A stretch of DNA of 64,000 nt from Schumannella luteola (GTDB lineage: Bacteria > Actinomycetota > Actinomycetes > Actinomycetales > Microbacteriaceae). How positions within the stretch are numbered: the first letter of the stretch is position 1; each line of letters starts with the position of its first letter. The stretch is from the NCBI RefSeq assembly GCF_013408685.1, contig NZ_JACBZY010000001.1, positions 2,728,001-2,792,000 on the forward strand. Reading direction: 5' to 3'. The position numbers were made by a program, and so were the translations under genes. This document shows positions 1 to 64,000 of the stretch, piece after piece. The notes beneath the pieces were generated by a model. It ran no database searches. It had not been told where the DNA came from and saw nothing but the letters and a program-made list of their open reading frames with translations.

Positions 1-1222
1 AGGCCGCCACCGCGTTGTGTCCGCCGAAGCCGAAGGAGTTCGAGATCGCGAGCTGGTCGCCGGCGCCCAGGTCGAGCGGGCTGCCGCTGATCGTCAGCGG
101 GATCTCGGGGTCCTGCTCCGAGAGGTTGATCGTCGGCGGCGCCTGGCGGCTCTGGATCGCGAGGATCGTGAAGATCGCCTCGAGGGCGCCGGTGCCGCCG
201 AGCAGGTGACCGGTGGCGCCCTTCGTCGCCGAGACCGGGATGCCGTCGACGCGGTCGCCGAACGCGACCTTGAGCGCCGCGTACTCGGCGATGTCGCCGA
301 CCGGGGTGCTCGTGGCGTGCGCGTTGATGTGGGTGACGTCGTCGGGAGAGGCGCCCGCTGCCGCGAGGGCCAGAGCGACGGCGCGCGAGGCACCGCGACC
401 CTCGGGGTCGTTAGCGGTGATGTGGTACGAGTCGGCGGTCACGCCGCCGCCCGCGAGCTCGGCGTAGATCTTGGCGCCGCGCGCCTTGGCGTGCTCCTCG
501 GTCTCGAGCACCAGGCTGGCCGCACCCTCGCCCATGACGAAGCCGTCGCGGTCGACGCTGTAGGGGCGCGATGCGGTCTCGGGGGAGTCGTTGCGCTTCG
601 ACAGCGCCTGCATCGAGGCGAAGGACGCCATCGTGATCGGGTGGATGGCCGACTCCGAGCCGCCCGCGATGATGACGTCGGCGAGTCCCGCCTGCAGGTG
701 CTCGTAGGCGTTGACGAGCGACTCGGTGCTGGAGGCGCAGGCGGAGGCGACGGTGCGCGCGAACGCGCGGGCCTCGAAGCGCATCGAGACGGCGGCCGAG
801 GCGGCGTTCGGCATGAGCATGGGGACGGTCATCGGCAGGACCCGGCGCGGGCCCTTCTCGCGCAGCACGTCCCAGGCGTCCAGCAGCGACCAGAGGCCGC
901 CGATGCCGGTCGCGTAGTCCACGCCGAGACGCTCGGGCTCGACGTCGGGCGAGCCCGCATCCTCCCAGGCCTCGCGCGAGGCGATGACGGCGAACTGGCT
1001 CACCGGGTCGAGGCGCTTGGTCTCGACGCGCTCCATGACCTCGGTGGGGCGCACCTTGGCCTCGGCCGCGAACTTCACCGGCAGCTCGTACTTCTCGACC
1101 CACTCGTGCGGCAGCGTGCGCGCACCCGATTCCCCGGCGTTGAGGGCCTTCCAGGTGTCGGCGACGTTGCCGCCGAGGGGCGAGGACGCCCCGATGCCGG
1201 TGATGACGATCTTCTTGGTCAT
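1..1222 (-). CDS. fabF: beta-ketoacyl-ACP synthase II (3' end cut by window)
   Basis: Condenses malonyl-ACP with the growing acyl-ACP in cytoplasmic type II fatty acid synthesis. 407 residues are visible from the ATG at 1222, and the reading ends FGFGGHNAVAA at the window edge, so only about the last six residues of a normal ~412-residue KAS II are missing. The Cys-His-His triad of the thiolase fold is present: VASACASST (Cys 162), INAHATSTP and KGATGHLLGG. The start is supported by AGGAGAG just upstream. It is the last gene of fabD-fabH-acpP-fabF, but a strong hairpin separates it from acpP, so it may be transcribed at a lower level. Family assignment is secure. Confidence 0.96.
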   Translation of the reverse strand, partial: MTKKIVITGIGASSPLGGNVADTWKALNAGESGARTLPHEWVEKYELPVKFAAEAKVRPTEVMERVETKRLDPVSQFAVIASREAWEDAGSPDVEPERLGVDYATGIGGLWSLLDAWDVLREKGPRRVLPMTVPMLMPNAASAAVSMRFEARAFARTVASACASSTESLVNAYEHLQAGLADVIIAGGSESAIHPITMASFASMQALSKRNDSPETASRPYSVDRDGFVMGEGAASLVLETEEHAKARGAKIYAELAGGGVTADSYHITANDPEGRGASRAVALALAAAGASPDDVTHINAHATSTPVGDIAEYAALKVAFGDRVDGIPVSATKGATGHLLGGTGALEAIFTILAIQSRQAPPTINLSEQDPEIPLTISGSPLDLGAGDQLAISNSFGFGGHNAVAA

Positions 1223-1272
1223 TCTCACTCTCCTAGGCAGCCGACCGGATGGCTTCTGGCCGCGGTCGGAAA

Positions 1273-1302
1273 AGGCGGGGGCCCCGAGCGGCGCCCCCGC
1301 CT
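1273..1302 (-). terminator. terminator-like hairpin between acpP and fabF
   Basis: A perfect 10-bp stem (AGGCGGGGGC / GCCCCCGCCT) with a 10-nt loop is followed on the minus strand by TTTTCC. It lies in the ~100-nt gap after acpP and before fabF, where it could terminate part of the transcripts and leave acpP more abundant than fabF mRNA. The termination effect is inferred; the structure is direct. Confidence 0.6.
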
Positions 1303-1324
1303 CCGTGATGTCGTCGCGCGGCGG

Positions 1325-1573
1325 TCAGGCCTGCGCGTTGACGATGTAGGTGACGGCGTCGCCGACGGTCTTGAGGTTCTTGACCTCTTCGTCGGGGATC
1401 TTCACGTCGAACTTCTCCTCGGCGTTGACCACGATGGTCATCATCGAGATCGAGTCGATGTCGAGGTCGTCGGTAAACGACTTGTCCAGCTCGACCGTGT
1501 CAGTCGCGATGCCGGTCTCGTCGTTGATGAGCTCGGCCAGGCCGGCCAGAACCTCGTCGTTGGACAGTGCCAT
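1325..1573 (-). CDS. acpP: acyl carrier protein
   Basis: Small acidic carrier (82 residues) that holds acyl intermediates on a 4'-phosphopantetheine arm during fatty acid synthesis. The attachment site is visible as DIDSISMM, with Ser 41 as the modified residue; the usual DSL motif is DSI here. Length and helical pattern match bacterial ACPs. An AGGAGAT ribosome site precedes the ATG. It lies between fabH (about 40 nt upstream) and fabF in the same direction, the standard actinobacterial order. Confidence 0.97.
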   Translation of the reverse strand: MALSNDEVLAGLAELINDETGIATDTVELDKSFTDDLDIDSISMMTIVVNAEEKFDVKIPDEEVKNLKTVGDAVTYIVNAQA

Positions 1574-1613
1574 TACGTATCTCCTAGGGGGTGTCGATTG
1601 ACCAGGGGCAAGC

Positions 1614-2612
1614 TTAGGGGAGCCGCACGACCTGGGCCCCGAAGACCAGGCCGGCGCCGAAACCGATCTGCAGGGAGAGGCCGCCGCTGAGTTCGGGCTG
1701 CTCCTCCAGGAGACGGTGGGTGGCGAGGGGGATCGAGGCCGCCGACGTGTTGCCGGTGGTGGCGATGTCGCGGCCGATCGCGACGTGCTCGGGCAGCTTC
1801 AGCTGCTTGGCGAGCTCGTCGATGATGCGCATGTTGGCCTGGTGCGGCACGAAGGCGACGAGCTCGTCGGCGGTGACGCCGGCGGCTTCGAGCGCCTGCT
1901 GCGCGACTTTGGCCATCTCCCAGACGGCCCAGCGGAAGACGGTCTGGCCGTCCTGACGCATGTAGGGCCACTCCGAGTCGCCGTCGAGGAACTGCTCGAA
2001 GGTCGCGCTCATGCCGACAGCGCCCCACTTGGAGCCGTCGGAGCCCCAGACGGAGGCCGAGATGCCCGGCTCGTCGGCGGGGCCGATCACGGCCGCGCCG
2101 GCGCCGTCGCCGAGCAGGAACGAGATCGAGCGATCGGTGGGGATGACGTACTGCGAGAGCTTCTCGGCCCCGACGACGAGCACGTACTCGGCGGCTCCGG
2201 CGCGGATGAGCGCATCCGCCTGGGCGATGCCGTAGGTGTACCCGGCGCAGGCGGCGCTGATGTCGTAGGCGGGGGCCGGGCTCACGCCGATGCGATCGGC
2301 GAGCAGTGCCGCCATCGACGGGGTCACGGCGACGTTGCTGATCGTCGAGACCAGCACGGCGCCGATCTTCTCGGGGGCGATTCCGGCCTTCTCGATGGCC
2401 TCGCGCGCTGCGGTCTCCGCGAGGTCGACGGCGTCGATGCCCTTACTGGCGCGGCGACGCTCGATGATGCCGGTGCGCTGGCGGATCCACTCGTCGCTGG
2501 AGTCGATCGGCTCGATCAGGTCGGCGTTGGGCACGACCAGGTCACCGCGGGCGGCGCCCAGGGAGACGATGCGCGTGTACTGCGGGCCGACGCCCTGCTT
2601 CAGCTCGGTCAT
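1614..2612 (-). CDS. fabH: beta-ketoacyl-ACP synthase III
   Basis: Initiates fatty acid chains by condensing an acyl-CoA primer with malonyl-ACP; in actinobacteria it commonly uses branched primers. 332 residues. The catalytic triad is visible as ISAACAGYTYG (Cys ~120), VPHQANMRI (His) and GNTSAASIP (Asn). The N-terminal SDEWIRQRTGI motif is typical of FabH. The ATG overlaps the fabD stop (ATGA), indicating translational coupling. The protein ends in the usual GFGAGLVFGAQVVRLP-type C-terminus, so the gene is intact. Confidence 0.96.
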   Translation of the reverse strand: MTELKQGVGPQYTRIVSLGAARGDLVVPNADLIEPIDSSDEWIRQRTGIIERRRASKGIDAVDLAETAAREAIEKAGIAPEKIGAVLVSTISNVAVTPSMAALLADRIGVSPAPAYDISAACAGYTYGIAQADALIRAGAAEYVLVVGAEKLSQYVIPTDRSISFLLGDGAGAAVIGPADEPGISASVWGSDGSKWGAVGMSATFEQFLDGDSEWPYMRQDGQTVFRWAVWEMAKVAQQALEAAGVTADELVAFVPHQANMRIIDELAKQLKLPEHVAIGRDIATTGNTSAASIPLATHRLLEEQPELSGGLSLQIGFGAGLVFGAQVVRLP

Positions 2613-3532
2613 TCGGCACTCGCGATCAGGTCGGCGGCGGCATCGAGGTCGGCGGGGGTCTTCACGGCGACCGTCGGCAGGCCCTTGAGCCCGCGCTTGG
2701 CGAGGCCGACGAGGGCTCCGGCGGGCGCGAGCTCGACGAGGCCGGTCACGCCGGCGGCGGCGAAGGCCTCCATGGTGAGGTCCCAGCGCACGGGGGAGGC
2801 GACCTGGCCGACGAGCAGGTCGACGAAGACCGGTCCGCTCGTGATCGGAGCGCCGTCGCGGTTGGTCCAGATCGGCAGGGTGGGGTCGGAGATCTCGACG
2901 CCCTGCGCGGCCTCGCGCAGCGCATCCACCGCACTCGCCATGTACGCGGTGTGGAAGGCGCCGGCGACCTGCAGCGGGATGACGCGGGCTCCGGCCGGGG
3001 GAGCGTCCTTGAGCGTGGCGAGCGCCGGAAGCGCACCCGCGACGACGATCTGACCGCCGCCGTTGAAGTTGGCGGGACTGAGACCCAGCTCGTCGAGCTT
3101 GGCGGTGAGCTCGTCGACGTCGGCGCCGATCACGGCGCTCATGCCGGTCTCGGCCTCGGCGGCCGCGGCGGCCATCGCGCGACCGCGGACGGCGACGAGG
3201 CGCAGCGCGTCGGCCTCGGTGATGATGCCCGCCCCCGCGGCGGCGGCGAGCTCGCCGACGGAGTGGCCGGCGATGCCGGCGAGGCGGGAGCGGTCGACGC
3301 GCTCGAGCAGAGCCGCGAGCGAGAGCAGGCTCGCGCCGACGATGAGCGGCTGAGCCACCGCGGTGTCGCGGATCGTGTCGGCGTCGGAGGTGGTGCCGTG
3401 CGCCGCCAGATCGACCCCGGCCGCCTCGGAGAGGGCGGCGAGATGCTCGGCGAACCGGGGTTCGGCGAGCCACGGTTCGAGGAATCCGGGGGTCTGCGAG
3501 CCCTGACCGGGCGCGACGATGACGACACTCAC
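2609..3532 (-). CDS. fabD: malonyl-CoA:ACP transacylase
   Basis: Transfers malonyl from CoA to ACP, supplying extender units to FabH and FabF. 307 residues from a GTG at 3532, chosen because the conserved N-terminus SVVIVAPGQGSQ starts directly there. The GHSVGEL nucleophile elbow carries the catalytic Ser, and QVAGAFHTAYM carries the His. It is the first gene of the fab cluster and overlaps fabH by 4 nt. Upstream comes a divergent alpha/beta hydrolase rather than the FasR-type regulator usual in actinobacteria. Confidence 0.95.
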   Translation of the reverse strand: MSVVIVAPGQGSQTPGFLEPWLAEPRFAEHLAALSEAAGVDLAAHGTTSDADTIRDTAVAQPLIVGASLLSLAALLERVDRSRLAGIAGHSVGELAAAAGAGIITEADALRLVAVRGRAMAAAAAEAETGMSAVIGADVDELTAKLDELGLSPANFNGGGQIVVAGALPALATLKDAPPAGARVIPLQVAGAFHTAYMASAVDALREAAQGVEISDPTLPIWTNRDGAPITSGPVFVDLLVGQVASPVRWDLTMEAFAAAGVTGLVELAPAGALVGLAKRGLKGLPTVAVKTPADLDAAADLIASAE

Positions 3533-3634
3533 GGGTCTACCTTGCCAGGCTCGGCGAGGTTCGGCGCACTCTGCGCCACGAAGAATCGGCCGAGACCCTG
3601 TGGGATCTCTACAGATCGGCGCGAGGATGGGCCG

Positions 3635-4528
3635 ATGGAGCACCGCATCGCATCCACTCCCGTGCTCGACATCGCCTACCTGGAGCACGGTCCGGCCGAC
3701 GGACCGGTGGTCGTGCTGCTGCACGGCTTCCCTTACGACGTGCGCGCCTATGACGAGGTCGCGCCCGCCCTGGCGGAGTCGGGCCTGCGCGTCATCGTGC
3801 CGTGGCTGCGCGGTTACGGTCCGACGCGGTTCCGCTCGCCGATGACGCTCCGATCGGGGGAGCAGGGCGCGCTCGCGCAGGATCTGCTCGACCTGCTCGA
3901 CGCGCTCGGGATCGCGCGCGCCGCGCTCGTCGGCTACGACTGGGGCGGTCGGGCGGCCTGCGTCGTCGCCGCACTGCGTCCCGAGCGCGTCACCGCGCTG
4001 GTGACGGTGGACGGCTACAACGTGCACGACCTGGCCGTCGCCGGCGAACCGGCGCCCGCCGCCGCCGAGAAGCCGTTCTGGTACCAGTACTTCCTGCAGA
4101 CCGAACGCGGCCGCCGCGCCCTCGAGACCGACCGCGATGGCTTCTGCCGACTGCTGTGGCGCGACTGGTCTCCCGAGTGGGCGGATGCCGAGCGCGCGTT
4201 CACCGCCTCCGCCGCGAGCCTGCGGAATCCCGACTTCGTCGACGTCGTCACGCATTCGTACCGGGTGCGGCACGCGCTCGTGCCGGGCGACCCGCGCTAT
4301 GCGGACCTGACCCGGGCGATCGCCACGCAGCCGCCGATCACCGTGCCGACGATCGTGCTCAGCCCGCTGGCCGACGGCCTGGATGCCGGGATCCCCGGCG
4401 AACCCGACGCGGATCCCGCCCACTTCACCGACCTCGTCGAGGTGATCGAGCTGTCGGGCGTGGGCCACAACGTGCCGCAGGAGGCACCGGACGCCGTGGT
4501 CTCGGCTGTCCGACGCCTCCTGCTCTAG
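3635..4528 (+). CDS. alpha/beta hydrolase, epoxide hydrolase-like
   Basis: 297-residue cytoplasmic alpha/beta hydrolase. The oxyanion motif is LLHGFPYD. The nucleophile elbow is VGYDWGGRAA, with Asp rather than Ser, as in epoxide hydrolases and haloalkane dehalogenases. The C-terminal His is in GVGHNVPQEAP. Tyrosines in the middle cap region could be the epoxide-activating residues, but I cannot assign them. Substrate unknown. The ATG at 3635 follows GAGGAT by 6 nt, a variant of the leaderless pattern found elsewhere in this window. With the chitinase it interrupts the otherwise conserved fasR-fabD order. Confidence 0.8.
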   Translation: MEHRIASTPVLDIAYLEHGPADGPVVVLLHGFPYDVRAYDEVAPALAESGLRVIVPWLRGYGPTRFRSPMTLRSGEQGALAQDLLDLLDALGIARAALVGYDWGGRAACVVAALRPERVTALVTVDGYNVHDLAVAGEPAPAAAEKPFWYQYFLQTERGRRALETDRDGFCRLLWRDWSPEWADAERAFTASAASLRNPDFVDVVTHSYRVRHALVPGDPRYADLTRAIATQPPITVPTIVLSPLADGLDAGIPGEPDADPAHFTDLVEVIELSGVGHNVPQEAPDAVVSAVRRLLL

Positions 4529-4539
4529 GGGCGCGTCCT

Positions 4540-4557
4540 CGTCGGCCGGAGCCGACG
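4540..4557. terminator. short hairpin between convergent genes
   Basis: 7-bp stem CGTCGGC/GCCGACG with loop CGGA between the convergent hydrolase and chitinase genes. No U-run follows, so its role as a terminator is tentative. Confidence 0.35.
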
Positions 4558-4591
4558 CGTCGGTGTCATCTCAGTGAGCGGTGATCGGCGA

Positions 4592-5593
4592 TCAGAGCGA
4601 GGCGAGGTGCCCGCCCACGGTGTTCGCGAAGGCGTAGCCCGAGGTCGAGTCCCAGTTGATCGACCACGTCATCGCGCCGCGCAGCTCGGGATAGGTGGCG
4701 GCGGGAACGTAGCTGCCGCAGTTCTGCCCGGTGCGCAGGCAGTCGATCGCGTTGTTGACGACCGAGGGGTCGACGTAACCGCTGCCGGCCGCCTGAGCGG
4801 TCGCGGGCAGACCGAGCCCGACCTGGTCGGCGCGCAGGTGGCCGTCGAGCAGGATGTCGGCCAGGGCCGTCTGGAAGTCGACGGTGCCGGCGCTGTAGGC
4901 CTTGCCGTCGCGCCCGAGCATGCTGCCCGAGTTGTAGTACTGCGTGTTCACGACCGTGATCAGGTCCTTGACCTGGTCGATGAGCGCCAGGTAGCTGCCG
5001 CCGGGCTGCACGTAGATCGTCTCGGGCGCCATGGTCAGCACGAAGTCGCTGCCCTTGGCGGCGGCGATCTGACGCAGCGCGCTCGTCATGTTCTCGAGGT
5101 TGGGGGCGTTCTCGAGGTCGATGTCGACGCCGTCGAAGCCGTACTCGTCCATCAGGGCGAGCGAGCTGGAGGCGAAGGCGTCGGCCGCCGCCGCATCCGG
5201 CAGCGAGATGGCGCCGTTCTGGCCGCCGACCGAGAGCACGACCTTGCGGCCCTCGGAGTGCAGCTTGGCGATGTCGGACTTGAATGCCGCCGTGTCGTAG
5301 CCGAGCTTGCCGGCCACGCCGGAGTCGAGCGTGAACGAGATCGCGCCGGGCGTCGCCGGCACGGCGTCGGCGAAGGCGACCGCGACGATGCCGTAGGCGT
5401 CCGGCACGTCGCCGAGCCGCATGACGTCGGCGCCGTTGTCGAAGTTCTGCCAGTAGCCGGTGAGCGTGTGCGTGCGAACATCCGCGGCCTGGGCGGGGCC
5501 TGCCGAGGTGAGCGCACTGGCGGTGCCGACGGTGAGGGCGGCGGCTGCGGTGAGCGCCGCGAAGAGGATGCCGCGAGGGCGAGTGAGCTTCAT
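4592..5593 (-). CDS. secreted GH18 chitinase
   Basis: 333 residues. A Sec signal peptide (basic MKLTRPR, hydrophobic core, AxA cut after GPAQA near residue 36) leads directly into one GH18 barrel. The catalytic signature is FDGVDIDLEN, with Glu as proton donor and the preceding Asp residues intact. SVGG, TMAPE and the late AMTWSINWD strand motifs are also present. No carbohydrate-binding or fibronectin domain is attached, so this is a minimal chitinase. GGAAGG precedes the ATG. A TGTAA-N7-TTACA inverted repeat overlaps the likely promoter, suggesting substrate-dependent control. Endo- versus exo-activity cannot be told. Confidence 0.9.
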   Translation of the reverse strand: MKLTRPRGILFAALTAAAALTVGTASALTSAGPAQAADVRTHTLTGYWQNFDNGADVMRLGDVPDAYGIVAVAFADAVPATPGAISFTLDSGVAGKLGYDTAAFKSDIAKLHSEGRKVVLSVGGQNGAISLPDAAAADAFASSSLALMDEYGFDGVDIDLENAPNLENMTSALRQIAAAKGSDFVLTMAPETIYVQPGGSYLALIDQVKDLITVVNTQYYNSGSMLGRDGKAYSAGTVDFQTALADILLDGHLRADQVGLGLPATAQAAGSGYVDPSVVNNAIDCLRTGQNCGSYVPAATYPELRGAMTWSINWDSTSGYAFANTVGGHLASL

Positions 5594-5610
5594 TGCTGAC
5601 CTTCCGATTT

Positions 5611-5627
5611 TGTAAGGTTCGGTTACA
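5611..5627. promoter_or_regulatory. putative operator of the chitinase gene
   Basis: Inverted repeat TGTAA-GGTTCGG-TTACA in an AT-rich island immediately upstream of the chitinase ribosome site. On the minus strand it overlaps a -10-like TATGTA. Binding protein unknown. Confidence 0.4.
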
Positions 5628-5726
5628 TACTCGGGTCAGGCCAGGCTAAGGGCGCGTCGATGAGCCGCCGCGGGCTCTGCGGTGGTTCTCAGGAACGAGG
5701 TGCGCGGGCGCGCGGGGCGCAGACGC

Positions 5727-6797
5727 TCAGCCGCGCTGGCCGCGCTCCGGCGCCTCGGCGATCGAGCCGACGATCAGCGCCGACTGCAGCACGAGCGCCT
5801 CCCGGGCGCCGGTCGCGTCGTAGCCGATGACCTCGCTGATGCGCTTGAGCCGATAGCGCACCGTGTTGGGGTGCACGAACAGCTCGCGGGCCGTCGCCTC
5901 CAGCGAGCGGCCGTTGTCGAGGTAGCACCACAGCGTGGTCAGCAGCTCCTTCGAGTGCGCCTGCAGCGGCTTGTAGATGCGGTTGATGAGCGTGCCGCGA
6001 GCGAGCGAGTCGCCGGCGAAGGCGCGCTCGGGCAGCAGATCGTCGGAGAGCGTCGGCCGCGGGGCGTTGCGCCACGAGCGCGCCACCGCGAACCCGGCCA
6101 GGGCCGCGCGGGCGCTCTTCGCCGCATCCAGCAGCGTCGGCACCTCGTGACCGAGCACCAGGTGACCGCTGCCGAAGCCCGGCTCGAGCTCCTTCGCGAT
6201 CTCGAGGAAGGAGCGCTGCGCGTCCGCCTCGCTCTCCTCGGGCGGATCGGTGCGTCCGATCACGAGCACGAGGCGGCTGCCCTGCACGCCGATGAGCACG
6301 TCGGCATCCAGATGACGTGCGGTGCGGCGCAGCTGATCGACGTCGAGCATGCGCGGCGCCGTGCCGACCAGCACGCTCACGGCGCCGTGGCCGTTCCAGC
6401 CCAGAGCGGCGATGCGGCTCGGCAGCTCGGAGTCGTACTCGCCGGTGAGGATCGAATCGACGACGAGCGCCTCGAGCCGCGCGTCCCAGAGGCCGCGCGC
6501 TTCGGCGGCGCGCGCGTAGACGTCAGCCGAGGCGAACGCGATCTCGCGCGAGTAGAGCAGGATCGCCTCGCGCAGCATCGGGTCGTCGCCGACGCGGTGC
6601 TCGACGACCTCGACCGTGATGCGGATCAGCTGCAGCGTCTGCTGCAGGCTCACCGACCGCAGCAGCTCGCGCGGCGCGGCGCCGAAGACGTCGGCGGCGA
6701 TCCATGCGGTGGTGGTCGGATCCTCGAACCAGGAGATGAACGAGGTGATGCCCGCCTGCGCCACCAGGCCGACGGCGCTGCGTCGGCCCGGCGGCAT
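5727..6797 (-). CDS. PucR/CdaR-type transcriptional regulator, FasR-like
   Basis: Regulator of the type encoded beside fabD in actinobacteria (FasR of Streptomyces activates the fab operon). 356 residues are counted from the ATG at 6797. The C-terminal PucR helix-turn-helix is clear: TLWCYLDNGRSLEATARELF, then VHPNTVRYRLKRI. The ATG falls inside conserved sequence: the in-frame codons upstream read ELSWYRD into MPPGRRSAVGLVAQAGI, matching the family N-terminus. Yet no ATG, GTG or TTG occurs in that frame back to the aceE stop. The true start is therefore unresolved. It follows aceE closely and may be co-transcribed with it. Confidence 0.85.
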   Translation of the reverse strand: MPPGRRSAVGLVAQAGITSFISWFEDPTTTAWIAADVFGAAPRELLRSVSLQQTLQLIRITVEVVEHRVGDDPMLREAILLYSREIAFASADVYARAAEARGLWDARLEALVVDSILTGEYDSELPSRIAALGWNGHGAVSVLVGTAPRMLDVDQLRRTARHLDADVLIGVQGSRLVLVIGRTDPPEESEADAQRSFLEIAKELEPGFGSGHLVLGHEVPTLLDAAKSARAALAGFAVARSWRNAPRPTLSDDLLPERAFAGDSLARGTLINRIYKPLQAHSKELLTTLWCYLDNGRSLEATARELFVHPNTVRYRLKRISEVIGYDATGAREALVLQSALIVGSIAEAPERGQRG

Positions 6798-6913
6798 GTC
6801 GCGGTACCAGGAGAGCTCGTCATCCAGCCGCTTCAGCGTGCTGGTGGCGAGCTCTCCCGAGAGAGAGCGAAGACGGGTGAGCGTCTGCGCCTTCGTGCGT
6901 TCCGTGGCCCGGC

Positions 6914-9640
6914 CTAGCTCTCGCCGCCGGCGGAACCCGAGGTGCCGGCCGACACGTCGTGCAGACGGTAGCGGTCGATCGCCTGCTGCACGATCGACGG
7001 GTCGCCCTGACCGCGGCGCACGAGCGCCTGCAGCGCGCGCACCACCATCGACGGGCCATCGATCTTGAAGTCGCGGCGAGCGGCGGCACGCGTGTCGCTG
7101 AAGCCGAAGCCGTCGGCGCCGAGCGTGTAGTAGTCGCCCGGCACGAAGGGACGGATCTGGTCCTGCACGGCGTGCATGTAGTCCGAGACCGCGATCTTCG
7201 GGCCCTCGGCGTCAGCGAGCTTCTGCGTGACGTACGGGACCACGGGGGTCTCGTTCGGGAACAGGAAGTTGTGCTCGTCAGCGGCGAGGCCGTCGCGGCG
7301 CAGCTCCGTCCACGAGGTGACGCTCCAGACGTCGGCCGAGACGTTCCAGTCCTTCTGCAGCAGCTCCTGCGCCTCGAGCGCCCACGGCACGCCGACGCCC
7401 GAGGCGAGCAGCTGCACCTTGACACCCGGGTGCTCGTTCTTGCTGATCAGGTGGATGCCGCGCAGGATGCCGTCGACATCCGCATCCTCCGGCTCGGCCG
7501 GCTGGACCATCGGCTCGTTGTAGACCGTCAGGTAGTACATGACGTCGGGATCCGCGTGGGTTCCGCCGTACATGCGCTCGAGACCGGCGCGCACGATGTG
7601 ACCGAGCTCGTAGCCGTAGGCGGGGTCGTAGCTGACCACGGCCGGGTTGGTGGCCGAGAGCAGGTGCGAGTGGCCGTCGGCGTGCTGCAGGCCCTCACCC
7701 GTGAGGGTGGTGCGGCCGGCGGTGGCGCCGATGATGAACCCGCGCGCCATCTGGTCGCCGGCGGCCCACATGGCGTCGCCGGTGCGCTGGAACCCGAACA
7801 TCGAGTAGAAGACGTAGACCGGGATGAGCGGCTCGCCGTGGGTCGCGTACGAGGTGCCGGCCGCGGTGAACGCCGCGAAGGCGCCCGCCTCGTTGATGCC
7901 GACGTGCACGATCTGACCCTGCGGGCTCTCCTTGTACGCGAGCAGCAGCTCGCGGTCGACGGAGGTGTAGTGCTGCCCGTTGGGGTTGTAGATCTTCGCC
8001 GTCGGGAAGTAGGCGTCCATGCCGAAGGTGCGCGCCTCGTCCGGGATGATCGGGACGATGCGGTTGCCGAACTGCTTGTCGCGCAGCAGATCCTTCAGCA
8101 GGCGGGCGAAGGCCATCGTCGTGGCGATCTCCTGCTTGCCGGAGCCCTTCTTGACGACCGAGTAGGCCGACTCCTCGGGGAGCGTGACCGGCACGTGGGT
8201 GTGGCGGCGCTCGGGAAGGTAGCCGCCCAGCTCGCGACGACGCTCGTGCAGGTACTGGATCGCCTCGTCGTCCTGACCGGGGTGGTAGTACGGCGGCAGG
8301 TACGGGTTCTCCTCGAGCTGCGCGTCCGTGATCGGGATGCGCATCTCGTCGCGGAACTGCTTGAGGTCGTCGAGCGTGAGCTTCTTCATCTGGTGGGTCG
8401 CGTTGCGGCCCTCGAAGTGCGGCCCGAGGCCGTAGCCCTTGACGGTCTTCGCGAGGATGACGGTCGGCTGGCCCTTGTGCTCGGTCGCGGCCTTGAACGC
8501 GGCGTAGACCTTGCGGTAGTCGTGTCCGCCGCGCTTGAGGTTCCAGACCTGCTCGTCGGTGAAGTCCTTAACCAGCTCGAGCGTGCGGGGGTCGCGGCCG
8601 AAGAAGTTCTCGCGCACGTAGGCGCCGTTCTCGGCCTTGTAGGTCTGGTAGTCGCCGTCGGGCGTCTGGTTCATGAGGTTGACCAGGGCGCCCTCGGTGT
8701 CGCGGGCGAGCAGGTCATCCCACTCGCGGCCCCAGACGACCTTGATGACGTTCCAGCCGGCTCCGCGGAAGAAGCTCTCGAGCTCCTGGATGATCTTGCC
8801 GTTGCCGCGCACCGGGCCGTCGAGACGCTGCAGGTTGCAGTTGATCACGAAGTTGAGGTTGTCGAGGCCCTCGTTGGCCGCCCACTGCAGGGCGCCGCGG
8901 CTCTCGACCTCATCCATCTCGCCGTCGCCGAGGAAGGCCCAGACCTGGCTGGCCGACCGGTCGGCGATGCCGCGGTTGGTCAGGTACTTGTTCGACTGCG
9001 CCTGGTAGATCGCGTTGATCGGTCCGAGGCCCATCGACACGGTCGGGAACTGCCAGAAGTCGGGCATGAGCCGCGGGTGCGGGTACGACGAGAGGCCGTT
9101 GGGCGCGTGCGAGCGCTCCTGGCGGAAGCCGTCGAGCTGGTCGGTGCTGAGCCGGCCCTCGAGGAAGGCGCGGGCGTACATGCCGGGGGAGGCGTGGCCC
9201 TGGTAGAACACCTGGTCGCCGCCGCCGGCGGCGTCGGCGCCGCGGAAGAACCAGTTGTGGCCGGTCTCGTAGAGCGCCGCGGAGGAGGCGTAGGTCGAGA
9301 TGTGGCCGCCGACGCCGATGCCGGGGCGCTGCGCGCGGTGCACCGTGATGGCCGCGTTCCAGCGTATCCAGCGGCGGTAGCGGCGCTCGAGCTCCTCGTC
9401 GCCGGGGAAGGCGGGCTCGTTCTCGGGCGCGATCGTGTTGATGTAGTCGGTGGTGGGCACCATCGGCACGCCCAGCTGCAGCTCCTTGGAGCGCTTGAGC
9501 AGGCTCAGCATGACGTCGCGGCCGCGACCGCGGCCCTGCGCCTCGACGAGCGCGTCGAGGGATTCCTGCCACTCCGACGTCTCTTCGGGATCGCTGTCGA
9601 TGTGCTCCGACGAGTAGGGGTCCTGATCGTTGACCGTCAC
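6914..9640 (-). CDS. aceE: pyruvate dehydrogenase E1, homodimeric type
   Basis: ThDP-dependent decarboxylase of the pyruvate dehydrogenase complex; it passes acetyl groups to the lipoyl domain of E2 (sucB-type gene at 40.3 kb). 908 residues, the usual size for the single-chain AceE family. The ThDP/Mg motif [12 protein letters not shown] followed by [14 protein letters not shown] is intact, as is the N-terminal [14 protein letters not shown] substrate channel region. The GTG at 9640 is chosen because AGGAAGAGG lies upstream and the protein begins [13 protein letters not shown] ~110-nt leader separates it from a likely promoter at 9745-9750. Confidence 0.96.
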
Positions 9641-9731
9641 CCTCGACCTCTTCCTGTGTGTCGCTCGGCGTGGCCGGTGGACCACGCTGCAGGCACGCAC
9701 GCGCGATCGTCCCGGGGTCGTGGGAAGGAGC

Positions 9732-9746
9732 GTGGTGCTCGACCAC
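9732..9746. promoter_or_regulatory. inverted repeat at the aceE promoter
   Basis: GTGGT-GCTCG-ACCAC, a perfect 5-bp inverted repeat that overlaps the end of the minus-strand -10 element. A related GTGGACCAC lies further into the leader at 9677-9685. Possible operator; regulator unknown. Confidence 0.4.
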
Positions 9747-9750
9747 TCTA
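9745..9750 (-). promoter_or_regulatory. -10 element for aceE
   Basis: TAGAGT on the minus strand, about 105 nt before the aceE GTG, in the divergent region with the peroxiredoxin gene. No clear -35. Confidence 0.4.
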
Positions 9751-9848
9751 TTGCGCACGGCGGACCCGAGCGCGCGAGCCGCAGCCGAGCATGCGCTGAG
9801 TGCGCCGCCGCGCAGGGAGGCGAACCGGTCATCGCGTCGGAACAGGCG

Positions 9849-9854
9849 TAGTAT
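9849..9854 (+). promoter_or_regulatory. -10 element for the peroxiredoxin gene
   Basis: TAGTAT, 56 nt before the ATG at 9911. This gives a short leader carrying the GGAAAGGA ribosome site, unlike the leaderless genes elsewhere in the window. Confidence 0.45.
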
Positions 9855-9910
9855 CACGCGCTGTGTCTGCCGGATCCCATCGGGGGCCGGCCGGAAAGGA
9901 ACGCACGTCC

Positions 9911-10387
9911 ATGGCTCTGGAGAACGACACCCAGGCACCCGATTTCGAGCTGCCGAACCAGTACGGCGAGCACATCCGCCTCAGCGACTTCCGCGGGGTG
10001 CGCCCGGTCGCGCTGGTCTTCTTCCCGCTCGCGTTCTCGAGCACCTGCACGGGCGAGCTCTGCGCCCTGCGCGACAACCTGGCGATGTTCAAGGAGAAGG
10101 GCGTCGAGCTGGTCGGCATCTCCGTCGACTCGAAGGCCACGCTGCGCGCGTGGGCCGAGCAGGAGGGCTACGACTTCACCCTGCTCGCCGACTTCTGGCC
10201 TCACGGCGACGTCGCGAAGGAGTACGGCGTGTTCCTCGAGCACAAGGGATTCGCGAACCGCGCCACCTTCGTGATCGACGCCCGCGGCATCATCCGCGCC
10301 TCGTTCATCACCGCGCCGGGCGAGGCCCGTTCGATCGACGAGTACCGCGAGGCCCTCGCCGAGGTGCTGCCGGCTCCGGTCGGCTGA
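9911..10387 (+). CDS. peroxiredoxin, AhpE/BCP type
   Basis: Thiol peroxidase of 158 residues that reduces peroxides in the cytoplasm. The thioredoxin fold is complete: APDFELPNQYGEHIRLSDF at the start and the active site PLAFSSTCTGELCALRD with peroxidatic Cys ~48. A second Cys follows four residues later (TCTGELC). The mycobacterial AhpE relative is a one-Cys enzyme, so this pair could form an intramolecular disulfide or be incidental. Strong GGAAAGGA ribosome site. Divergent from aceE. Confidence 0.9.
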   Translation: MALENDTQAPDFELPNQYGEHIRLSDFRGVRPVALVFFPLAFSSTCTGELCALRDNLAMFKEKGVELVGISVDSKATLRAWAEQEGYDFTLLADFWPHGDVAKEYGVFLEHKGFANRATFVIDARGIIRASFITAPGEARSIDEYREALAEVLPAPVG

Positions 10388-10411
10388 TCGCGGATCGACT
10401 GATCTGGTCGA

Positions 10412-10434
10412 CGGTCAGCCGAGCAGGCTGACCG
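10412..10434. terminator. hairpin at convergent gene ends
   Basis: Perfect 9-bp stem CGGTCAGCC/GGCTGACCG with loop GAGCA, between the peroxiredoxin and DUF1345 genes and overlapping the last codons of the latter. Plausible bidirectional terminator. Confidence 0.5.
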
Positions 10435-11131
10435 ACCGCGCGATCACCAGCGAAAGCAGCACGAAACCGCTGAGCGACTGCAGCATCATGAGCGCCTTCG
10501 CGCGATGCGAGAGCGGCATGGTGTCGGTCGCGCTGAACGCCATCGAGTTGCTCGCCGAGAAGTAGACGTAGTCGAAGTAGGCGGGTATCCAGTCGGCCTT
10601 CTGGGATGAGCCGCTCGCGACCTCGTCGATCGCGTCGTGGTCTTCGTCCTGCGGGAACCGGAAGTCGGCGGCGGGGAGGTCCGCACGCGCATCTCGGCGG
10701 CGGGCCACCGGTCCGCCGCGATCCATCTCCCAGTAGACAGCCGCGTAGATCGCGATGTTGGTCGCCCACACCTGCACGGCGGCCAGCAGCACCGCAGGCC
10801 CGTCGCCCCGCGACGCCGTGACCATCTCGACGATCAGCTGCACCAGCGCCACCTGATTGGCGACCAGGAGCACGAGGCTCACCGCGATCGACAGGCGGCG
10901 CGACCAGCGCTGCTCCCGTGCGAGCCGACGCGGGTTCAGGATCACCAGCGGCACGAACATCAGCAGCGCGATACCGGCGACGGCGGCACGCACCCGCGGA
11001 TCGAAGTCGCTCGGCAGCAGGAGGTAGAGCGCGAGCGCGACGAGGATGCCCAGGGCGACCGGCCAGCGGTGCTCGGCCTCGGCACGGAAGTCCTCGGACT
11101 GCGGGCTCGCGGATGTCGGCACAGGCGCCAC
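10415..11131 (-). CDS. DUF1345 family membrane protein
   Basis: 238 residues, GTG start. Hydrophobic segments lie near residues 25-42, 47-64, 80-104 and 115-135, with another at the C-terminus. The family signature is in the last third: YFDYVYFSASNSMAFSATDT, followed by QSLSGFVLLSLVIARSV. Function of DUF1345 proteins is unknown. A shorter paralogue with the same motif lies at 33558-34208. Convergent with the peroxiredoxin gene. The exact start is uncertain because no ribosome site or -10/start pair is obvious. Confidence 0.8.
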   Translation of the reverse strand: MAPVPTSASPQSEDFRAEAEHRWPVALGILVALALYLLLPSDFDPRVRAAVAGIALLMFVPLVILNPRRLAREQRWSRRLSIAVSLVLLVANQVALVQLIVEMVTASRGDGPAVLLAAVQVWATNIAIYAAVYWEMDRGGPVARRRDARADLPAADFRFPQDEDHDAIDEVASGSSQKADWIPAYFDYVYFSASNSMAFSATDTMPLSHRAKALMMLQSLSGFVLLSLVIARSVSLLG

Positions 11132-11236
11132 GTTAGGCCGCCGTGGTCGCCGCCGGCCCGCGTTGCCAGCCGCGGATCAGACGGCCGGGCCGCGACCGGT
11201 AGCATCGTCGCGTCCCGGCGTGCGCATCCGCCATCC

Positions 11237-11312
11237 GGGCTCTTAGCTCAGCTGGTAGAGCGCCTCGTTTACACCGAGGATGTCGGGGGTTCGAGTCCCT
11301 CAGGGCCCACCA
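11237..11312 (+). tRNA. tRNA-Val (anticodon TAC)
   Basis: 76-nt cloverleaf with encoded CCA. The acceptor stem GGGCTCT pairs with AGGGCCC (one G-T). The D arm is AGCTCAGCTGGTAGAGC. The anticodon stem CCTCG/CGAGG encloses TTTACAC, giving TAC. The T arm contains GGTTCGAGTCC. It reads GUA valine codons, which are rare in this GC-rich window. No integrase or duplicated 3' end lies nearby, so it is not a visible integration site. Confidence 0.95.
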
Positions 11313-11359
11313 CGTTCCGCCGCACCTCGCGCACGCGCCGCAGAGCTGAGGATCACCCC

Positions 11360-11365
11360 TAGAAT
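11360..11365 (+). promoter_or_regulatory. leaderless -10 for the permease gene
   Basis: TAGAAT, then 6 nt, then the ATG at 11372; no ribosome site. Confidence 0.6.
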
Positions 11366-11371
11366 CCGGGC

Positions 11372-14284
11372 ATGACCGGCGAACCCGACTCCGCTCGCGC
11401 GGACGACGACGCCCTCGCCGACGCCATCCTGGCCAGCTTCACGTCGGCGATCCCGGTCATCACTCCGGTTCCCGACCTCGTCGACGACGCGGACGACGAT
11501 CTCGAGCAGTCTGACGCGGGGCACGCCGACGGCGGGCGATCCGATGTCGAGCAGCCCGACGGCGGGCGAGCCGACGACGAGTCGGCATCGCCCGTGGCGT
11601 CCGCCGAACTCGATGACCACCTCGGCCCGCTGGCGCCGCTGACGCCCGCTCCCGTGATCCCGCTCGCCGTCGATGACGCCCAGGCCGCTGCCGCTCAGCC
11701 CGACTCCTCGCCGACGGAGGCGCCCGCTTCCACGGCGGTGGATGCCGGTCCGTGGTCGGGTGCCCCGGCACCGGCGGCGTCCTTCACGGCCACGGCACAG
11801 CTCCCCCTGCCGCCCGCCGAGCTGCTCGACCAGCTGCTCTCGGCTCCGACCACATCCGAACCGGCGCTGGCGGTCGCGACGGGTCCGCTGCCTCCCGCCT
11901 CACCCGCGGCCGAGAAGCCGGCGGGCACGGGTCTGCTCGGCGGATTCGCCGCAGGGGACGACGACCTCGAGACCACGCTCGCCGCGCGTCTGCGCGATCT
12001 CGCACCGCCCGATCCGGCCGCGGCCGTGCCGTCGCACGCGGCACCCGCGCCGCCGTCCGGGTCGGCGGCTCCGCTCACGGGAGAGGCCCCGTCCCCGTCC
12101 GCGGCGCTGTTCGAACCAGCAGTATCCGACGAGGTCGCCGGAGCGGTCGACGCCAGCGACTCGATGTCCCGCGACTGGTCGGCGGCGCCCCCGCCGGCCT
12201 TCGCACCGCCGCCGTTGGTCGAGCCGCCGACCTGGGCCGCCGGATTCGCCGCTGACGCCGCCGACTCCGCTGGCGCCGGAGCGGGGCAGGCTGCGCCGGA
12301 TGCCACGGAGCCATCCCGGGAACCCGCCGCGGCCGACGAGTCGGATCCGCGGCTCGAACCCGAGGCGTCTCCCGAACCGACCTCAGCCGAGTCCGAGTCG
12401 GGCGCGGCTCCGAGCGCTCCGGCCCCGGTGCAGGACGCCGTCGATCTCTCCGCCTTCGCGGCCCCCGACGGACCGCCGTCGGGCGTGATCACCCTCCCGC
12501 CCGAGGCGTGGCTCGCCGAACTCGCCGACGCCGATCGGCCGCTCAGCCTGTCACCGACGCCAGATCGGCGATCGCTGGTCGACCCTCGGCTGAGCGCCGC
12601 CGCGACCAGCGACTCCGGCTACTCCGACGACGATGACGGCTCCGTCGATCCCGAGGATCGAGTCGTCGGCAGCTGGGGGCCGACGAGCGCGGCCACCGCA
12701 GCGCGGGCGCTGCACCCCGACGACGCCCCCGTCCCCAGCTGGAACGCCGAGGTCGAGCTCGCGAGCGACGCAGGACCCGATGCCGAGCCGGAGCTGCCGG
12801 CAGCGGCCGCCGAGGCGACGACCGCCGTCGCCATCGCGGCCCGCCTTCCGCGCACCTTCGGCATCGAGTTCGGCACGACTGAGCCCGCCCCCGCCGAGCA
12901 GCGCGCCGGGCGCGCCCCCCGCCTGTTCTGGCTGGCGTTCGCGCCGACCGCCTCGGTGCTGCTGCTGGGGATCGGAGCCGGACTCGTCGCCGGAGGCGCC
13001 AGCCTGCGCCAGGCCGTCGTCGCCGTGATCGTCGGCGCCGCGGTGTCGGCTCTCCCCATCTCGCTCGCGGTGCTCGCCGGCCGATGGAGCGGTCAGCCCG
13101 CCCTCGTCACCTCGCGGGCGGTGTTCGGCGTCGTCGGCAACGCGGTGCCCGCTCTGCTCGCCGTGCTCACCCGCGTCGGATGGGCCGGCGCCCTCCTCTG
13201 GCTGACGGCGGATGCGGCGGGCGGTGTCGCCGCGGCGGCCGGGCTGGGCGACGCCGGCCTGATCCGGGTCGTCGCGCTGGTGGCCGGCATCCTGCTCGCC
13301 GGGTCGATCGCCGTGTTCGGATACGGCCTGCTCAGCGGGGTGCAGGCCGCTGCGACGGTCGTCGGCGCGACCGCCGTGGTCGCGATCGTCGCGCTGACCC
13401 TGCCGCGCCTCGACCTCTCCGCGGCCCTCGCGGTGCCCGACGGCAGCTGGTCCCTCGTCGTCGGAGGCGCCGCCCTGGTCGTCGCCGTGGGCGGACTCGC
13501 GCTGGTGCAGTCGATCGGCGACCTCGCCCGTTACCAGCGCTCGACCGGCGCCGCGTCGGCGCACAGCGCCGCGGCGGTGGCCGGCGCGACCCTCCCGACC
13601 GTGATCCTGGTCGGATGGGGAGCGCTGCTCGCCGCGTCGGACCGTGATCTGGGCCTCGAGCTGACGACCACGCCGATCGCCACGCTGACCGGCCTGCTGC
13701 CCGCGGCGGCCGCCATCCCCCTGCTGGTCGCCGTGGCGCTGAGCGGTGTCGCCGGCGCCGCAGTCGCGACCTACTCCGGCGGCCTCGCGATCACGGCGGC
13801 TGGGGTGCGCGCGCCGCGACCGCTCGTCACGGTCCCGGCCGCGCTGGTCGCCGCGCTCGTGGCGGTGGTGCTGCTCGGCGCGAAGGTCGACGCGTCCGCG
13901 CTGCTGCGCGATGCAGCCGTGACCCTCGCGGTGCCGGTCGCCGCCTGGGCCGGTCTCGTCGGCGGCGACCTGCTGCTGCGCACGCGACGCCTGCACACCC
14001 CCTCGCTGCTGCGGCGCGGCGGCATCTACCCCGATGTGCGACCCGTCGCGATCGCGCTGCTCGTCGTGCTCACGGCACTCGGCTGGCTTCTGGTCGACTC
14101 CTCGCTGCCGGGTCTCGCCTGGCAGGGCGGGCTGCTGCCCCTGCTGGGCCCTGACGCCGCCGCGGCTCGACCCGGTGTTCTCGCCGCCCTCGTCGGCGGG
14201 CTGCTCGCCGGCCTCCTGCTGGGCCTTGGCACGGTGCGGCGACAGGAGCGCTCGGTCGTCGAGCCGGGGCCCGCCGACTCCTAG
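11372..14284 (+). CDS. NCS1/cytosine-permease-like transporter with long disordered N-terminus
   Basis: 970 residues in two unlike halves. Residues 1 to ~490 are low-complexity, rich in Ala, Pro, Asp, Glu and Ser, with an imperfect Asp/Gly/Gln repeat near residues 45-70 and no recognisable fold. From LPRTFGIEF (~493) onward, about 12 membrane segments resemble nucleobase:cation symporter-1 permeases: TSRAVFGVVGNAVPA, YGLLSGVQAA, QSIGDLARYQRS, and a late GGIYPDVRP loop. Substrate cannot be predicted. The hydrophilic extension presumably faces the cytoplasm. NIF3 follows 9 nt after the stop, but with its own leaderless promoter. The permease assignment is by resemblance only. Confidence 0.75.
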   Translation: MTGEPDSARADDDALADAILASFTSAIPVITPVPDLVDDADDDLEQSDAGHADGGRSDVEQPDGGRADDESASPVASAELDDHLGPLAPLTPAPVIPLAVDDAQAAAAQPDSSPTEAPASTAVDAGPWSGAPAPAASFTATAQLPLPPAELLDQLLSAPTTSEPALAVATGPLPPASPAAEKPAGTGLLGGFAAGDDDLETTLAARLRDLAPPDPAAAVPSHAAPAPPSGSAAPLTGEAPSPSAALFEPAVSDEVAGAVDASDSMSRDWSAAPPPAFAPPPLVEPPTWAAGFAADAADSAGAGAGQAAPDATEPSREPAAADESDPRLEPEASPEPTSAESESGAAPSAPAPVQDAVDLSAFAAPDGPPSGVITLPPEAWLAELADADRPLSLSPTPDRRSLVDPRLSAAATSDSGYSDDDDGSVDPEDRVVGSWGPTSAATAARALHPDDAPVPSWNAEVELASDAGPDAEPELPAAAAEATTAVAIAARLPRTFGIEFGTTEPAPAEQRAGRAPRLFWLAFAPTASVLLLGIGAGLVAGGASLRQAVVAVIVGAAVSALPISLAVLAGRWSGQPALVTSRAVFGVVGNAVPALLAVLTRVGWAGALLWLTADAAGGVAAAAGLGDAGLIRVVALVAGILLAGSIAVFGYGLLSGVQAAATVVGATAVVAIVALTLPRLDLSAALAVPDGSWSLVVGGAALVVAVGGLALVQSIGDLARYQRSTGAASAHSAAAVAGATLPTVILVGWGALLAASDRDLGLELTTTPIATLTGLLPAAAAIPLLVAVALSGVAGAAVATYSGGLAITAAGVRAPRPLVTVPAALVAALVAVVLLGAKVDASALLRDAAVTLAVPVAAWAGLVGGDLLLRTRRLHTPSLLRRGGIYPDVRPVAIALLVVLTALGWLLVDSSLPGLAWQGGLLPLLGPDAAAARPGVLAALVGGLLAGLLLGLGTVRRQERSVVEPGPADS

Positions 14285-14287
14285 ACT
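14282..14287 (+). promoter_or_regulatory. leaderless -10 for the NIF3 gene
   Basis: TAGACT, 6 nt before the ATG at 14294. Its TAG is also the stop codon of the preceding permease gene. Confidence 0.6.
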
Positions 14288-14293
14288 GGGCGG

Positions 14294-15106
14294 ATGCCGA
14301 CCCTCGCCGACGTCACCGCGGTCGCCGAGCGGCTCTGGCCCGCCGCGGGCACGGAGTCGTGGGATGCGCCGGGCCTGCTCGCCGGGGTGCCGACGGCGCC
14401 GATCACGCGCATCCACCTCGCCCTCGACGCGACCGTCGCCACGGCCCGCGAGGCGGTCGATCTCGGCGCCGAGCTGCTGCTCGTGCACCACCCGCTGCTG
14501 CTGCGCGGCGTGACGAGCGTGGCGGAGGATCGCTACAAGGGCGCCGTGATCGGCACCCTGCTGCGCGGGGGATGCGCCCTGCTCGCCGCGCACACGAACG
14601 CCGACGTCGTGCCGACCGGCACCTCGGCGGTGCTGGCCGACCGGATCGGGCTGCGAGGCTCGACCCCGCTGGTCGCCGGCGAGAGCGCCGGATACGGCCT
14701 CGGCCGCGTGGGCGAGCTCGACGCACCCGAGACGCTGCGCCGGTTCGCTCAGCGGGTCGGCGACGCGATCCCCGCGACGGTCGGCGGCGTCCGCGTCGCA
14801 GGGGATCCCGAGCGCCTGGTCCGCACGGTCGCGCTCTGCGCCGGAGCCGGCGACTCGCTGCTCACGCACCCGGCCGTGCTCGCCGCCGACGTGTACCTGA
14901 CGAGCGACCTGCGGCACCATCCCGCCTCCGAGGCCATCGAGAACGCCGGCGTCGCGGGCGGACCCGCGCTCGTCGACATCGCGCACTGGGCCGCCGAGTC
15001 GCTCTGGCTCGACACCGCCGCCGCCGAGCTGCGGCGCGAGCTGCCGGGCGTCGAGACCACGGTCAGCGCCCTCAGCACCGATCCCTGGACCTTCCGCGTC
15101 GACTGA
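14294..15106 (+). CDS. NIF3-family dinuclear metal protein
   Basis: 270-residue NIF3/YbgI-family protein. In E. coli YbgI the fold binds two metals; the family is linked to GTP cyclohydrolase I type 2, but the activity is unsettled. Metal-site motifs are present: LLLVHHPLLLRG, AAHTNADV, TSDLRHHPASEA and VDIAHWAAE. The N-terminal WDAPGLLAG corresponds to the WDNxGLQ family start. It is followed 61 nt later by its usual actinobacterial partner, the DUF164 coiled-coil protein. Confidence 0.88.
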   Translation: MPTLADVTAVAERLWPAAGTESWDAPGLLAGVPTAPITRIHLALDATVATAREAVDLGAELLLVHHPLLLRGVTSVAEDRYKGAVIGTLLRGGCALLAAHTNADVVPTGTSAVLADRIGLRGSTPLVAGESAGYGLGRVGELDAPETLRRFAQRVGDAIPATVGGVRVAGDPERLVRTVALCAGAGDSLLTHPAVLAADVYLTSDLRHHPASEAIENAGVAGGPALVDIAHWAAESLWLDTAAAELRRELPGVETTVSALSTDPWTFRVD

Positions 15107-15167
15107 TCCCGGCCCCGCCGCCGATCGCGCCGCACCCGAACCGCCACCACGAGACGAGAGACATCGA

Positions 15168-15902
15168 ATGAAGGCCGCACCCGCCGACCAGGCCCTGCTG
15201 CTCGAACTGCAGGAGCTCGACACGCGCATCCACCGCGTCAGCATCCAGCTCGCGAAGCTGCCCGAGCAGGAGGAGCTGCGCGCGATCGCCGAGGGCCGCG
15301 ACGTGCTGCGGCAGGAGCTCGCGCAGAAGAACGGCTCACTCGAAGACGCGCAGACCGAGCTGAAGCGCACCGAGGCCGACGTCGCGGTGGTGGATGCGCG
15401 CATCGCCCGCGACGGCGACCGTCTGCAGGCCAGCACCTCGGTGAAGGACATCCAGGGCCTCGAGCAGGAGCTCGCAGCCCTGCAGAAGCGCAAGAGCGAT
15501 CTCGAGGACATCGAGCTCGCCGTCATGGAGACGATCGAGGAGCGCACCGCCGAGGTCGAGAAGACGCGCGCCGGGCTCGCCGATCTCGAGCAGCGCGCCG
15601 CCGATGCGCAGTCCCGGCTCAGCGCCGCGCAGGACAAGCTGAGCAGCGACGGCGTCGCCGCCGAGACCGCCCGCGGGGGATTGCTTCCGCGCATCCCCGC
15701 CGACCTGCTCGCGCTCTACGAGAAGCAGCGCGCCCGCTACGGGATCGGCGCCTCGCTGCTGCAGCGCGGCGTGTCCGTCGCCGCCGGCGTGGCGCTCAAC
15801 GCGAGCGACCTGACCGTCGTGCGCGCCGCCGCCCCCGACGACGTGCTTCTCTGCCCGGAGTCGCAGGCGATCCTGGTGCGCACCGACGACTCCGGTCTCT
15901 GA
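15168..15902 (+). CDS. DUF164-type coiled-coil protein with degenerate zinc ribbon
   Basis: 244 residues. Residues ~10-165 form a long antiparallel coiled coil rich in Glu, Leu and Arg. The C-terminus aligns with the C4 zinc-ribbon part of this family, but only one of four cysteines is left: where family members have CGGC the sequence reads VSVAAGVALNASDL, and the second pair is CPESQAILVR. The zinc site is therefore lost. Encoded directly after NIF3, as in most actinobacteria. Function unknown. Confidence 0.82.
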   Translation: MKAAPADQALLLELQELDTRIHRVSIQLAKLPEQEELRAIAEGRDVLRQELAQKNGSLEDAQTELKRTEADVAVVDARIARDGDRLQASTSVKDIQGLEQELAALQKRKSDLEDIELAVMETIEERTAEVEKTRAGLADLEQRAADAQSRLSAAQDKLSSDGVAAETARGGLLPRIPADLLALYEKQRARYGIGASLLQRGVSVAAGVALNASDLTVVRAAAPDDVLLCPESQAILVRTDDSGL

Positions 15903-15947
15903 GCCTCACCACGGCGGCGAGCCACGACAGGATCTGAGGGCCACGCG

Positions 15948-17183
15948 ATGAAGGTCGTCGTCATCGGCGGCGGCGCCTGGGGTCTGCCGACCGCGGCCGA
16001 GCTGGCATCGCGCGGGCACTCCGTGCACCTGGTCGACCGCTACGGCATCGGCAACGCGCTCGCCTCGTCATCGGGGCCGAGCCGGATCTGGCGGATCGGC
16101 GACCCCGATCCGCGGCGCGTGCGGCTCGGGCGCCGCGGAATCGCCGCGCTCGAACGGCTGCAGGGCTTCGCCGACGCCCCGCTGTTCCGTCGTCAGGGGA
16201 TGCTGTGGCGGCATCCCGAGTCGGCCGCGCAGCTCGTGCGCTCGGCGCGAGCAGAGGCCCTCGACTTCGAGCTCGTGGCGGCGGAGCGGGTTCCCGGGAT
16301 CTTCCCCGGCCTCCGCGACGACGGCCGCGACGCCGTGCTGCTGCCCGACGCCGGCACGCTCGTCGCCGATCGTGTTCTCGAGACCCAGCTCGCGCGCTTC
16401 CGCGCTGCGGGCGGGCGGCTGTCGACCGGGCGATACGCCCTGAGCGTGGAGCGTCGCCCGACCAGCCCTCGCATCCGCTTCGCCGACGGCACGCACGACG
16501 ACGCCGACGCGATCGTCATCGCCGCGGGCCCGGGAGCGAAGCAGCTGCTCGAGTCGCTCGACCTGCCCGCGCCGCTGCACACGCACCTCGAGCAGGTCGT
16601 CCACTTCCCGACCGCACCCGAGGTCGATGGCGATGCCCTGCCCGTGCTCTTCGACGGTCCGCGCGGCGAGGAGCCCGGCATCTATGCGATGCCCAGCCTC
16701 GGCGTCGGCTACAAGATCGGACTCGACGGCCCACTGCGCGCGCACTCCCACGACGACACCGACCGCACGCCCTCGGCCGAGCGCACCGAGCTGCTGCGCG
16801 CCCGGGTCGCCCGCGACTTCGGTGCGCTCGTGCCCGAGCCGCTCGACGCCCAGGTCTGCTCGTGGACCGACACGCCCGACGGCGACTTCGTGCTGGATGC
16901 GGTCGGCGACGGCATCGTGATCGGCTGCGGCGACGTCGGCGAGGGCTTCAAGTACTCGGCGCTGATGGGCCTCGTGCTGGCGGACTTCGTCGACGGACTG
17001 CCGCAGGACGACGACGTGCTCGCCTACGGCATCCGCCGCTTCGGCCCCGCGGCCGCGCAGCACGACTTCAGCGAGGCCACGCGCATCGGCCAGCACGCCG
17101 ACCGAGCGGCGTCCTCGGGCGCCAGCCACAGCCACGACCTGCGCGGTCGTCGGGACCACGGCGCGGATGCGGATCCCCGGTGA
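15948..17183 (+). CDS. FAD-dependent amine oxidase, sarcosine oxidase-like
   Basis: 411-residue flavoprotein of the DAO superfamily. The N-terminal dinucleotide fold is VVVIGGGAWGLPTAAELASR. GNALASSSGPSRIWR matches the GSS-SR loop of monomeric sarcosine and N-methyltryptophan oxidases. Their covalent-FAD cysteine is probably Cys 304 in VCSWTDTPDGDFVLD, followed by GEGFKYSALMG. Likely oxidises a secondary amine or amino acid and releases peroxide; substrate unknown. The C-terminal ~25 residues are a polar His/Arg/Asp tail. It ends 23 nt before the RNase P RNA. Confidence 0.85.
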   Translation: MKVVVIGGGAWGLPTAAELASRGHSVHLVDRYGIGNALASSSGPSRIWRIGDPDPRRVRLGRRGIAALERLQGFADAPLFRRQGMLWRHPESAAQLVRSARAEALDFELVAAERVPGIFPGLRDDGRDAVLLPDAGTLVADRVLETQLARFRAAGGRLSTGRYALSVERRPTSPRIRFADGTHDDADAIVIAAGPGAKQLLESLDLPAPLHTHLEQVVHFPTAPEVDGDALPVLFDGPRGEEPGIYAMPSLGVGYKIGLDGPLRAHSHDDTDRTPSAERTELLRARVARDFGALVPEPLDAQVCSWTDTPDGDFVLDAVGDGIVIGCGDVGEGFKYSALMGLVLADFVDGLPQDDDVLAYGIRRFGPAAAQHDFSEATRIGQHADRAASSGASHSHDLRGRRDHGADADPR

Positions 17184-17194
17184 TCTCGCGCCGG

Positions 17195-17200
17195 TAGACT
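17195..17200 (+). promoter_or_regulatory. -10 element of rnpB
   Basis: TAGACT ending 6 nt before the expected RNase P RNA 5' end. This calibrates the distance from -10 to transcription start in this genome. No recognisable -35. Confidence 0.65.
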
Positions 17201-17206
17201 CGAGGT

Positions 17207-17585
17207 GAACGGGCCGGCAGACGGTCGCGTCGTCCTCTTCGGAGGGCGCCGAGGAACGTCCGGGCTCCACAGAGCAGGGCGGTGGGCAACACCCACCCGG
17301 GGTGACCCGCGAGAAAGTGCAACAGAGAGCAGACCGCCACGGTCGCACCGCCTTCGGGCGGAGCGGTCGGGGTAAGGGTGAAACGGTGGTGTAAGAGACC
17401 ACCAGGGGCCCGAGTGATCGGGCTCGCTGGGTAAACCTCGCCCGGAGCAAGGTCAGACAGACACCGATTGAAGCTGCTCGCCGAGGTGTCGGGTAGACCG
17501 CTGGAGGGCTGCGGCAACGCATCCCCGAGATAGATGGCCGTCACGGATTCGTCCGTACAGAACCCGGCGTATCGCCGGCCCGTTC
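17207..17585 (+). ncRNA. rnpB: RNase P RNA, bacterial class A
   Basis: RNA subunit of ribonuclease P, which matures tRNA 5' ends. Helix P1 is formed by GAACGGGCCGGC at 17207 and GCCGGCCCGTTC ending at 17585. The conserved core is clear: GAGGAACGTCCGGGCTCCAC near 17249, AGAAAGTGCAACAGAGAGCA, GTAAGGGTGAAACGGTGGTG, TAAACCTCGCCCGGAGCAAG and the 3' AGATAGATGGC universal segment. About 379 nt. Short reading frames inside it are not genes. Confidence 0.96.
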
Positions 17586-17633
17586 CTCAGCTCGCCGCGA
17601 GCGCCGTGAGCACTGAGCGCTCGGGCGCCCGCG

Positions 17634-18440
17634 TCAGGACGCCGTCGTGCTGTGCAGCGGCCCTCCGCCGTGCCCCGCCACGTGCCCCATCGACGTCAGC
17701 GCGGCGGCGCCGAGGATGCCGGCGTTGTTGCGCAGCTTCGCCGGCACGATCTTCGCCCGCAGCACCAGCCGCGGCAGGAACTCCTCGTGGTGCTTCGACA
17801 CCCCGCCGCCGACGATGATCAGGGCAGGGGAGAAGAGCGCCTCGATCGTCTCGTAGTAGCGCTGCAGCTTCTTCGCCCACTTGTCCCAGTCCCATTCGTG
17901 CCGCTCCTTCGCGGCGTAGGAGGCCTTGGTCTCGGCGTCGTGGCCGTCGATCTCGAGGTGGCCGAGCTCGGTGTTCGGAACGAGCACGCCGTCGTTGATC
18001 AGCGCGGTGCCGATGCCGGTGCCCAGCGTGGTCAGCAGCACGACGCCGCGCTCGCCCTTCGCGGCGCCGTAGCGCAGCTCGGCGACGCCGGCGGCGTCCG
18101 CGTCGTTGACGAAGTGGATGTCGCGGCCGAGCGCCTTCTCGAAGAGCTCCTCGGCGGCGAGGCCGATCCACTTCTTCGACACGTTCGCGGCCGACATGGT
18201 GTGGCCGTCGATCACGACGGCGGGGAAGCAGACGCCCACCGGCACGGCGTCGCCGTTCAGGGTCTCGCCCGCCAGCTCGTCGACGAGCTGCTTGACGACC
18301 GCGACGATCGCATCCGGCTCACCGCCTTCGGGGGTGGGCTTCTTCAGCCGATCGCTCAGCAGCTCGCCGCTGTCGAGATCGACCAGCGCTCCCTTGATCC
18401 CGGTGCCGCCGATGTCGATGCCGATCGCCCGTGAACTCAC
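17634..18440 (-). CDS. ppgK: polyphosphate glucokinase
   Basis: ROK-fold kinase of 268 residues that phosphorylates glucose using polyphosphate or ATP. The N-terminal phosphate loop is IGIDIGGTGIKGA. VNDADAAGVAE carries the catalytic Asp, and LLTTLGTGIGTALINDG then PNTELGHLEIDG is the polyphosphate-glucokinase version of the ROK core (ELGH with no zinc-cysteine cluster). WDWDKWAKKLQRYYE is typical of actinobacterial PpgK. GTG start with TAGGCT 6 nt upstream. Divergent neighbours: rnpB downstream, map upstream. Confidence 0.93.
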   Translation of the reverse strand: MSSRAIGIDIGGTGIKGALVDLDSGELLSDRLKKPTPEGGEPDAIVAVVKQLVDELAGETLNGDAVPVGVCFPAVVIDGHTMSAANVSKKWIGLAAEELFEKALGRDIHFVNDADAAGVAELRYGAAKGERGVVLLTTLGTGIGTALINDGVLVPNTELGHLEIDGHDAETKASYAAKERHEWDWDKWAKKLQRYYETIEALFSPALIIVGGGVSKHHEEFLPRLVLRAKIVPAKLRNNAGILGAAALTSMGHVAGHGGGPLHSTTAS

Positions 18441-18446
18441 CCGACC

Positions 18447-18452
18447 AGCCTA
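18447..18452 (-). promoter_or_regulatory. leaderless -10 for ppgK
   Basis: TAGGCT, 6 nt before the GTG at 18440. Confidence 0.6.
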
Positions 18453-18513
18453 ACGGCGGGTGGATGCGGTCGGTCGCGCGGAAGGTCCCGGCGACTCCCG
18501 CGGCGTCGCACGC

Positions 18514-19380
18514 TCAGGGAAGCGTGAGCACCTCGGCGCCGCGCTCGGTCACGACGAGCGTGTGCTCGAACTGCGCCGTGAGGCTGCGATCGCGCGTGAC
18601 GACGGTCCAGTCGTCGGCCCAGAGATCCCAGCGCTCCTCGCCCGAGATCGTGAGCATCGGCTCGATCGTGAACACCATCCCCGGCTCCATGACGGTCGTC
18701 GCGCTCGGGTCGTCCCAGTGCGGGATGACGAGGCCGGAATGGAAAGTCGCGCCGACGCCGTGCCCGGTGTAGTCGCGCACGACGCCGTAGCCGAAGCGCG
18801 CGGCGTAGCTCTGGATCGCCCGGCCGATGACGTTGATCTGGCGCCCGGGCGCGACCGCCTTGATCCCGCGGTTCAGCGCCTCGCGGGTGCGCTCGACGAG
18901 GTCGACCGTCGCGGCGGCCGCATCCCCGACCAGGAAGGTCGAGTTGAGGTCGCCGTGCATGCCGTCGACATAGGCGGTGATGTCGATGTTCACCAGGTCG
19001 CCGTCGCGCAGCACGGTGTCGTCGGGGATGCCGTGGCAGATGACCTCGTTGACGCTCGTGCAGCTCGACTTCGGGTAGCCCCGGTAGCCCAGCGTCGACG
19101 GGTACGCGTCGTGCTCGACGAGGAACTCGTGCGCGACCCGGTCGAGCTCGTCGGTCGTGACGCCGGGCGCGATCGCGGCGCCGACGGCCTCGACCGCGCG
19201 GGCCGCGATGCGACTCGATTCGCGGATGCGGGCGATCTCGCCGAAGTCGTAGACGTCGCCGCGATCGGAGCGGCGCGGCCCGGGACGACCGACGTATTCC
19301 GGTCGGGGGATGTGGCGCGGAACGACACGCTCGGCGCCGACGGACCCGGGGATCAGATGACCGGAGGCGTCGAAAGGCAT
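18514..19380 (-). CDS. map: methionine aminopeptidase type I
   Basis: Removes N-terminal Met from nascent proteins. 288 residues. The five metal ligands can be traced: VNIDITAYVDGMHGD (two Asp), TGHGVGATFHS (His), FTIEPML (Glu) and QFEHTLVVTE (Glu). NEVICHGIP holds the substrate His. The N-terminal ~35 residues carry the proline-rich GSVGAERVVPRHIPRPEYVG extension seen in actinobacterial MAPs, which is thought to contact the ribosome. ATG with a leaderless TAGGCT 7 nt upstream. Confidence 0.95.
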   Translation of the reverse strand: MPFDASGHLIPGSVGAERVVPRHIPRPEYVGRPGPRRSDRGDVYDFGEIARIRESSRIAARAVEAVGAAIAPGVTTDELDRVAHEFLVEHDAYPSTLGYRGYPKSSCTSVNEVICHGIPDDTVLRDGDLVNIDITAYVDGMHGDLNSTFLVGDAAAATVDLVERTREALNRGIKAVAPGRQINVIGRAIQSYAARFGYGVVRDYTGHGVGATFHSGLVIPHWDDPSATTVMEPGMVFTIEPMLTISGEERWDLWADDWTVVTRDRSLTAQFEHTLVVTERGAEVLTLP

Positions 19381-19387
19381 GAGGGTC

Positions 19388-19393
19388 AGCCTA
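19388..19393 (-). promoter_or_regulatory. leaderless -10 for map
   Basis: TAGGCT, 7 nt before the ATG at 19380. Confidence 0.6.
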
Positions 19394-19424
19394 GAGCCGG
19401 GGTGCCGTGCGCTCGAACCGCCCC

Positions 19425-19430
19425 TACGCT
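19425..19430 (+). promoter_or_regulatory. leaderless -10 for the WYN small protein
   Basis: TACGCT, 6 nt before the ATG at 19437. It selects this start over the in-frame ATG at 19407. Confidence 0.55.
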
Positions 19431-19436
19431 GGCGCC

Positions 19437-19610
19437 ATGACTGAATGGTGGTACAACCACAAGACGGGCGAGGTCGAGGAGGGCGCGCAGTCGCTCGGGT
19501 CGGATCGCGACGGGCCCTTCACCTCGCGCGAGGAGGCCGCTCGGGCCCCGCAGATCGCCGAGGAGCGCGCCAGGAAGTGGGCCGCCGACGAGGCAGCGGA
19601 AGGCGACTGA
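19437..19610 (+). CDS. small conserved actinobacterial protein (WYNxxT..VEEG)
   Basis: 57 residues, acidic. It begins MTEWWYNHKTGEVEEGAQS and continues DRDGPFTSREEAARA, a pattern I recognise from short actinobacterial proteins often encoded beside map and sometimes mislabelled as methionine aminopeptidase. Function unknown. Divergent from map. A start at 19407 would add ten residues (MRSNRPYAGA) that precede the conserved part and is less likely. Confidence 0.8.
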   Translation: MTEWWYNHKTGEVEEGAQSLGSDRDGPFTSREEAARAPQIAEERARKWAADEAAEGD

Positions 19611-19637
19611 GACCGCCGACCGGCCGGCGTGACGGCG

Positions 19638-19844
19638 TCAGCCGCGCGGCGCCGGCCGGGATCGGCGCAGCAGCCACACTCCGACGCCCAGCATCGCCGC
19701 CGCGGCGACCAGCAGCACGAAGCCGAGCACGAGCAACGCGGTCTTGCCGCTGAGAGTGCCCCAGACGAGCACGGCGATCGCGATCGCCAGCGACAGGCTC
19801 TGCGTGACGATCACGCGCTTCGCCATCCGGCCCGGATCGTTCAC
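19638..19844 (-). CDS. small two-helix membrane protein
   Basis: 68 residues from a GTG at 19844. Two hydrophobic helices (about residues 12-30 and 35-58) with a short linker, then a basic tail LLRRSRPAPRG. It starts two bases after the panB stop in the same direction, so it is probably translated from the panB message. No family recognised; function unknown. Confidence 0.6.
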   Translation of the reverse strand: MNDPGRMAKRVIVTQSLSLAIAIAVLVWGTLSGKTALLVLGFVLLVAAAAMLGVGVWLLRRSRPAPRG

Positions 19845-19846
19845 GG

Positions 19847-20662
19847 TCAGTCCTCGAAGCTGTGCTCGGCGGCGGGGAACACCCCGCCGGTGACATCCGC
19901 CGCATACGCGCGCGCCGCATCCTCGAGGGTCTGCGCCAACTGGGCGTACTGCTTCACGAATCGCGGCAGGCGGCCCGTCGTCATGCCGGCCCAGTCGGTC
20001 CAGACCAGGATCTGGCCGTCGGTGTCGGGGCCGGCGCCGATGCCGATGGTCGGGATGCTGAGTTCTTCGGTGACGCGCTTCGCCGCGGCGGCGGGCACCA
20101 TCTCGAGCACGACCGCGAAAGCACCCGCGTCCTGCACCGCGTGCGCGTCGGCGAGCAGCTGCTCGACGCCGGCGCCGCGGCCCTGCACGACGTGGCCGCC
20201 GAGGCCGTGCTCGCTCTGCGGGGTGTAGCCGATGTGGCCCATGACGGGGATGCCGGCCTCGACGATGCGGCGGATCTGCTCGGCGCTGCGCACGCCGCCC
20301 TCGAGCTTGACCGCGTGCGCGCGGGTCTCCTTCATGAAGCGGAAGGCGGTGTGCAGCGCGTCGTCGGTGCCCGTCTCGTAGGAGCCGAAGGGCAGATCGG
20401 CGACGACCAGCGCGCGCTTGACCGCGTTCGAGACCGAGCGGGCGAGCGGGATCAGCTCGTCGACCGTGATCGGGAGCGTGGTGTCGTAGCCGAGCACGTT
20501 GTTGCCGGCCGAGTCGCCGACGAGCAGGAAGTCGATGCCGGCGCGGTCGAAGATGCCGGCCGTGAGCTGGTCGTAGCTCGTCAGCCCGGTGATCTTGAGA
20601 CCCTGCTGCTTCGCGTTCTGGAAATGGCGGGTGCGAACCCGCTTGACCACCTCGTCTGCCAT
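19847..20662 (-). CDS. panB: ketopantoate hydroxymethyltransferase
   Basis: Makes ketopantoate from alpha-ketoisovalerate and methylene-tetrahydrofolate in pantothenate synthesis. 271 residues. Metal and substrate motifs are intact: [17 protein letters not shown] (Asp ligand), [17 protein letters not shown] and catalytic Glu in VLEMVP, then IGIGAG. The start at 20662 is preferred over 20686 because TAGGCT lies 7 nt upstream of it, the same leaderless spacing used by its neighbours. A small membrane protein follows directly. Confidence 0.95.
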
Positions 20663-20669
20663 GCGTTCG

Positions 20670-20675
20670 AGCCTA
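20670..20675 (-). promoter_or_regulatory. leaderless -10 for panB
   Basis: TAGGCT, 7 nt before the ATG at 20662. Confidence 0.55.
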
Positions 20676-20698
20676 GACCCGCGCATCCGAGCGCTCGG

Positions 20699-21385
20699 TC
20701 AGACGGTCTCGGCCTCGAGGTGGCGGAGGCCGCTGCGGGCTCCGTGCCGCGCCTCGTGTCGCAGCGAGGCGGCGACGAGCAGCGCCTGCGCGACGAGGTA
20801 CAGCGCCATGATCGTGGCGTCGGAGAGCGCGTCCTTGAACAGACCGGGTACGAAGAGACGCGCCGCCAGCAGCGAATCCGACGCGACGAAGAAGGCCCCG
20901 CCGAGGGCCAGGGCGACCGAGCCCCGGGTCGCGACGGCGGCCATCCCGCCGAGCGCGAGCCCGTAGATCGCGAGCGGCACGAGCATGCCGCCGAGGTAGG
21001 GGAACAGCAGCACGAGCAGAGCCACCCACCAGACCGGGTAGGCGAGCGCCCACCAGGAGAGCCGGTGACGGTAGGCAGCGAACATCATGCCGAGGTAGGC
21101 GACGTGGGCGAGCAGGAAGAACGTGAGGCCGACCGGCAGGTTCCCGATCGTGACGTCGCCGATCCAGGAGAAGAGCACGCCGACCAGCAGGAGCACGAGC
21201 GGCAGGATGCGGCCGCGCCGGCCGATGACGATGATCGGCAGCGCGAGCATCGGCATGAGCAGCGGCTTGGTCGCCGAGTCGATCACCGCGAGATCCGGCA
21301 GCTTGCTGATCAGGTGGACGACAGCGATCACCGTGAACGGCAGGAACGACAGCACGGCCATGCGCGAGCTCGGCCGGTCGGTCAT
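20699..21385 (-). CDS. YhhN/TMEM86-family membrane protein
   Basis: 228 residues with about eight hydrophobic helices covering nearly the whole chain. The YhhN signature is visible as SATKPLLMPML, SWIGDVTIG, FLLAHVAYL and GAFFVASDSLLA. Mammalian TMEM86 relatives are lysoplasmalogenases; bacterial function is not settled. The start at 21385 has TATCTT 6 nt upstream; an in-frame ATG at 21424 would add 13 residues overlapping that element. Confidence 0.82.
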   Translation of the reverse strand: MTDRPSSRMAVLSFLPFTVIAVVHLISKLPDLAVIDSATKPLLMPMLALPIIVIGRRGRILPLVLLLVGVLFSWIGDVTIGNLPVGLTFFLLAHVAYLGMMFAAYRHRLSWWALAYPVWWVALLVLLFPYLGGMLVPLAIYGLALGGMAAVATRGSVALALGGAFFVASDSLLAARLFVPGLFKDALSDATIMALYLVAQALLVAASLRHEARHGARSGLRHLEAETV

Positions 21386-21391
21386 CCCGAG

Positions 21392-21397
21392 AAGATA
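21392..21397 (-). promoter_or_regulatory. leaderless -10 for the YhhN gene
   Basis: TATCTT, 6 nt before the ATG at 21385. Confidence 0.5.
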
Positions 21398-21485
21398 TCG
21401 CGTCGAAGGGAACGATCGGTCCACCCGGGGCGTGTCCGGGCGAGCGTCAGTGCCTGCCCGGACACGGCGGCGGGAGCGGAACCGC

Positions 21486-23219
21486 TCAGCGCGTCGGTCG
21501 GTAGGTGATCGGCAGGCGCCGATCGCGGCCGAACGCCATGCCCGAGATCTTCGGACCGATCGCGCCCTGCCGGCGCTTCCACTCCGAGCGATCGACGAGC
21601 TTCGTCACGAAGTCGACCGTCTCGGGGTCGTAGCCGGCCTCGACGAGCTCTTCACGGCCCTGACGCTGCGTCACGTAGCGCTCGAGCATCTCGTCGAGCA
21701 GTTCATAGGGCGGCAGCGTGTCCTGGTCGGTCTGGTCGGGACGCAGCTCGGCACTCGGCGGCTTCTCGATCGAGGCGGCCGGGATGGGCTCCACCTCGCC
21801 GCGGGAGAGCGCGTGCGCGTTGCGCCAGCGGGCCAGCTCCCAGACCAGGGTCTTCGGAACGTCCTTGATCGGCGCGAAGCCGCCCGCCGCATCCCCGTAG
21901 ATGGTCGAGTAGCCGACCGAGACCTCGGTCTTGTTGCCGTTGGTGAGGGCGAGGTGGCCGTCGCTGTTCGACGCCGCCATCCAGATCATGCCGCGGATGC
22001 GCGCCTGCAGGTTCTCGGCGGCGACCCCGGTGAGGTGCAGCTGCTCCTCGATCGGGGTCACGAGGTCGGCGATCGGCTCGACCGAGTAGTGCAGCCCGAT
22101 GCGCTCGGCGAGCTCGCGAGCATCGTCTTTCGATCCGTCGGAGCTGTAACGGCTGGGCATCGAGATGCCGTAGACCCGGTCGGCACCGATCGCGTCGGCG
22201 GCGATCGCGGCGACGACGCTCGAGTCGATGCCTCCGGAGAGCCCGAGCACGACGCTCGGGAAGCGGTTCTTCTCGACGTAGTCGCGCAGCCCCAGCACGA
22301 GGGCGTTCCAGATCTGCTCGCGATCGTCGGGCAGCTCGGCGACGTCGCGCACGAGCTCCGGCTGCCCGACGGGGGAGACCGTGTCGATCTCGACGCGGCG
22401 CACCGCATCCGGCAGGGGCGTGTCGGTCGCGGACTCGGGCTCGACGTCGACGACGAGCAGGTGCTCGCGGAACTGCGGCGCCCGGGCGAGGATCTCCCCG
22501 GCGCCGTCGACCACCACGCTGTCGCCGTCGAAGACGAGGTCGTCCTGCCCGCCGACGATGTTGACGTATCCGACGATCGTGTCGGTCTCGACCGCGCGGC
22601 GGGTGACGAGCGGCAGGCGCACCTCGTCCTTGTCGCGCTCGAAGGGGCTCGCGTTGACCACGAGCAGCAGGCCGGCGTCGGCGCTGAGCACACGGCCGAC
22701 CGGACCGCCGTCGCGCCAGAGGTCCTCGCAGACGATGAGCGCGACATCCACGCCCTTGATGCGCAGCACCAGCAGCTCGTCGCCGGGGATGAACACGCGG
22801 TACTCGTCGAACACCGAGTAGTTGGGCAGGTGGTGCTTGGCGTAGCGGGCGACGACGCGGCCGCGGTGCAGCACGCTGGCGCAGTTCTGGGCGATCGCCG
22901 TCGGCGCGTTCGAGGTGCCGATGAGCCGCGGCGAGTGCGGGCCGTCGGGGTGACCGACCACGACCACGAGCTCGCCGAGACCGGCCTCGTCGAGTCGGGC
23001 CGCGAGTTTCGTCACGGCCTCGCCGCTCGCGCGGAGGAAGCCGGGCTGCGCCGCGAGGTCTTCGATCGGGTAGCCGGAGAGGGCCATCTCCCCGGCGGCG
23101 AGGATGTCGGCGCCGGCGGCGGCGGCGTCACGGGCGGCGGCGAGGAGCTGCTCGGCGTTGCCGGCGAGGTCTCCCACCACCGGGTCGGTCTGAGCGAGTG
23201 CCAGTCGGAGGCGGGGCAT
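21486..23219 (-). CDS. nadE: glutamine-dependent NAD+ synthetase
   Basis: Last step of NAD synthesis, amidating nicotinate adenine dinucleotide with ammonia channelled from glutamine. 577 residues in two domains. The N-terminal nitrilase-type amidase shows ILAAGEMALSGYP (Glu), YAKHHLPNYSVFDE (Lys) and ALIVCEDLWRDG (Cys). The C-terminal synthetase shows the PP-loop LGLSGGIDSSVVAA and TNGNKTEVSVGYSTIYGD. Complete. Leaderless ATG at 23219. The divergent start of glnA2 is only 35 nt away, so the two promoters overlap. Confidence 0.96.
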   Translation of the reverse strand: MPRLRLALAQTDPVVGDLAGNAEQLLAAARDAAAAGADILAAGEMALSGYPIEDLAAQPGFLRASGEAVTKLAARLDEAGLGELVVVVGHPDGPHSPRLIGTSNAPTAIAQNCASVLHRGRVVARYAKHHLPNYSVFDEYRVFIPGDELLVLRIKGVDVALIVCEDLWRDGGPVGRVLSADAGLLLVVNASPFERDKDEVRLPLVTRRAVETDTIVGYVNIVGGQDDLVFDGDSVVVDGAGEILARAPQFREHLLVVDVEPESATDTPLPDAVRRVEIDTVSPVGQPELVRDVAELPDDREQIWNALVLGLRDYVEKNRFPSVVLGLSGGIDSSVVAAIAADAIGADRVYGISMPSRYSSDGSKDDARELAERIGLHYSVEPIADLVTPIEEQLHLTGVAAENLQARIRGMIWMAASNSDGHLALTNGNKTEVSVGYSTIYGDAAGGFAPIKDVPKTLVWELARWRNAHALSRGEVEPIPAASIEKPPSAELRPDQTDQDTLPPYELLDEMLERYVTQRQGREELVEAGYDPETVDFVTKLVDRSEWKRRQGAIGPKISGMAFGRDRRLPITYRPTR

Positions 23220-23225
23220 GCCGCT

Positions 23226-23231
23226 AGCCTA
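23226..23231 (-). promoter_or_regulatory. leaderless -10 for nadE
   Basis: TAGGCT, 6 nt before the ATG at 23219, inside the 35-nt divergent gap with glnA2. Confidence 0.6.
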
Positions 23232-23254
23232 ATGACCGAGCAGAAAGGGCCTGC

Positions 23255-24592
23255 ATGGACAAGCAGCGTGACTTCGTTCTCCGCACCATCGAGGAGCGCG
23301 GAGTGAAGTTCGTGAGGCTGTGGTTCACCGATGTGGTGGGCACCCTCAAGTCGGTCGCCCTGGCTCCCGCCGAGGTCGAGGGCGCCTTCACCGAGGGCGT
23401 CGGCTTCGACGGCTCGGCGATCGAGGGTCTGACCCGCACCTCCGAGGCCGACGTGCTCGCGATCCCCGATCCGACCACGTTCCAGATCCTGCCCTGGCGC
23501 GGCGACGTCGACCCGACCGCCCGCATGTTCTGCGATATCACGACGCCCGACGGTCAGCCGGCGATGGCCGACCCGCGCAACGTGCTCAAGCGCACCCTCG
23601 CGAAGGCCGCCGACCGTGGATTCACGTTCTACACGCATCCCGAGATCGAGTTCTACCTGCTGAAGTCGTCGCAGCTGAAGAACGGCCAGCCCGTTCCGGT
23701 CGACCGCGCCGGCTACTTCGACAACGTGCCCGGCGGCACCGCGCACGACTTCCGCCGCCGCAGCGTGCGGATGCTCGAAGACCTCGGCATCTCGGTGGAG
23801 TTCAGCCATCACGAGGCCGGTCCCGGCCAGAACGAGATCGATCTGCGCTACGCCGACGCGCTCACCACCGCCGACAACATCATGACCTTCCGCACCGTGG
23901 TGAAGGAGGTGGCGATCGAGCAGGGGAGCTATGCGACCTTCATGCCGAAGCCGTTCTCCGGTCAGCCGGGCTCGGGCATGCACACCCACGTCTCGCTCTT
24001 CGAGGGCGACAGCAACGCCTTCTACGACGCCTCGGGGGAGTACCAACTCTCGCGCATCGGCCGTCAGTTCGTCGCCGGCGTGCTGCAGCACGCGCCCGAG
24101 ATCACGGCGATCACGAATCAGTTCATCAACTCCTACAAGCGGCTCTGGGGCGGTGACGAGGCGCCCAGCTACATCACCTGGGGTCACAACAACCGCTCGG
24201 CGCTGGTGCGGGTGCCGATCTACAAGCCCGGCAAAGGCCAGAGCGCGCGCGTCGAGTACCGCGCCCTCGACTCGGCGGCGAACCCCTACCTCGCCTATTC
24301 GCTGCTGCTCGCCGCGGGCCTCAAGGGCATCGAGGAGGGCTACGAACTGCCGGCGGAGGCCGACGGCGACGTCTGGAACATGAGCGACGGCGAGCGTCGC
24401 GCGCTCGGCTACGCCCCGCTGCCCGCGAGCCTCGACCGCGCACTGCGCCTCATGGAGGAGAGCGAGCTCGTCGCCGAGACGCTCGGCGAGCACGTCTTCA
24501 ACTACGTGCTGGCCAACAAGCGCCGCGATGTCGCCGAGTACCGCGCCCAGGTCACGCCCTACGAGCTCGCGAGCAACCTCGAGATCCTCTGA
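23255..24592 (+). CDS. glnA2: glutamine synthetase GlnA2 type
   Basis: 445-residue GSI-family enzyme. The catalytic core is complete: GFDGSAIEGLTRTSEADV (Asp loop), EIEFYLL, GPGQNEIDLRYADAL, GSGMHTHVSLF, NNRSALVRVP and a C-terminal glutamate flap. It is shorter than glnA1 and lacks the NLYxLPPEE adenylylation loop, so GlnE should not modify it. In Streptomyces and mycobacteria GlnA2 is secondary and may glutamylate polyamines; activity here is unproven. GAAAGGG ribosome site. glnE follows in the same direction 58 nt later. Confidence 0.93.
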   Translation: MDKQRDFVLRTIEERGVKFVRLWFTDVVGTLKSVALAPAEVEGAFTEGVGFDGSAIEGLTRTSEADVLAIPDPTTFQILPWRGDVDPTARMFCDITTPDGQPAMADPRNVLKRTLAKAADRGFTFYTHPEIEFYLLKSSQLKNGQPVPVDRAGYFDNVPGGTAHDFRRRSVRMLEDLGISVEFSHHEAGPGQNEIDLRYADALTTADNIMTFRTVVKEVAIEQGSYATFMPKPFSGQPGSGMHTHVSLFEGDSNAFYDASGEYQLSRIGRQFVAGVLQHAPEITAITNQFINSYKRLWGGDEAPSYITWGHNNRSALVRVPIYKPGKGQSARVEYRALDSAANPYLAYSLLLAAGLKGIEEGYELPAEADGDVWNMSDGERRALGYAPLPASLDRALRLMEESELVAETLGEHVFNYVLANKRRDVAEYRAQVTPYELASNLEIL

Positions 24593-24650
24593 GCGCCGAC
24601 CCGTCTGAACCCCGACCCGCCCGCCGGGTCCGCACGCCGAATCGAGTCGC

Positions 24651-27602
24651 ATGAGCCGCCCCGCGCCGAAGCTGTCGGAACTCGCCCGGCTCGGGTTCTC
24701 CGAGCTCAGCGAGGCGGGGCGGCTCGTCGGCGAGGTGCCCGAGTCGACGCTGCCGCTGTTCGCGGGAGCGGCGGATCCGGATGCGGCGCTGCGGCTCCTG
24801 ATCCGGCTGCGCGAGCGCTCGGTCGCCGACGTCGACCGCGTGCTCGCGGACCCCGAGGCCGCCGAGCGTCTGGTGCGCCTCATCGGGGCTTCGGAGGGAC
24901 TCGCCGACTTCCTGCTGCGGCGACCCGAGGCGCTCGACGCGCTCGAGCATCCTCTCGTCACGCCGCTCGACCACGACGGCGCGCGCGCTGTGCTCGCCGC
25001 CGCCGTCGACGGGGGAGCGGATGAGGCGGCGTGGGTGCGCCTGCGCGTCGCCTACCGTCGCGAGCTGACCCGGCTCGCCTCATGGGATCTGTCGAGCGCC
25101 GACGCCGTGGCCGTTCTCGACACGGTCGCCGCCGGTCTCGCCGACCTGGCGAGCGCGACCCTCGACGTCGCGATCGAGATCGCCCGGCGCGCGAGCCGCT
25201 TTCCTGCCGAGCAGGTCGCAGCGACGCGCTTCTCGATCATCGCGATGGGCAAGACCGGCGCGCGCGAGCTCAACTACCTCAGCGACATCGACGTGATCTA
25301 CGTCGGCGACGCCCGCCGCGACGACGCCGGCGAGCCGCTGATCGGCGACGACCGGGCCGTCGAGATCGCCACCCGGCTCGCGATCGACACGCAGCGCGTC
25401 GTCAGCGAGCTCGCCGTCGAGCCGGCGCTGTGGGAGGTGGACGCGAACCTCCGCCCCGAGGGCAAGGACGGCGCGCTCGTGCGCACCCTCGACTCGCACC
25501 GCGCCTACTACGACCGCTGGGCGAAGAACTGGGAGTTCCAGGCGCTGCTCAAGGCACGCCCGGTCGCCGGCGATGCCGACCTCGGCGACGAGTACCTCGA
25601 GCGCATCTGGCCGCTCGTCTGGACCAGCGCGGGCCGTGACGGCTTCGTCGAGTCGGTGCAGGGGATGCGCGAGCGGGTGACCGACAACATCCCCGCCGAC
25701 GAGGTCGACGTGCAGATCAAGCTCGGGCCGGGCGGACTGCGCGACGTCGAGTTCACGATCCAGCTGCTGCAGCTCGTGCACGGCCAGCACGACGAGAGCG
25801 TGCGGCGCCGCTCGACCCTCGACGCGCTCGAGGCCCTCGCCGGCAGCGGCTACGTCGGCCGGGCCGAGGCCGCCGAGTTCTCGCGGGACTACCGCACCCT
25901 GCGTGTGCTCGAGCACCGCATCCAGCTCAGCCGCATGCGCCGCACCCACCTCATGCCGCGCGACCCCGACGCGCTGCGCGCCCTCGCGCGATCGAGCGCA
26001 CTCGCCGGCTCGGGCGAGGCGCTCGTCGAGGCCTGGCAGCGCATCAAGGTCGAGGTGCGCGGTCTGCACGAGCGGCTGTTCTACCGGCCGCTGCTCTCGG
26101 CGGTCGCCGGGCTGCCCGACGAGGACTTCCAGCTCACCAGCGAGCAGGCCGAGGCGCGCCTGTCGGCGGCCGGCTTCCTCGACCCGCGCAGCGCGTTGCA
26201 CCACATCGCGGCCCTCACCTCCGGCGTCTCGCGCCGCGCCGCGATCCAGCGCACGCTGCTGCCGGTCATGCTGTCGTGGCTCTCCGACGGACCCGATCCC
26301 GACTACGGGCTGCTCGCGTTCCGCCGGCTCAGCGACGATCTCGGCGAGGCGTACTGGTTCCTGCGCATGCTGCGCGACTCCGCCGGCGGCGCCCGGCGAC
26401 TGACCGATGTGCTGTCGAGCTCCCGCTTCGTCGGCGTGCTCTTCGAGCGGTTCCCCGAGGCGGCCGCCTGGCTCGAGAACGACAGCGAGCTGCGCCCCCG
26501 TTCCGCCGCGCTGCTCGCCGAGGAGACCGCCGCCACCCTCGCCCGCCACCGCGGCGACGTGGATGCGGCCGCCCTCGCCCTGCGCACCGCACGACGCCGG
26601 GAGGTTCTCCGGCTCGCCCTCGCCGGCATCGTCGGCGTGATCACCGTCGAGGAGCTCGGCCGCAGTCTCAGCGACATCACCGCAGCGCTGATCGACGGCA
26701 TCCTCACCCTCGCCCGCCGCGACACCGAGGGCCTCGAGTTCGCGGTGATCGCGATGGGGCGCTTCGGCGGGGGCGAGCTCGGCTTCGGCAGCGACGCCGA
26801 CATCCTCTACGTGCACCGGCCGACGACCGCCTCGCCCGAGGACTCGCAGAAGCAGGCCGAGAAGATCGTGAAGGAGCTCGTCCGGCTCAGCGAGGATCTG
26901 CGCCTGCCGCTCGAGCTGGATGCCGGCCTGCGCCCGGAGGGCAAGAACGGCCCGCTGGTGCGCTCGCTCGACTCCTACCGCGCGTACTACGCGCGCTGGT
27001 CGCTCACCTGGGAGGCGCAGGCGCTGCTGCGCGCCGACGCCGCGGCCGGCGATCGCGGCCTCGCGCTCGACTTCCTGCACATGGCCGACGACATCCGCTA
27101 CCCGGCGTCGATCCCCGAGGCCGACGTGCGCGAGGTGAAGCGCATCAAGGCGCGCGTCGAGTCGGAGCGTCTGCCCCGCGGCGCCGACCCCGCCCGACAC
27201 CTCAAGCTCGGACGGGGCTCGCTCAGCGACGTCGAGTGGCTCGTGCAGCTGCTGCAGCTGCAGCACGCCGCCGCGGTGCCCGCCCTGCGCACGACCTCGA
27301 CTCTCGACGCGCTGGCCGCCGCGGTCGACGCGGGACTCGTCGCGGCCCCCGACGCCGATCGCCTGCGCGACGCCTGGCTCATCGCCTCGCGCGCCCGCTC
27401 GGCGCTCACCCTGTGGACCGCGAAGACCGGCGATGTGCTGCCGACCGATCGGCAGGCCCTGGAGGGCGTTGCGCGACTGCTCGCGTACCCGGCCGGCGGA
27501 GCGAACGCGCTCGAGGAGGACTACCTGCGCACGACCCGCGTCGCCCGGCAGGTGTTCGAGACGCTGTTCTACGGCCCGCGCCTCTCGTCGACCCAGCGCT
27601 GA
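24651..27602 (+). CDS. glnE: glutamine synthetase adenylyltransferase/deadenylase
   Basis: 983-residue two-headed enzyme that adds and removes AMP on GlnA1. Two nucleotidyltransferase cores are visible: GKTGARELNYLSDIDVIYV (N-terminal, ~residues 201-219) and GRFGGGELGFGSDADILYV (~703-721). Each is followed by a GlnD-PII-uridylyltransferase-like region with LRPEGKDG / LRPEGKNG and GPGGLRDVEF / GRGSLSDVEW. Both active-site Asp pairs are intact. Its target tyrosine is present in glnA1 at 34.3 kb. No PII gene lies in the window. Confidence 0.96.
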   Translation: MSRPAPKLSELARLGFSELSEAGRLVGEVPESTLPLFAGAADPDAALRLLIRLRERSVADVDRVLADPEAAERLVRLIGASEGLADFLLRRPEALDALEHPLVTPLDHDGARAVLAAAVDGGADEAAWVRLRVAYRRELTRLASWDLSSADAVAVLDTVAAGLADLASATLDVAIEIARRASRFPAEQVAATRFSIIAMGKTGARELNYLSDIDVIYVGDARRDDAGEPLIGDDRAVEIATRLAIDTQRVVSELAVEPALWEVDANLRPEGKDGALVRTLDSHRAYYDRWAKNWEFQALLKARPVAGDADLGDEYLERIWPLVWTSAGRDGFVESVQGMRERVTDNIPADEVDVQIKLGPGGLRDVEFTIQLLQLVHGQHDESVRRRSTLDALEALAGSGYVGRAEAAEFSRDYRTLRVLEHRIQLSRMRRTHLMPRDPDALRALARSSALAGSGEALVEAWQRIKVEVRGLHERLFYRPLLSAVAGLPDEDFQLTSEQAEARLSAAGFLDPRSALHHIAALTSGVSRRAAIQRTLLPVMLSWLSDGPDPDYGLLAFRRLSDDLGEAYWFLRMLRDSAGGARRLTDVLSSSRFVGVLFERFPEAAAWLENDSELRPRSAALLAEETAATLARHRGDVDAAALALRTARRREVLRLALAGIVGVITVEELGRSLSDITAALIDGILTLARRDTEGLEFAVIAMGRFGGGELGFGSDADILYVHRPTTASPEDSQKQAEKIVKELVRLSEDLRLPLELDAGLRPEGKNGPLVRSLDSYRAYYARWSLTWEAQALLRADAAAGDRGLALDFLHMADDIRYPASIPEADVREVKRIKARVESERLPRGADPARHLKLGRGSLSDVEWLVQLLQLQHAAAVPALRTTSTLDALAAAVDAGLVAAPDADRLRDAWLIASRARSALTLWTAKTGDVLPTDRQALEGVARLLAYPAGGANALEEDYLRTTRVARQVFETLFYGPRLSSTQR

Positions 27603-28096
27603 TCCGCGCTCGCCTGCCCCGACTCGGCGGCCGCGACGAGGCGGCCCGCCCCGAGGTCACCCGTTCCCGGCGACACGCCCGAGATGTCACGAGAACACGC
27701 GTGAGCAGAACTTTCTTTCGCGATTTCGACCGCACTCGATGCTGTCCCCCGAACGAGGGCCCGCCGTACCCCGCGTGACGGTCGGCGCGCCGCCGCGGCC
27801 TCCGCCGCCGGTGCGGGCGCACACGTGATCGCGTGATCGACGTCGGCCCTGACCGGCCCTTTCCCCGCCCTCCGCAGAAGTGCCGACGGCAGAAGTGCGG
27901 ACAAGCCATCGCGCGTCGGCCATTCGCCCCACCGGGGTAGAACGATCATCCGCGCGCGCGTCGGGCGCGAACCGGGGGTGAGTCAGGGGTGGTCTTGCGG
28001 CCTCACCCACCGGGTGCTCAGGATGGGCGCACCTGCAGCACCGTCCAGGTCCTCGACGTCGCGGACACCCACCTCAGCTCGCGAAAGCGGGGTCTC
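27603..28096 (+). other. 494-nt intergenic leader of the polysaccharide locus
   Basis: The longest gap in the window. No convincing reading frame. It contains an AT-rich island near 27700-27740, a tandem CGTGATCG repeat (27824-27839), two direct GCAGAAGTGC repeats (27874-27898), and overlapping alternative hairpins: GGGTGAG (27976) can pair with CTCACCC (28002), while CACCC-ACC-GGGTG starting at 28004 uses the same bases. TAGAACGAT near 27938 is a weak -10 candidate. Probably a regulated leader for the downstream GT2 operon. Confidence 0.5.
27874..27898. repeat. direct repeat GCAGAAGTGC x2
   Basis: Two identical 10-mers separated by 5 nt (period 15) upstream of the GT2 gene; candidate regulator half-sites. 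Confidence 0.5.
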
Positions 28097-29746
28097 GTGT
28101 TCATCTTCATCCTGCAGCTCCGGCACCTGATCGAAGGCCACCCGGCCATCTACCTGTTCGCCGTCTACTCGGCGCTCATCTGGCTGCTGTGGCTCATCAA
28201 GACCGTCCTCTCCGCCCGCTATCGCCCGTTCACGGGCACCTACGCCGGCACGACGAGCGTCGTCGTCCCCGTCGTCGACGAGCCGCTCGACCTCTTCCGC
28301 GACGTCATCGGCCGCATGGTCGAGCAGAAGCCCGGCGAGATCATCGTCGTGATCAACGGCGCCGAGAACCCCGGACTCGTCGAGGTCTGCGAGGAGTTCG
28401 CGCCGCTCGTGCGCTGGGTGCACACGCCGATCCCGGGCAAGCGCAACGCAGTCAAGATCGGCACGGAGCTCTCCCGTGGCGACATCACCGTGCTGGTCGA
28501 CTCCGACACCGTCTGGACCGAGAACACGCTCTCCGAGCTCGTCAAGCCCTTCGCCGACGACCGCGTCGGGGGCGTCACCACACGCCAGCGCATCCTCGAA
28601 CCGCAGCGCAGCTGGATCACCCGCTGGGCCGACTGGCTCGAGAACAGCCGCGCGCTCTACTCGATGCCGGCGCAGAGCGTGCTCGGCCAGGTCGGCTGCC
28701 TGCCCGGGCGCACGATCGCGTTCCGCCGACGCATCCTCGACCAGGTCATGCACGACTTCATGACCCAGAAGTTCATGGGCGTGTTCCTCGAGGTCAGCGA
28801 CGACCGCACGCTCACGAACCTCACCTTGAAGGCCGGCTACCGGACGGTCTACCAGTACACGAGCCTCGTCTACACGGATGCACCGCTGCAGCTGAAGAAG
28901 CTGTTCAAGCAGCAGCTGCGGTGGGCGCGCGGCAGCCAGTACAACACCCTGCGGATGCTGCCGTGGATGCTCGGTCACGCTCCGGTGCTGGCCCTGTTCT
29001 TCGTGATGGACATCATCCTGCCCTTCCTGCTCTACGGCGTGATCCTCGGCTGGATCTACCGGTCGATCACGGGCCAGGGCTACGACTTCTACCGCGCGAT
29101 CCTCGACGAGTACGGTCTCTCGACCGGCCTCGTCTGGGTGCTCGGGCTGATGGTCGTGTCGTCGGTGCTCAGCATGGGCATCCGTCAGCTGCGCCACCTC
29201 GCCGAGAAGCCGAGCGACTTCTTCCGGCTGCCGCTGTTCATCATCGTGTCGACGCTGTTCCTCATGCCGGTGCGCCTGCTCGGCTTCGTGCGGATGGCGC
29301 ACGCGAGCGGGTGGGGGACGCGCGCCGGGGCGTACTCCGGCGGTGCGGACGACGCGGCCCCGAGCGGCGCGGTGACCGTGGAAGCGGCGGAGGCCGCAGC
29401 GAAGCTCGACCCGGCGCCGGTGGACCGCGTCGTGCACCCGGTGACCGCGTCGCCGGAGACCGGACCGGTCGCAGCCCGCGACCACCGGGGCGCACCGACA
29501 TCGACACTCACCACGCCGCGGACCGCGACCGCACTGCGCCCGATCACGGCGATCCGGCCGCTCAGCGCCGCCGACGCGACGCGGCCGGCCGCGCGGCCCG
29601 ACGAGACGGTCGCCCCCACCGCGGCGCGCACATCCGCGTCCGCCCCGGCGACCGCACGCCGCCGCCGGCGGCTCAACCCCTACGCCGCGATCCCGTATCT
29701 GGTCGCGGCCGGCATCTTCACCCTGGAGGCGATCTTCCTTGTCTAG
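28097..29746 (+). CDS. processive glycosyltransferase family 2, membrane polysaccharide synthase
   Basis: 549 residues from a GTG at 28097; an upstream in-frame GTG at 27989 would add 36 unlikely residues, so the start is uncertain. A TM helix near residues 15-32 is followed by a GT2-A domain: TSVVVPVVDE, IPGKRNAVKIG, the metal motif VDSDT (D135/D137), GCLPGRTIAFRR, VSDDRTLTNL and QQLRWARGS (Q272/R275/W276). Several TM helices come next. This layout matches hyaluronan/chitin/NodC-type synthases that polymerise and export sugar. Residues ~410-525 are disordered, and a final TM helix ends the protein. Overlaps the GH26 gene. With UGD nearby, the polymer may contain glucuronic acid. Confidence 0.85.
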   Translation: MFIFILQLRHLIEGHPAIYLFAVYSALIWLLWLIKTVLSARYRPFTGTYAGTTSVVVPVVDEPLDLFRDVIGRMVEQKPGEIIVVINGAENPGLVEVCEEFAPLVRWVHTPIPGKRNAVKIGTELSRGDITVLVDSDTVWTENTLSELVKPFADDRVGGVTTRQRILEPQRSWITRWADWLENSRALYSMPAQSVLGQVGCLPGRTIAFRRRILDQVMHDFMTQKFMGVFLEVSDDRTLTNLTLKAGYRTVYQYTSLVYTDAPLQLKKLFKQQLRWARGSQYNTLRMLPWMLGHAPVLALFFVMDIILPFLLYGVILGWIYRSITGQGYDFYRAILDEYGLSTGLVWVLGLMVVSSVLSMGIRQLRHLAEKPSDFFRLPLFIIVSTLFLMPVRLLGFVRMAHASGWGTRAGAYSGGADDAAPSGAVTVEAAEAAAKLDPAPVDRVVHPVTASPETGPVAARDHRGAPTSTLTTPRTATALRPITAIRPLSAADATRPAARPDETVAPTAARTSASAPATARRRRRLNPYAAIPYLVAAGIFTLEAIFLV

Positions 29747-31193
29747 AGCGATCACGAACGCCCTCGCCCCCGCCGCGCAGTGGTGGGCCTCGAGCCGGCG
29801 CAGCGCACGCGGAGCCGTCATCGGCGCGATCGCGCTCGTCGCGGCGCTGGCCCTGGTGACCGGTGTCATCTGGGTCTCCCCGGGCTCGCCGACGCAGAAG
29901 ATCGACCGGGTCGTCGCCGACCTCACCGGCGTGCAGCGGGTCACCGCCGAACGGAACCGGCTGCTGAGCGACGCGGTCAGCACACGCAAGAAGCTCGATG
30001 CCGCGAACGGGAAGGTCGACAGGGCTGCGTCTCGCGAGGAGGCGCTGCGGGCGCAGATCGCCGCCTTGAAGGGGCAGGTGCAGTCGGCCCGTGCCGAGCT
30101 CGCCGACGTCAGGGCGTCGACGGGCGGATCCGGGGCCGGACGTCCCGGATCCGGAGCGGGCGCCGGCTCGGGCGGAGCCAAGGCGCCGTACTCGGGGTCG
30201 ACGGCACCGAGCGCGCCCGCGCCGCTCGTCACGCCGACCCGCGAGCAGCTCATCCAGCCGGCGTCGCCCTACTTCGGCCTCTACACGGCGCAGTCGCCCT
30301 TCAACTGGGCCGAGTACGACGCCACCTCGGCCAAGGTCGGTGCGACGCCGAACCTCGCCGGGTTCTTCTCCGGATGGGATGAGGACTTCCGCGCCAGCGG
30401 CGTCACCCGCGCCTGGAAGCACGGCGCACTGCCGCTGGTCACCTGGGAATCGCGTCCGATCGGATCCGCCAACGATCAGAAGGACGAGCCCGACTACACG
30501 CTGGCCTCGATCATCGACGGAACGCACGACGCCTACGTGACGAAGTTCGCGCAGGATGCCGTCGCGACCGGGCTGCCGTTCGTGCTGCGCTTCGACCACG
30601 AGATGAACGGCGACTGGTACCCCTGGGCCGAGGGCGTCAACACGAACACGCAGGGCCAGTACGTTCAGGCCTGGCGGCACGTGCACGACATCTTCGAACG
30701 CGAAGGCGCCAACCGCTTCGCGATCTGGACCTGGGCGCCGAACCGCATCGACAAGCTCGCCGCCGACCGCAAGACCGTCGACTACCTCCGATCGCTCTAC
30801 CCCGGCGACGACTACGTCGACTGGGTGGGGATGTCGGGCTACCTGCGACCGCCGTTCAAGTCGGGCCAGGAGATCGGCTTCGACCAGACCTTCGGCGCGA
30901 CGCTCAGCCATCTGCGGCAGGTGGCGCCGGGCAAGCGCATCCTGCTCGCCGAGGTCGGCGCCTCGGAGGTCGAAGGGCACAAGCCCGACTGGCTCGCCTC
31001 GTTCTTCCGGGGGCTGAACGACCCAGCGAACACCGACATCGTCGGCTTCTCCTGGTTCAGCCTCACGGTGAGCAGCAAGGTCGACGGCGTGCTCGCGACC
31101 AACGACTGGCGCGTCGATTCGACCGCCGCCTCGGTCGAGGCCTTCCAGGCCGGGCTGCACGCACCCGGCGGCCGATTCACGAGCGGGGGATGA
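29739..31193 (+). CDS. membrane-anchored GH26 glycosidase
   Basis: 484 residues from a TTG at 29739 overlapping the GT2 stop by 8 nt. An N-terminal TM anchor (~27-47) is followed by a coiled coil (~60-125), a Gly/Ser/Pro linker, then a GH26 barrel from ~170. The acid/base Glu is E288 in LRFDHEMNGDWYPW and the nucleophile Glu is E405 in ILLAEVGASE. GH26 includes beta-mannanases and mixed-linkage glucanases. The anchored, operonic setting suggests trimming or release of the polymer made by the GT2 synthase rather than feeding. Substrate unknown. Confidence 0.85.
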   Translation: MSRAITNALAPAAQWWASSRRSARGAVIGAIALVAALALVTGVIWVSPGSPTQKIDRVVADLTGVQRVTAERNRLLSDAVSTRKKLDAANGKVDRAASREEALRAQIAALKGQVQSARAELADVRASTGGSGAGRPGSGAGAGSGGAKAPYSGSTAPSAPAPLVTPTREQLIQPASPYFGLYTAQSPFNWAEYDATSAKVGATPNLAGFFSGWDEDFRASGVTRAWKHGALPLVTWESRPIGSANDQKDEPDYTLASIIDGTHDAYVTKFAQDAVATGLPFVLRFDHEMNGDWYPWAEGVNTNTQGQYVQAWRHVHDIFEREGANRFAIWTWAPNRIDKLAADRKTVDYLRSLYPGDDYVDWVGMSGYLRPPFKSGQEIGFDQTFGATLSHLRQVAPGKRILLAEVGASEVEGHKPDWLASFFRGLNDPANTDIVGFSWFSLTVSSKVDGVLATNDWRVDSTAASVEAFQAGLHAPGGRFTSGG

Positions 31194-31270
31194 GCGGGAT
31201 GCAGCGCAAGCGCGACGACGCCGAATCCACCCACATCGACACCACCGACATCGACACCGACACCGACTAG
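31190..31270 (+). CDS. 26-residue ORF coupled to the GH26 gene
   Basis: The ATG overlaps the GH26 stop codon as ATGA. It encodes a very polar peptide starting MSGMQRKRDDAES and ending in a Thr-Asp-Ile-Asp repeat (TDIDTDTD), closed by TAG 27 nt before the UGD gene. It could be a real micropeptide, a translational bridge to UGD, or chance. The Asp/Thr repeat arises from a short ATCGACACC DNA repeat. Confidence 0.35.
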   Translation: MSGMQRKRDDAESTHIDTTDIDTDTD

Positions 31271-31297
31271 CACGATCCGCACGAGGGGAGCAGCACG

Positions 31298-32749
31298 ATG
31301 AGCACCGACGACAGCACGAACGAGGTCACCAGCACCGACGCCGCCCAGCCGGCCGCCGACTCCGCCGATGATCGCGGCCCGGCGCCGCGCATCAGCGTGA
31401 TCGGCAGCGGCTACCTCGGCGCGACCCACGCCGCGGCGATGGCCGAGCTCGGCTTCGAGGTGGTCGCCGCCGATCCCGACGCCGCGAAGATCGCCGCGTT
31501 CCAGGCGGGCGTCGTGCCGTTCTACGAGCCCGGGCTCGACGAGCTGATCGCCCGGCACCTCGACAGCGGGCGCCTGCGCTTCACCACCGACACCGCCGAC
31601 GCCGTCGCCGCTGCCGACATCCACTTCGTCTGCGTCGGCACGCCGCAGCGGGCCACCAGTCACGCCGCCAACCTCGACTACGTCGAGGCCGCGGTGGCCG
31701 AAGTCGCCCGGTCGCTCACCCACGACGGCGTCATCGTCGGCAAGTCGACGGTGCCGGTCGGCACCGCCGAGCGGATGCGCGAGCTCGCCACCGCACTCGC
31801 GCCCGCGGGGATCGACGTCGAACTCGTGTGGAATCCGGAGTTCCTGCGCGAGGGCAAGGCGGTCGGCGACACGCTGCACCCCGACCGCGTCGTGGTCGGC
31901 GGAGCGAGCGAGCGCACCGAGTCGCTGCTGCGGGAGCTGTATGCGCGCCCGATCGCCGAGGGCGCCGCCTTCGTCACCTGCGACCTGCCGACCGCCGAGC
32001 TGGTCAAGGTCAGCGCCAACGCCTTCCTCGCGACCAAGATCTCGTTCATCAACGCGATCGCCGAGATCTGCACCGCCGCGGGAGCCGACGTGCGCGTGCT
32101 CGCGGATGCGATCGGATACGACCCGCGCATCGGCCGCGCCTTCCTCGACGCCGGCCTCGGCTTCGGAGGCGGCTGCCTGCCGAAGGACATCCGCGCGCTC
32201 ATGCACCGCTCGGGCGAGCTCGGTGCGCTGCAGGCCGTCGGTCTGCTGCAGCAGGTGGACGAGATCAACATGGGGCAGCGGCAGAAGGTCATCGACCTCA
32301 CCCTGCAGGCCGCGGGCGGGTCGGTGCTCAATCGCCGCATCGGGGTGCTCGGCGCGGCGTTCAAGCCGTTGACCGACGACGTGCGCGACTCCCCGGCGCT
32401 CAATGTCGCCGCCGCGCTGCACCTGCGCGGCGCGCAGGTCGGCGTGTTCGACCCCGCGGCGGGGGAGACGGGCCGACGGATGTTCCCCACGCTGAGCTTC
32501 GTCGACGGCGTCGCCGCGGCAGCCCAGTCGTCGGACGTGCTCCTCGTGCTCACCGAGTGGGACGCGTTCTCGGACGCGGACCCGGCGGAGCTCGCCGGAC
32601 TGGTGCACCACCGCACCGTGATCGACGCCCGCAACTGCCTCGACCGCGCCGCCTGGGAGGCGGCCGGCTGGACGGTGATCGGTCTCGGAGTCGGCGACGC
32701 CCCGAGCCTGGCGTTCCCGTCGTCGGCTCCGGTCTTCGCCGTGGCCTGA
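31298..32749 (+). CDS. UDP-glucose 6-dehydrogenase
   Basis: Oxidises UDP-glucose to UDP-glucuronate using two NAD+. 483 residues with a ~28-residue acidic, Thr/Ala-rich N-terminal extension before the NAD fold ISVIGSGYLGATHA. Catalytic residues are intact: Lys in VSANAFLATKISFINA and Cys 293 in GFGGGCLPKD. LGAAFKPLTDDVRDSPA and LTEWDAF mark the C-terminal domain. GAGGGGAG-type ribosome site. It closes the GT2-GH26 operon and is the clearest hint that the product contains uronic acid. Confidence 0.93.
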   Translation: MSTDDSTNEVTSTDAAQPAADSADDRGPAPRISVIGSGYLGATHAAAMAELGFEVVAADPDAAKIAAFQAGVVPFYEPGLDELIARHLDSGRLRFTTDTADAVAAADIHFVCVGTPQRATSHAANLDYVEAAVAEVARSLTHDGVIVGKSTVPVGTAERMRELATALAPAGIDVELVWNPEFLREGKAVGDTLHPDRVVVGGASERTESLLRELYARPIAEGAAFVTCDLPTAELVKVSANAFLATKISFINAIAEICTAAGADVRVLADAIGYDPRIGRAFLDAGLGFGGGCLPKDIRALMHRSGELGALQAVGLLQQVDEINMGQRQKVIDLTLQAAGGSVLNRRIGVLGAAFKPLTDDVRDSPALNVAAALHLRGAQVGVFDPAAGETGRRMFPTLSFVDGVAAAAQSSDVLLVLTEWDAFSDADPAELAGLVHHRTVIDARNCLDRAAWEAAGWTVIGLGVGDAPSLAFPSSAPVFAVA

Positions 32750-32820
32750 CCCGCCGCCCCGCCCGCCCGCCGTCCCGGCCGCCCGGTGCGGCTGGCGCGG
32801 TCGGTGCGGCCGGGGTCCAC

Positions 32821-32906
32821 GTCGGAAACTCAGGCAGAGCTTCACGACCGCCACCCGCTAGGGCTGGTGCCGACCTCGCGCGGCGGTCTCTGCCTGAGTC
32901 TCCGAC
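32821..32906. repeat. inverted repeat element, copy 1
   Basis: 18-bp arms (GTCGGAAACTCAGGCAGA and its complement with one mismatch) around a 50-nt spacer, between the UGD gene and the next gene. The same arms recur at 33461-33535 with an unrelated 39-nt spacer. Confidence 0.85.
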
Positions 32907-32936
32907 AGCGCGCGTGACCGCTCGTGCGGGAGGGCA

Positions 32937-32942
32937 TAGCGT
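32937..32942 (+). promoter_or_regulatory. leaderless -10 for the deazaflavin-type gene
   Basis: TAGCGT, 7 nt before the ATG at 32950, downstream of inverted repeat copy 1. Confidence 0.5.
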
Positions 32943-32949
32943 CGCGGGC

Positions 32950-33369
32950 ATGGGCATCCGCAACCGCTGGCTGCGCTTCCTCGGTCGGCGCCTCAACCCG
33001 ATCACGCTGTCGGCCGCGCGCCGAGGTCGCGGTCCGTTCACGATCGTGCGACACCGCGGCCGTGTGTCCGGGACGATCCACGAGACCCCGATCATCGTCG
33101 CGCGCTCCGGCGCCGACTTCGTAGCCGAGCTCACCTACGGGCCACGCGTGCAGTGGTACCGCAACATCCAGGCGGCCGGCGGCAGCTGCGAGCTCGTCCG
33201 CGGCGTGGGCACCTGGCGCATCCGCTCGACCGAGCCGCTCGGCGCGGAGAGCGGTCTCCGGGCGTACGGCCCGCCACGCTCCTGGATCCTGCGCTTGCTG
33301 CGGCGGCACGACTTCCTGCTGCTCCGCGTCGCACCGGCCGAGCCGAGCGCCGACGACGAGACCGACTGA
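32950..33369 (+). CDS. nitroreductase/deazaflavin-dependent oxidoreductase family (DUF385-like)
   Basis: 139 residues. The family core is visible: FTIVRHRGRVSGTIHETPII, VAELTYGPRVQWYRNIQAAG and a final hydrophobic strand FLLLRVAP. Relatives (Ddn type) use F420H2 or related deazaflavins. Whether this organism makes F420 cannot be told from the window. A leaderless start is likely. It is flanked on both sides by the inverted repeat element. Confidence 0.78.
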   Translation: MGIRNRWLRFLGRRLNPITLSAARRGRGPFTIVRHRGRVSGTIHETPIIVARSGADFVAELTYGPRVQWYRNIQAAGGSCELVRGVGTWRIRSTEPLGAESGLRAYGPPRSWILRLLRRHDFLLLRVAPAEPSADDETD

Positions 33370-33460
33370 GCCGGTCCGCAGCGCCGACATCCGTTCGGCT
33401 CGCCGAGTCCGATAGCGCCTCGCCGGCAACCGCGCGCCTGCCGAACCCCACGGTCGCGCC

Positions 33461-33535
33461 GTCGGAAACTCAGGCAGGCGAGCCCGGATGTGACGCGAAC
33501 ACGTCGACGGATGCCGCCCTGCCTGAGTTTCCGAC
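33461..33535. repeat. inverted repeat element, copy 2
   Basis: Perfect 18-bp arms (GTCGGAAACTCAGGCAGG / CCTGCCTGAGTTTCCGAC) around a 39-nt spacer, 22 nt before the next gene's ATG. Confidence 0.88.
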
Positions 33536-33557
33536 ACCACGGCACGACAATGAGGGC

Positions 33558-34208
33558 ATGCCCACGTCGCGCGCGAGTCGCCTGCTGATCCCGGTCGCCG
33601 TGGTGCGGCTCGTCGTGATGGCGGTGGTCGGCGTGGCCGTGGCCCTGGTCGTCGGGCTGACGGCCGACTGGACCTACGCTCCGGTGGCCGGCTGGATCGC
33701 CGCGGCCCTGCTCTTCGTCGTCTGGGTCTGGACCGCCGTGCTGCGCTTCGACGCCGACGCGACCGAGACGCACGCGACCCGCGAAGACCCCGGCATCGTG
33801 CCGGGCGAGATCCTCGTGCTGCTCGCCGCCGTCGCCTCCGTCGTCGCGGTCGTGCTGCTCATCCTCGAGACTCGCACGGGCAGCGACAAGCTGCTCGCGG
33901 CGGGCCTCGGCTTCGCGAGCGTCGCGCTGTCGTGGACGCTCATCCACACGCTCTACACGCTGCGCTACGCCCGCATCTACTACTCCGCGCCGGTCGGCGG
34001 CATCGACTTCAACGACGACGAGAAGCCGCGCTACATCGACTTCGCCTACGTCTCGTTCGACCTCGGCATGACGTACCAGATCAGCGACACGTCACTCCGC
34101 ACCTCGCAGCTGCGCGGTGTCGTGCTCGGTCACACACTGCTCTCCTACGCCTTCGGCACGCTCGTGCTCGCGTCGACGATCAACGTGATCGTCGGCCTCG
34201 CCTCCTGA
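33558..34208 (+). CDS. DUF1345 family membrane protein (paralogue)
   Basis: 216 residues. Hydrophobic helices near 11-33, 38-57, 80-100 and 113-130 plus one at the C-terminus. The signature YIDFAYVSFDLGMTYQISDT followed by LLSYAFGTLVLASTINVIVGL matches DUF1345 and parallels the protein at 10415-11131. Function unknown. GACAAT lies 6 nt before the ATG, a weak version of the leaderless pattern. Convergent with glnA1 across a shared terminator. Confidence 0.82.
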   Translation: MPTSRASRLLIPVAVVRLVVMAVVGVAVALVVGLTADWTYAPVAGWIAAALLFVVWVWTAVLRFDADATETHATREDPGIVPGEILVLLAAVASVVAVVLLILETRTGSDKLLAAGLGFASVALSWTLIHTLYTLRYARIYYSAPVGGIDFNDDEKPRYIDFAYVSFDLGMTYQISDTSLRTSQLRGVVLGHTLLSYAFGTLVLASTINVIVGLAS

Positions 34209-34249
34209 GCGCAGCGCCCTGAGCCGCGGCGGCGTGCCCGGAAACGGCA

Positions 34250-34281
34250 ACGGCCGCCCACCCCGAGGGGCGGACGGCCGT
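34250..34281. terminator. bidirectional terminator between DUF1345 gene and glnA1
   Basis: GC-rich hairpin with arms ACGGCCG...CGGCCGT extended by CCC/GGG around ACCCCGAGG, lying in the 89-nt gap of two convergent genes. Confidence 0.6.
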
Positions 34282-34297
34282 CGTGCGGATCGCGGGA

Positions 34298-35734
34298 TCA
34301 GACCCCGAAGTACAGCTCGTACTCGAAGGGGTGCGGGCGCTGGGCGAAGGGCAGCAGCTCCTTCTCGCGCTTGTAGTCGAGCCACGCGCCGATGAGGTCC
34401 TCGGTGAACACGCCGCCCTCGAGCAGGTAGTCGTGGTCGGCCTCGAGCGCGTTGAGCGCCGCGTCGAGCGAGCCCGGAAGCTGCGGGATGCCCTTGGCCT
34501 CCTCCGGCGGGAGCTCGTAGAGGTCCTTGTCGACCGGCTCGTGTGGCTCGATCTTGTTCTTGATGCCGTCGAGGCCGGCCATCATCTGCGCCGCGAAAGC
34601 GAGGTAGGGGTTGCCCGAGGCGTCGGGGGCGCGGTACTCGATGCGCTTGGCCTTGGGGTTCGTGCCCGTGATCGGGATGCGGATCGACGCCGAGCGGTTT
34701 CCGGCCGAGTAGACCAGGTTGACCGGGGCCTCGAAGCCCGGGATCAGGCGGTGGTACGAGTTGACCGTCGGGTTCGTGAACGCGGCGAGCGAGGCAGCGT
34801 GCTTGAGGATGCCGCCGATGTACCAGCGCGCGATGTCGGAGAGCCCGCCGTAGCCCTGCTCGTCGTAGAACAGCGGCTTGCCCTCGCTCCAGAGCGACTG
34901 GTGCGTGTGCATGCCCGAGCCGTTGTCGCCCATGAGCGGCTTCGGCATGAAGGTCGCGACCTTGCCCCACTCGTCGGCGGTGTTCTTGACGACGTACTTG
35001 AACTTGAGGATGTCGTCGCCCGCGTGCACGAGGGTGTCGAACTTGTAGTTGATCTCGCCCTGGCCGGCGGTGCCCACCTCGTGGTGCGAGCGCTCGACCT
35101 CGAGGCCGACCTCCTGCAGCTTCAGCACGATGTCGTCGCGCAGGTCGGCGTGCTGGTCGACGGGGGAGACGGGGAAGTAGCCGCCCTTGTAGGGGGTCTT
35201 GTTGGCGAGGTTGCCGCCCTCTTCGACGCGGCCCGAGTTCCACGCGGCCTCCGAGGAGTCGACCTCGTAGAAGCTCTTGTTCTGCTTCACCTCGTAGCGC
35301 ACGTCGTCGAAGATGTAGAACTCGGCCTCCGACGCGAAGAACGCGGTGTCGGCGATGCCGGTCGAGGCGAGGTACTTCTCCGCCTTCTTGGCGACCTGGC
35401 GCGGGTCGCGGCCGTAGATCTCGCCGTTACGCGGGTTGTAGATGTCGAAGATGATGACGAGCGTGCGCTCGGTGCGGAAGGGGTCGACGTAGGCCGTCGA
35501 GATGTCCGGGATCAGCTGCAGGTCCGACTCGTGGATCGACTGGAAGCCGCGGATCGACGAGCCGTCGAACAGCTGACCGACAGCGAAGAAGTCCTCGTCG
35601 ACCGTCGACGCCGGGATGTTGAAGTGCTGCTGCACACCGGGCAGGTCGGTGAAGCGGATGTCGAGGAACTTGACGTCCGTGTCCTTGATGAAGGCGAGGA
35701 CTTCAGACGAGTCGCTGAACAGGGGGGTGGACAT
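34298..35734 (-). CDS. glnA: glutamine synthetase I, main biosynthetic form
   Basis: Assimilates ammonia into glutamine; dodecameric, cytoplasmic. 478 residues. Core motifs: [53 protein letters not shown] and NRSASIRIP. The GlnE target tyrosine is present in [10 protein letters not shown] (Tyr ~406), unlike glnA2. The start at 35734 follows GGAGC. The upstream region carries two GlnR-type boxes, indicating nitrogen-responsive transcription on top of adenylylation by GlnE. Confidence 0.97.
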
Positions 35735-35816
35735 AGGGTGCTGCTCCAAATAGCCGTGGATGCGGATCGCGCCGGGTCGAGACCCGGGGCGCTGTCCCCG
35801 AGGGTAGGGATCCACG

Positions 35817-35832
35817 GTTTCCCTGCAGTGAC
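35817..35832 (-). promoter_or_regulatory. GlnR-type box b of glnA
   Basis: On the minus strand GTCAC-TGCAGG-GAAAC, matching the actinobacterial GlnR consensus gTnAc-n6-GaAAc. It lies ~83 nt before the glnA ATG, in phase with box a. Confidence 0.75.
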
Positions 35833-35838
35833 ATGACT

Positions 35839-35854
35839 GTTTCGGGGATGTTAC
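35839..35854 (-). promoter_or_regulatory. GlnR-type box a of glnA
   Basis: On the minus strand GTAAC-ATCCCC-GAAAC, a perfect match to gTnAc-n6-GaAAc. Six nt separate it from box b, so the half-sites repeat every 11 bp, the canonical tandem arrangement. Confidence 0.8.
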
Positions 35855-35879
35855 GAGCGGCGCTGTTGAGCGCCGGCAC

Positions 35880-36587
35880 TCACCGAGGTCGCGGTGCGCG
35901 GACCTTCGTGGGGTCCATGCCCTTGGGGATGCCGATGCCGCCGGGCGTGCGCGCGAGCGACGCCAGGCGGTTGGAGACGGCGGAGATCTCGGCGGTGGTC
36001 AGGGCCCTCTTGAACCGGGTCAGCTTCGACGCGAGCCGGTGGAGGGGAACGGAGTCGGCGTCGGGGCCGACGTAGACGAAGTGCACCTCGACGTTGGGGA
36101 CGATGCGCTGCACCTTCTTGCGCTCTTCTTCGAGCATGCGCTGGGTGCGGTTCTGGGGGCCCTCGCCGATGAGGACGATGCCGCCGCGTCCGACGACGCG
36201 GTAGACGGCATCCTGGGTGCGCGGGCTGATGTTGACGGGCATCTCGGTGCCGGTCCAGCCGCGGCGGAGGCCGCTCTTGATGACCGAGCCGACGGCGCCG
36301 GGCTGCCCGGCGATCTGCGAGTAGGCGGCCTTCTCGGCGCGACGGCCGAGCACGATCATCGCGAGCAGCACGCCCAGCAGCACGCCGGCGAGGATGTACA
36401 GCACGAGACCGAGGATCTGGTCGCGCGAGATCAGCAGCGCGATCACGATGCCCGCGGCGACCGGGACGATGAAGGCGATCAGCAGGTACCACACGACCAG
36501 CGGGTCGTACCGGCGGGTCATCTTGAACACGTTCCACATCTGACGGATGCGGCCGGGTTCCTTCGCGGGGGTGGTGGTGCGCGCCAT
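35880..36587 (-). CDS. DUF4191 membrane protein
   Basis: 235 residues. A basic N-terminus ([18 protein letters not shown]) leads into two TM helices (~32-54 and 60-82), then a soluble domain with [41 protein letters not shown] and a C-terminal [21 protein letters not shown]-like segment. This is the actinobacterial DUF4191 family, regularly next to lipA. Function unknown. Start set by TATCCT 7 nt upstream of the ATG. Confidence 0.85.
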
Positions 36588-36594
36588 GGTTACG

Positions 36595-36600
36595 AGGATA
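36595..36600 (-). promoter_or_regulatory. leaderless -10 for the DUF4191 gene
   Basis: TATCCT, 7 nt before the ATG at 36587. Confidence 0.5.
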
Positions 36601-36667
36601 GAGCCTGTGCGGGGCCGGTCCCTGCCAGAGCGTCCCGAAGGAGCGCTCCGGCAGGGGACGGACCCGG

Positions 36668-37660
36668 TCAGGACACCGCCTGCGCGAATCCCTTCTGCGC
36701 GGCCTCGGCGAGGTGGTGCAGCTCGGCGGGGATCTCGCGACCACGGGCGAGCATCGACTGCGCCCACAGGCGTCCGGCGCGGTAGCTGGAGCGCACGAGC
36801 GGTCCGGCGAGCACACCGAGGAACCCGATCTCCTCCGCCTCGGCCTTGATCTCGAGGAACTCCTCCGGGCGAACCCAGCGGTTGACGGGGTGGTGCCGCG
36901 GGGAGGGACGCAGGTACTGCGTCACCGTGATGATGTCGGTGCCGGCGTCGTGCAGGTCCTGCAGGGCCTGCGAGATCTCCTGACGCTCCTCGCCCATGCC
37001 GAGGATGAGGTTCGACTTCGTGATGAGTCCCGCATCCCGCGCCGCCGTGATGACACCGAGCGAGCGCTCGTAGCGGAACGCCGGCCGGATGGTCTTGAAC
37101 AGCCTCGGCACCGTCTCCACGTTGTGCGCGAAGACCTCGGGCCGGCTCGAGAACACCTCGGCGAGGTGGTCGGGGTTCCCCGAGAAGTCGGTCGCGAGGA
37201 TCTCGACGCCGGTGCCCGGGTTGCGACGGTGGATGGCCCGCACCGTCTCCGCGTGCAGCCACGCGCCCTCGTCGGGCAGATCGTCACGGGCGACGCCGGT
37301 GACGGTCGCGTAGCGCAGTCCCATCCGCTCGACCGACTCGGCGACCCGGCGCGGCTCGTCGGTGTCGTAGTCGGCGGGCTTGCCGGTGTCGATCTGGCAG
37401 AAGTCGCAGCGACGCGTGCACTGGCTGCCGCCGATGAGGAACGTCGCCTCGCGGTCTTCCCAGCACTCGTAGATGTTCGGGCAGCCGGCCTCCTGGCACA
37501 CAGTGTGCAGGTCTTCGCTCTTCACGAGGCCGATCAGCTCGGTGTACTCCGGGCCCATGTGGGCGCGGGTCTTGATCCACTCGGGCTTCTTCTCGATCGG
37601 AGTCTGCGCGTTGCGCACCTCGAGCCGCAGCAGCTTGCGGCCCTCGACGGGGGCGCTCAT
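36668..37660 (-). CDS. lipA: lipoyl synthase
   Basis: Radical SAM enzyme that inserts sulfur into octanoyl groups on lipoyl domains. 330 residues. Both iron-sulfur clusters are encoded: the auxiliary one by [12 protein letters not shown] and the radical SAM one by [11 protein letters not shown]. The C-terminal RSSYRAG motif that ligates the auxiliary cluster is also present. The ATG overlaps the lipB stop (ATGA). It acts with LipB to lipoylate the E2 encoded at 40.3 kb. Confidence 0.97.
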
Positions 37661-38379
37661 GCGCCTGCTCCAGCGAACTGCGGTGCGGCGTTGGGTGCCG
37701 CGTGCGGTGCGGCGTGCTGTGCGGCCGCGGCGGAGGTCGTGGATGCGGCGGTCGCCTCCACGAAGCCGGTCACGATCCCGAAGTGCTTCTGCACCAGGGG
37801 CGTGACCTCCTCCGGCGTGACGGTGCGGCCGAGTTCGCGGCTGACGCTCGTGACCCCGGCGTCGCTGAGGCCGCAGGCGACGATGTGCTCGTAGGCGTCG
37901 AATCCGTTGCTGCAGTTGAGCGCGAAGCCGTGCATCGTCACCCCCTCGGCCACGCGGATGCCGATCGCGGCGATCTTGTCGGTGCCGCGCATCCACACTC
38001 CGCTGCGACCGTCGACGCGGCCGGCGGTGACGCCGAGGTCGGCGAGCACGGCGATGAGTATCGCCTCGAGCCGGCGCACGTAAGCGACGACGTCGATCGG
38101 CTCGGGCAGCCGCAGGATCGGATAGCCGACGAGCTGCCCCGGACCGTGCCAGGTGATGCGGCCGCCCCGATCGACCTCGACGACGGGAGTGCCGTCGTCG
38201 GGAAGATCCTCGGGCTGCGTGCGTCTCCCGGCGGTGTAGACCGAGGGGTGCTCGAGCAGGATGACGGTTTCTGGCGCCCGGCGCTCCACGACAGCGGCGT
38301 GAAGCTCACGCTGCTGCTGGAGGGCCGTCGAATACGACACGGAGTTGGCGCTTAGCCCCGTGACGACATAGTCGACCAC
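37657..38379 (-). CDS. lipB: lipoyl(octanoyl) transferase
   Basis: Moves octanoyl from ACP to lipoyl domains. 240 residues from a [21 protein letters not shown] is the LipB signature. The catalytic Cys is in [13 protein letters not shown] and the Lys in [12 protein letters not shown]. The last ~30 residues form an odd Ala/His/Pro tail ([19 protein letters not shown]) beyond the catalytic fold. Leaderless start with TAGACT 6 nt upstream; coupled to lipA. Confidence 0.95.
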
Positions 38380-38385
38380 ACGGGC

Positions 38386-38391
38386 AGTCTA
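38386..38391 (-). promoter_or_regulatory. leaderless -10 for lipB-lipA
   Basis: TAGACT, 6 nt before the GTG at 38379. Confidence 0.6.
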
Positions 38392-38555
38392 GGCAGAGGT
38401 GCGGGGAGGATGCCGGGGTGCTGCCGCGGCATGTCGCAAGACCGGCGGGGCGACGTCGCCCGTGATCTGTCCTCCACAGCGGACACCGCCGCGATCTGTC
38501 CCGAGATCTTCCCCGTGCCGGCCCGAGCGTCGTCGAGCGCGGCGATGCTCGACGC

Positions 38556-40304
38556 ATGACCTCCCCTCCGATCCGCCCCACGGCACCAGCGGCAGAGGCT
38601 CCCGTCCTCGCGCTCGACGAGCGGGTGATCGGCATCCGCGTGCTGCGGGTGCTGCACAGCACCGAGCGGCGGCGCATCCTGGTCGTGCACGACGAACGCG
38701 GGATGCCGCAGGTGGTCAAGCACTGGCTCCGTCACGATCCTGACGCCGACCGCGAGCTGCGCGCGCTCGACCGCGCGCGGGGAGCTCACGTCGTGCGGCT
38801 GCTCGACGTGGGCGATGAAGGCGACGGCATCGCCGCCCTGCTCGAACGCGCCGAACGGGGCGATCTCGCACGACTGCTGCGCGAGCGCACGAGCTTCTCG
38901 CCCGGAGAGCTGGTCACGATCGCGGCGCCGCTCGCGACGACCGTCGCCAGGATGCATCGCGCGGGCGTCGCCCACGGTCGGCTGTCGGCACAGCGGCTGC
39001 TCTTCGACGGCAGCGGCGCGCCGCAGCTGAGCGGCTTCGGCGGCGCCGAGCTGTTCGAGCCGGAGCTGCCGCCGGCGCATCTGGAGCGCGTCGACGGCGT
39101 GCGCCGAGACCGGGATGCCGTGTCGGCGCTGACGCGCGCCCTCGCCGAGCGTGTCACCGGCGGTGCGGGGCGGCGCGCGCTCGAGGCTGTCGAGCGCGCG
39201 GCCGACGACCGCGACGATCCACTCGGCCGGCTGAGTGAGGAGCTGTTCGCGTTCTCGCCGGGCTCTCCTGTGCGCTTCCCGGTCGGAGAGAGCATCGATG
39301 GCCTCGCCGACTCGGCGACCCCGGACATCTCCTCGACCACCGTCGCTCAGGCGCTCGCTCGAACGTCGACGATCGGGCGGCCGCGGCCGCGCTCGAGGCA
39401 TGAGGCGATCCCAGCGTCGGTGTCGGCGGTGTCCTCACAGCGGCGGGCCCGTCGCCCCGAGCGCGCCGAGCGCGCGGCGGCATCGGGAGCCTCGGGGCGT
39501 CGCGGGGTCGAGCACGGGCGCGACATCGATCGGCGCGGTGAGGCCGCGGCGCCCCGTCGCGCCGGGCGCGGGTCGCCGCGTCATCCCGGCCGCTCGTGGC
39601 GGGACGCGATGCTGACGCTGCTCGACGGAGCTCCGTTCGCGGCCGCGCGGGCACGAGCCGTGCAGGCGGTGGCGAGCAAGAGCGCGGGCCGACGCAAGAC
39701 TCTGGCCGCGGTGGGGAGCGCCGCCGCGGCCGCGTTGCTGGCATTCCTGCTCGTCCCGGGACCGTCGGCCGCGGAGACACGCGGATCCGCGTCGTCCACA
39801 GAACGGGCCGGCGTGCACCAGGGCGCCGGCAGCCGCGAGTCGCAGCAGAGCACGCACCCGCCCGACGACGCCGGCGCCGGTAGGAGCAGGGGCGACGCTG
39901 CGCCGCTCCCGACGAGCGACGCCGACTCGGAGCGGGTCGAGGATTCGGCGGATGCGGATGAACTCGACGCCGTCCGCGGCGACGATCCGCTCGCGGCGGC
40001 GCGCACGCTGCTGGCGACGCGACGCGACAGCCTCCGCGAGCTCGATCAGGCGGGACTGGCCCGGGTCGTCGACGCCGGGTCGACCGCGGCGGCGGACGAC
40101 CGCGCGCTGCTCGAGCGCCTCGACGCGGGCACCGCGACCGCGGCGGACCGCGCACGTGTCGAACTGTCGGCGGCCGAGGTCGGCGAGCAGCTCGGCGATG
40201 CGGTCGTCATCAGACTGAGCCCGGACAGCGATCCGGCCTCCCTTCTGATCATCAGAGGGGAGGCCGGATGGCGGATCCGCGCCTATTCGAGCGCGGCAGG
40301 GTGA
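38556..40304 (+). CDS. membrane-anchored protein kinase-like protein (pseudokinase)
   Basis: 582 residues. Residues ~20-225 resemble a Ser/Thr kinase lobe pair: Lys 55 in QVVKHW, an alpha-C-like DADRELRALDRARG, and LLERAERGDLARLLRER. The catalytic loop, however, is VAHGRLSAQRLLFD (H140-G-R-L) instead of HRDxKxxN, and DFG is replaced by SGFGG. Both essential Asp residues are gone, so it should not phosphorylate. A long Arg/Ala-rich disordered stretch follows, then a TM helix (~390-408) and an extracellular Ser/Asp-rich region ending in a small domain. It interrupts the sucB-lipB neighbourhood on the opposite strand. Confidence 0.78.
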   Translation: MTSPPIRPTAPAAEAPVLALDERVIGIRVLRVLHSTERRRILVVHDERGMPQVVKHWLRHDPDADRELRALDRARGAHVVRLLDVGDEGDGIAALLERAERGDLARLLRERTSFSPGELVTIAAPLATTVARMHRAGVAHGRLSAQRLLFDGSGAPQLSGFGGAELFEPELPPAHLERVDGVRRDRDAVSALTRALAERVTGGAGRRALEAVERAADDRDDPLGRLSEELFAFSPGSPVRFPVGESIDGLADSATPDISSTTVAQALARTSTIGRPRPRSRHEAIPASVSAVSSQRRARRPERAERAAASGASGRRGVEHGRDIDRRGEAAAPRRAGRGSPRHPGRSWRDAMLTLLDGAPFAAARARAVQAVASKSAGRRKTLAAVGSAAAAALLAFLLVPGPSAAETRGSASSTERAGVHQGAGSRESQQSTHPPDDAGAGRSRGDAAPLPTSDADSERVEDSADADELDAVRGDDPLAAARTLLATRRDSLRELDQAGLARVVDAGSTAAADDRALLERLDAGTATAADRARVELSAAEVGEQLGDAVVIRLSPDSDPASLLIIRGEAGWRIRAYSSAAG

Positions 40305-40305
40305 C

Positions 40306-41862
40306 TCAGATGCCGAGGGATCCCGCGAAGTCGCCGCCCTCGAGGCGGGCCTTGACCGTCGTGAGGAAGCGCGCCGCGTCCGCGCCGTCGACGATGCGGT
40401 GGTCGTACGACAGGGCGAGGTACACGGTCGAGCGGATCGCGATCGCGTCGCTGCCGTCCTGGCTGATGACGACCGGCTTCTTGACCACGATGCCGGTGCC
40501 GAGGATGGCGACCTGCGGCAGGAACACCAGCGGGGTGTCGAACAGCGCGCCACGCGAACCCGTGTTGGTCACCGTGAAGGTGCCGCCCGACATCTCGTCC
40601 GGCAGCAGCTTGTTGTCGCGGGTGCGACCGGCGAGGTCGGCGATGTCCTGCGAGAGCTGGGCGAGGTTCTTCTCGCCGGCGTCGCGCACGACCGGAGTCA
40701 GCAGACCGCGCTCGGTGTCGACCGCGATCGAGATGTTCTCGTGGTCGGGATAGACGATGCTCTCGCCGTCGACCGTCGCGTTGATCACCGGGAACGCCTT
40801 GAGCGCCTCGGCGGCGGCGAGGGTGAAGAACGGGAGGAACGACAGCTTCGTTCCGGTCTTCTCCAGGAACTCGGCCTTCACCTTGTCGCGCAGCTGCGCC
40901 ACCTTGGTGACGTCGACCTCCACGACGGTCGTGAGCTGCGCCGTGCTCTGCAGCGACACGACGGCGCGCTGGGCGACGACCTTGCGCAGGCGCGACATCG
41001 GCACCGTGGTGCCGCGCAGCGGCGACACCTCGACGACGGGCGCAGCAGCCGGAGCGGCGACGGCGGCAGGCGCCTCCGCGGCGGGAGCCGCGACCGCGTC
41101 GGCGGCGTCGAGCACGTCCTGCTTGCGGATGCGTCCGCCGACGCCGGTGCCGGCGAGGCCCTCGAGGTCGATGCCCTTCTCGTTCGCGAGCTTGCGGACG
41201 ATCGGGGTGACGTAACCGGCGCGCGAGCCGTCCTGAGCGGCGACGGCCGCGCCCTGCGCCGCGGGAGCGGCGACGGGCTGGGGAGCCGCAGCCGGGGCGG
41301 CGGGCTGAGCGACAGGCTGCTCCGGCGCGGCCGGAGCGGCCGCGGCAGGCTGCTCGACCGGAGCCGGAGCGGCGGCCGGGGCCGCCTGCTGCTCGGCGGC
41401 CGGGGCGGTCGCCTCGGCGCCGGCAGGCTGCTCGGTCGAGGGCGCGGCCGGGACCGGCTGCTCGGCGACGGGCGCCGCCTGCTCGGCCGGAGCCGGGGCC
41501 TGCTCGGCGGGAGCGGGCTGCTCAGCCGGAGCCTCGACCGGGGCGGCGGGCTGCTCGGCGGCAGGCGCCTCGGCCGGGGCCTCGGCAGCCGGCTGCTCGG
41601 CCGGAGCGGCGTCGCCGCCACCCGAGCCGTCGCCGATGCGAACGAGGTCGGTGCCGACCTCCACGGTCTCGTCCTCGGCGACGAGGATCTCCTCGATGAC
41701 GCCGGCGACGGGGGAGGGGATCTCGGTGTCGACCTTGTCTGTCGAGACCTCGAGCAGGGGCTCGTCGACCTCGACACGGTCACCCACCTGCTTCAGCCAC
41801 CGGGTCACCGTCCCCTCGGTGACGCTCTCGCCGAGTGCCGGCAGGCTGACGGATTCGCTCAT
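40306..41862 (-). CDS. sucB: 2-oxoacid dehydrogenase E2 (dihydrolipoamide acyltransferase)
   Basis: E2 core of the pyruvate/2-oxoglutarate dehydrogenase system. 518 residues. One lipoyl domain (1-~80) with the modified Lys in STDKVDTEIPSP, then a ~140-residue Ala/Pro/Glu/Gln linker, an E3-binding domain (TPIVRKLANEKGIDL...GRIRKQDVL), and the catalytic domain ending with SYDHRIVDGADAA. AAGGAG ribosome site. In actinobacteria this single E2 serves AceE and, with the OdhA-type protein, 2-oxoglutarate oxidation, so it could equally be called aceF. Downstream of lpdA. Confidence 0.94.
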   Translation of the reverse strand: MSESVSLPALGESVTEGTVTRWLKQVGDRVEVDEPLLEVSTDKVDTEIPSPVAGVIEEILVAEDETVEVGTDLVRIGDGSGGGDAAPAEQPAAEAPAEAPAAEQPAAPVEAPAEQPAPAEQAPAPAEQAAPVAEQPVPAAPSTEQPAGAEATAPAAEQQAAPAAAPAPVEQPAAAAPAAPEQPVAQPAAPAAAPQPVAAPAAQGAAVAAQDGSRAGYVTPIVRKLANEKGIDLEGLAGTGVGGRIRKQDVLDAADAVAAPAAEAPAAVAAPAAAPVVEVSPLRGTTVPMSRLRKVVAQRAVVSLQSTAQLTTVVEVDVTKVAQLRDKVKAEFLEKTGTKLSFLPFFTLAAAEALKAFPVINATVDGESIVYPDHENISIAVDTERGLLTPVVRDAGEKNLAQLSQDIADLAGRTRDNKLLPDEMSGGTFTVTNTGSRGALFDTPLVFLPQVAILGTGIVVKKPVVISQDGSDAIAIRSTVYLALSYDHRIVDGADAARFLTTVKARLEGGDFAGSLGI

Positions 41863-41922
41863 CGGTTGATGCTCCTTAGTGAACGTTCGAGTTCAAGTTT
41901 AGTTCGGTGTTCCGGCGGACGG

Positions 41923-43296
41923 TCAGATCGCGTGAAGCGGCTTGCCGGCGATCGCCAGGAACGCCTCACCCAGAGCCTCGTTCTGAGTCGGGTGAGCGTG
42001 GATGAAGGGGGCGACGTCCTCGGGGTACGCCTCCCAGTTGACGGCCAGCTGCGCCTCGCCGATGAGCTCGCCGACGCGGGCGCCGATCATGTGCACGCCG
42101 ACCACGGGGCCGTCCTTCACGCGCACGACCTTGATCGAGCCGGAGGTCTCGAGGATGTGGCTCTTGCCGTTGCCGGCGAGGTTGTAGTCGTAGCTCTGCA
42201 CCGACTCCTCGCCGTACTTCTCGACGGCCTTGGCGGTGCTGAGACCGATCGAGGCGACCTCGGGGTCGGAGTAGGTGACCTTGGGGATGTCGCTGTCCGA
42301 GACGACGATCGGGTTGAGGCCCGCGATCTCCTCGGCCACGAAGATGCCCTGCTGGAAGCCGCGGTGCGCGAGCTGCAGGCCGGGGACGATGTCGCCGACG
42401 GCGTAGACGCCGGGGATGTTGGTGCGCAGGCGCTCGTCGGTGATGACGAAGCCGCGGTCCATGGTCACGCCGACCTCCTCGAAGCCGTTGCTGGCGGTCG
42501 CCGGACCGCGGCCCACAGCGACGAGCAGCAGCTCGGCCTCGACGGTCGAGCCGTCCTCGAGCGTCACGACGACGCCGTTCTCGTTCTGCGTCACGCTCTG
42601 GAAGCGGGTGCCGATCTTGAAATCGATGCCGCGCTTGCGGAACGCGCGCTCGAACTGCTTGCTGACCGACTCGTCCTCGTTCGGCACGAGGTGGGGGAGC
42701 GCCTCGATGATCGTGACGTCGGCGCCCCAGCTCTTCCAGACGCTCGAGAACTCGACGCCGATGACGCCGCCGCCGAGCACGGCGACCTTCTTCGGCACGA
42801 AGTCGAGCTGGAGGGCCTGCTCGGAGGTGATGACCCGGCCGCCGATCTCGAGACCGGGCAGCGTGCGCGAGTAGGAGCCGGTGGCGAGGATGACGTTCTT
42901 GCCGGTGATGGTCTGGTCGCCGACCTGCACGGTGGTCGGGGAGGTGAGGCGGCCCTGGCCCTCGATCGTGGTGATCTTGCGCGCCTTGAGCAGGCCCTGC
43001 AGACCCTTCCACTTCGAGGCGATGATGCCCTCGCGGTACTCCTTGACAGCCGAGATGTCGATGCCCTGGAACTCGGCCTTCACGCCGAACCTGGCCGACT
43101 CGCGGGCGTTGTCGGCGATCTCCGCGCTGTGCAGCAGCGCCTTCGTCGGGATGCACCCGACGTGCAGGCAGGTGCCGCCGACCTTGCCCTTCTCGATGAG
43201 GGCCACGCTCTGGCCCAGCTCGGAGGCGCGCAGAGCCGCGGCGTATCCACCGCTTCCGGCTCCCAGCACGACAAGGTCGAAGTTCTGCTCGGACAC
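41923..43296 (-). CDS. lpdA: dihydrolipoyl dehydrogenase (E3)
   Basis: FAD/NAD disulfide oxidoreductase that reoxidises dihydrolipoyl E2. 457 residues, GTG start with GAGGGAG upstream. Motifs: VVLGAGSGGYAAALRA (FAD), the redox disulfide GGTCLHVGCIPTKAL, VLGGGVIGVEFSSVWKSWG (NAD), YAVGDIV, and the C-terminal His-Glu pair in HAHPTQNEALGEAF. It starts the lpdA-sucB pair; a hairpin and a TAAGGT -10-like element lie between it and pepA. Confidence 0.97.
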   Translation of the reverse strand: MSEQNFDLVVLGAGSGGYAAALRASELGQSVALIEKGKVGGTCLHVGCIPTKALLHSAEIADNARESARFGVKAEFQGIDISAVKEYREGIIASKWKGLQGLLKARKITTIEGQGRLTSPTTVQVGDQTITGKNVILATGSYSRTLPGLEIGGRVITSEQALQLDFVPKKVAVLGGGVIGVEFSSVWKSWGADVTIIEALPHLVPNEDESVSKQFERAFRKRGIDFKIGTRFQSVTQNENGVVVTLEDGSTVEAELLLVAVGRGPATASNGFEEVGVTMDRGFVITDERLRTNIPGVYAVGDIVPGLQLAHRGFQQGIFVAEEIAGLNPIVVSDSDIPKVTYSDPEVASIGLSTAKAVEKYGEESVQSYDYNLAGNGKSHILETSGSIKVVRVKDGPVVGVHMIGARVGELIGEAQLAVNWEAYPEDVAPFIHAHPTQNEALGEAFLAIAGKPLHAI

Positions 43297-43402
43297 TCAG
43301 TGTCTCCCTCGTGCGTCGATTCGGCCGCGCCCGAAGGGGGTGTTCTCGGCTGCGCGACCTGGTTCGCAGGGGCTTCCCTGCCGGTGTTCAACCTTAGTAC
43401 GC

Positions 43403-43433
43403 CGCGGGCGTGCGGATGCCGGGCACGCCCGCG
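43403..43433 (-). terminator. hairpin after pepA
   Basis: 11-bp perfect stem CGCGGGCGTGC/GCACGCCCGCG with a 9-nt loop in the gap between pepA and lpdA; no U-run follows. Confidence 0.5.
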
Positions 43434-43443
43434 ACGGCGGACC

Positions 43444-44916
43444 TCAGCCCGCGAAGTCCTCGGCGAGGCGCACGAGCGTGCGCACGCCGATGCCGGTCGA
43501 CCCCTTGGTCGTCCAGCCGAAGCCGCGCCCGACGTGGTTCGCGGCACCGGCGATGTCGAGGTGCGCCCACGGGATCGTCGCGCCGTCCTCGCCATCGCGA
43601 CGGCCGATGAAGCTGCGCAGGAAGACGCCCGCGAGCAGCATTCCTCCGGCGGTGTTGCCGATGCGCGCGTTCGCGATGTCGGCGACGTCGGTCTCGAGCG
43701 CGGCGCGCAGCTCGTTCGGCAGCGGCATCGGCCAGAAGGGCTCACCGGACGCGGCGCCGGCGGCGACGACCTTCTGACCCAGCTCCTCATCGCCCATGAT
43801 CGGGACGACGCGCTCGCCCAGCGCGACCTTGGCGGCGCCGGTCAGGGTGGCGATGTCGACGATCGCGTCGGGCTGGTCCTCGCTCGCCGCGACGAGGCCG
43901 TCGGCGAGCACGAGGCGCCCCTCCGCGTCGGTGTTGAGCACCTCGACGGTGCGGCCACCGCGGATCGTCAGCACGTCGTTGGGGCGGATGGCCGTGCCCG
44001 AGGGCAGGTTCTCGGCCAGGCACAGCCGCGTGGTGATCCGCACCGGCAGCGCGAGGCGCGCGGCGGCGATCGTCGCCGCGAGCACCGATGCTGCTCCGGT
44101 CATGTCGTACTTCATGCCGACCATCGAGCCGGCGGGCTTGAGCGAGAGACCGCCCGAGTCGAAGGTGATGCCCTTGCCGACGAGCGCGAGGTGACGTTCG
44201 GCTCCGGCCGGTGCATAGCGCAGCACGACCAGTCGCGGACCGCGGCTCGACCCCTGGCCGACGCCGAGGATGCCGCCGTAGCCGCCCTCGGCCAGCGCCG
44301 CCTCGTCGAGGACCTCGATCTCGATCGGCAGGTCGCCGATCAGCTCGCGGGCGCGGTCGGCGAAGCTCGCCGGGAACAGCTCGTTCGGGGGAGTCGTCAC
44401 CAGGTCGCGCACCGTGTGCACCGCCTCGGCGAGTGCTTCGGCCCGCGCCACCGCGTCTGCCGACTCGGCGCCGTGCACCGTGATCTCCTGCACGGCCTGC
44501 CGCACGGGCGACTGGCGCTGCGCCGCGAAGACGTAGGCGCCGGTGGCGGCGCCCTCGAGGATGGCGGCAGTCGCCTCGGGCGAATCCGCGGGGAGCGCGA
44601 GGGCGATGCTCTCGACCCCGGCCAGCTGCCGGGCGGCGGATCCGGCGGCATAGCGCAGCGCATCCGCGTCGACGACCGGTCCGATGCCGGCGAGCGCCAC
44701 GGCGGAGGGGAGCCCGGCCGGAGCGGGGATGCGCACGAGCTCGTCGGCCGAGCCGCTCACGCCGATCGACTTGAGGGTCGCGGTCGCGAGCTCGACGCCC
44801 TCCGGGAGACCGACCGCCTCGGGTCCGTCGGCGCCGGCCCGGACGCCGATCACGATCACCTCCGCGCTGCTGTCGACGAGGGATCCGGAGCTGACGGAGA
44901 GGCGCGGGAGGGTCAT
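43444..44916 (-). CDS. pepA: leucyl aminopeptidase (M17)
   Basis: Two-metal cytosolic aminopeptidase, 490 residues. The catalytic C-terminal domain shows LVGKGITFDSGGLSLKP (Lys and Asp), MKYDMTGAASVL, the hallmark NTDAEGRLVLADGL, and a C-terminal WAHLDIAGAAN. The N-terminal macro-like domain is more divergent, as usual. Leaderless TAGGCT 6 nt before the ATG. Upstream of lpdA-sucB on the same strand, the common actinobacterial order. Confidence 0.95.
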   Translation of the reverse strand: MTLPRLSVSSGSLVDSSAEVIVIGVRAGADGPEAVGLPEGVELATATLKSIGVSGSADELVRIPAPAGLPSAVALAGIGPVVDADALRYAAGSAARQLAGVESIALALPADSPEATAAILEGAATGAYVFAAQRQSPVRQAVQEITVHGAESADAVARAEALAEAVHTVRDLVTTPPNELFPASFADRARELIGDLPIEIEVLDEAALAEGGYGGILGVGQGSSRGPRLVVLRYAPAGAERHLALVGKGITFDSGGLSLKPAGSMVGMKYDMTGAASVLAATIAAARLALPVRITTRLCLAENLPSGTAIRPNDVLTIRGGRTVEVLNTDAEGRLVLADGLVAASEDQPDAIVDIATLTGAAKVALGERVVPIMGDEELGQKVVAAGAASGEPFWPMPLPNELRAALETDVADIANARIGNTAGGMLLAGVFLRSFIGRRDGEDGATIPWAHLDIAGAANHVGRGFGWTTKGSTGIGVRTLVRLAEDFAG

Positions 44917-44922
44917 GTCGTC

Positions 44923-44928
44923 AGCCTA
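44923..44928 (-). promoter_or_regulatory. leaderless -10 for pepA
   Basis: TAGGCT, 6 nt before the ATG at 44916. Confidence 0.6.
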
Positions 44929-45006
44929 ACGAGCGCGTCGCGGCGCTGTTCGCTGTGGGCGTTCGTCGCGGGCCGTCGCGTCCGGCGGGGCTCCCGACGG
45001 CCTCCG

Positions 45007-45012
45007 TAGAAT
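45007..45012 (+). promoter_or_regulatory. leaderless -10 for the PAC2 gene
   Basis: TAGAAT, 6 nt before the ATG at 45019. Confidence 0.6.
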
Positions 45013-45018
45013 CGAGGG

Positions 45019-45930
45019 ATGCAGGATCCCCGCGCTCTCTACGACGTCCGCCTCGATGACGCCGATGTCCCGCGCGGCCTCCCGCTGGTCGCCGTGCTGA
45101 CCGGCTTCGCCGACTCCGGCAGCGCCGTCAGCCAGCTGACCGGCTTCTTCCGCGAGACGCTCGAGTCGAAGGATGTCGTCGTCTTCGACAACGACATCCT
45201 GCTCGACTACCGCGCACGTCGCCCGGTCGCCTTCTTCGACCAGGACCACATCTCCGAGATCACGCCCGCGACCCTCACGCTGGCCCTCGTCGAGGACGAG
45301 CTGGGGCGCCCCTTCCTCCTGCTCAGCGGATACGAGCCCGACTTCCGCTGGGAGAGCTTCGTCACCGCGATCCAGCAGCTCGTCGAGCGCTACGCCGTCG
45401 CGAACGCGACCTGGGTGCACGCGATCCCCATGCCGGTGCCGCACACGCGCCCGATCGGCGTGACGGTGAGCGGCAATCGCGCCGACCTCATCGAGTCGAT
45501 GTCGGTCTGGCGTCCGCGCACGCAGGTGCCCTCGAACGTGCTGCACGTGCTCGAGCACCACCTGCACAACACGGAGCTGCCGACGGCCGGGTTCGTGCTG
45601 CTCATCCCGCATTACCTCGCCGACACCGAGTATCCGGCCGCCGCGATCGCCGGGCTCGAGAGCATCAGCGCCGCGACGGGACTGATCTTCCCGACGGATC
45701 GTCTGCGCGAGGAGAACCGCGACTTCCTCACCAAGGTCGAGGAGCAGGTCGCCGGCAACGAGGAGCTGCAGCAGCTCGTCGCGACGCTCGAGACGCGCCA
45801 TGACAGCTACATGGAGGACAACCCGCTGCCGTCCCCGCTGGTGACGGAGGACGGCACCGTGCCCTCGGCCGACTCCATCGCCGCCGAACTCGAGCGCTTC
45901 CTCGCCTCCCGTCGCACCGACGACGACTGA
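45019..45930 (+). CDS. PAC2-family protein
   Basis: 303 residues of the PAC2 (proteasome assembly chaperone 2-like) superfamily. VAVLTGFADSGSAVSQLTGF, VFDNDILLDYRARRP and LLSGYEPDFRWESF are typical of actinobacterial members, and VPHTRPIGVTVSGN and GLESISAATGL follow in order. Despite the name, no proteasome genes are in view and the bacterial role is unknown. Divergent from pepA, leaderless start. Confidence 0.85.
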   Translation: MQDPRALYDVRLDDADVPRGLPLVAVLTGFADSGSAVSQLTGFFRETLESKDVVVFDNDILLDYRARRPVAFFDQDHISEITPATLTLALVEDELGRPFLLLSGYEPDFRWESFVTAIQQLVERYAVANATWVHAIPMPVPHTRPIGVTVSGNRADLIESMSVWRPRTQVPSNVLHVLEHHLHNTELPTAGFVLLIPHYLADTEYPAAAIAGLESISAATGLIFPTDRLREENRDFLTKVEEQVAGNEELQQLVATLETRHDSYMEDNPLPSPLVTEDGTVPSADSIAAELERFLASRRTDDD

Positions 45931-45985
45931 CCCCGACGCGCTGCCGACGGCGCCCCGGATGCGGCGTCGCGACCGACCCGACCGG

Positions 45986-45991
45986 TAGCGT
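45986..45991 (+). promoter_or_regulatory. leaderless -10 for the MFS gene
   Basis: TAGCGT, 6 nt before the GTG at 45998. Confidence 0.5.
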
Positions 45992-45997
45992 TCGAGG

Positions 45998-47314
45998 GTG
46001 AACTCGCTGCGCTCCTGGATCGTCTTCGGGGGCGCGGTCTTCGCCTACCTCGTCTCGGTCACGCAGCGCACGTCGTTCGGCGTCGCGGGAGTGCCGGCCA
46101 CCGACCGCTTCGACGTCTCCGCCTCGGCGATCTCGACCGTCGCCGTCGTGCAGGTGGTCGTCTACGCGGCCATGCAGATCCCCGTCGGAGCACTGGTCGA
46201 CCGTCTGGGCTCGAAGGGACTGCTGCTGATCGGCGCCGCGCTCATGGGCGGCGGGCAGCTGCTGCTGGCCTTCTCTCCGGGCTTCGCTCCGCTCGTCGTC
46301 GCACGGATGCTCGTCGGCGCCGGCGACGCGCTCACCTTCATCTCGGTGATCCGCCTGCTGCCGTTCTGGTTCAGCGGTCGCGTCGTCTCCCAGCTCTCGC
46401 AATGGGTGGGCACGATCGGCCAGCTCGGGCAGATCCTCTCGGCCTTCCCTTTCGCACTGCTTCTTCAGCAGGCCGGGTGGACCCCGGCCTTCTCGGTGCT
46501 CGGCGCGCTCTCGCTCGTGGCGCTGCTGATCGTGCTGGTCGCCGTGAAGCGCGGCGAGCCGCAACCGCTCACCGGGCCGCTGCCGACCGGTGGCTTCGGC
46601 GCCCGGCTCGTCACGGCGGCCCGCCGACCGGGCACCCAGCTCGGATTCTGGGTGCACCTCATCGGCGGCACCCCGACCAACGTCATCGCGATCCTGTGGG
46701 GCTATCCGCTGCTGACCGCGGGCCTCGGCTACTCGACCGGCCTCGCCGCGGGGATCATGTCGCTGCTCGTGGTCGGCGGCATCGTCTTCGGCCCGCTGAT
46801 CGGCTACCTCATCGCGCGATTCCCGCTGCGCCGCAGCTCGCTCATCCTCGCGGTCGTCTCCGTGATCGCGGTGGTCTGGGCGCTCATGCTCCTGTGGCCG
46901 GGCGTGCCGCCCGTGGCGCTCGTGGTCGTCTTCTTCCTCGTCGTCGCGATCGGCGGGCCGGGGTCGCTGATCGGCTTCGATGTCGCCCGCAGCTTCAACC
47001 CCAGCCATGCCTTCGGCTCCGCCTCGGGCATCGTCAACGTCGGCGGCTTCACGGGCGGCTTCGTCAGCATGCTGCTCGTCGGGGTCGTGCTCGACGCGCT
47101 GCACGGGGCCGGTGTCACGAGCACGCTGTACGCCTATGACGGCTTCCGGATCGCGCTGATCATCCCGGGCGTCATCGTGGCCGGAGGGATCGTCGGCCTG
47201 ATCGTCGCCCGCCGCCGCACGAGGGCCCTCATGTACGCGGAGTCGGGAATAGAGGTGGCGCCCCTGTGGGTTGCACTGTTCCGACGCTGGCGACCGGGGC
47301 GCCCCGCCGAGTGA
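45998..47314 (+). CDS. MFS transporter
   Basis: 438 residues with 12 predicted membrane helices in two six-helix halves. The loop 2-3 signature is IPVGALVDRLGSKGLLLIGA, and GYLIARFPLRRSSLIL is its echo in the second half. RMLVGAGDALTFISVIRLLP lies in helix 4-5. Substrate unknown; no neighbour points to one. GTG start by the leaderless pattern. The ~24-residue cytoplasmic tail is basic. Confidence 0.85.
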   Translation: MNSLRSWIVFGGAVFAYLVSVTQRTSFGVAGVPATDRFDVSASAISTVAVVQVVVYAAMQIPVGALVDRLGSKGLLLIGAALMGGGQLLLAFSPGFAPLVVARMLVGAGDALTFISVIRLLPFWFSGRVVSQLSQWVGTIGQLGQILSAFPFALLLQQAGWTPAFSVLGALSLVALLIVLVAVKRGEPQPLTGPLPTGGFGARLVTAARRPGTQLGFWVHLIGGTPTNVIAILWGYPLLTAGLGYSTGLAAGIMSLLVVGGIVFGPLIGYLIARFPLRRSSLILAVVSVIAVVWALMLLWPGVPPVALVVVFFLVVAIGGPGSLIGFDVARSFNPSHAFGSASGIVNVGGFTGGFVSMLLVGVVLDALHGAGVTSTLYAYDGFRIALIIPGVIVAGGIVGLIVARRRTRALMYAESGIEVAPLWVALFRRWRPGRPAE

Positions 47315-47392
47315 CCCGGTTCTCGAATCCCCATCGGAGAGCATCCGTCGGGGAATCCGACGACGGCGTCACGCATCGTCGCAGGACTGTGC

Positions 47393-47398
47393 GATAAT
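47393..47398 (+). promoter_or_regulatory. promoter -10 of sigA
   Basis: GATAAT preceded by TGTGC (extended -10 character), giving a ~100-nt leader. A second candidate is TTGACA at 47455-47460, but its matching -10 is poor. Confidence 0.5.
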
Positions 47399-47501
47399 CG
47401 GTAGCTAGAGACCCTGTCTACCCCCTTCACGCGCGGCTTTCGTCGCTCGGGGGCTTGACAAGGGTCTTAGTACTGCCCAGAACGCCCGGGAAGGGGAGCG
47501 C

Positions 47502-48827
<1,326 letters not shown>

Positions 48828-48840
48828 GGGGCACGCGAGC

Positions 48841-50211
48841 GTGCGGACGCTGCTCACCATCTGGGCGGCGAAGCTCGCGGCGCTGGCTCTCCGGCTGACG
48901 GGACGTGCGGGAACGCACGTCCCGGGCCGGATCGCGCGGCGGCTCCACCCGGGCATCATCGGCGCGGTGCGTCATCCCGCGCGGGTCGTGGCGGTGACCG
49001 GCACGAACGGCAAGACGACGGTGTCGAACCTGCTCGCCGAAGCACTGGAGGCTGAGGGCCTGCGTGTCGCGAGCAACCGGATCGGGTCGAACCTCGCCGC
49101 CGGCGTCGCGATGACCCTGATCGACGCGGTGAGCTGGACGGGCCGCTCGCGCGCCGATGTCGCGATCATCGAGATGGATGAGCGCTCGGCTCGGCTGATC
49201 CTGCCGGGCCTGAAGCCCGACGTCCTCGCCTGCACGAACCTGACGCGCGATTCCATCAAGCGCAACGCGCATCCGGCCTACATCGCCTGGCTGGTCTCGT
49301 CGGCGGTCGCGCCGTCGACGCACCTGGTGCTCAACGCCGACGATCTCATCGCGGCCTCGATCGGCGGCGACGAGAACCGTCGCACCTTCTTCGCGGTCGA
49401 CCGCCAGCCGGGCGACGGCACGACGCCCTCGGGCGCGGCCGTGGATGTCGCGATCTGCCCGGTCTGCGATCACCCGCTGAGCTGGGAGTACTGGCGCTTC
49501 AACCACATCGGCAAGGCGTTCTGCCCCAACTGCGGCTTCCGCGCCCCTGAGGCCGCCTATCGCGCCCGGGACGTGGACGCGGCGGCCCGTCAGCTCACGC
49601 TCGACCTCGACGGCGAGGGGCGCCGCGCGCACCTCATCAACGACAACATCGTCAACGTCTACAACGAGATCGCCGTCGCCGCGACGCTCGACCAGCTGGC
49701 CGTGCCGCGCGACCGCATCGTCGCCGCCTTCGAGCGGATCGCCCCGCCGACGACGCGCTTCGCCTCCGAACAGGTCGGCGGCACCACGATCGTGCGCCAG
49801 CTGACTAAGGGCCTGGTGGGCGTGGCGTGCTCGCGCGCCTTCCAGTACGTCGCCGCGTTCCCCGGACGCAAGTCGGTCGTGCTCAACATCGACGAGGTCA
49901 GCGAGCGCACCACCGACGTCGAGAACACCGCCTGGACCTACGACGCCGACTACGACTACCTCGCGTCCGACGAGATCGAGCAGGTCGTCGTCGGGGGAGT
50001 GCGGCGTTACGACCAGGCGCTGCGGCTGGCGATCGCGGGGGTCGACCCTGCGCGCATCGTGACCGTCGCCGACGAGATCTCGGGCGCCGACCTCGTGGAT
50101 GTCGAGGGGATGGCGGCCGTCGCCAACCTGCACAGCGTGCACAACGCCGTCATCACCGGCACCCCCGTGCAGAGCCGTCTTCGCAGTCGACTCGGCGGGA
50201 GCGCCTCGTGA
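48841..50211 (+). CDS. murT: Mur ligase family protein, MurT
   Basis: 456 residues from a GTG. In staphylococci and other Gram-positives MurT with GatD amidates the D-Glu alpha-carboxyl of lipid II. The ATP site is intact: VTGTNGKTTVSN (Lys 58), then DVAIIEMDERSA. The MurT-specific zinc ribbon is present (C206PVC209 and C228PNC231). The C-terminal DUF1727 domain contains RTTDVENTAWTYDADYDYL, aligned with the usual ADGxDxSWxWDxDFE region and keeping the first Asp. So the ligase looks functional. It sits between sigA and a gatD homologue, overlapping the latter by 4 nt. Confidence 0.92.
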   Translation: MRTLLTIWAAKLAALALRLTGRAGTHVPGRIARRLHPGIIGAVRHPARVVAVTGTNGKTTVSNLLAEALEAEGLRVASNRIGSNLAAGVAMTLIDAVSWTGRSRADVAIIEMDERSARLILPGLKPDVLACTNLTRDSIKRNAHPAYIAWLVSSAVAPSTHLVLNADDLIAASIGGDENRRTFFAVDRQPGDGTTPSGAAVDVAICPVCDHPLSWEYWRFNHIGKAFCPNCGFRAPEAAYRARDVDAAARQLTLDLDGEGRRAHLINDNIVNVYNEIAVAATLDQLAVPRDRIVAAFERIAPPTTRFASEQVGGTTIVRQLTKGLVGVACSRAFQYVAAFPGRKSVVLNIDEVSERTTDVENTAWTYDADYDYLASDEIEQVVVGGVRRYDQALRLAIAGVDPARIVTVADEISGADLVDVEGMAAVANLHSVHNAVITGTPVQSRLRSRLGGSAS

Positions 50212-50960
50212 GCCTGACGATCGAGATGCTGTTCCCCGAGATCGCGAATCTGCACGGTGACAACGCGAACATCGACTACCTCGCGCAATGCCGGCCCGAC
50301 GCCCGCGTCGTGCGCACGGGGCTGACCGACCGCCCGGCGTTCGTCGACGGCCCGGTCGACCTGCTCTATCTGGGCCCGCTGACCGAGCGCGGGCAGCTGC
50401 TCGCGATCCAGCACCTGCGTCCGCACGTCGAGCGCCTCGTCGAGTTGATCGACGCCGGCACCCCCGTGCTCTTCACCCACAACGCGCTCGAGGTGCTCGG
50501 CACGCGCATCCGCAACGACGAGATGGGCTATGACGAGGCGGGTCTCGGCGTGCTCGAACTGGAGTCGACGCTCTCGATGCTCGGCCGCTACAGCGGCAAG
50601 GTGATGGGCGTCGTGCCGGAGGCGGGCTCCGAGCATCCGCTCGTCGGCTACAAGTCGCAGTTCTCGATGGTGACCGCGGCCGACTCGCTGCCGGGGTTCC
50701 TCACCGCCGAGCGCGGCATCGGCCGCAACACGCACACGGCCGTCGAGGGCGTGCGTCGCGGCGGGCTGCTCGGCACCTCGCTGATCGGCCCCGTGCTCGT
50801 CAACAACCCGCACTTCACCCGGGCGCTGCTCGGGAAGCTCGACCCGCACACCGAGCCGACGCTCGCCCACGAGTCGCTGGCTCTCGCCGCCTACGACCAG
50901 CGACTCGCCGACTTCCGCGACGAGCGCCGCTGGCATCCCTTCGAGACGGTGCGCCCGTAG
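50208..50960 (+). CDS. GatD-like glutamine amidotransferase fold, catalytically dead
   Basis: 250 residues, GTG overlapping the murT stop. Overall length, context and landmarks (TIEMLFPEIANLHGDNANI, LYLGPLTERGQ, IDAGTPVL, LLGTSLIGPVL) identify it as GatD. The glutaminase triad is gone: where GatD has the nucleophile in a CGGYQxLG loop this has THNALEVLG (position 91 is His), and where the catalytic His lies in GTYLHGP this has GTSLIGP (Ile 193). It should not release ammonia from glutamine. It is probably retained as a structural or altered-specificity partner of MurT. Confidence 0.85.
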   Translation: MSLTIEMLFPEIANLHGDNANIDYLAQCRPDARVVRTGLTDRPAFVDGPVDLLYLGPLTERGQLLAIQHLRPHVERLVELIDAGTPVLFTHNALEVLGTRIRNDEMGYDEAGLGVLELESTLSMLGRYSGKVMGVVPEAGSEHPLVGYKSQFSMVTAADSLPGFLTAERGIGRNTHTAVEGVRRGGLLGTSLIGPVLVNNPHFTRALLGKLDPHTEPTLAHESLALAAYDQRLADFRDERRWHPFETVRP

Positions 50961-50967
50961 TTCCGTC

Positions 50968-51969
50968 TCAGAAGTGCATGACCTCGCGGTAGCGGGGAAG
51001 CAGCCCGGTGCGCACGCCCGAGAGCGAGGGCTTGAGCTGGTAGACGCCCGAGTTGGGGTTTCCCTCGATCAGCATCGGCGCGGTCGTGCCGATCGCGACG
51101 TCCCAGCCGATGTAGGGCATCTCGGGGATGCGCACGGCGACGTCGTCCAGCAGTTCCAGCGTCTCGGCGAAGAGCGGCACGCGGAAGCCGACGATCGAGG
51201 TGCCGCTGATCGGGTGCGCCGCGAAGGTGCCGCCGGCGGCGTCGAAGGCCGGATGGTGCGCGACGCCGTGCTCGTCGAGCATCGTGTACATGCCGCCGCC
51301 CGAGAAGTTGTCGATGTCGCCGCCGTTGCCGACCTTCAGCACGGAGGCGAGCACACTGACCTTCCCGTGCTCGGCGAAGGTGATGACCCGCAGCGAGTTG
51401 ACGCTGTCGGGGTAGAGCGCCGCCATGTCGGAGTGCTGGGTGATGAACTCCTCGAGCAGGAACTGCCGTCCGGCGAGCAGCTTCTCGCGGAAGGCCGTCC
51501 AGTCCTCGATCTCGGCCGCGCGGTAGGACTTGATGCCGAGCCCGGAGAGGCTGTCGGGCACCTTCGCCATGATGCGGCCGTGCCGCGCAGCGAAGTCGGC
51601 GATCTGCTCGGGGCTGGCGACGCGCACATCCAGCCAGTCGCGCCCGATGAACGGCGCGAACGCGGTGTTGAACTCGATCTTGTCGCGGAAGGTGTGCCGG
51701 AACTCTTTCGCGTTGTAGCGCTCGACGAGGTGATTCGACTTCGGGTGCGTCATGTAGGTCGCGCGCTCGGCCCGCGTCAGCAGGTGGAAGTCCCAGTCGG
51801 CGTAGTCCTGGAAGGCGGTCTCGTAGCGCACCGAGCACCAGAGCATGTCGATGAGGATGCCCAGCCGCGACCGGGAGCTGCCGGCGGCGATGCGACCGGC
51901 GAAGCCGAGCAGATTCGCGGGGCTGAGTCGACGGGCGCGGTTGAGGAGGTAGCGGAGGCGCAGCAGCAC
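50968..51969 (-). CDS. ATP-grasp protein, sugar-transfer-associated type
   Basis: 333 residues from a GTG with TAGGCT 6 nt upstream. ATP-grasp features include ARHGRIMAKVPDSLSGLGIK (nucleotide lysine loop), FLLEEFITQHSDMAALYPDSVNSLRVITF and a C-terminal metal motif TTAPMLIEGNPNSGVYQ. It resembles the family annotated as sugar-transfer-associated ATP-grasp, usually found near cell-envelope genes. It probably forms an amide or ester bond with ATP; substrate unknown. Convergent with gatD, ending 7 nt away, so proximity rather than an operon links it to murT. Confidence 0.75.
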   Translation of the reverse strand: MLLRLRYLLNRARRLSPANLLGFAGRIAAGSSRSRLGILIDMLWCSVRYETAFQDYADWDFHLLTRAERATYMTHPKSNHLVERYNAKEFRHTFRDKIEFNTAFAPFIGRDWLDVRVASPEQIADFAARHGRIMAKVPDSLSGLGIKSYRAAEIEDWTAFREKLLAGRQFLLEEFITQHSDMAALYPDSVNSLRVITFAEHGKVSVLASVLKVGNGGDIDNFSGGGMYTMLDEHGVAHHPAFDAAGGTFAAHPISGTSIVGFRVPLFAETLELLDDVAVRIPEMPYIGWDVAIGTTAPMLIEGNPNSGVYQLKPSLSGVRTGLLPRYREVMHF

Positions 51970-51975
51970 CCGGCG

Positions 51976-51981
51976 AGCCTA
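51976..51981 (-). promoter_or_regulatory. leaderless -10 for the ATP-grasp gene
   Basis: TAGGCT, 6 nt before the GTG at 51969. Confidence 0.6.
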
Positions 51982-52125
51982 TCGGCGTCGCGCTGACCGC
52001 CCGGGCGATCGACGAAGCCCGACCTCGCCTCCCGGCATCCGATGAGGGTCGGAGACGACGAACGGCGCGCCCCGCGGGATGCGGTGCGCGCCGTCGGTCG
52101 GGCTGTTCTCAGCCCCGAGTCTGTG

Positions 52126-52335
52126 TCAGCGGGTCTCCTGGAGACGCGCCGTCTCGTCGTGCCACTCGATGGCCTGACCGGACAGCTTCTCCTTGAACTT
52201 CGCGCCGTGGTGGGCGCAGAAGAGCAGCTCACCCGAGGCGAGCGTCACACGGATGTACGCCTGGGCTCCGCAGGAGTCGCAGCGGTCGAGGGCGGTGAGG
52301 GTGGCGTCGATGGCGCTGTCAGTCATCTGCGTCAT
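52126..52335 (-). CDS. DUF7455-like small zinc-ribbon protein
   Basis: 69 residues. LDRCDSCGAQAYIRV followed by LLFCAHHGAKFKEKL gives a C-x2-C ... C-x2-H pattern that should bind one zinc. This is a known small actinobacterial family usually encoded near sigA and the topoisomerase genes. Function unknown. GAAGGAG 5 nt before the ATG at 52335 decides the start over the in-frame ATG at 52326. Confidence 0.8.
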   Translation of the reverse strand: MTQMTDSAIDATLTALDRCDSCGAQAYIRVTLASGELLFCAHHGAKFKEKLSGQAIEWHDETARLQETR

Positions 52336-52575
52336 GGGGTGCTCCTTCTCGCGTCGGGTCGGCGACCTGGTGTTGCGAATGCCTACATTCGACCACAGGA
52401 GTGCTTCGGAACACCGGCACGAACGGTTCGTTTCGCTCACGGCGGAGCAGTCTGTGCGGGCGCGTCGCCGCATCCGATCCCTGCGCCGTGTGGCGACGGC
52501 GGGAGAGCCCGCGCCGCGCCTATCCTGGTCTGCGGTCCGCCGCACCCCCACGCGACGGCCCCAGGAAGGACTCCC

Positions 52576-54651
52576 GTGGCCGACGACTACTCCGCCCGTC
52601 ATCTCTCGGTTCTCGAGGGCCTCGAGGCGGTGCGCAAGCGCCCGGGCATGTACATCGGCTCGACCGACTCGCGCGGTCTGATGCACTGCCTGTGGGAGAT
52701 CATCGACAACTCGGTCGACGAGGCGCTCGCCGGTCACGGCTCGAGCATCGAGGTGCTGCTGCACGGCGACGCGAGCGTCGAGGTGCGCGACAAGGCGCGC
52801 GGCATCCCGGTGGATGTCGAGCCCAAGACCGGTCTCACCGGCGTCGAAGTGGTCTTCACGAAACTGCACGCCGGCGGCAAGTTCGGCGGCGGCTCCTACG
52901 GGGCCTCGGGCGGCCTGCACGGCGTCGGCGCTTCGGTCGTCAACGCGCTCTCGGAGCGCCTCGATGTCGAGGTCGACCGCGGCGGCAAGACCTACGCCAT
53001 GTCCTTCCGCCGTGGCGAGCCCGGCACCTTCGCCGACAGCGGCGAGAAGACTCCGGATGCGCCGTTCACCCCCTTCGTCTCGGGCAGCGAGCTGCGCGTC
53101 ATCGGCAAGACGGCCAAGGGGGTGACCGGCACCCGCATCCGCTACTGGGCCGACCGCCAGATCTTCGGCCGCGACGCGGAGTTCCAGCTGCTCGACCTGA
53201 TCGGCCGCGCGCGCCAGACCGCCTTCCTCGTGCCGGGTCTCGGGATCGAGCTCGTCGACGAGCGCGGCCAGGAGACGGTGCGGGAGAAGTTCCAGTTCGA
53301 CGGCGGCATCACCGAGTTCGTCGACTTCCTCGCGCCGGATGCGGGCGTCACCGACGTCTGGCGCATCACCGGAACCGGCAGCTACAAGGAGACCGTGCCG
53401 GTGCTGCAGCCGAACGGGCACATGGAGCCGACCGAGCTCGACCGCGAGTGCGAGGTCGAGCTGGCGCTGCGCTGGGGCACCGGCTACGAGACCGTGTTCC
53501 GCAGCTTCGTCAACATCATCGCCACGCCGAAGGGCGGCTCGCACCAGACCGGCTTCGAGCAGGGCCTGATGAAGTTCTTCCGCGCCGAGACCGAGCGCAA
53601 CGCCCGCAAGCTGAAGATGGGCAGCGACAAGCTCGAGAAGGACGACATCCTCGCCGGTCTCACCGCCGTGCTGACGGTGCGCCTGCCCGAGCCGCAGTTC
53701 GAGGGTCAGACGAAGGAGGTGCTGGGCACGCCGGCCGTGCGCGCGATCGTCGCGAACGTCGTGAACTCGGCACTCGCCGAGCGCTTCGCCTCGACCAGGC
53801 GCGAAGACAAGGCGCAGGCCGCCAGCGTGCTCGACAAGGTCGTCGCCGAGATGAAGAGCCGCATCGCGGCCCGCGCGCACAAGGAGACGCAGCGCCGCAA
53901 GAACGCGCTCGAGTCGTCGTCGCTGCCGGCCAAGCTCGTCGACTGCCGTTCGAACGACGTCGCCGAGAGCGAGTTGTTCATCGTCGAGGGCGATTCGGCG
54001 CTCGGCACGGCGAAGCTCGCCCGCGACAGCGAGTTCCAGGCGCTGCTGCCCATCCGCGGCAAGATCCTCAACACCCAGAAGGCCTCCGTCTCCGACATGC
54101 TCTCGAACGCCGAGTGCGCGTCGATCATCCAGGTCGTCGGCGCCGGATCCGGCCGCACCTTCGACCTCGAGCAGGCGCGCTACGGCAAGGTCATCATCAT
54201 GAGCGACGCGGATGTCGACGGCGCGCACATCCGCACCCTGCTGCTGACGCTGTTCTTCCGCTACATGCGGCCGATGATCGAAGACGGCCGCGTCTACGCG
54301 GCGGTGCCGCCGCTGCATCGCGTCGTAGCGATCAACAACGGGTCGAAGCCGAACGACGTGATCTACACGTACTCCGAGCAGGAGCTGCACTCGGTGCTCG
54401 CCGGTCTGAAGAAGTCGGGGCGCCGGTACCAGGAGCCGATCCAGCGCTACAAGGGACTCGGCGAGATGGACGCCGATCAGCTGGCCGAGACGACGATGAG
54501 CCGCTCGCACCGCACCCTGCGCCGCGTGCAGGTCACCGACGCTGAGGCGGCCGCGAACGTGTTCGAGCTGCTCATGGGCAACGACGTCGCGCCGCGCAAG
54601 GACTTCATCATCGCCGGGCAGGGCCTCAACCGGGCCCGCATCGACGCCTGA
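52576..54651 (+). CDS. parE: topoisomerase IV / gyrase B-type subunit
   Basis: ATPase subunit of a type IIA topoisomerase, 691 residues from a GTG preceded by AGGAAGGA. GHKL ATP site: EIIDNSVDEALAG, VEVRDKARGIPVD, GGLHGVGASVVNALS; QTKEVLGTP (switch Lys); TOPRIM: FIVEGDSALGTAK, PIRGKILNTQKA, IIMSDADVDGAHIRTLLLT. The C-terminal domain ends RYKGLGEMDADQL. Called ParE rather than GyrB from its place beside sigA and the ParC gene at 56.3 kb; the two cannot be told apart with certainty by reading. Confidence 0.9.
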   Translation: MADDYSARHLSVLEGLEAVRKRPGMYIGSTDSRGLMHCLWEIIDNSVDEALAGHGSSIEVLLHGDASVEVRDKARGIPVDVEPKTGLTGVEVVFTKLHAGGKFGGGSYGASGGLHGVGASVVNALSERLDVEVDRGGKTYAMSFRRGEPGTFADSGEKTPDAPFTPFVSGSELRVIGKTAKGVTGTRIRYWADRQIFGRDAEFQLLDLIGRARQTAFLVPGLGIELVDERGQETVREKFQFDGGITEFVDFLAPDAGVTDVWRITGTGSYKETVPVLQPNGHMEPTELDRECEVELALRWGTGYETVFRSFVNIIATPKGGSHQTGFEQGLMKFFRAETERNARKLKMGSDKLEKDDILAGLTAVLTVRLPEPQFEGQTKEVLGTPAVRAIVANVVNSALAERFASTRREDKAQAASVLDKVVAEMKSRIAARAHKETQRRKNALESSSLPAKLVDCRSNDVAESELFIVEGDSALGTAKLARDSEFQALLPIRGKILNTQKASVSDMLSNAECASIIQVVGAGSGRTFDLEQARYGKVIIMSDADVDGAHIRTLLLTLFFRYMRPMIEDGRVYAAVPPLHRVVAINNGSKPNDVIYTYSEQELHSVLAGLKKSGRRYQEPIQRYKGLGEMDADQLAETTMSRSHRTLRRVQVTDAEAAANVFELLMGNDVAPRKDFIIAGQGLNRARIDA

Positions 54652-54711
54652 TCGGGGCAGTCGGGGAGTGAGCACGGATCGTGTTCCCAGCGCACCGCGC
54701 ACCTCGCGTCC

Positions 54712-54717
54712 TAGCAT
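54712..54717 (+). promoter_or_regulatory. leaderless -10 for the carboxylesterase gene
   Basis: TAGCAT, 7 nt before the GTG at 54725; favours this start over the GTG at 54668. Confidence 0.5.
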
Positions 54718-54724
54718 CCGGAGC

Positions 54725-56287
54725 GTGACCGGAACGGCAGGCGACGTGCAGCTCGAAGGCACCCTGACGGTGTCGACGACCGCCGGCGTGGTCGAGGGGG
54801 TCGTGCGCCGCGGTCTGCGGATGTGGCGTGGAATCCCCTACGCCGCCGCGCCGATCGGACCGCGGCGACTGCGGGCGCCCGAGCCGCCCGCGCCCTGGTC
54901 AGGGGTCCGCCCGGCGGTGGAGTTCGGCCCCATCGCCCCACAGGATCCGCGCGGGCCGGTCGCGATCCCGACGCTGCCGAGCGATCAGGACGAGGACTGC
55001 CTGACGCTCAACGTGATCGCACCCCGGCCGACGACCGCGAAGCTGCGTCCCGTCATGGTGTTCGTGCACGGCGGCGCCTTCTCGGTCGGCTCCTCGCGCG
55101 AGATGCCCGAGCAGGGCGAGGGCCTCGTGCACGACGGGGGCGTCGTCTTCGTGAACCTCAACTACCGACTCGCCGGGCTCGGCTGGCTCGACTTCTCCCG
55201 CTACGGCACACCTGATCGTCCGATCGACTCGAACCTGGGCCTGCGCGACGTCGTCGCCGCTCTGGAGTGGATCCGCGACAACATCGCGGCCTTCGGCGGC
55301 GACCCCGACAACGTGACGCTGTTCGGCGAGTCCGCCGGTGCCGGCGTCGTCACGACGCTGATGACGGCGCCCGCCGCGCGCGGCCTCTTCGCCAAGGCGA
55401 TCGCCGAGAGCTCGCCGGTCGAGGCCGTGTACTCGCGCGAGCTGCAGTCCGAGTGGGCCGCCGACTTCCTGCGCATCCTGCGCGCGGTGATCGAGGAGAA
55501 GCACCCCGGCGTGACCGAGGGCCGCTCCGAGGTCGAGGTCATCGACCACGCCGCCGCCACCGCCTGGGTCCTCGCCTCGCAGCGCTTCGCCGAGGGGGCG
55601 ATCGACCGCACCCCGGGCACCGTCGCCTGGGTCGGCGTGCTCGACGGCGAGTTCCTGCCGCAGCGGCCGACCACGGCCTTCGCCGAGGGCAGCGCGATGC
55701 CGATCCCGCTCATCATCGGCACGAACGACCGCGAGGGGTCGCTGTTCCGCGGCCGGCTCGACATCCTCGCGACGACGCCCGACCGCATCCGCGCGATCCT
55801 CTCCGGAACGGATGCCGACGCGGTCACCGCGCTCACCGCGACCTACCCCGGTCTGCCGAAGCAGCGCCACGCGATGGATCTGGCCGGTGACCACGCCTTC
55901 TGGTACCCGTCGGTCGCGGCGGCGTCCGGTCACTCGCGCTACGCCCCGACCTACATGTACCGTTTCGACCTCGCCCCGCGGCTCGCCCGGCTGCTGGGGC
56001 TGGATGCGACGCACGGCATCGAGCTCTTCGCCGTCTTCGACAAAGCGCGCAGCGCTCTCGGCCGGGTCATGGGCTCGCTCGGCGGCTACCGCGACTTCGA
56101 GCGGGCAGGACGCCGGGTGCGCACCAACTGGCTGCACTTCGCCTACTCGGGCGAGGTCGATCCGGGATGGCCGCGCTACGACGAGCAGGGCCGGCTGACC
56201 CTGATCATCGACGTGGATGATCGCATCGAGTCCGACCCGCGCGGCGACCGCCGTCGCGCCTGGGAGCGCTTCATCCCGCACGTCTGA
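54725..56287 (+). CDS. type B carboxylesterase
   Basis: 520 residues of the cholinesterase-like family. MWRGIPYAAAPIGPRRLRAP and DEDCLTLNVIAP are family signatures. The oxyanion loop is FVHGGAFSVGSS, the nucleophile Ser is in LFGESAGAGVV, the Glu is in GTNDREGSLF and the His in DATHGIELFAVF. No signal peptide, so it is probably cytoplasmic. Substrate unknown. An alternative GTG at 54668 would add 19 residues. It ends at a strong terminator shared with parC. Confidence 0.88.
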   Translation: MTGTAGDVQLEGTLTVSTTAGVVEGVVRRGLRMWRGIPYAAAPIGPRRLRAPEPPAPWSGVRPAVEFGPIAPQDPRGPVAIPTLPSDQDEDCLTLNVIAPRPTTAKLRPVMVFVHGGAFSVGSSREMPEQGEGLVHDGGVVFVNLNYRLAGLGWLDFSRYGTPDRPIDSNLGLRDVVAALEWIRDNIAAFGGDPDNVTLFGESAGAGVVTTLMTAPAARGLFAKAIAESSPVEAVYSRELQSEWAADFLRILRAVIEEKHPGVTEGRSEVEVIDHAAATAWVLASQRFAEGAIDRTPGTVAWVGVLDGEFLPQRPTTAFAEGSAMPIPLIIGTNDREGSLFRGRLDILATTPDRIRAILSGTDADAVTALTATYPGLPKQRHAMDLAGDHAFWYPSVAAASGHSRYAPTYMYRFDLAPRLARLLGLDATHGIELFAVFDKARSALGRVMGSLGGYRDFERAGRRVRTNWLHFAYSGEVDPGWPRYDEQGRLTLIIDVDDRIESDPRGDRRRAWERFIPHV

Positions 56288-56327
56288 CGAGAACGGCCCG
56301 TCGGATGACCGGCGGGCCGTTCTCGTC
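56286..56327. terminator. strong bidirectional terminator
   Basis: Perfect 15-bp stem GACGAGAACGGCCCG / CGGGCCGTTCTCGTC with a 12-nt loop between the convergent esterase and parC genes. TTCTCGTC on the right arm gives limited U-richness. Confidence 0.75.
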
Positions 56328-56342
56328 AGCGTTGTGGCGGCA

Positions 56343-58811
56343 TCAGATCCCGGTGCCGACCGAGCCGACCACGGCATCCTGCGGCGTACCCGAGGCGTCA
56401 CGGCGCGCGCCGCCCTCGGGGAGCGCCCGCTGCTGTCCGTCGGAGCCGACCGCGAGTGCCGGACCCCGCCCGACCCAGGCGAGCGAGAGCTGCGTCTCGC
56501 CCTTGAGGAAGGCGTGCGCGCGCACACCGCCGGTGGCGCGTCCCTTGCCGGGGAACTCGGCGAAATCGGAGACCTTGGCCCGACCCGGATCGGCGCCGAC
56601 GAGCGTCTCTCCGGAGGAGATCGTCACGACCACGGCGCCCTCGGGGTCGACGACGCCGAAGTAGATCGCGGTCGCGCCGCTGCCGAGCTTGATGCCGGCC
56701 ATGCCACCGGCCGCAGCGCCCTGGGGCCGCACGCCGTTCGCCGGGAAATGCAGCAGCTGCGCGTCCGAGGTGACGAAGACGAGCTCGCGATCGTCATCGG
56801 CGGGGGCGGCGCCCACGACCTCGTCCGAGCCCTTGAGCGCGACGACCTCGAAGTCGGGGCGGTTCGGCCACGCGTTCGGGATGACGCGCTTCACCACGCC
56901 GTCGCGGGTTCCGAGTGCGAGCGGCGTCGCGGAGTCGAGCTGCACGATGGCCAGCACGCGCTCCTTCTTGTCCGCCAGCCCCAGGTACTCGCCGATCTTC
57001 GCTCCCGCCGCCAGCTGCACCGAGTTCGGCGGCACCGCGGGCAGGTCGATCGGCGTGAAGCGCACGAGCCGTCCGCGCGAGGTGATCGCTCCGAGCTCGC
57101 CGCGCGTGGTGGTGCGCACGGTCGAGAGGATCGCGTCGTGGCGGCTGCGACGCGCCGGCGGCGTGATCTCGTCGACGCCCTCCGGCAGGTCGATGCGCAC
57201 GGCGCGCCCGGTCGTCGAGAGCGCGACGACGGTGGGCGCATCCGCGATCTCCAGGCTCGCCGCGGCGGCGGCCTTGCGCGCACCCGCGGTCGCCACGGAG
57301 GGACGCGCGTTCGTCAGCAGGGTGCGGCGGGGCGTGCCGAACCGCTCGGCGACCTCGTCGAGCTCGTTCGACACGAGCGCGCGCAGCTTGACCGAGCTGG
57401 CGAGCAGCTCCTCGAGGTCGGCGATCTCGGCGCGCAGCTGGTCGCGCTCCTTCTCGAGCTCGATGCGGCTGAACTTCGTCAGGCGACGCAGCTGCAGCTC
57501 GAGGATGTAGTCGGCCTGCAGCTGGCTGAGGTCGAAGACGTCCATCAGGCGGCTGCGCGCCTGCGCGGTGTCGTCCGAGGAGCGGATGACCTGGATGACC
57601 TCGTCGATGTCGAGGATCGCGATGAGCAGTCCGTCGACGAGGTGCAGGCGCTCCCGCTTTCGAGCGAGGCGGTACCGGCAGCGGCGGGTGACGACCTCGA
57701 TGCGGTGGTCGAGGTACACCCGCAGCAGCTGCACGAGCCCGAGCGTCTGCGGGCTGCCCTCGACGAGAGCGACGTTGTTGATCGAGAAGCCGTCTTCGAG
57801 CGGGGTGAGTCGGTAGAGCTGCTCGAGCACCGCATCCGGACTGAAGCCGGTCTTGATTCCGATCACCAGGCGCAGGCCGTGCTTGCGGTCGGTGAGATCG
57901 ACGACGTCGGCGATGCCGTTGATCTTCTTCGCCGAGACGCCGTCCTTGATCTTCTCGATCACCCGCTCCGGGCCGACGAGGTACGGCAGTTCGGTGACGA
58001 CGAGGCCGGTGCGGCGGGGGCCGAGCTGCTCGACACTGACCTTCGCGCGGGTCTTGAACGAGCCGCGACCGGTGGCGTAGGCGTCGCGGATGCCGTCGAG
58101 TCCGACGATCGTGCCGCCGGTCGGCAGGTCGGGCCCGGGCACGAAGGCCATGAGCTCCTCGAGGGTCGCCTCCGGGTTGTCGAGGAGGTGGCGCGCGGCC
58201 GCGACGACCTCGATGAGGTTGTGCGGCGCCATGTTCGTCGCCATGCCGACCGCGATGCCGCTCGTGCCGTTGACGAGCAGGTTCGGGTACGCGGCGGGCA
58301 GCACGCTCGGCTGCTCGAGCTGGTTGTCGTAGTTGGGCACGAAGTCGACGACGTCTTCGTCGAGCCCGTCGATCATCGTCATCGCCGCGGCCTGCAGCCG
58401 CGCCTCGGTGTAGCGCGACGCGGCGGGGCCGTCATCCAGCGAGCCGAAGTTGCCGTGGCCGTCGACGAGCGGCACCCGCAGCGCGAAGTCCTGGGAGAGG
58501 CGCACGAGGGCGTCGTAGATCGCGCTGTCGCCGTGCGGGTGCAGGCGCCCCATCACGTCGCCGACGACGCGGGCGCTCTTGACGTGCCCGCGGTCAGGTC
58601 GCAGGCCCATCTCGCCCATCTGGAACAGGATGCGGCGCTGCACCGGCTTGAGTCCGTCGCGCGCGTCGGGGAGCGCCCGCGAGTAGATGACGGAGTAGGC
58701 GTATTCGAGGAACGAGCCCTGCATCTCGAGCGCGAGGTCGATGTCCTCGATGCGCTCTCCGGGGCCGGTGGTGTCGCCCGCGTTGGCAGGGCTCTTCGCT
58801 GGGGGAGTCAT
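56343..58811 (-). CDS. parC: topoisomerase IV / gyrase A-type subunit
   Basis: DNA cleavage subunit, 822 residues. The quinolone-resistance region reads [15 protein letters not shown], the susceptible-type Ser and Asp. The catalytic Tyr is in [11 protein letters not shown] coiled coil (~residues 420-475) follows. The C-terminal beta-pinwheel has blade repeats but no clear GyrA box (QRRGGxG), supporting ParC. The ATG lies 12 nt from the divergent phosphodiesterase start; TAGCAT inside that gene would give a ~5-nt leader. Pairs with parE at 52.6 kb. Confidence 0.9.
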
Positions 58812-58816
58812 AGGAT
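58811..58816 (+). promoter_or_regulatory. leaderless -10 for the phosphodiesterase gene
   Basis: TAGGAT, 7 nt before the ATG at 58824; its first base is shared with the parC start codon. Confidence 0.6.
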
Positions 58817-58823
58817 CGCCTGC

Positions 58824-58829
58824 ATGCTA
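58824..58829 (-). promoter_or_regulatory. -10 for parC
   Basis: TAGCAT on the minus strand, overlapping the ATG of the divergent phosphodiesterase gene; predicts a parC leader of only ~5 nt. Confidence 0.45.
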
Positions 58830-59936
58830 CCGGCGCGTCAGGACACCCGGTTCCGACTTGCCGAGGTGCTGCCGGATTCGCTGCGCACCGTTCTCGGCGA
58901 GCCCTCGTCGCTCGGCCTGCCGCCGGCGCGACGCGTGATCGTCGCCCTCGTCGACGGCCTCGGCGCCGCCGCACTGCGCGAGCGCCTCGGGCACGCCCGC
59001 CGGCTCGCCCCCGGCTTCGTCAAGGGGGCGACGGCCGCGGTCGGGTTCCCGTCGACGACCGCCGCGATGATCACGACGCTCACCACCGGGGTCGAGCCCG
59101 GCATCCACGGCCTCGTCGGCTACTCGGCACTCGACGTCGCGAACGACCGCGTGCTCAACCTGCTGAACGGCTGGGATGCGCTGAGCGACCCGCTCGACTG
59201 GCAGCGTGCGCCCACCATGTTCGAGCGGGCGGTCGAGGCCGGCGTGCCCGCCCTGGTGATCGCCCCGCCGCGCTATCGCGACTCGGGGTTCACGCGCGCC
59301 GCACTGCGGGGGGCCGAGTTCCTGCCCGGACAGTCGATCGAGGATCGCGTGGCGCGCGCCGGCGAGGAGCTGCGACGCCACGACCGGCTGCTGGCCTACC
59401 TCTACATCCCCGAGCTCGATCAGATCGCCCACCGCCACGGGGTGGAGTCGGGGGAGTGGACGGCGGCGCTGGAGCAGGCGGATGCCGCTCTCGGCGACTT
59501 GATCCGGCGCCTCGGCCCCGATGACCTCCTGCTGGTCACGGCCGATCACGGGGTCGTCGACGTGCCGGAGGACGGGCATGTCATCCCCGAGCCTGAGCTC
59601 TTCGACGGCGTGCGCCACGTCGCGGGCGAGCCGCGCTGCCTGCAGCTGCACCTCGGGCCGGGTCTCGACGCGGCCGCGACCGCGGAGCGCTGGCAACGGC
59701 GTCTGGGCAAGCTCGCCTGGGTGGCGACGCGCGAGGAGGCGATCCGCGGCGGGCTGTTCGGCGCGACCGTCGACCCGGCCATCGCGCCGCGCATCGGCGA
59801 CGTGCTGGTCGGTGCACGCGGACGCGTCGCCTTCTACCAGGATGCGGCGTCGCCGTCGCGCGGCATGGTCGGCCAGCACGGCTCGTCGACGCCCGAGGAG
59901 GTCCTCGTTCCGCTGCTGCGCTTCCGCGGGGTCTGA
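58824..59936 (+). CDS. alkaline phosphatase superfamily nucleotide pyrophosphatase/phosphodiesterase
   Basis: 370 residues. The two-zinc active site can be followed: [14 protein letters not shown] (Asp), the nucleophile Thr in [21 protein letters not shown] (Asp and His), [13 protein letters not shown] (Asp-His) and [12 protein letters not shown] (His). This is the NPP-like branch that cleaves phosphodiesters. No signal peptide, so an intracellular substrate is likely; identity unknown. Leaderless ATG, back-to-back with parC. Often seen beside parC and sepH in actinobacteria. Confidence 0.88.
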
Positions 59937-60004
59937 CGCCCGCAGCTCAGTGCTCGTTCCCGCCCGCGCGGCTCACGCCGACGGCCGGGAGTGCCGTACG
60001 ACGA

Positions 60005-61069
60005 TCAGTCGTCGTCGGTGCGGGCGCCGAAGACGATCTCGTCCCAGCTCGGCATCGCCGCGCGGCTGCGGCGCGGCGCGCGAGCCGCGTTCGTGGTCTC
60101 CGCGACGCGCTGCGGGGCAGGAGCCGGCGCCGGCTCGGTCTCCGCGGCGGCGTCGGCCTGGGCATCCCAGTCGGGGTGCTCGTCGTCGGCGACCGGCGTC
60201 GCGGGCGTCGAGCCCTCGAGTCCCTCGAGCGGCACCTCGACCAGACGGATGCTCGGCGGCGTCGAGAGCGACGGGTGGTCGATCTCGGGCTCCGGCTCGT
60301 CCATGGGCAGCGGCTCACGCTCGCCCCGGCGACGGCGCAGCGCCTCGAGCAGGTCGGCGGTCTGATTCAGGTCGGCGTCGCGCCCGAAGCCGACCTGCTG
60401 CACCTCGGGGCCGGCGCTGCCGGGCTCCACGCGGAAGGCGTTGCTGTCGAACCGCGCGGACTCGCCCGCGCCGTCGCTCGGCACCGCGCGCAGGCGGGGG
60501 ATGAGGGGAGCCGGGGTCTCGACCTGCTGCTGCGAGAGCGTGATCGCGTCGGCGTTGAGCGGCGAGAGGGAGCGCTTGCGCGGGTCGAAACCCCAGCGGG
60601 CGTCGTGCTCGACCGTGTTCGCGGTGAAGGTGACCTTGACCACCCAGCCCTGCTCCGGGTCCTTCCAGCTGCTCCAGCGCTCATCGACCGCCTCGGCGTC
60701 GGCGAGACGCGTGCGGATGACCGAGCCGAAGCTCGGCCGCTCGTCGTCGGCGTCCTGAGGCGTGTGCACGGCGACGCTGAGCGCCGACTCGACGATGTAC
60801 TCGCGCTCGGCGAGCACGGGTCCCTCGTAGCGCTTCACGTCGTCGACGTCGGCGCCGGTGATGGCGGCCACGTCGTCGGCGGACAGTCCGGCGCGGATAT
60901 GCGCCTGGATCTCGCGCGGGGCGACCTTGCGCTCTCCGCGCGCGACCGCGCGAGGGCGGCGCAGGCGCGCGGCCGTGGCGTCGTCGACTGCGACGCGGTA
61001 CTCGGTGCCGTGGATGTCGACGACGACGAGCGCTCCGTCCTCGACTCCGGTGACCTTCAGCTCCTGCAT
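60005..61069 (-). CDS. sepH: septation protein SepH
   Basis: 354 residues. The N-terminal SepH domain MQELKVTGVEDGALVVVDI...YRVAVDD ends with a helix-turn-helix-like stretch VAPREIQAHIRAG then LSADDVAAITGADVDDVKRYEGPV. A DUF3071 segment with FGSVIRTRLAD follows, then a long disordered Pro/Glu/Ala region and a conserved C-terminal RRSRAAMPSWDEIVFG. In Streptomyces and mycobacteria SepH binds FtsZ and promotes septation. AGAAGG upstream of the ATG supports the start. Confidence 0.9.
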   Translation of the reverse strand: MQELKVTGVEDGALVVVDIHGTEYRVAVDDATAARLRRPRAVARGERKVAPREIQAHIRAGLSADDVAAITGADVDDVKRYEGPVLAEREYIVESALSVAVHTPQDADDERPSFGSVIRTRLADAEAVDERWSSWKDPEQGWVVKVTFTANTVEHDARWGFDPRKRSLSPLNADAITLSQQQVETPAPLIPRLRAVPSDGAGESARFDSNAFRVEPGSAGPEVQQVGFGRDADLNQTADLLEALRRRRGEREPLPMDEPEPEIDHPSLSTPPSIRLVEVPLEGLEGSTPATPVADDEHPDWDAQADAAAETEPAPAPAPQRVAETTNAARAPRRSRAAMPSWDEIVFGARTDDD

Positions 61070-61191
61070 GATGAGGTCCTTCTCCCACTCTCGATGGTCG
61101 CGACAACAGTGCCACGCGAGGGGGCTCGAAGCCGGGAATATCGCGGGCGCGCCGCGAGTTCCATCCACGTCTCGAAAGGCACCCGGGAACG

Positions 61192-61204
61192 GGTTTGCCA
61201 AACC
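61192..61204. promoter_or_regulatory. palindrome upstream of the DUF4193 gene
   Basis: GGTTTG-C-CAAACC, a perfect 13-nt palindrome in the ~200-nt divergent region of sepH and DUF4193, ~65 nt before the latter. Possible operator. Confidence 0.35.
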
Positions 61205-61269
61205 AGGGACGATGATGCAGACTGACGCCGCCGAACCGCCGGGTCCGGCTGATTCTGGAATGGATGGGA

Positions 61270-61563
61270 ATGGCAACCGACTACGACGCTCCCCGGAAGA
61301 CCGACGACGACACCGAGTCGATCCAGGCCCTCCAGGAGCGGGTTCCCGACAAGATGTCGGGTGTCGTCGACGTCGAAGACGCCGACAACCCGGGCAGTTT
61401 CGAACTCGCCGGCCAGGACCTCGCCGACGTCGACCTCGACGTCGTCGTGCTTCCGCCGCAGGCTGACGAGTTCACCTGCATGAGCTGCTTCCTCGTGAAG
61501 CACCGCTCGCAGCTCGACCACGAGGGCAAGCTCGGGCCGATCTGCCACGAGTGCGCCGCCTGA
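61270..61563 (+). CDS. DUF4193 protein
   Basis: 97 residues. The actinobacterial DUF4193 pattern is complete: MATDYDAPRKTDDD at the start, acidic middle (ADVDLDVVVLPPQ), and a zinc-ribbon-like end FTCMSCFLVKHRSQL...ICHECAA with four cysteines. Function unknown. The start at 61270 matches the family; an ATG at 61264 would add two residues. Its usual neighbours sepH, DUF3093 and dut surround it. Confidence 0.88.
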   Translation: MATDYDAPRKTDDDTESIQALQERVPDKMSGVVDVEDADNPGSFELAGQDLADVDLDVVVLPPQADEFTCMSCFLVKHRSQLDHEGKLGPICHECAA

Positions 61564-61585
61564 GCGACACCCGACCGACCGACTT

Positions 61586-61615
61586 CAGCGCTCGCAGCCC
61601 CGGCTGCGGGCGCTG
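61586..61615. terminator. bidirectional terminator
   Basis: 13-bp stem (one G-T) formed by CAGCGCTCGCAGC and GCTGCGGGCGCTG with a CCCG loop, in the 57-nt gap between convergent DUF4193 and DUF3093 genes. Confidence 0.65.
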
Positions 61616-61620
61616 CGTCG

Positions 61621-62061
61621 TTAATCCGCCGCGCGCGCGAGGGCCGCGACGAGCTCGTCCGGGCGTCGCGTCGAGAGCAGCCAGTACGGCGCCGGATCCT
61701 CGTCGTCGCGCAGCTCGACCTTGACGACCGGGTGGATCCAGCCGCGGATGAGGAGCCAGGCCCGCGCGTCCAGCAGACGTCCGCGCTGCAGGGTGGCCGC
61801 GGCGCCGCGGTAGCCGCTCACCTCGCCGACCACGTCGCGGGGGAGTCGCGCACGGCCCGCGATCAGCTCGGTCTCGGTCACGACGAGCTTCGGCGTCGTC
61901 ACCAGCAGGATCACCACCGCCGCGCCGTAGGTCGCGGTCGCGGCGATGATGCCCGCGATCATGCTGATCGGCAGGAACACGAGCAGGCTCGCGGGGATGA
62001 GCAGCGCCGTCGCGACGAACAGCCACGGCGTGGGCGAGAGCCGCTCGCGGTAGATCTCCAT
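61621..62061 (-). CDS. DUF3093 membrane protein
   Basis: 146 residues. It starts MEIYRERLSPTPWLFVA, the DUF3093 start, so 62061 is preferred over the ATG at 62070. Two TM helices (~16-34, 37-56) are followed by a soluble domain with TPKLVVTETELIAGRARLP and ARAWLLIRGWIHPVVKVEL. Function unknown. GACAAT lies 7 nt before this ATG, a weak leaderless signature. Divergent from dut. Confidence 0.82.
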   Translation of the reverse strand: MEIYRERLSPTPWLFVATALLIPASLLVFLPISMIAGIIAATATYGAAVVILLVTTPKLVVTETELIAGRARLPRDVVGEVSGYRGAAATLQRGRLLDARAWLLIRGWIHPVVKVELRDDEDPAPYWLLSTRRPDELVAALARAAD

Positions 62062-62139
62062 GGTCTCCATTGTCGGGCACCGGCGCTGGACGCCTGACCG
62101 CAGCGGACCATCGGGGTGCGCCGCCGCGGCCCGACCCCC

Positions 62140-62145
62140 TAGCCT
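62140..62145 (+). promoter_or_regulatory. leaderless -10 for dut
   Basis: TAGCCT, 7 nt before the GTG at 62153. Confidence 0.55.
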
Positions 62146-62152
62146 CGTCTGC

Positions 62153-62677
62153 GTGAGCGAGGCGTGCGAGGTCCTGATCGTGTCCGAGACGGTGCCGGAC
62201 TACGCGCATCCCGGTGACGCGGGCGCCGACCTGCGCGCGGCCGAGCCGGCCGTGCTCGCCCCCGGTGAGCGCGCCGTGGTCGGCACGGGCGTCGCGATCG
62301 CCCTGCCCGACGGCTACGCCGCCTTCGTCGTGCCGCGCAGCGGCCTCGCCGCGAAGCACGGCATCACGATCGTGAACAGCCCCGGCACGGTGGATGCCGG
62401 CTACCGCGGCGAGATCAAGGTCACCCTCCTGAACACCGACGCCCGGGTGCCGTATTCTGTCGCGGTCGGCGACCGGATCGCCCAGCTGATCGTGATGCCC
62501 GTGACCCGCGCCCGCTTCGTGCCCGTGGATCGACTGCCGGGCAGCGAACGCGGCGAGGGCGGCTTCGGCTCCACCGGCTACGCGCACCGCACCGCCGGCG
62601 CCGCGCCAGCCGCCGACAGCGATGCGAACGGCGCCGCCCCGACCGGGGATGCCGCCACGACAGGAGAGCAGCGATGA
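62153..62677 (+). CDS. dut: dUTP diphosphatase
   Basis: Hydrolyses dUTP to dUMP, keeping uracil out of DNA. 174 residues, trimeric family. All five dUTPase motifs are visible in order: GDAGADLRAAE, VPRSGLAAKHGI, NSPGTVDAGYRGEIKV, VGDRIAQLIV and RGEGGFGSTG. The C-terminal ~25 residues are an Ala/Gly-rich tail after the last motif. The GTG start follows the leaderless pattern. Overlaps the DUF3710 gene (ATGA). Confidence 0.95.
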   Translation: MSEACEVLIVSETVPDYAHPGDAGADLRAAEPAVLAPGERAVVGTGVAIALPDGYAAFVVPRSGLAAKHGITIVNSPGTVDAGYRGEIKVTLLNTDARVPYSVAVGDRIAQLIVMPVTRARFVPVDRLPGSERGEGGFGSTGYAHRTAGAAPAADSDANGAAPTGDAATTGEQR

Positions 62678-63420
62678 GCCCCCGCCAGTCCCGCAAGTCC
62701 CGCAAGGCCGAGGCCGAGAGCGCCGTCGAGAACGCGGAGGTCGCCGAGATCGAGGCCGATCTCGAGACCGAGGTCGCCGACGACGAGCTCGAGGCGACGA
62801 CCGTCGCGGTCGAGAGCGGCGCGGACGACGAGGAGGCGGTCGTCGACCAGCCGAAGTCGGCGCCCGAGGACCGCGACACCGAGGGTCCCCTCGACGAAGC
62901 CGAGTCGAACCCGGTGCGCCCCTACGTCGATCTCGGCGGCGTCAAGATCCTGCCTCGCCCCGAGCTGGGCCTGCGTCTCGAGGTCGAGGAGGGCAGCCAG
63001 CGCGTCGTCGCCGTCGCCCTCGACTTCGCCGAGTCCACGCTGCAGGTGCAGCCCTTCGCCGCGCCGCGCTCGAGCGGCCTGTGGCACGAGATCCGCGAGC
63101 AGATCGCCGAGCAGCTGCGCCGCCAGGGCGGCGAGGTCGAGGAGCGCGACGGCGCGCTCGGGCCCGAGCTGCTGACGCGCATCCCCGCCCCGGCCGGCGC
63201 CGAGGGCGGCACCCGCGTCGCGCGCTTCGTCGGCGTCGACGGCCCCCGCTGGTTCCTGCGCGGTGTCATCAGCGGCAAGGCCGCGGTCGAGGAGAAGGCC
63301 GGCGCCGAGATCGAGGAGCTGTTCCGCAGCATCGTCGTGGTGCGCGGCGGTCAGCCGATGCCCCCGCGCGACCTCATCCCGCTGCACGTGCCCGCCGGCG
63401 CCCAGCCCGACGCCGGATGA
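62674..63420 (+). CDS. DUF3710 protein
   Basis: 248 residues. Residues 1-~85 are a basic then strongly acidic, disordered segment. The DUF3710 domain follows: RPYVDLGGVKILPRPELGLRL, VQPFAAPRSSGLWHEIR, LLTRIPAPAGAEG and RFVGVDGPRWFLRGVISG. Function unknown; the family regularly follows dut in actinobacteria. Overlaps dut upstream and the DUF3159 gene downstream by 4 nt each, so the three are translationally coupled. Confidence 0.88.
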   Translation: MSPRQSRKSRKAEAESAVENAEVAEIEADLETEVADDELEATTVAVESGADDEEAVVDQPKSAPEDRDTEGPLDEAESNPVRPYVDLGGVKILPRPELGLRLEVEEGSQRVVAVALDFAESTLQVQPFAAPRSSGLWHEIREQIAEQLRRQGGEVEERDGALGPELLTRIPAPAGAEGGTRVARFVGVDGPRWFLRGVISGKAAVEEKAGAEIEELFRSIVVVRGGQPMPPRDLIPLHVPAGAQPDAG

Positions 63421-64000
63421 GCGACGAGCGCGACGACACCGCGTCCGCTCCGGCCGACGCCGAGCGCCCGCCCACCTTCCAGGAGGCGATGGCGCAGGCG
63501 GCACGGCGCTCCGGCCTCGGGCATGTGAAGCCGGGGGAGGCCCCGACAGCGGGCGCCCTCCTCGGCGCCATGGGCGGCATCCGCGGCCTGATCGAGTCGA
63601 TCCTGCCGGGCATCGGCTTCCTGGTCACCTACACGATCACGCAGCAGCTGCTGCCCTCGGTCATCGCGCCCGCGGTGCTCGCGGTGCTGCTCATCGTCGC
63701 CCGCGTGATCCAGCGCCAGCCGGTCATGACCGCCGTGGCGGGCCTGCTCGGCATCGTCATCTCGGCCGGGCTGGCGCTCTGGACCGGCAACGCCTCGAAC
63801 AACTTCCTGCCCGGGTTCTTCATCAACGGCGGCACCGCGCTGCTGGTGATCATCACGATCCTCGTGCGCCGCCCGATCGTGGGCCTCATCGCCGGATTCC
63901 TGACCGGCGACGCGGACTGGCCGAAGGACCGCGCCAAGCTGCGCGTCGCCACGATCGCGTCGATCTTCTGGGCCGCGCTGTCGCTGCTGCGCCTGGGCGT
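63417..64000 (+). CDS. DUF3159 membrane protein (3' end cut by window)
   Basis: 194 complete codons from the ATG that overlaps the DUF3710 stop; no stop before the window end. It begins MSDERDDTASAPADAERPP, then FQEAMAQAARRSG and at least five hydrophobic segments (GGIRGLIESILPGIGFLVTY, VLAVLLIVARVI, GLLGIVISAGLAL and others), with RRPIVGLIAGFLTGD typical of DUF3159. Function unknown. It belongs to the dut-DUF3710-DUF3159 cluster. Confidence 0.85.
   Translation, partial: MSDERDDTASAPADAERPPTFQEAMAQAARRSGLGHVKPGEAPTAGALLGAMGGIRGLIESILPGIGFLVTYTITQQLLPSVIAPAVLAVLLIVARVIQRQPVMTAVAGLLGIVISAGLALWTGNASNNFLPGFFINGGTALLVIITILVRRPIVGLIAGFLTGDADWPKDRAKLRVATIASIFWAALSLLRLG

Follow-up and report, generated by a model that had tools for sequence, protein, structure and literature searches.

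The locus described here raises the question of what a MurT-GatD pair can do once its glutaminase half has lost the catalytic residues, in a family of bacteria, the Microbacteriaceae, whose peptidoglycan is of group B. Walls of this group have been described for about fifty years, and our searches of a largely non-subscription literature brought up no report of an enzyme that links D-Glu to the group B bridge, of MurT or GatD in Microbacteriaceae walls, or of a dead GatD. The DNA that we analysed (the window) is a stretch of 64,000 nucleotides from Schumannella luteola. A sequence-only reading of it had proposed that MurT and a pseudo-GatD may have been repurposed to couple an amino acid, or free ammonia, to activated D-Glu and so initiate the group B cross-link. 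The survey reported below partly supports that proposal and gives a broader picture than was first thought, in which two separately dead MurT lineages and a CofE-like enzyme occupy one slot behind rpoD.

A MurT with a glutaminase-dead GatD in the window

The murT gene (48841..50211, + strand) encodes a Mur ligase-type subunit of 456 aa that matches S. aureus MurT with an E value of 5e-43. It starts 13 bases after the stop codon of rpoD/sigA (47502..48827, +), the constant upstream neighbour of this slot, and it overlaps gatD (50208..50960, +; 250 aa) by the four bases GTGA. The next gene, which is convergent with the pair, encodes an ATP-grasp protein (PF14397; 50968..51969, - strand) and is a possible candidate for a partner of the pair. 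A scan of the window locus for promoters and terminators found none.

We observed that MurT is intact, as the sequence-only reading had it, with regard to its P-loop (GTNGKTT, residues 54-60, 49000..49020, +) and its Cys4 zinc ribbon (CPVC...CPNC, residues 206-231, with C206, C209, C228 and C231; 49456..49533, +). Both Mur_ligase_M and MurT_C scored above their Pfam cut-offs, and the counterparts of the ATP-site residues T60, E108 and N267 are retained. However, Asn362 (49924..49926, +) aligns with S. aureus MurT Asp349, the residue that completes the proposed triad in the S. aureus complex (PMC6113224, excerpt).

The claim that GatD is without both glutaminase residues was borne out by alignment of a profile of 11 GatDs of the window type (type III, below) with S. 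aureus GatD (6gs2/5n9m; E 3e-12). His91 (50478-50480, +) stands in the Cys94 position, within a former nucleophile loop that now reads FTHNALEVLG (50472..50501, +) and was located by alignment and by the motifs of relatives, and Ile193 (50784-50786, +) stands in the His189 position, within GTSLIGP (50772..50792, +). The proposed glutaminase triad of Cys94, His189 and MurT Asp349 is lost in the window pair. The Asp19 position of GatD is retained, as is Arg127 (50586..50588, +), the equivalent of the Arg128 that sequesters glutamine in S. aureus GatD and whose replacement by Ala abolishes glutaminase activity there (PMC5871853, excerpt). An AlphaFold model of the window GatD (pLDDT 83.9) had 6gs2_A as its top match (Foldseek E 5.5e-16, TM 0.76). 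The protein fell below the Pfam cut-off for the CobB/CobQ-like class I glutamine amidotransferases (PF07685; 20.9 bits vs 27). On a scale for which no active pair was scored as a control, MurT missed the NCBIfam equivalog cut-offs (161.9 and 152.7 bits vs 800), and so did GatD (35.1 and 22.2 bits vs 450 and 400). Decay of gatD as a pseudogene or through a frameshift was rejected, given that the motifs are conserved across 11 type III genomes.

The window pair thus has in common with the lipid II isoglutaminyl synthase (S. aureus 6gs2/7q8e, S. pneumoniae 6fqb, S. pyogenes 9sq9) the 2 coupled genes, the Cys4-ribbon MurT, the GatD fold, the ATP site and Arg128, and differs from it in that Cys94, His189 and MurT Asp349 are all replaced and in its location behind rpoD. 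The Schumannella luteola genome has one MurT_C match and 6 Mur_ligase_M proteins. A cluster at 3.05 Mb contains 4 of them; the remaining 2 are MurT itself and a protein at 3.33 Mb. We took the 5 others as MurC-F and FolC, from location and order and not by a named search, and because of this assignment MurT is the sole spare Mur-type ligase; a second spare ligase was rejected on the same grounds.

Occurrence of dead GatD within and outside the family

We surveyed 199 genomes of the family designated f1, taken as Microbacteriaceae; group B status was assigned by family membership, and wall types are known for few of the genomes surveyed. MurT_C matches were present in 140 of the 199. A profile of 30 type II MurTs separated 164 genomes with MurT (among them G035, counted from a partial match only) from 35 without, in which the best profile match was no better than 1e-13 and fits other Mur ligases. 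Among the genomes with MurT, we read the GatD of 90, a sample that leans towards active proteins because reading favoured strong MurT_C matches. We observed dead GatD only in 67 of these genomes, dead together with active GatD in 5, and active GatD only in 18. The dead GatDs numbered 74, spread over 72 genomes, and their Cys column held G (41), A (13), H (10), S (6), N (2), T (1) or Q (1). His189 was retained in 39 and Arg128 in 69 of the 74.

Most of these pairs fall into 2 types. Type II MurTs have no Cys4 ribbon, and their P-loop is mostly GSNGKST or GSSGKST; type III, to which the window belongs, retains the ribbon and occurred in 11 of the 199 genomes, one of which (G155) carried type II as well but has 5% contamination. 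There were also 2 divergent dead types, L110 and L019. The altered motifs LFT[HQ]NA and GTSL[ILV]GP were present in 10 family genomes besides the window, and in 23 of 23 loci of a type III GatD scan that drew partly on the same genomes.

Outside the family, 75 of the 78 GatDs that were read were active. All 21 from loci of the same order were so, and 60 further regions yielded 57 GatDs, 54 active and 3 dead; the count omits L273 (Cys present, His column not read) and L282 and L285 (no GatD found). The 3 dead proteins belong to family f55 (L309 and L316) and family f34 (L318), which are probably Coriobacteriia and whose walls are presumed to be of group A; the G+C content of f55, 64%, is compatible with Collinsella (PMC6113628, excerpt). 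Confinement of dead pairs to Microbacteriaceae was accordingly rejected. The window GatD shared 41, 39 and 35% identity with these 3 proteins (E 5e-54 to 4e-42), as against an E value of 3e-14 at best with type II and active GatDs, and type III may have been acquired by Microbacteriaceae through transfer.

The expectation that loss of Cys and His would track with group B walls, and would be missing from group A relatives, therefore held as an enrichment, a dead pair being present in 72 of 90 family genomes vs 3 of 78 GatDs outside. The tracking was incomplete: 18 family genomes have active GatD only, 7 have neither MurT nor the alternative system described below, and the 3 dead proteins from outside come from presumed group A families.

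Two losses in the MurT tree

A quick tree of 88 MurT rows required 2 changes between active and dead states. The type II MurTs formed a single clade (29 rows, SH-aLRT 100) next to active MurTs, which come from both the order and the family. A second dead clade (12 rows, SH-aLRT 97) contained the window, L110, L019, L254 and the 3 rows from f55 and f34. Long branches make the placement of L110, L083, L019 and L087 uncertain. Both dead lineages sit behind rpoD.

Exchange of MurT and a CofE-like protein behind rpoD

In 49 type II loci, MurT was located behind rpoD on the same strand, and rpoD was upstream in 21 of the 23 type III scan loci, of the others L254 being located elsewhere and L258 cut off. 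Strong matches to a CofE-like protein (PF01996, E below 1e-110) were observed in 28 of the 199 family genomes, and all 28 of these standalone genes were in genomes without MurT, among the 35 such genomes. By coordinates, 27 of the 28 genes lie beside rpoD, the exception, G040, being ended by a contig end. Of 20 regions that were fetched, 15 had the CofE-like gene in the slot; the other 5 were G040 (again at the contig end), G012, G014, G017 and G045. Weaker CofE-like matches occurred alongside MurT in G049, G112 and G134. Neither MurT nor the CofE-like protein was found in 7 family genomes (G017, G045, G047, G057, G108, G110 and G159). The gene after rpoD is parE in 4 of these (G017, G047, G057 and G110) and in 4 genomes with active GatD only (G003, G012, G014 and G021).

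MurT and the CofE-like protein were found as alternative states within single genera (g7, g9, g53, g54, g68, g70, g73, g77 and g78). On an RpoD tree, type II and CofE-like states switched 15 times; since no more than 8 of the 76 inner branches of this tree were starred and its long branches meet, our counting of switches rests on the 9 mixed genera instead.

CofE of F420 synthesis (coenzyme F420-0:L-glutamate ligase; PF01996; 7uld, 2g9i, 2phn) ligates an amino acid onto a carboxylate, and it is a relative of this enzyme that occupies the rpoD slot; CofE and MurT have unrelated folds. The one slot protein that we tested was above the PF01996 cut-off, missed the NCBIfam CofE cut-off (31.8 vs 180.65) and matched the solved CofE structures weakly (E 0.0017), so that F420 synthesis is not implied for it. 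The in-place exchange of MurT with such a ligase, as read from the gene content, supports an amide-ligase role that would have no need of a glutaminase.

In the same order outside the family, CofE-like matches were present in 21 genomes and MurT in 77, and the two sets do not overlap. Here the match (for example in L329-L340) forms the C-terminal part of open frames of 809-1016 aa, and in the 2 fusions scanned both Asn_synthase and GATase_7 domains were above cut-off. Of 8 fusion N-termini that were read, 5 had MCGI.G with Cys2, L334 had MSGISG, with Ser in place of Cys2, and 2 were without such a motif, so that the fusion amidotransferase is not always intact. As judged from predicted proteins, then, group A relatives have either MurT with an active GatD or a CofE-like protein fused to an amidotransferase, and Microbacteriaceae mostly have either MurT with a dead GatD or the CofE-like protein alone. 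This parallel, to which L334 and the genomes with active GatD only are exceptions, is in our view the strongest argument for the reading that follows.

Proposed role of the pair and alternatives

Alongside what was observed, namely the residue losses, the retained ATP site and Arg, the 2 losses in the tree and the exchange in the same slot, we infer the substrate, the amino-acid donor and the bridge role of the pair as follows. With a probability of about 0.52, the pair couples the D-Glu alpha-carboxyl to an amino acid and in this way starts the group B interpeptide bridge. It would be an amide ligase descended from the lipid II isoglutaminyl synthase and disconnected from glutamine. By homology, and with its ATP site intact, MurT would phosphorylate the D-Glu alpha-carboxyl in the lipid-linked precursor. 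The pseudo-GatD, judged at the residue level, would yield no ammonia and would stay as a structural half of the enzyme, perhaps still holding the amino acid through Arg127, and attack on the activated carboxyl by the amino group of glycine or of a diamino acid would form the first bond of the bridge. A wider proposal, which we put forward tentatively and at somewhat less than even odds, is that the rpoD slot houses the missing starter of the group B bridge in Microbacteriaceae, with 3 solutions of separate origin: 2 independently dead MurT lineages whose old glutamine site holds an amino acid, and a CofE-like ligase that stands alone here but has group A relatives that sit in asparagine-synthase-type proteins.

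Several observations speak for an amino-acid ligase that starts the bridge, among them the retention of Arg128 in most dead GatDs, the 2 losses in the tree with both lineages behind rpoD, the amidotransferase fusions of the CofE-like protein outside the family, and the lack of another spare Mur-type ligase in the Schumannella luteola genome. The triad is lost while the ATP-site residues stay, and the exchange between MurT and the CofE-like protein within the family is without exception among strong matches (28/28). Also, a type II dead pair (G009/L092) is carried by Rhodoluna lacicola, which has a closed genome of 1 430 433 bp and a proven B2beta wall that gives Gly-D-Glu and D-Ala-D-Dab peptides (PMC4156110, excerpt). 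A MurT-type protein that works without a glutaminase has a precedent in the archaeal MurT-like enzymes of pseudomurein makers (PMC11915815, excerpt); these are without GatD, whereas the window pair retains a GatD, though a dead one. Against the bridge reading stand the 3 dead pairs of f55 and f34, the 3 genomes in which a weaker CofE-like match accompanies MurT, and Clavibacter, in which D-Dab connects D-Glu and D-Ala and D-Glu is also reported as amidated (PMC9603630, excerpt). The rarity of EctB at the locus (below) and the fusions whose amidotransferase is not intact count against it as well. Moreover, if the whole family is of group B, the pair is not the sole route, because 18 genomes have active GatD only and 7 have neither system; these 25 would need another route.

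The main rival is that MurT amidates D-Glu with free ammonia, as an ammonia-dependent isoglutaminyl synthase for which the pseudo-GatD is a mere scaffold. S. aureus MurT-GatD does take ammonia at pH 8.5, GatD still being required then (PMC6085368, excerpt), and the Clavibacter muropeptides with amidated D-Glu are as this rival would have them. We nonetheless consider it unlikely: by established chemistry, amidated D-Glu is unable to carry a group B bridge, 5 family genomes carry an active pair besides the dead one, and an amino-acid donor would account more readily for the exchange with a CofE-like ligase that stands alone. Slightly less likely again is that the pair acts on another carboxyl or polymer, elsewhere in the wall or in forming a glycine side substituent such as that documented on the D-Glu alpha-carboxyl of Intrasporangium (PMC3035309, excerpt). 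That example shows that the modification exists in group A walls, and the dead pairs in presumed group A families and the location of the L254 pair between genes for a class A PBP and MurJ point the same way; on the other side, the substrate-side motifs of MurT are retained and the dead pairs are strongly concentrated in a group B family.

That the pair is a decaying or regulatory leftover with no catalytic role would be in keeping with the residue losses taken alone and with the 35 family genomes that manage without MurT. It is nevertheless very improbable, for 11 type III genomes share the ATP site, the gene overlap and the altered loop, and as many as 72 genomes still carry dead GatDs, 74 in total. 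Most improbable of all would be a cryptic glutaminase with a different nucleophile. His91 can be imagined in that part, and the Asp19 position is retained, but 54 of the 74 dead GatDs have Gly or Ala in the Cys column, and the C94S and C94G forms of the S. aureus protein were inactive (PMC6113224, excerpt). An amino-acid ligase that starts the group B bridge thus remains our preferred reading. Concrete candidates can now be named for the group B bridge bond, relatives exchange them in place, and the question has become testable; the window pair also shows that a glutamine-dependent ligase is able to lose its glutaminase and yet retain the dead partner.

Other features of the loci

An ATP-grasp gene (PF14397) was present at 7 of 22 rpoD-linked type III loci, 12 of 15 CofE-like loci and one of 49 type II loci. 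EctB scored above its cut-off in 37 of the 199 genomes, the Schumannella luteola genome having no match at the threshold used. A gene for an EctB-type diaminobutyrate transaminase was located at the rpoD/CofE-like locus only in G018 (L205:1439-2764), where ectB lies between rpoD and the CofE-like gene, and in G053 (L195:1-1182), and on account of these 2 results we no longer used EctB to indicate a bridge with diaminobutyrate.

At L110:3107-5902, the divergent murT-gatD pair, whose GatD is dead, has a CofE-like gene immediately upstream. The type III pair of L254 (66-9776), a metagenome-assembled genome labelled Propionibacteriaceae, is found in the gene order class A PBP, ATP-grasp, murT, gatD, MurJ; its presence in this genome may reflect transfer or mis-binning. 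In L316:1179-3431, L307 and L315, MurT and GatD form a single open frame, about 750 aa long; the GatD part is dead in L316, and Cys is present in L307 and L315.

Alanine-racemase-like genes were observed at 20 of 49 type II loci and 8 of 15 CofE-like loci. In L100, L111, L116 and L122, such a gene has a YGHG/WGHG motif without the usual Lys (ADLRADAYGHG, IDVRADAYGHG, IDLSSEAWGHG), and in L100, L116 and L122 it is a second gene that adjoins a Lys-bearing copy. As far as the motifs indicate, the 2 copies possibly form a pair of an active and an inactive racemase.
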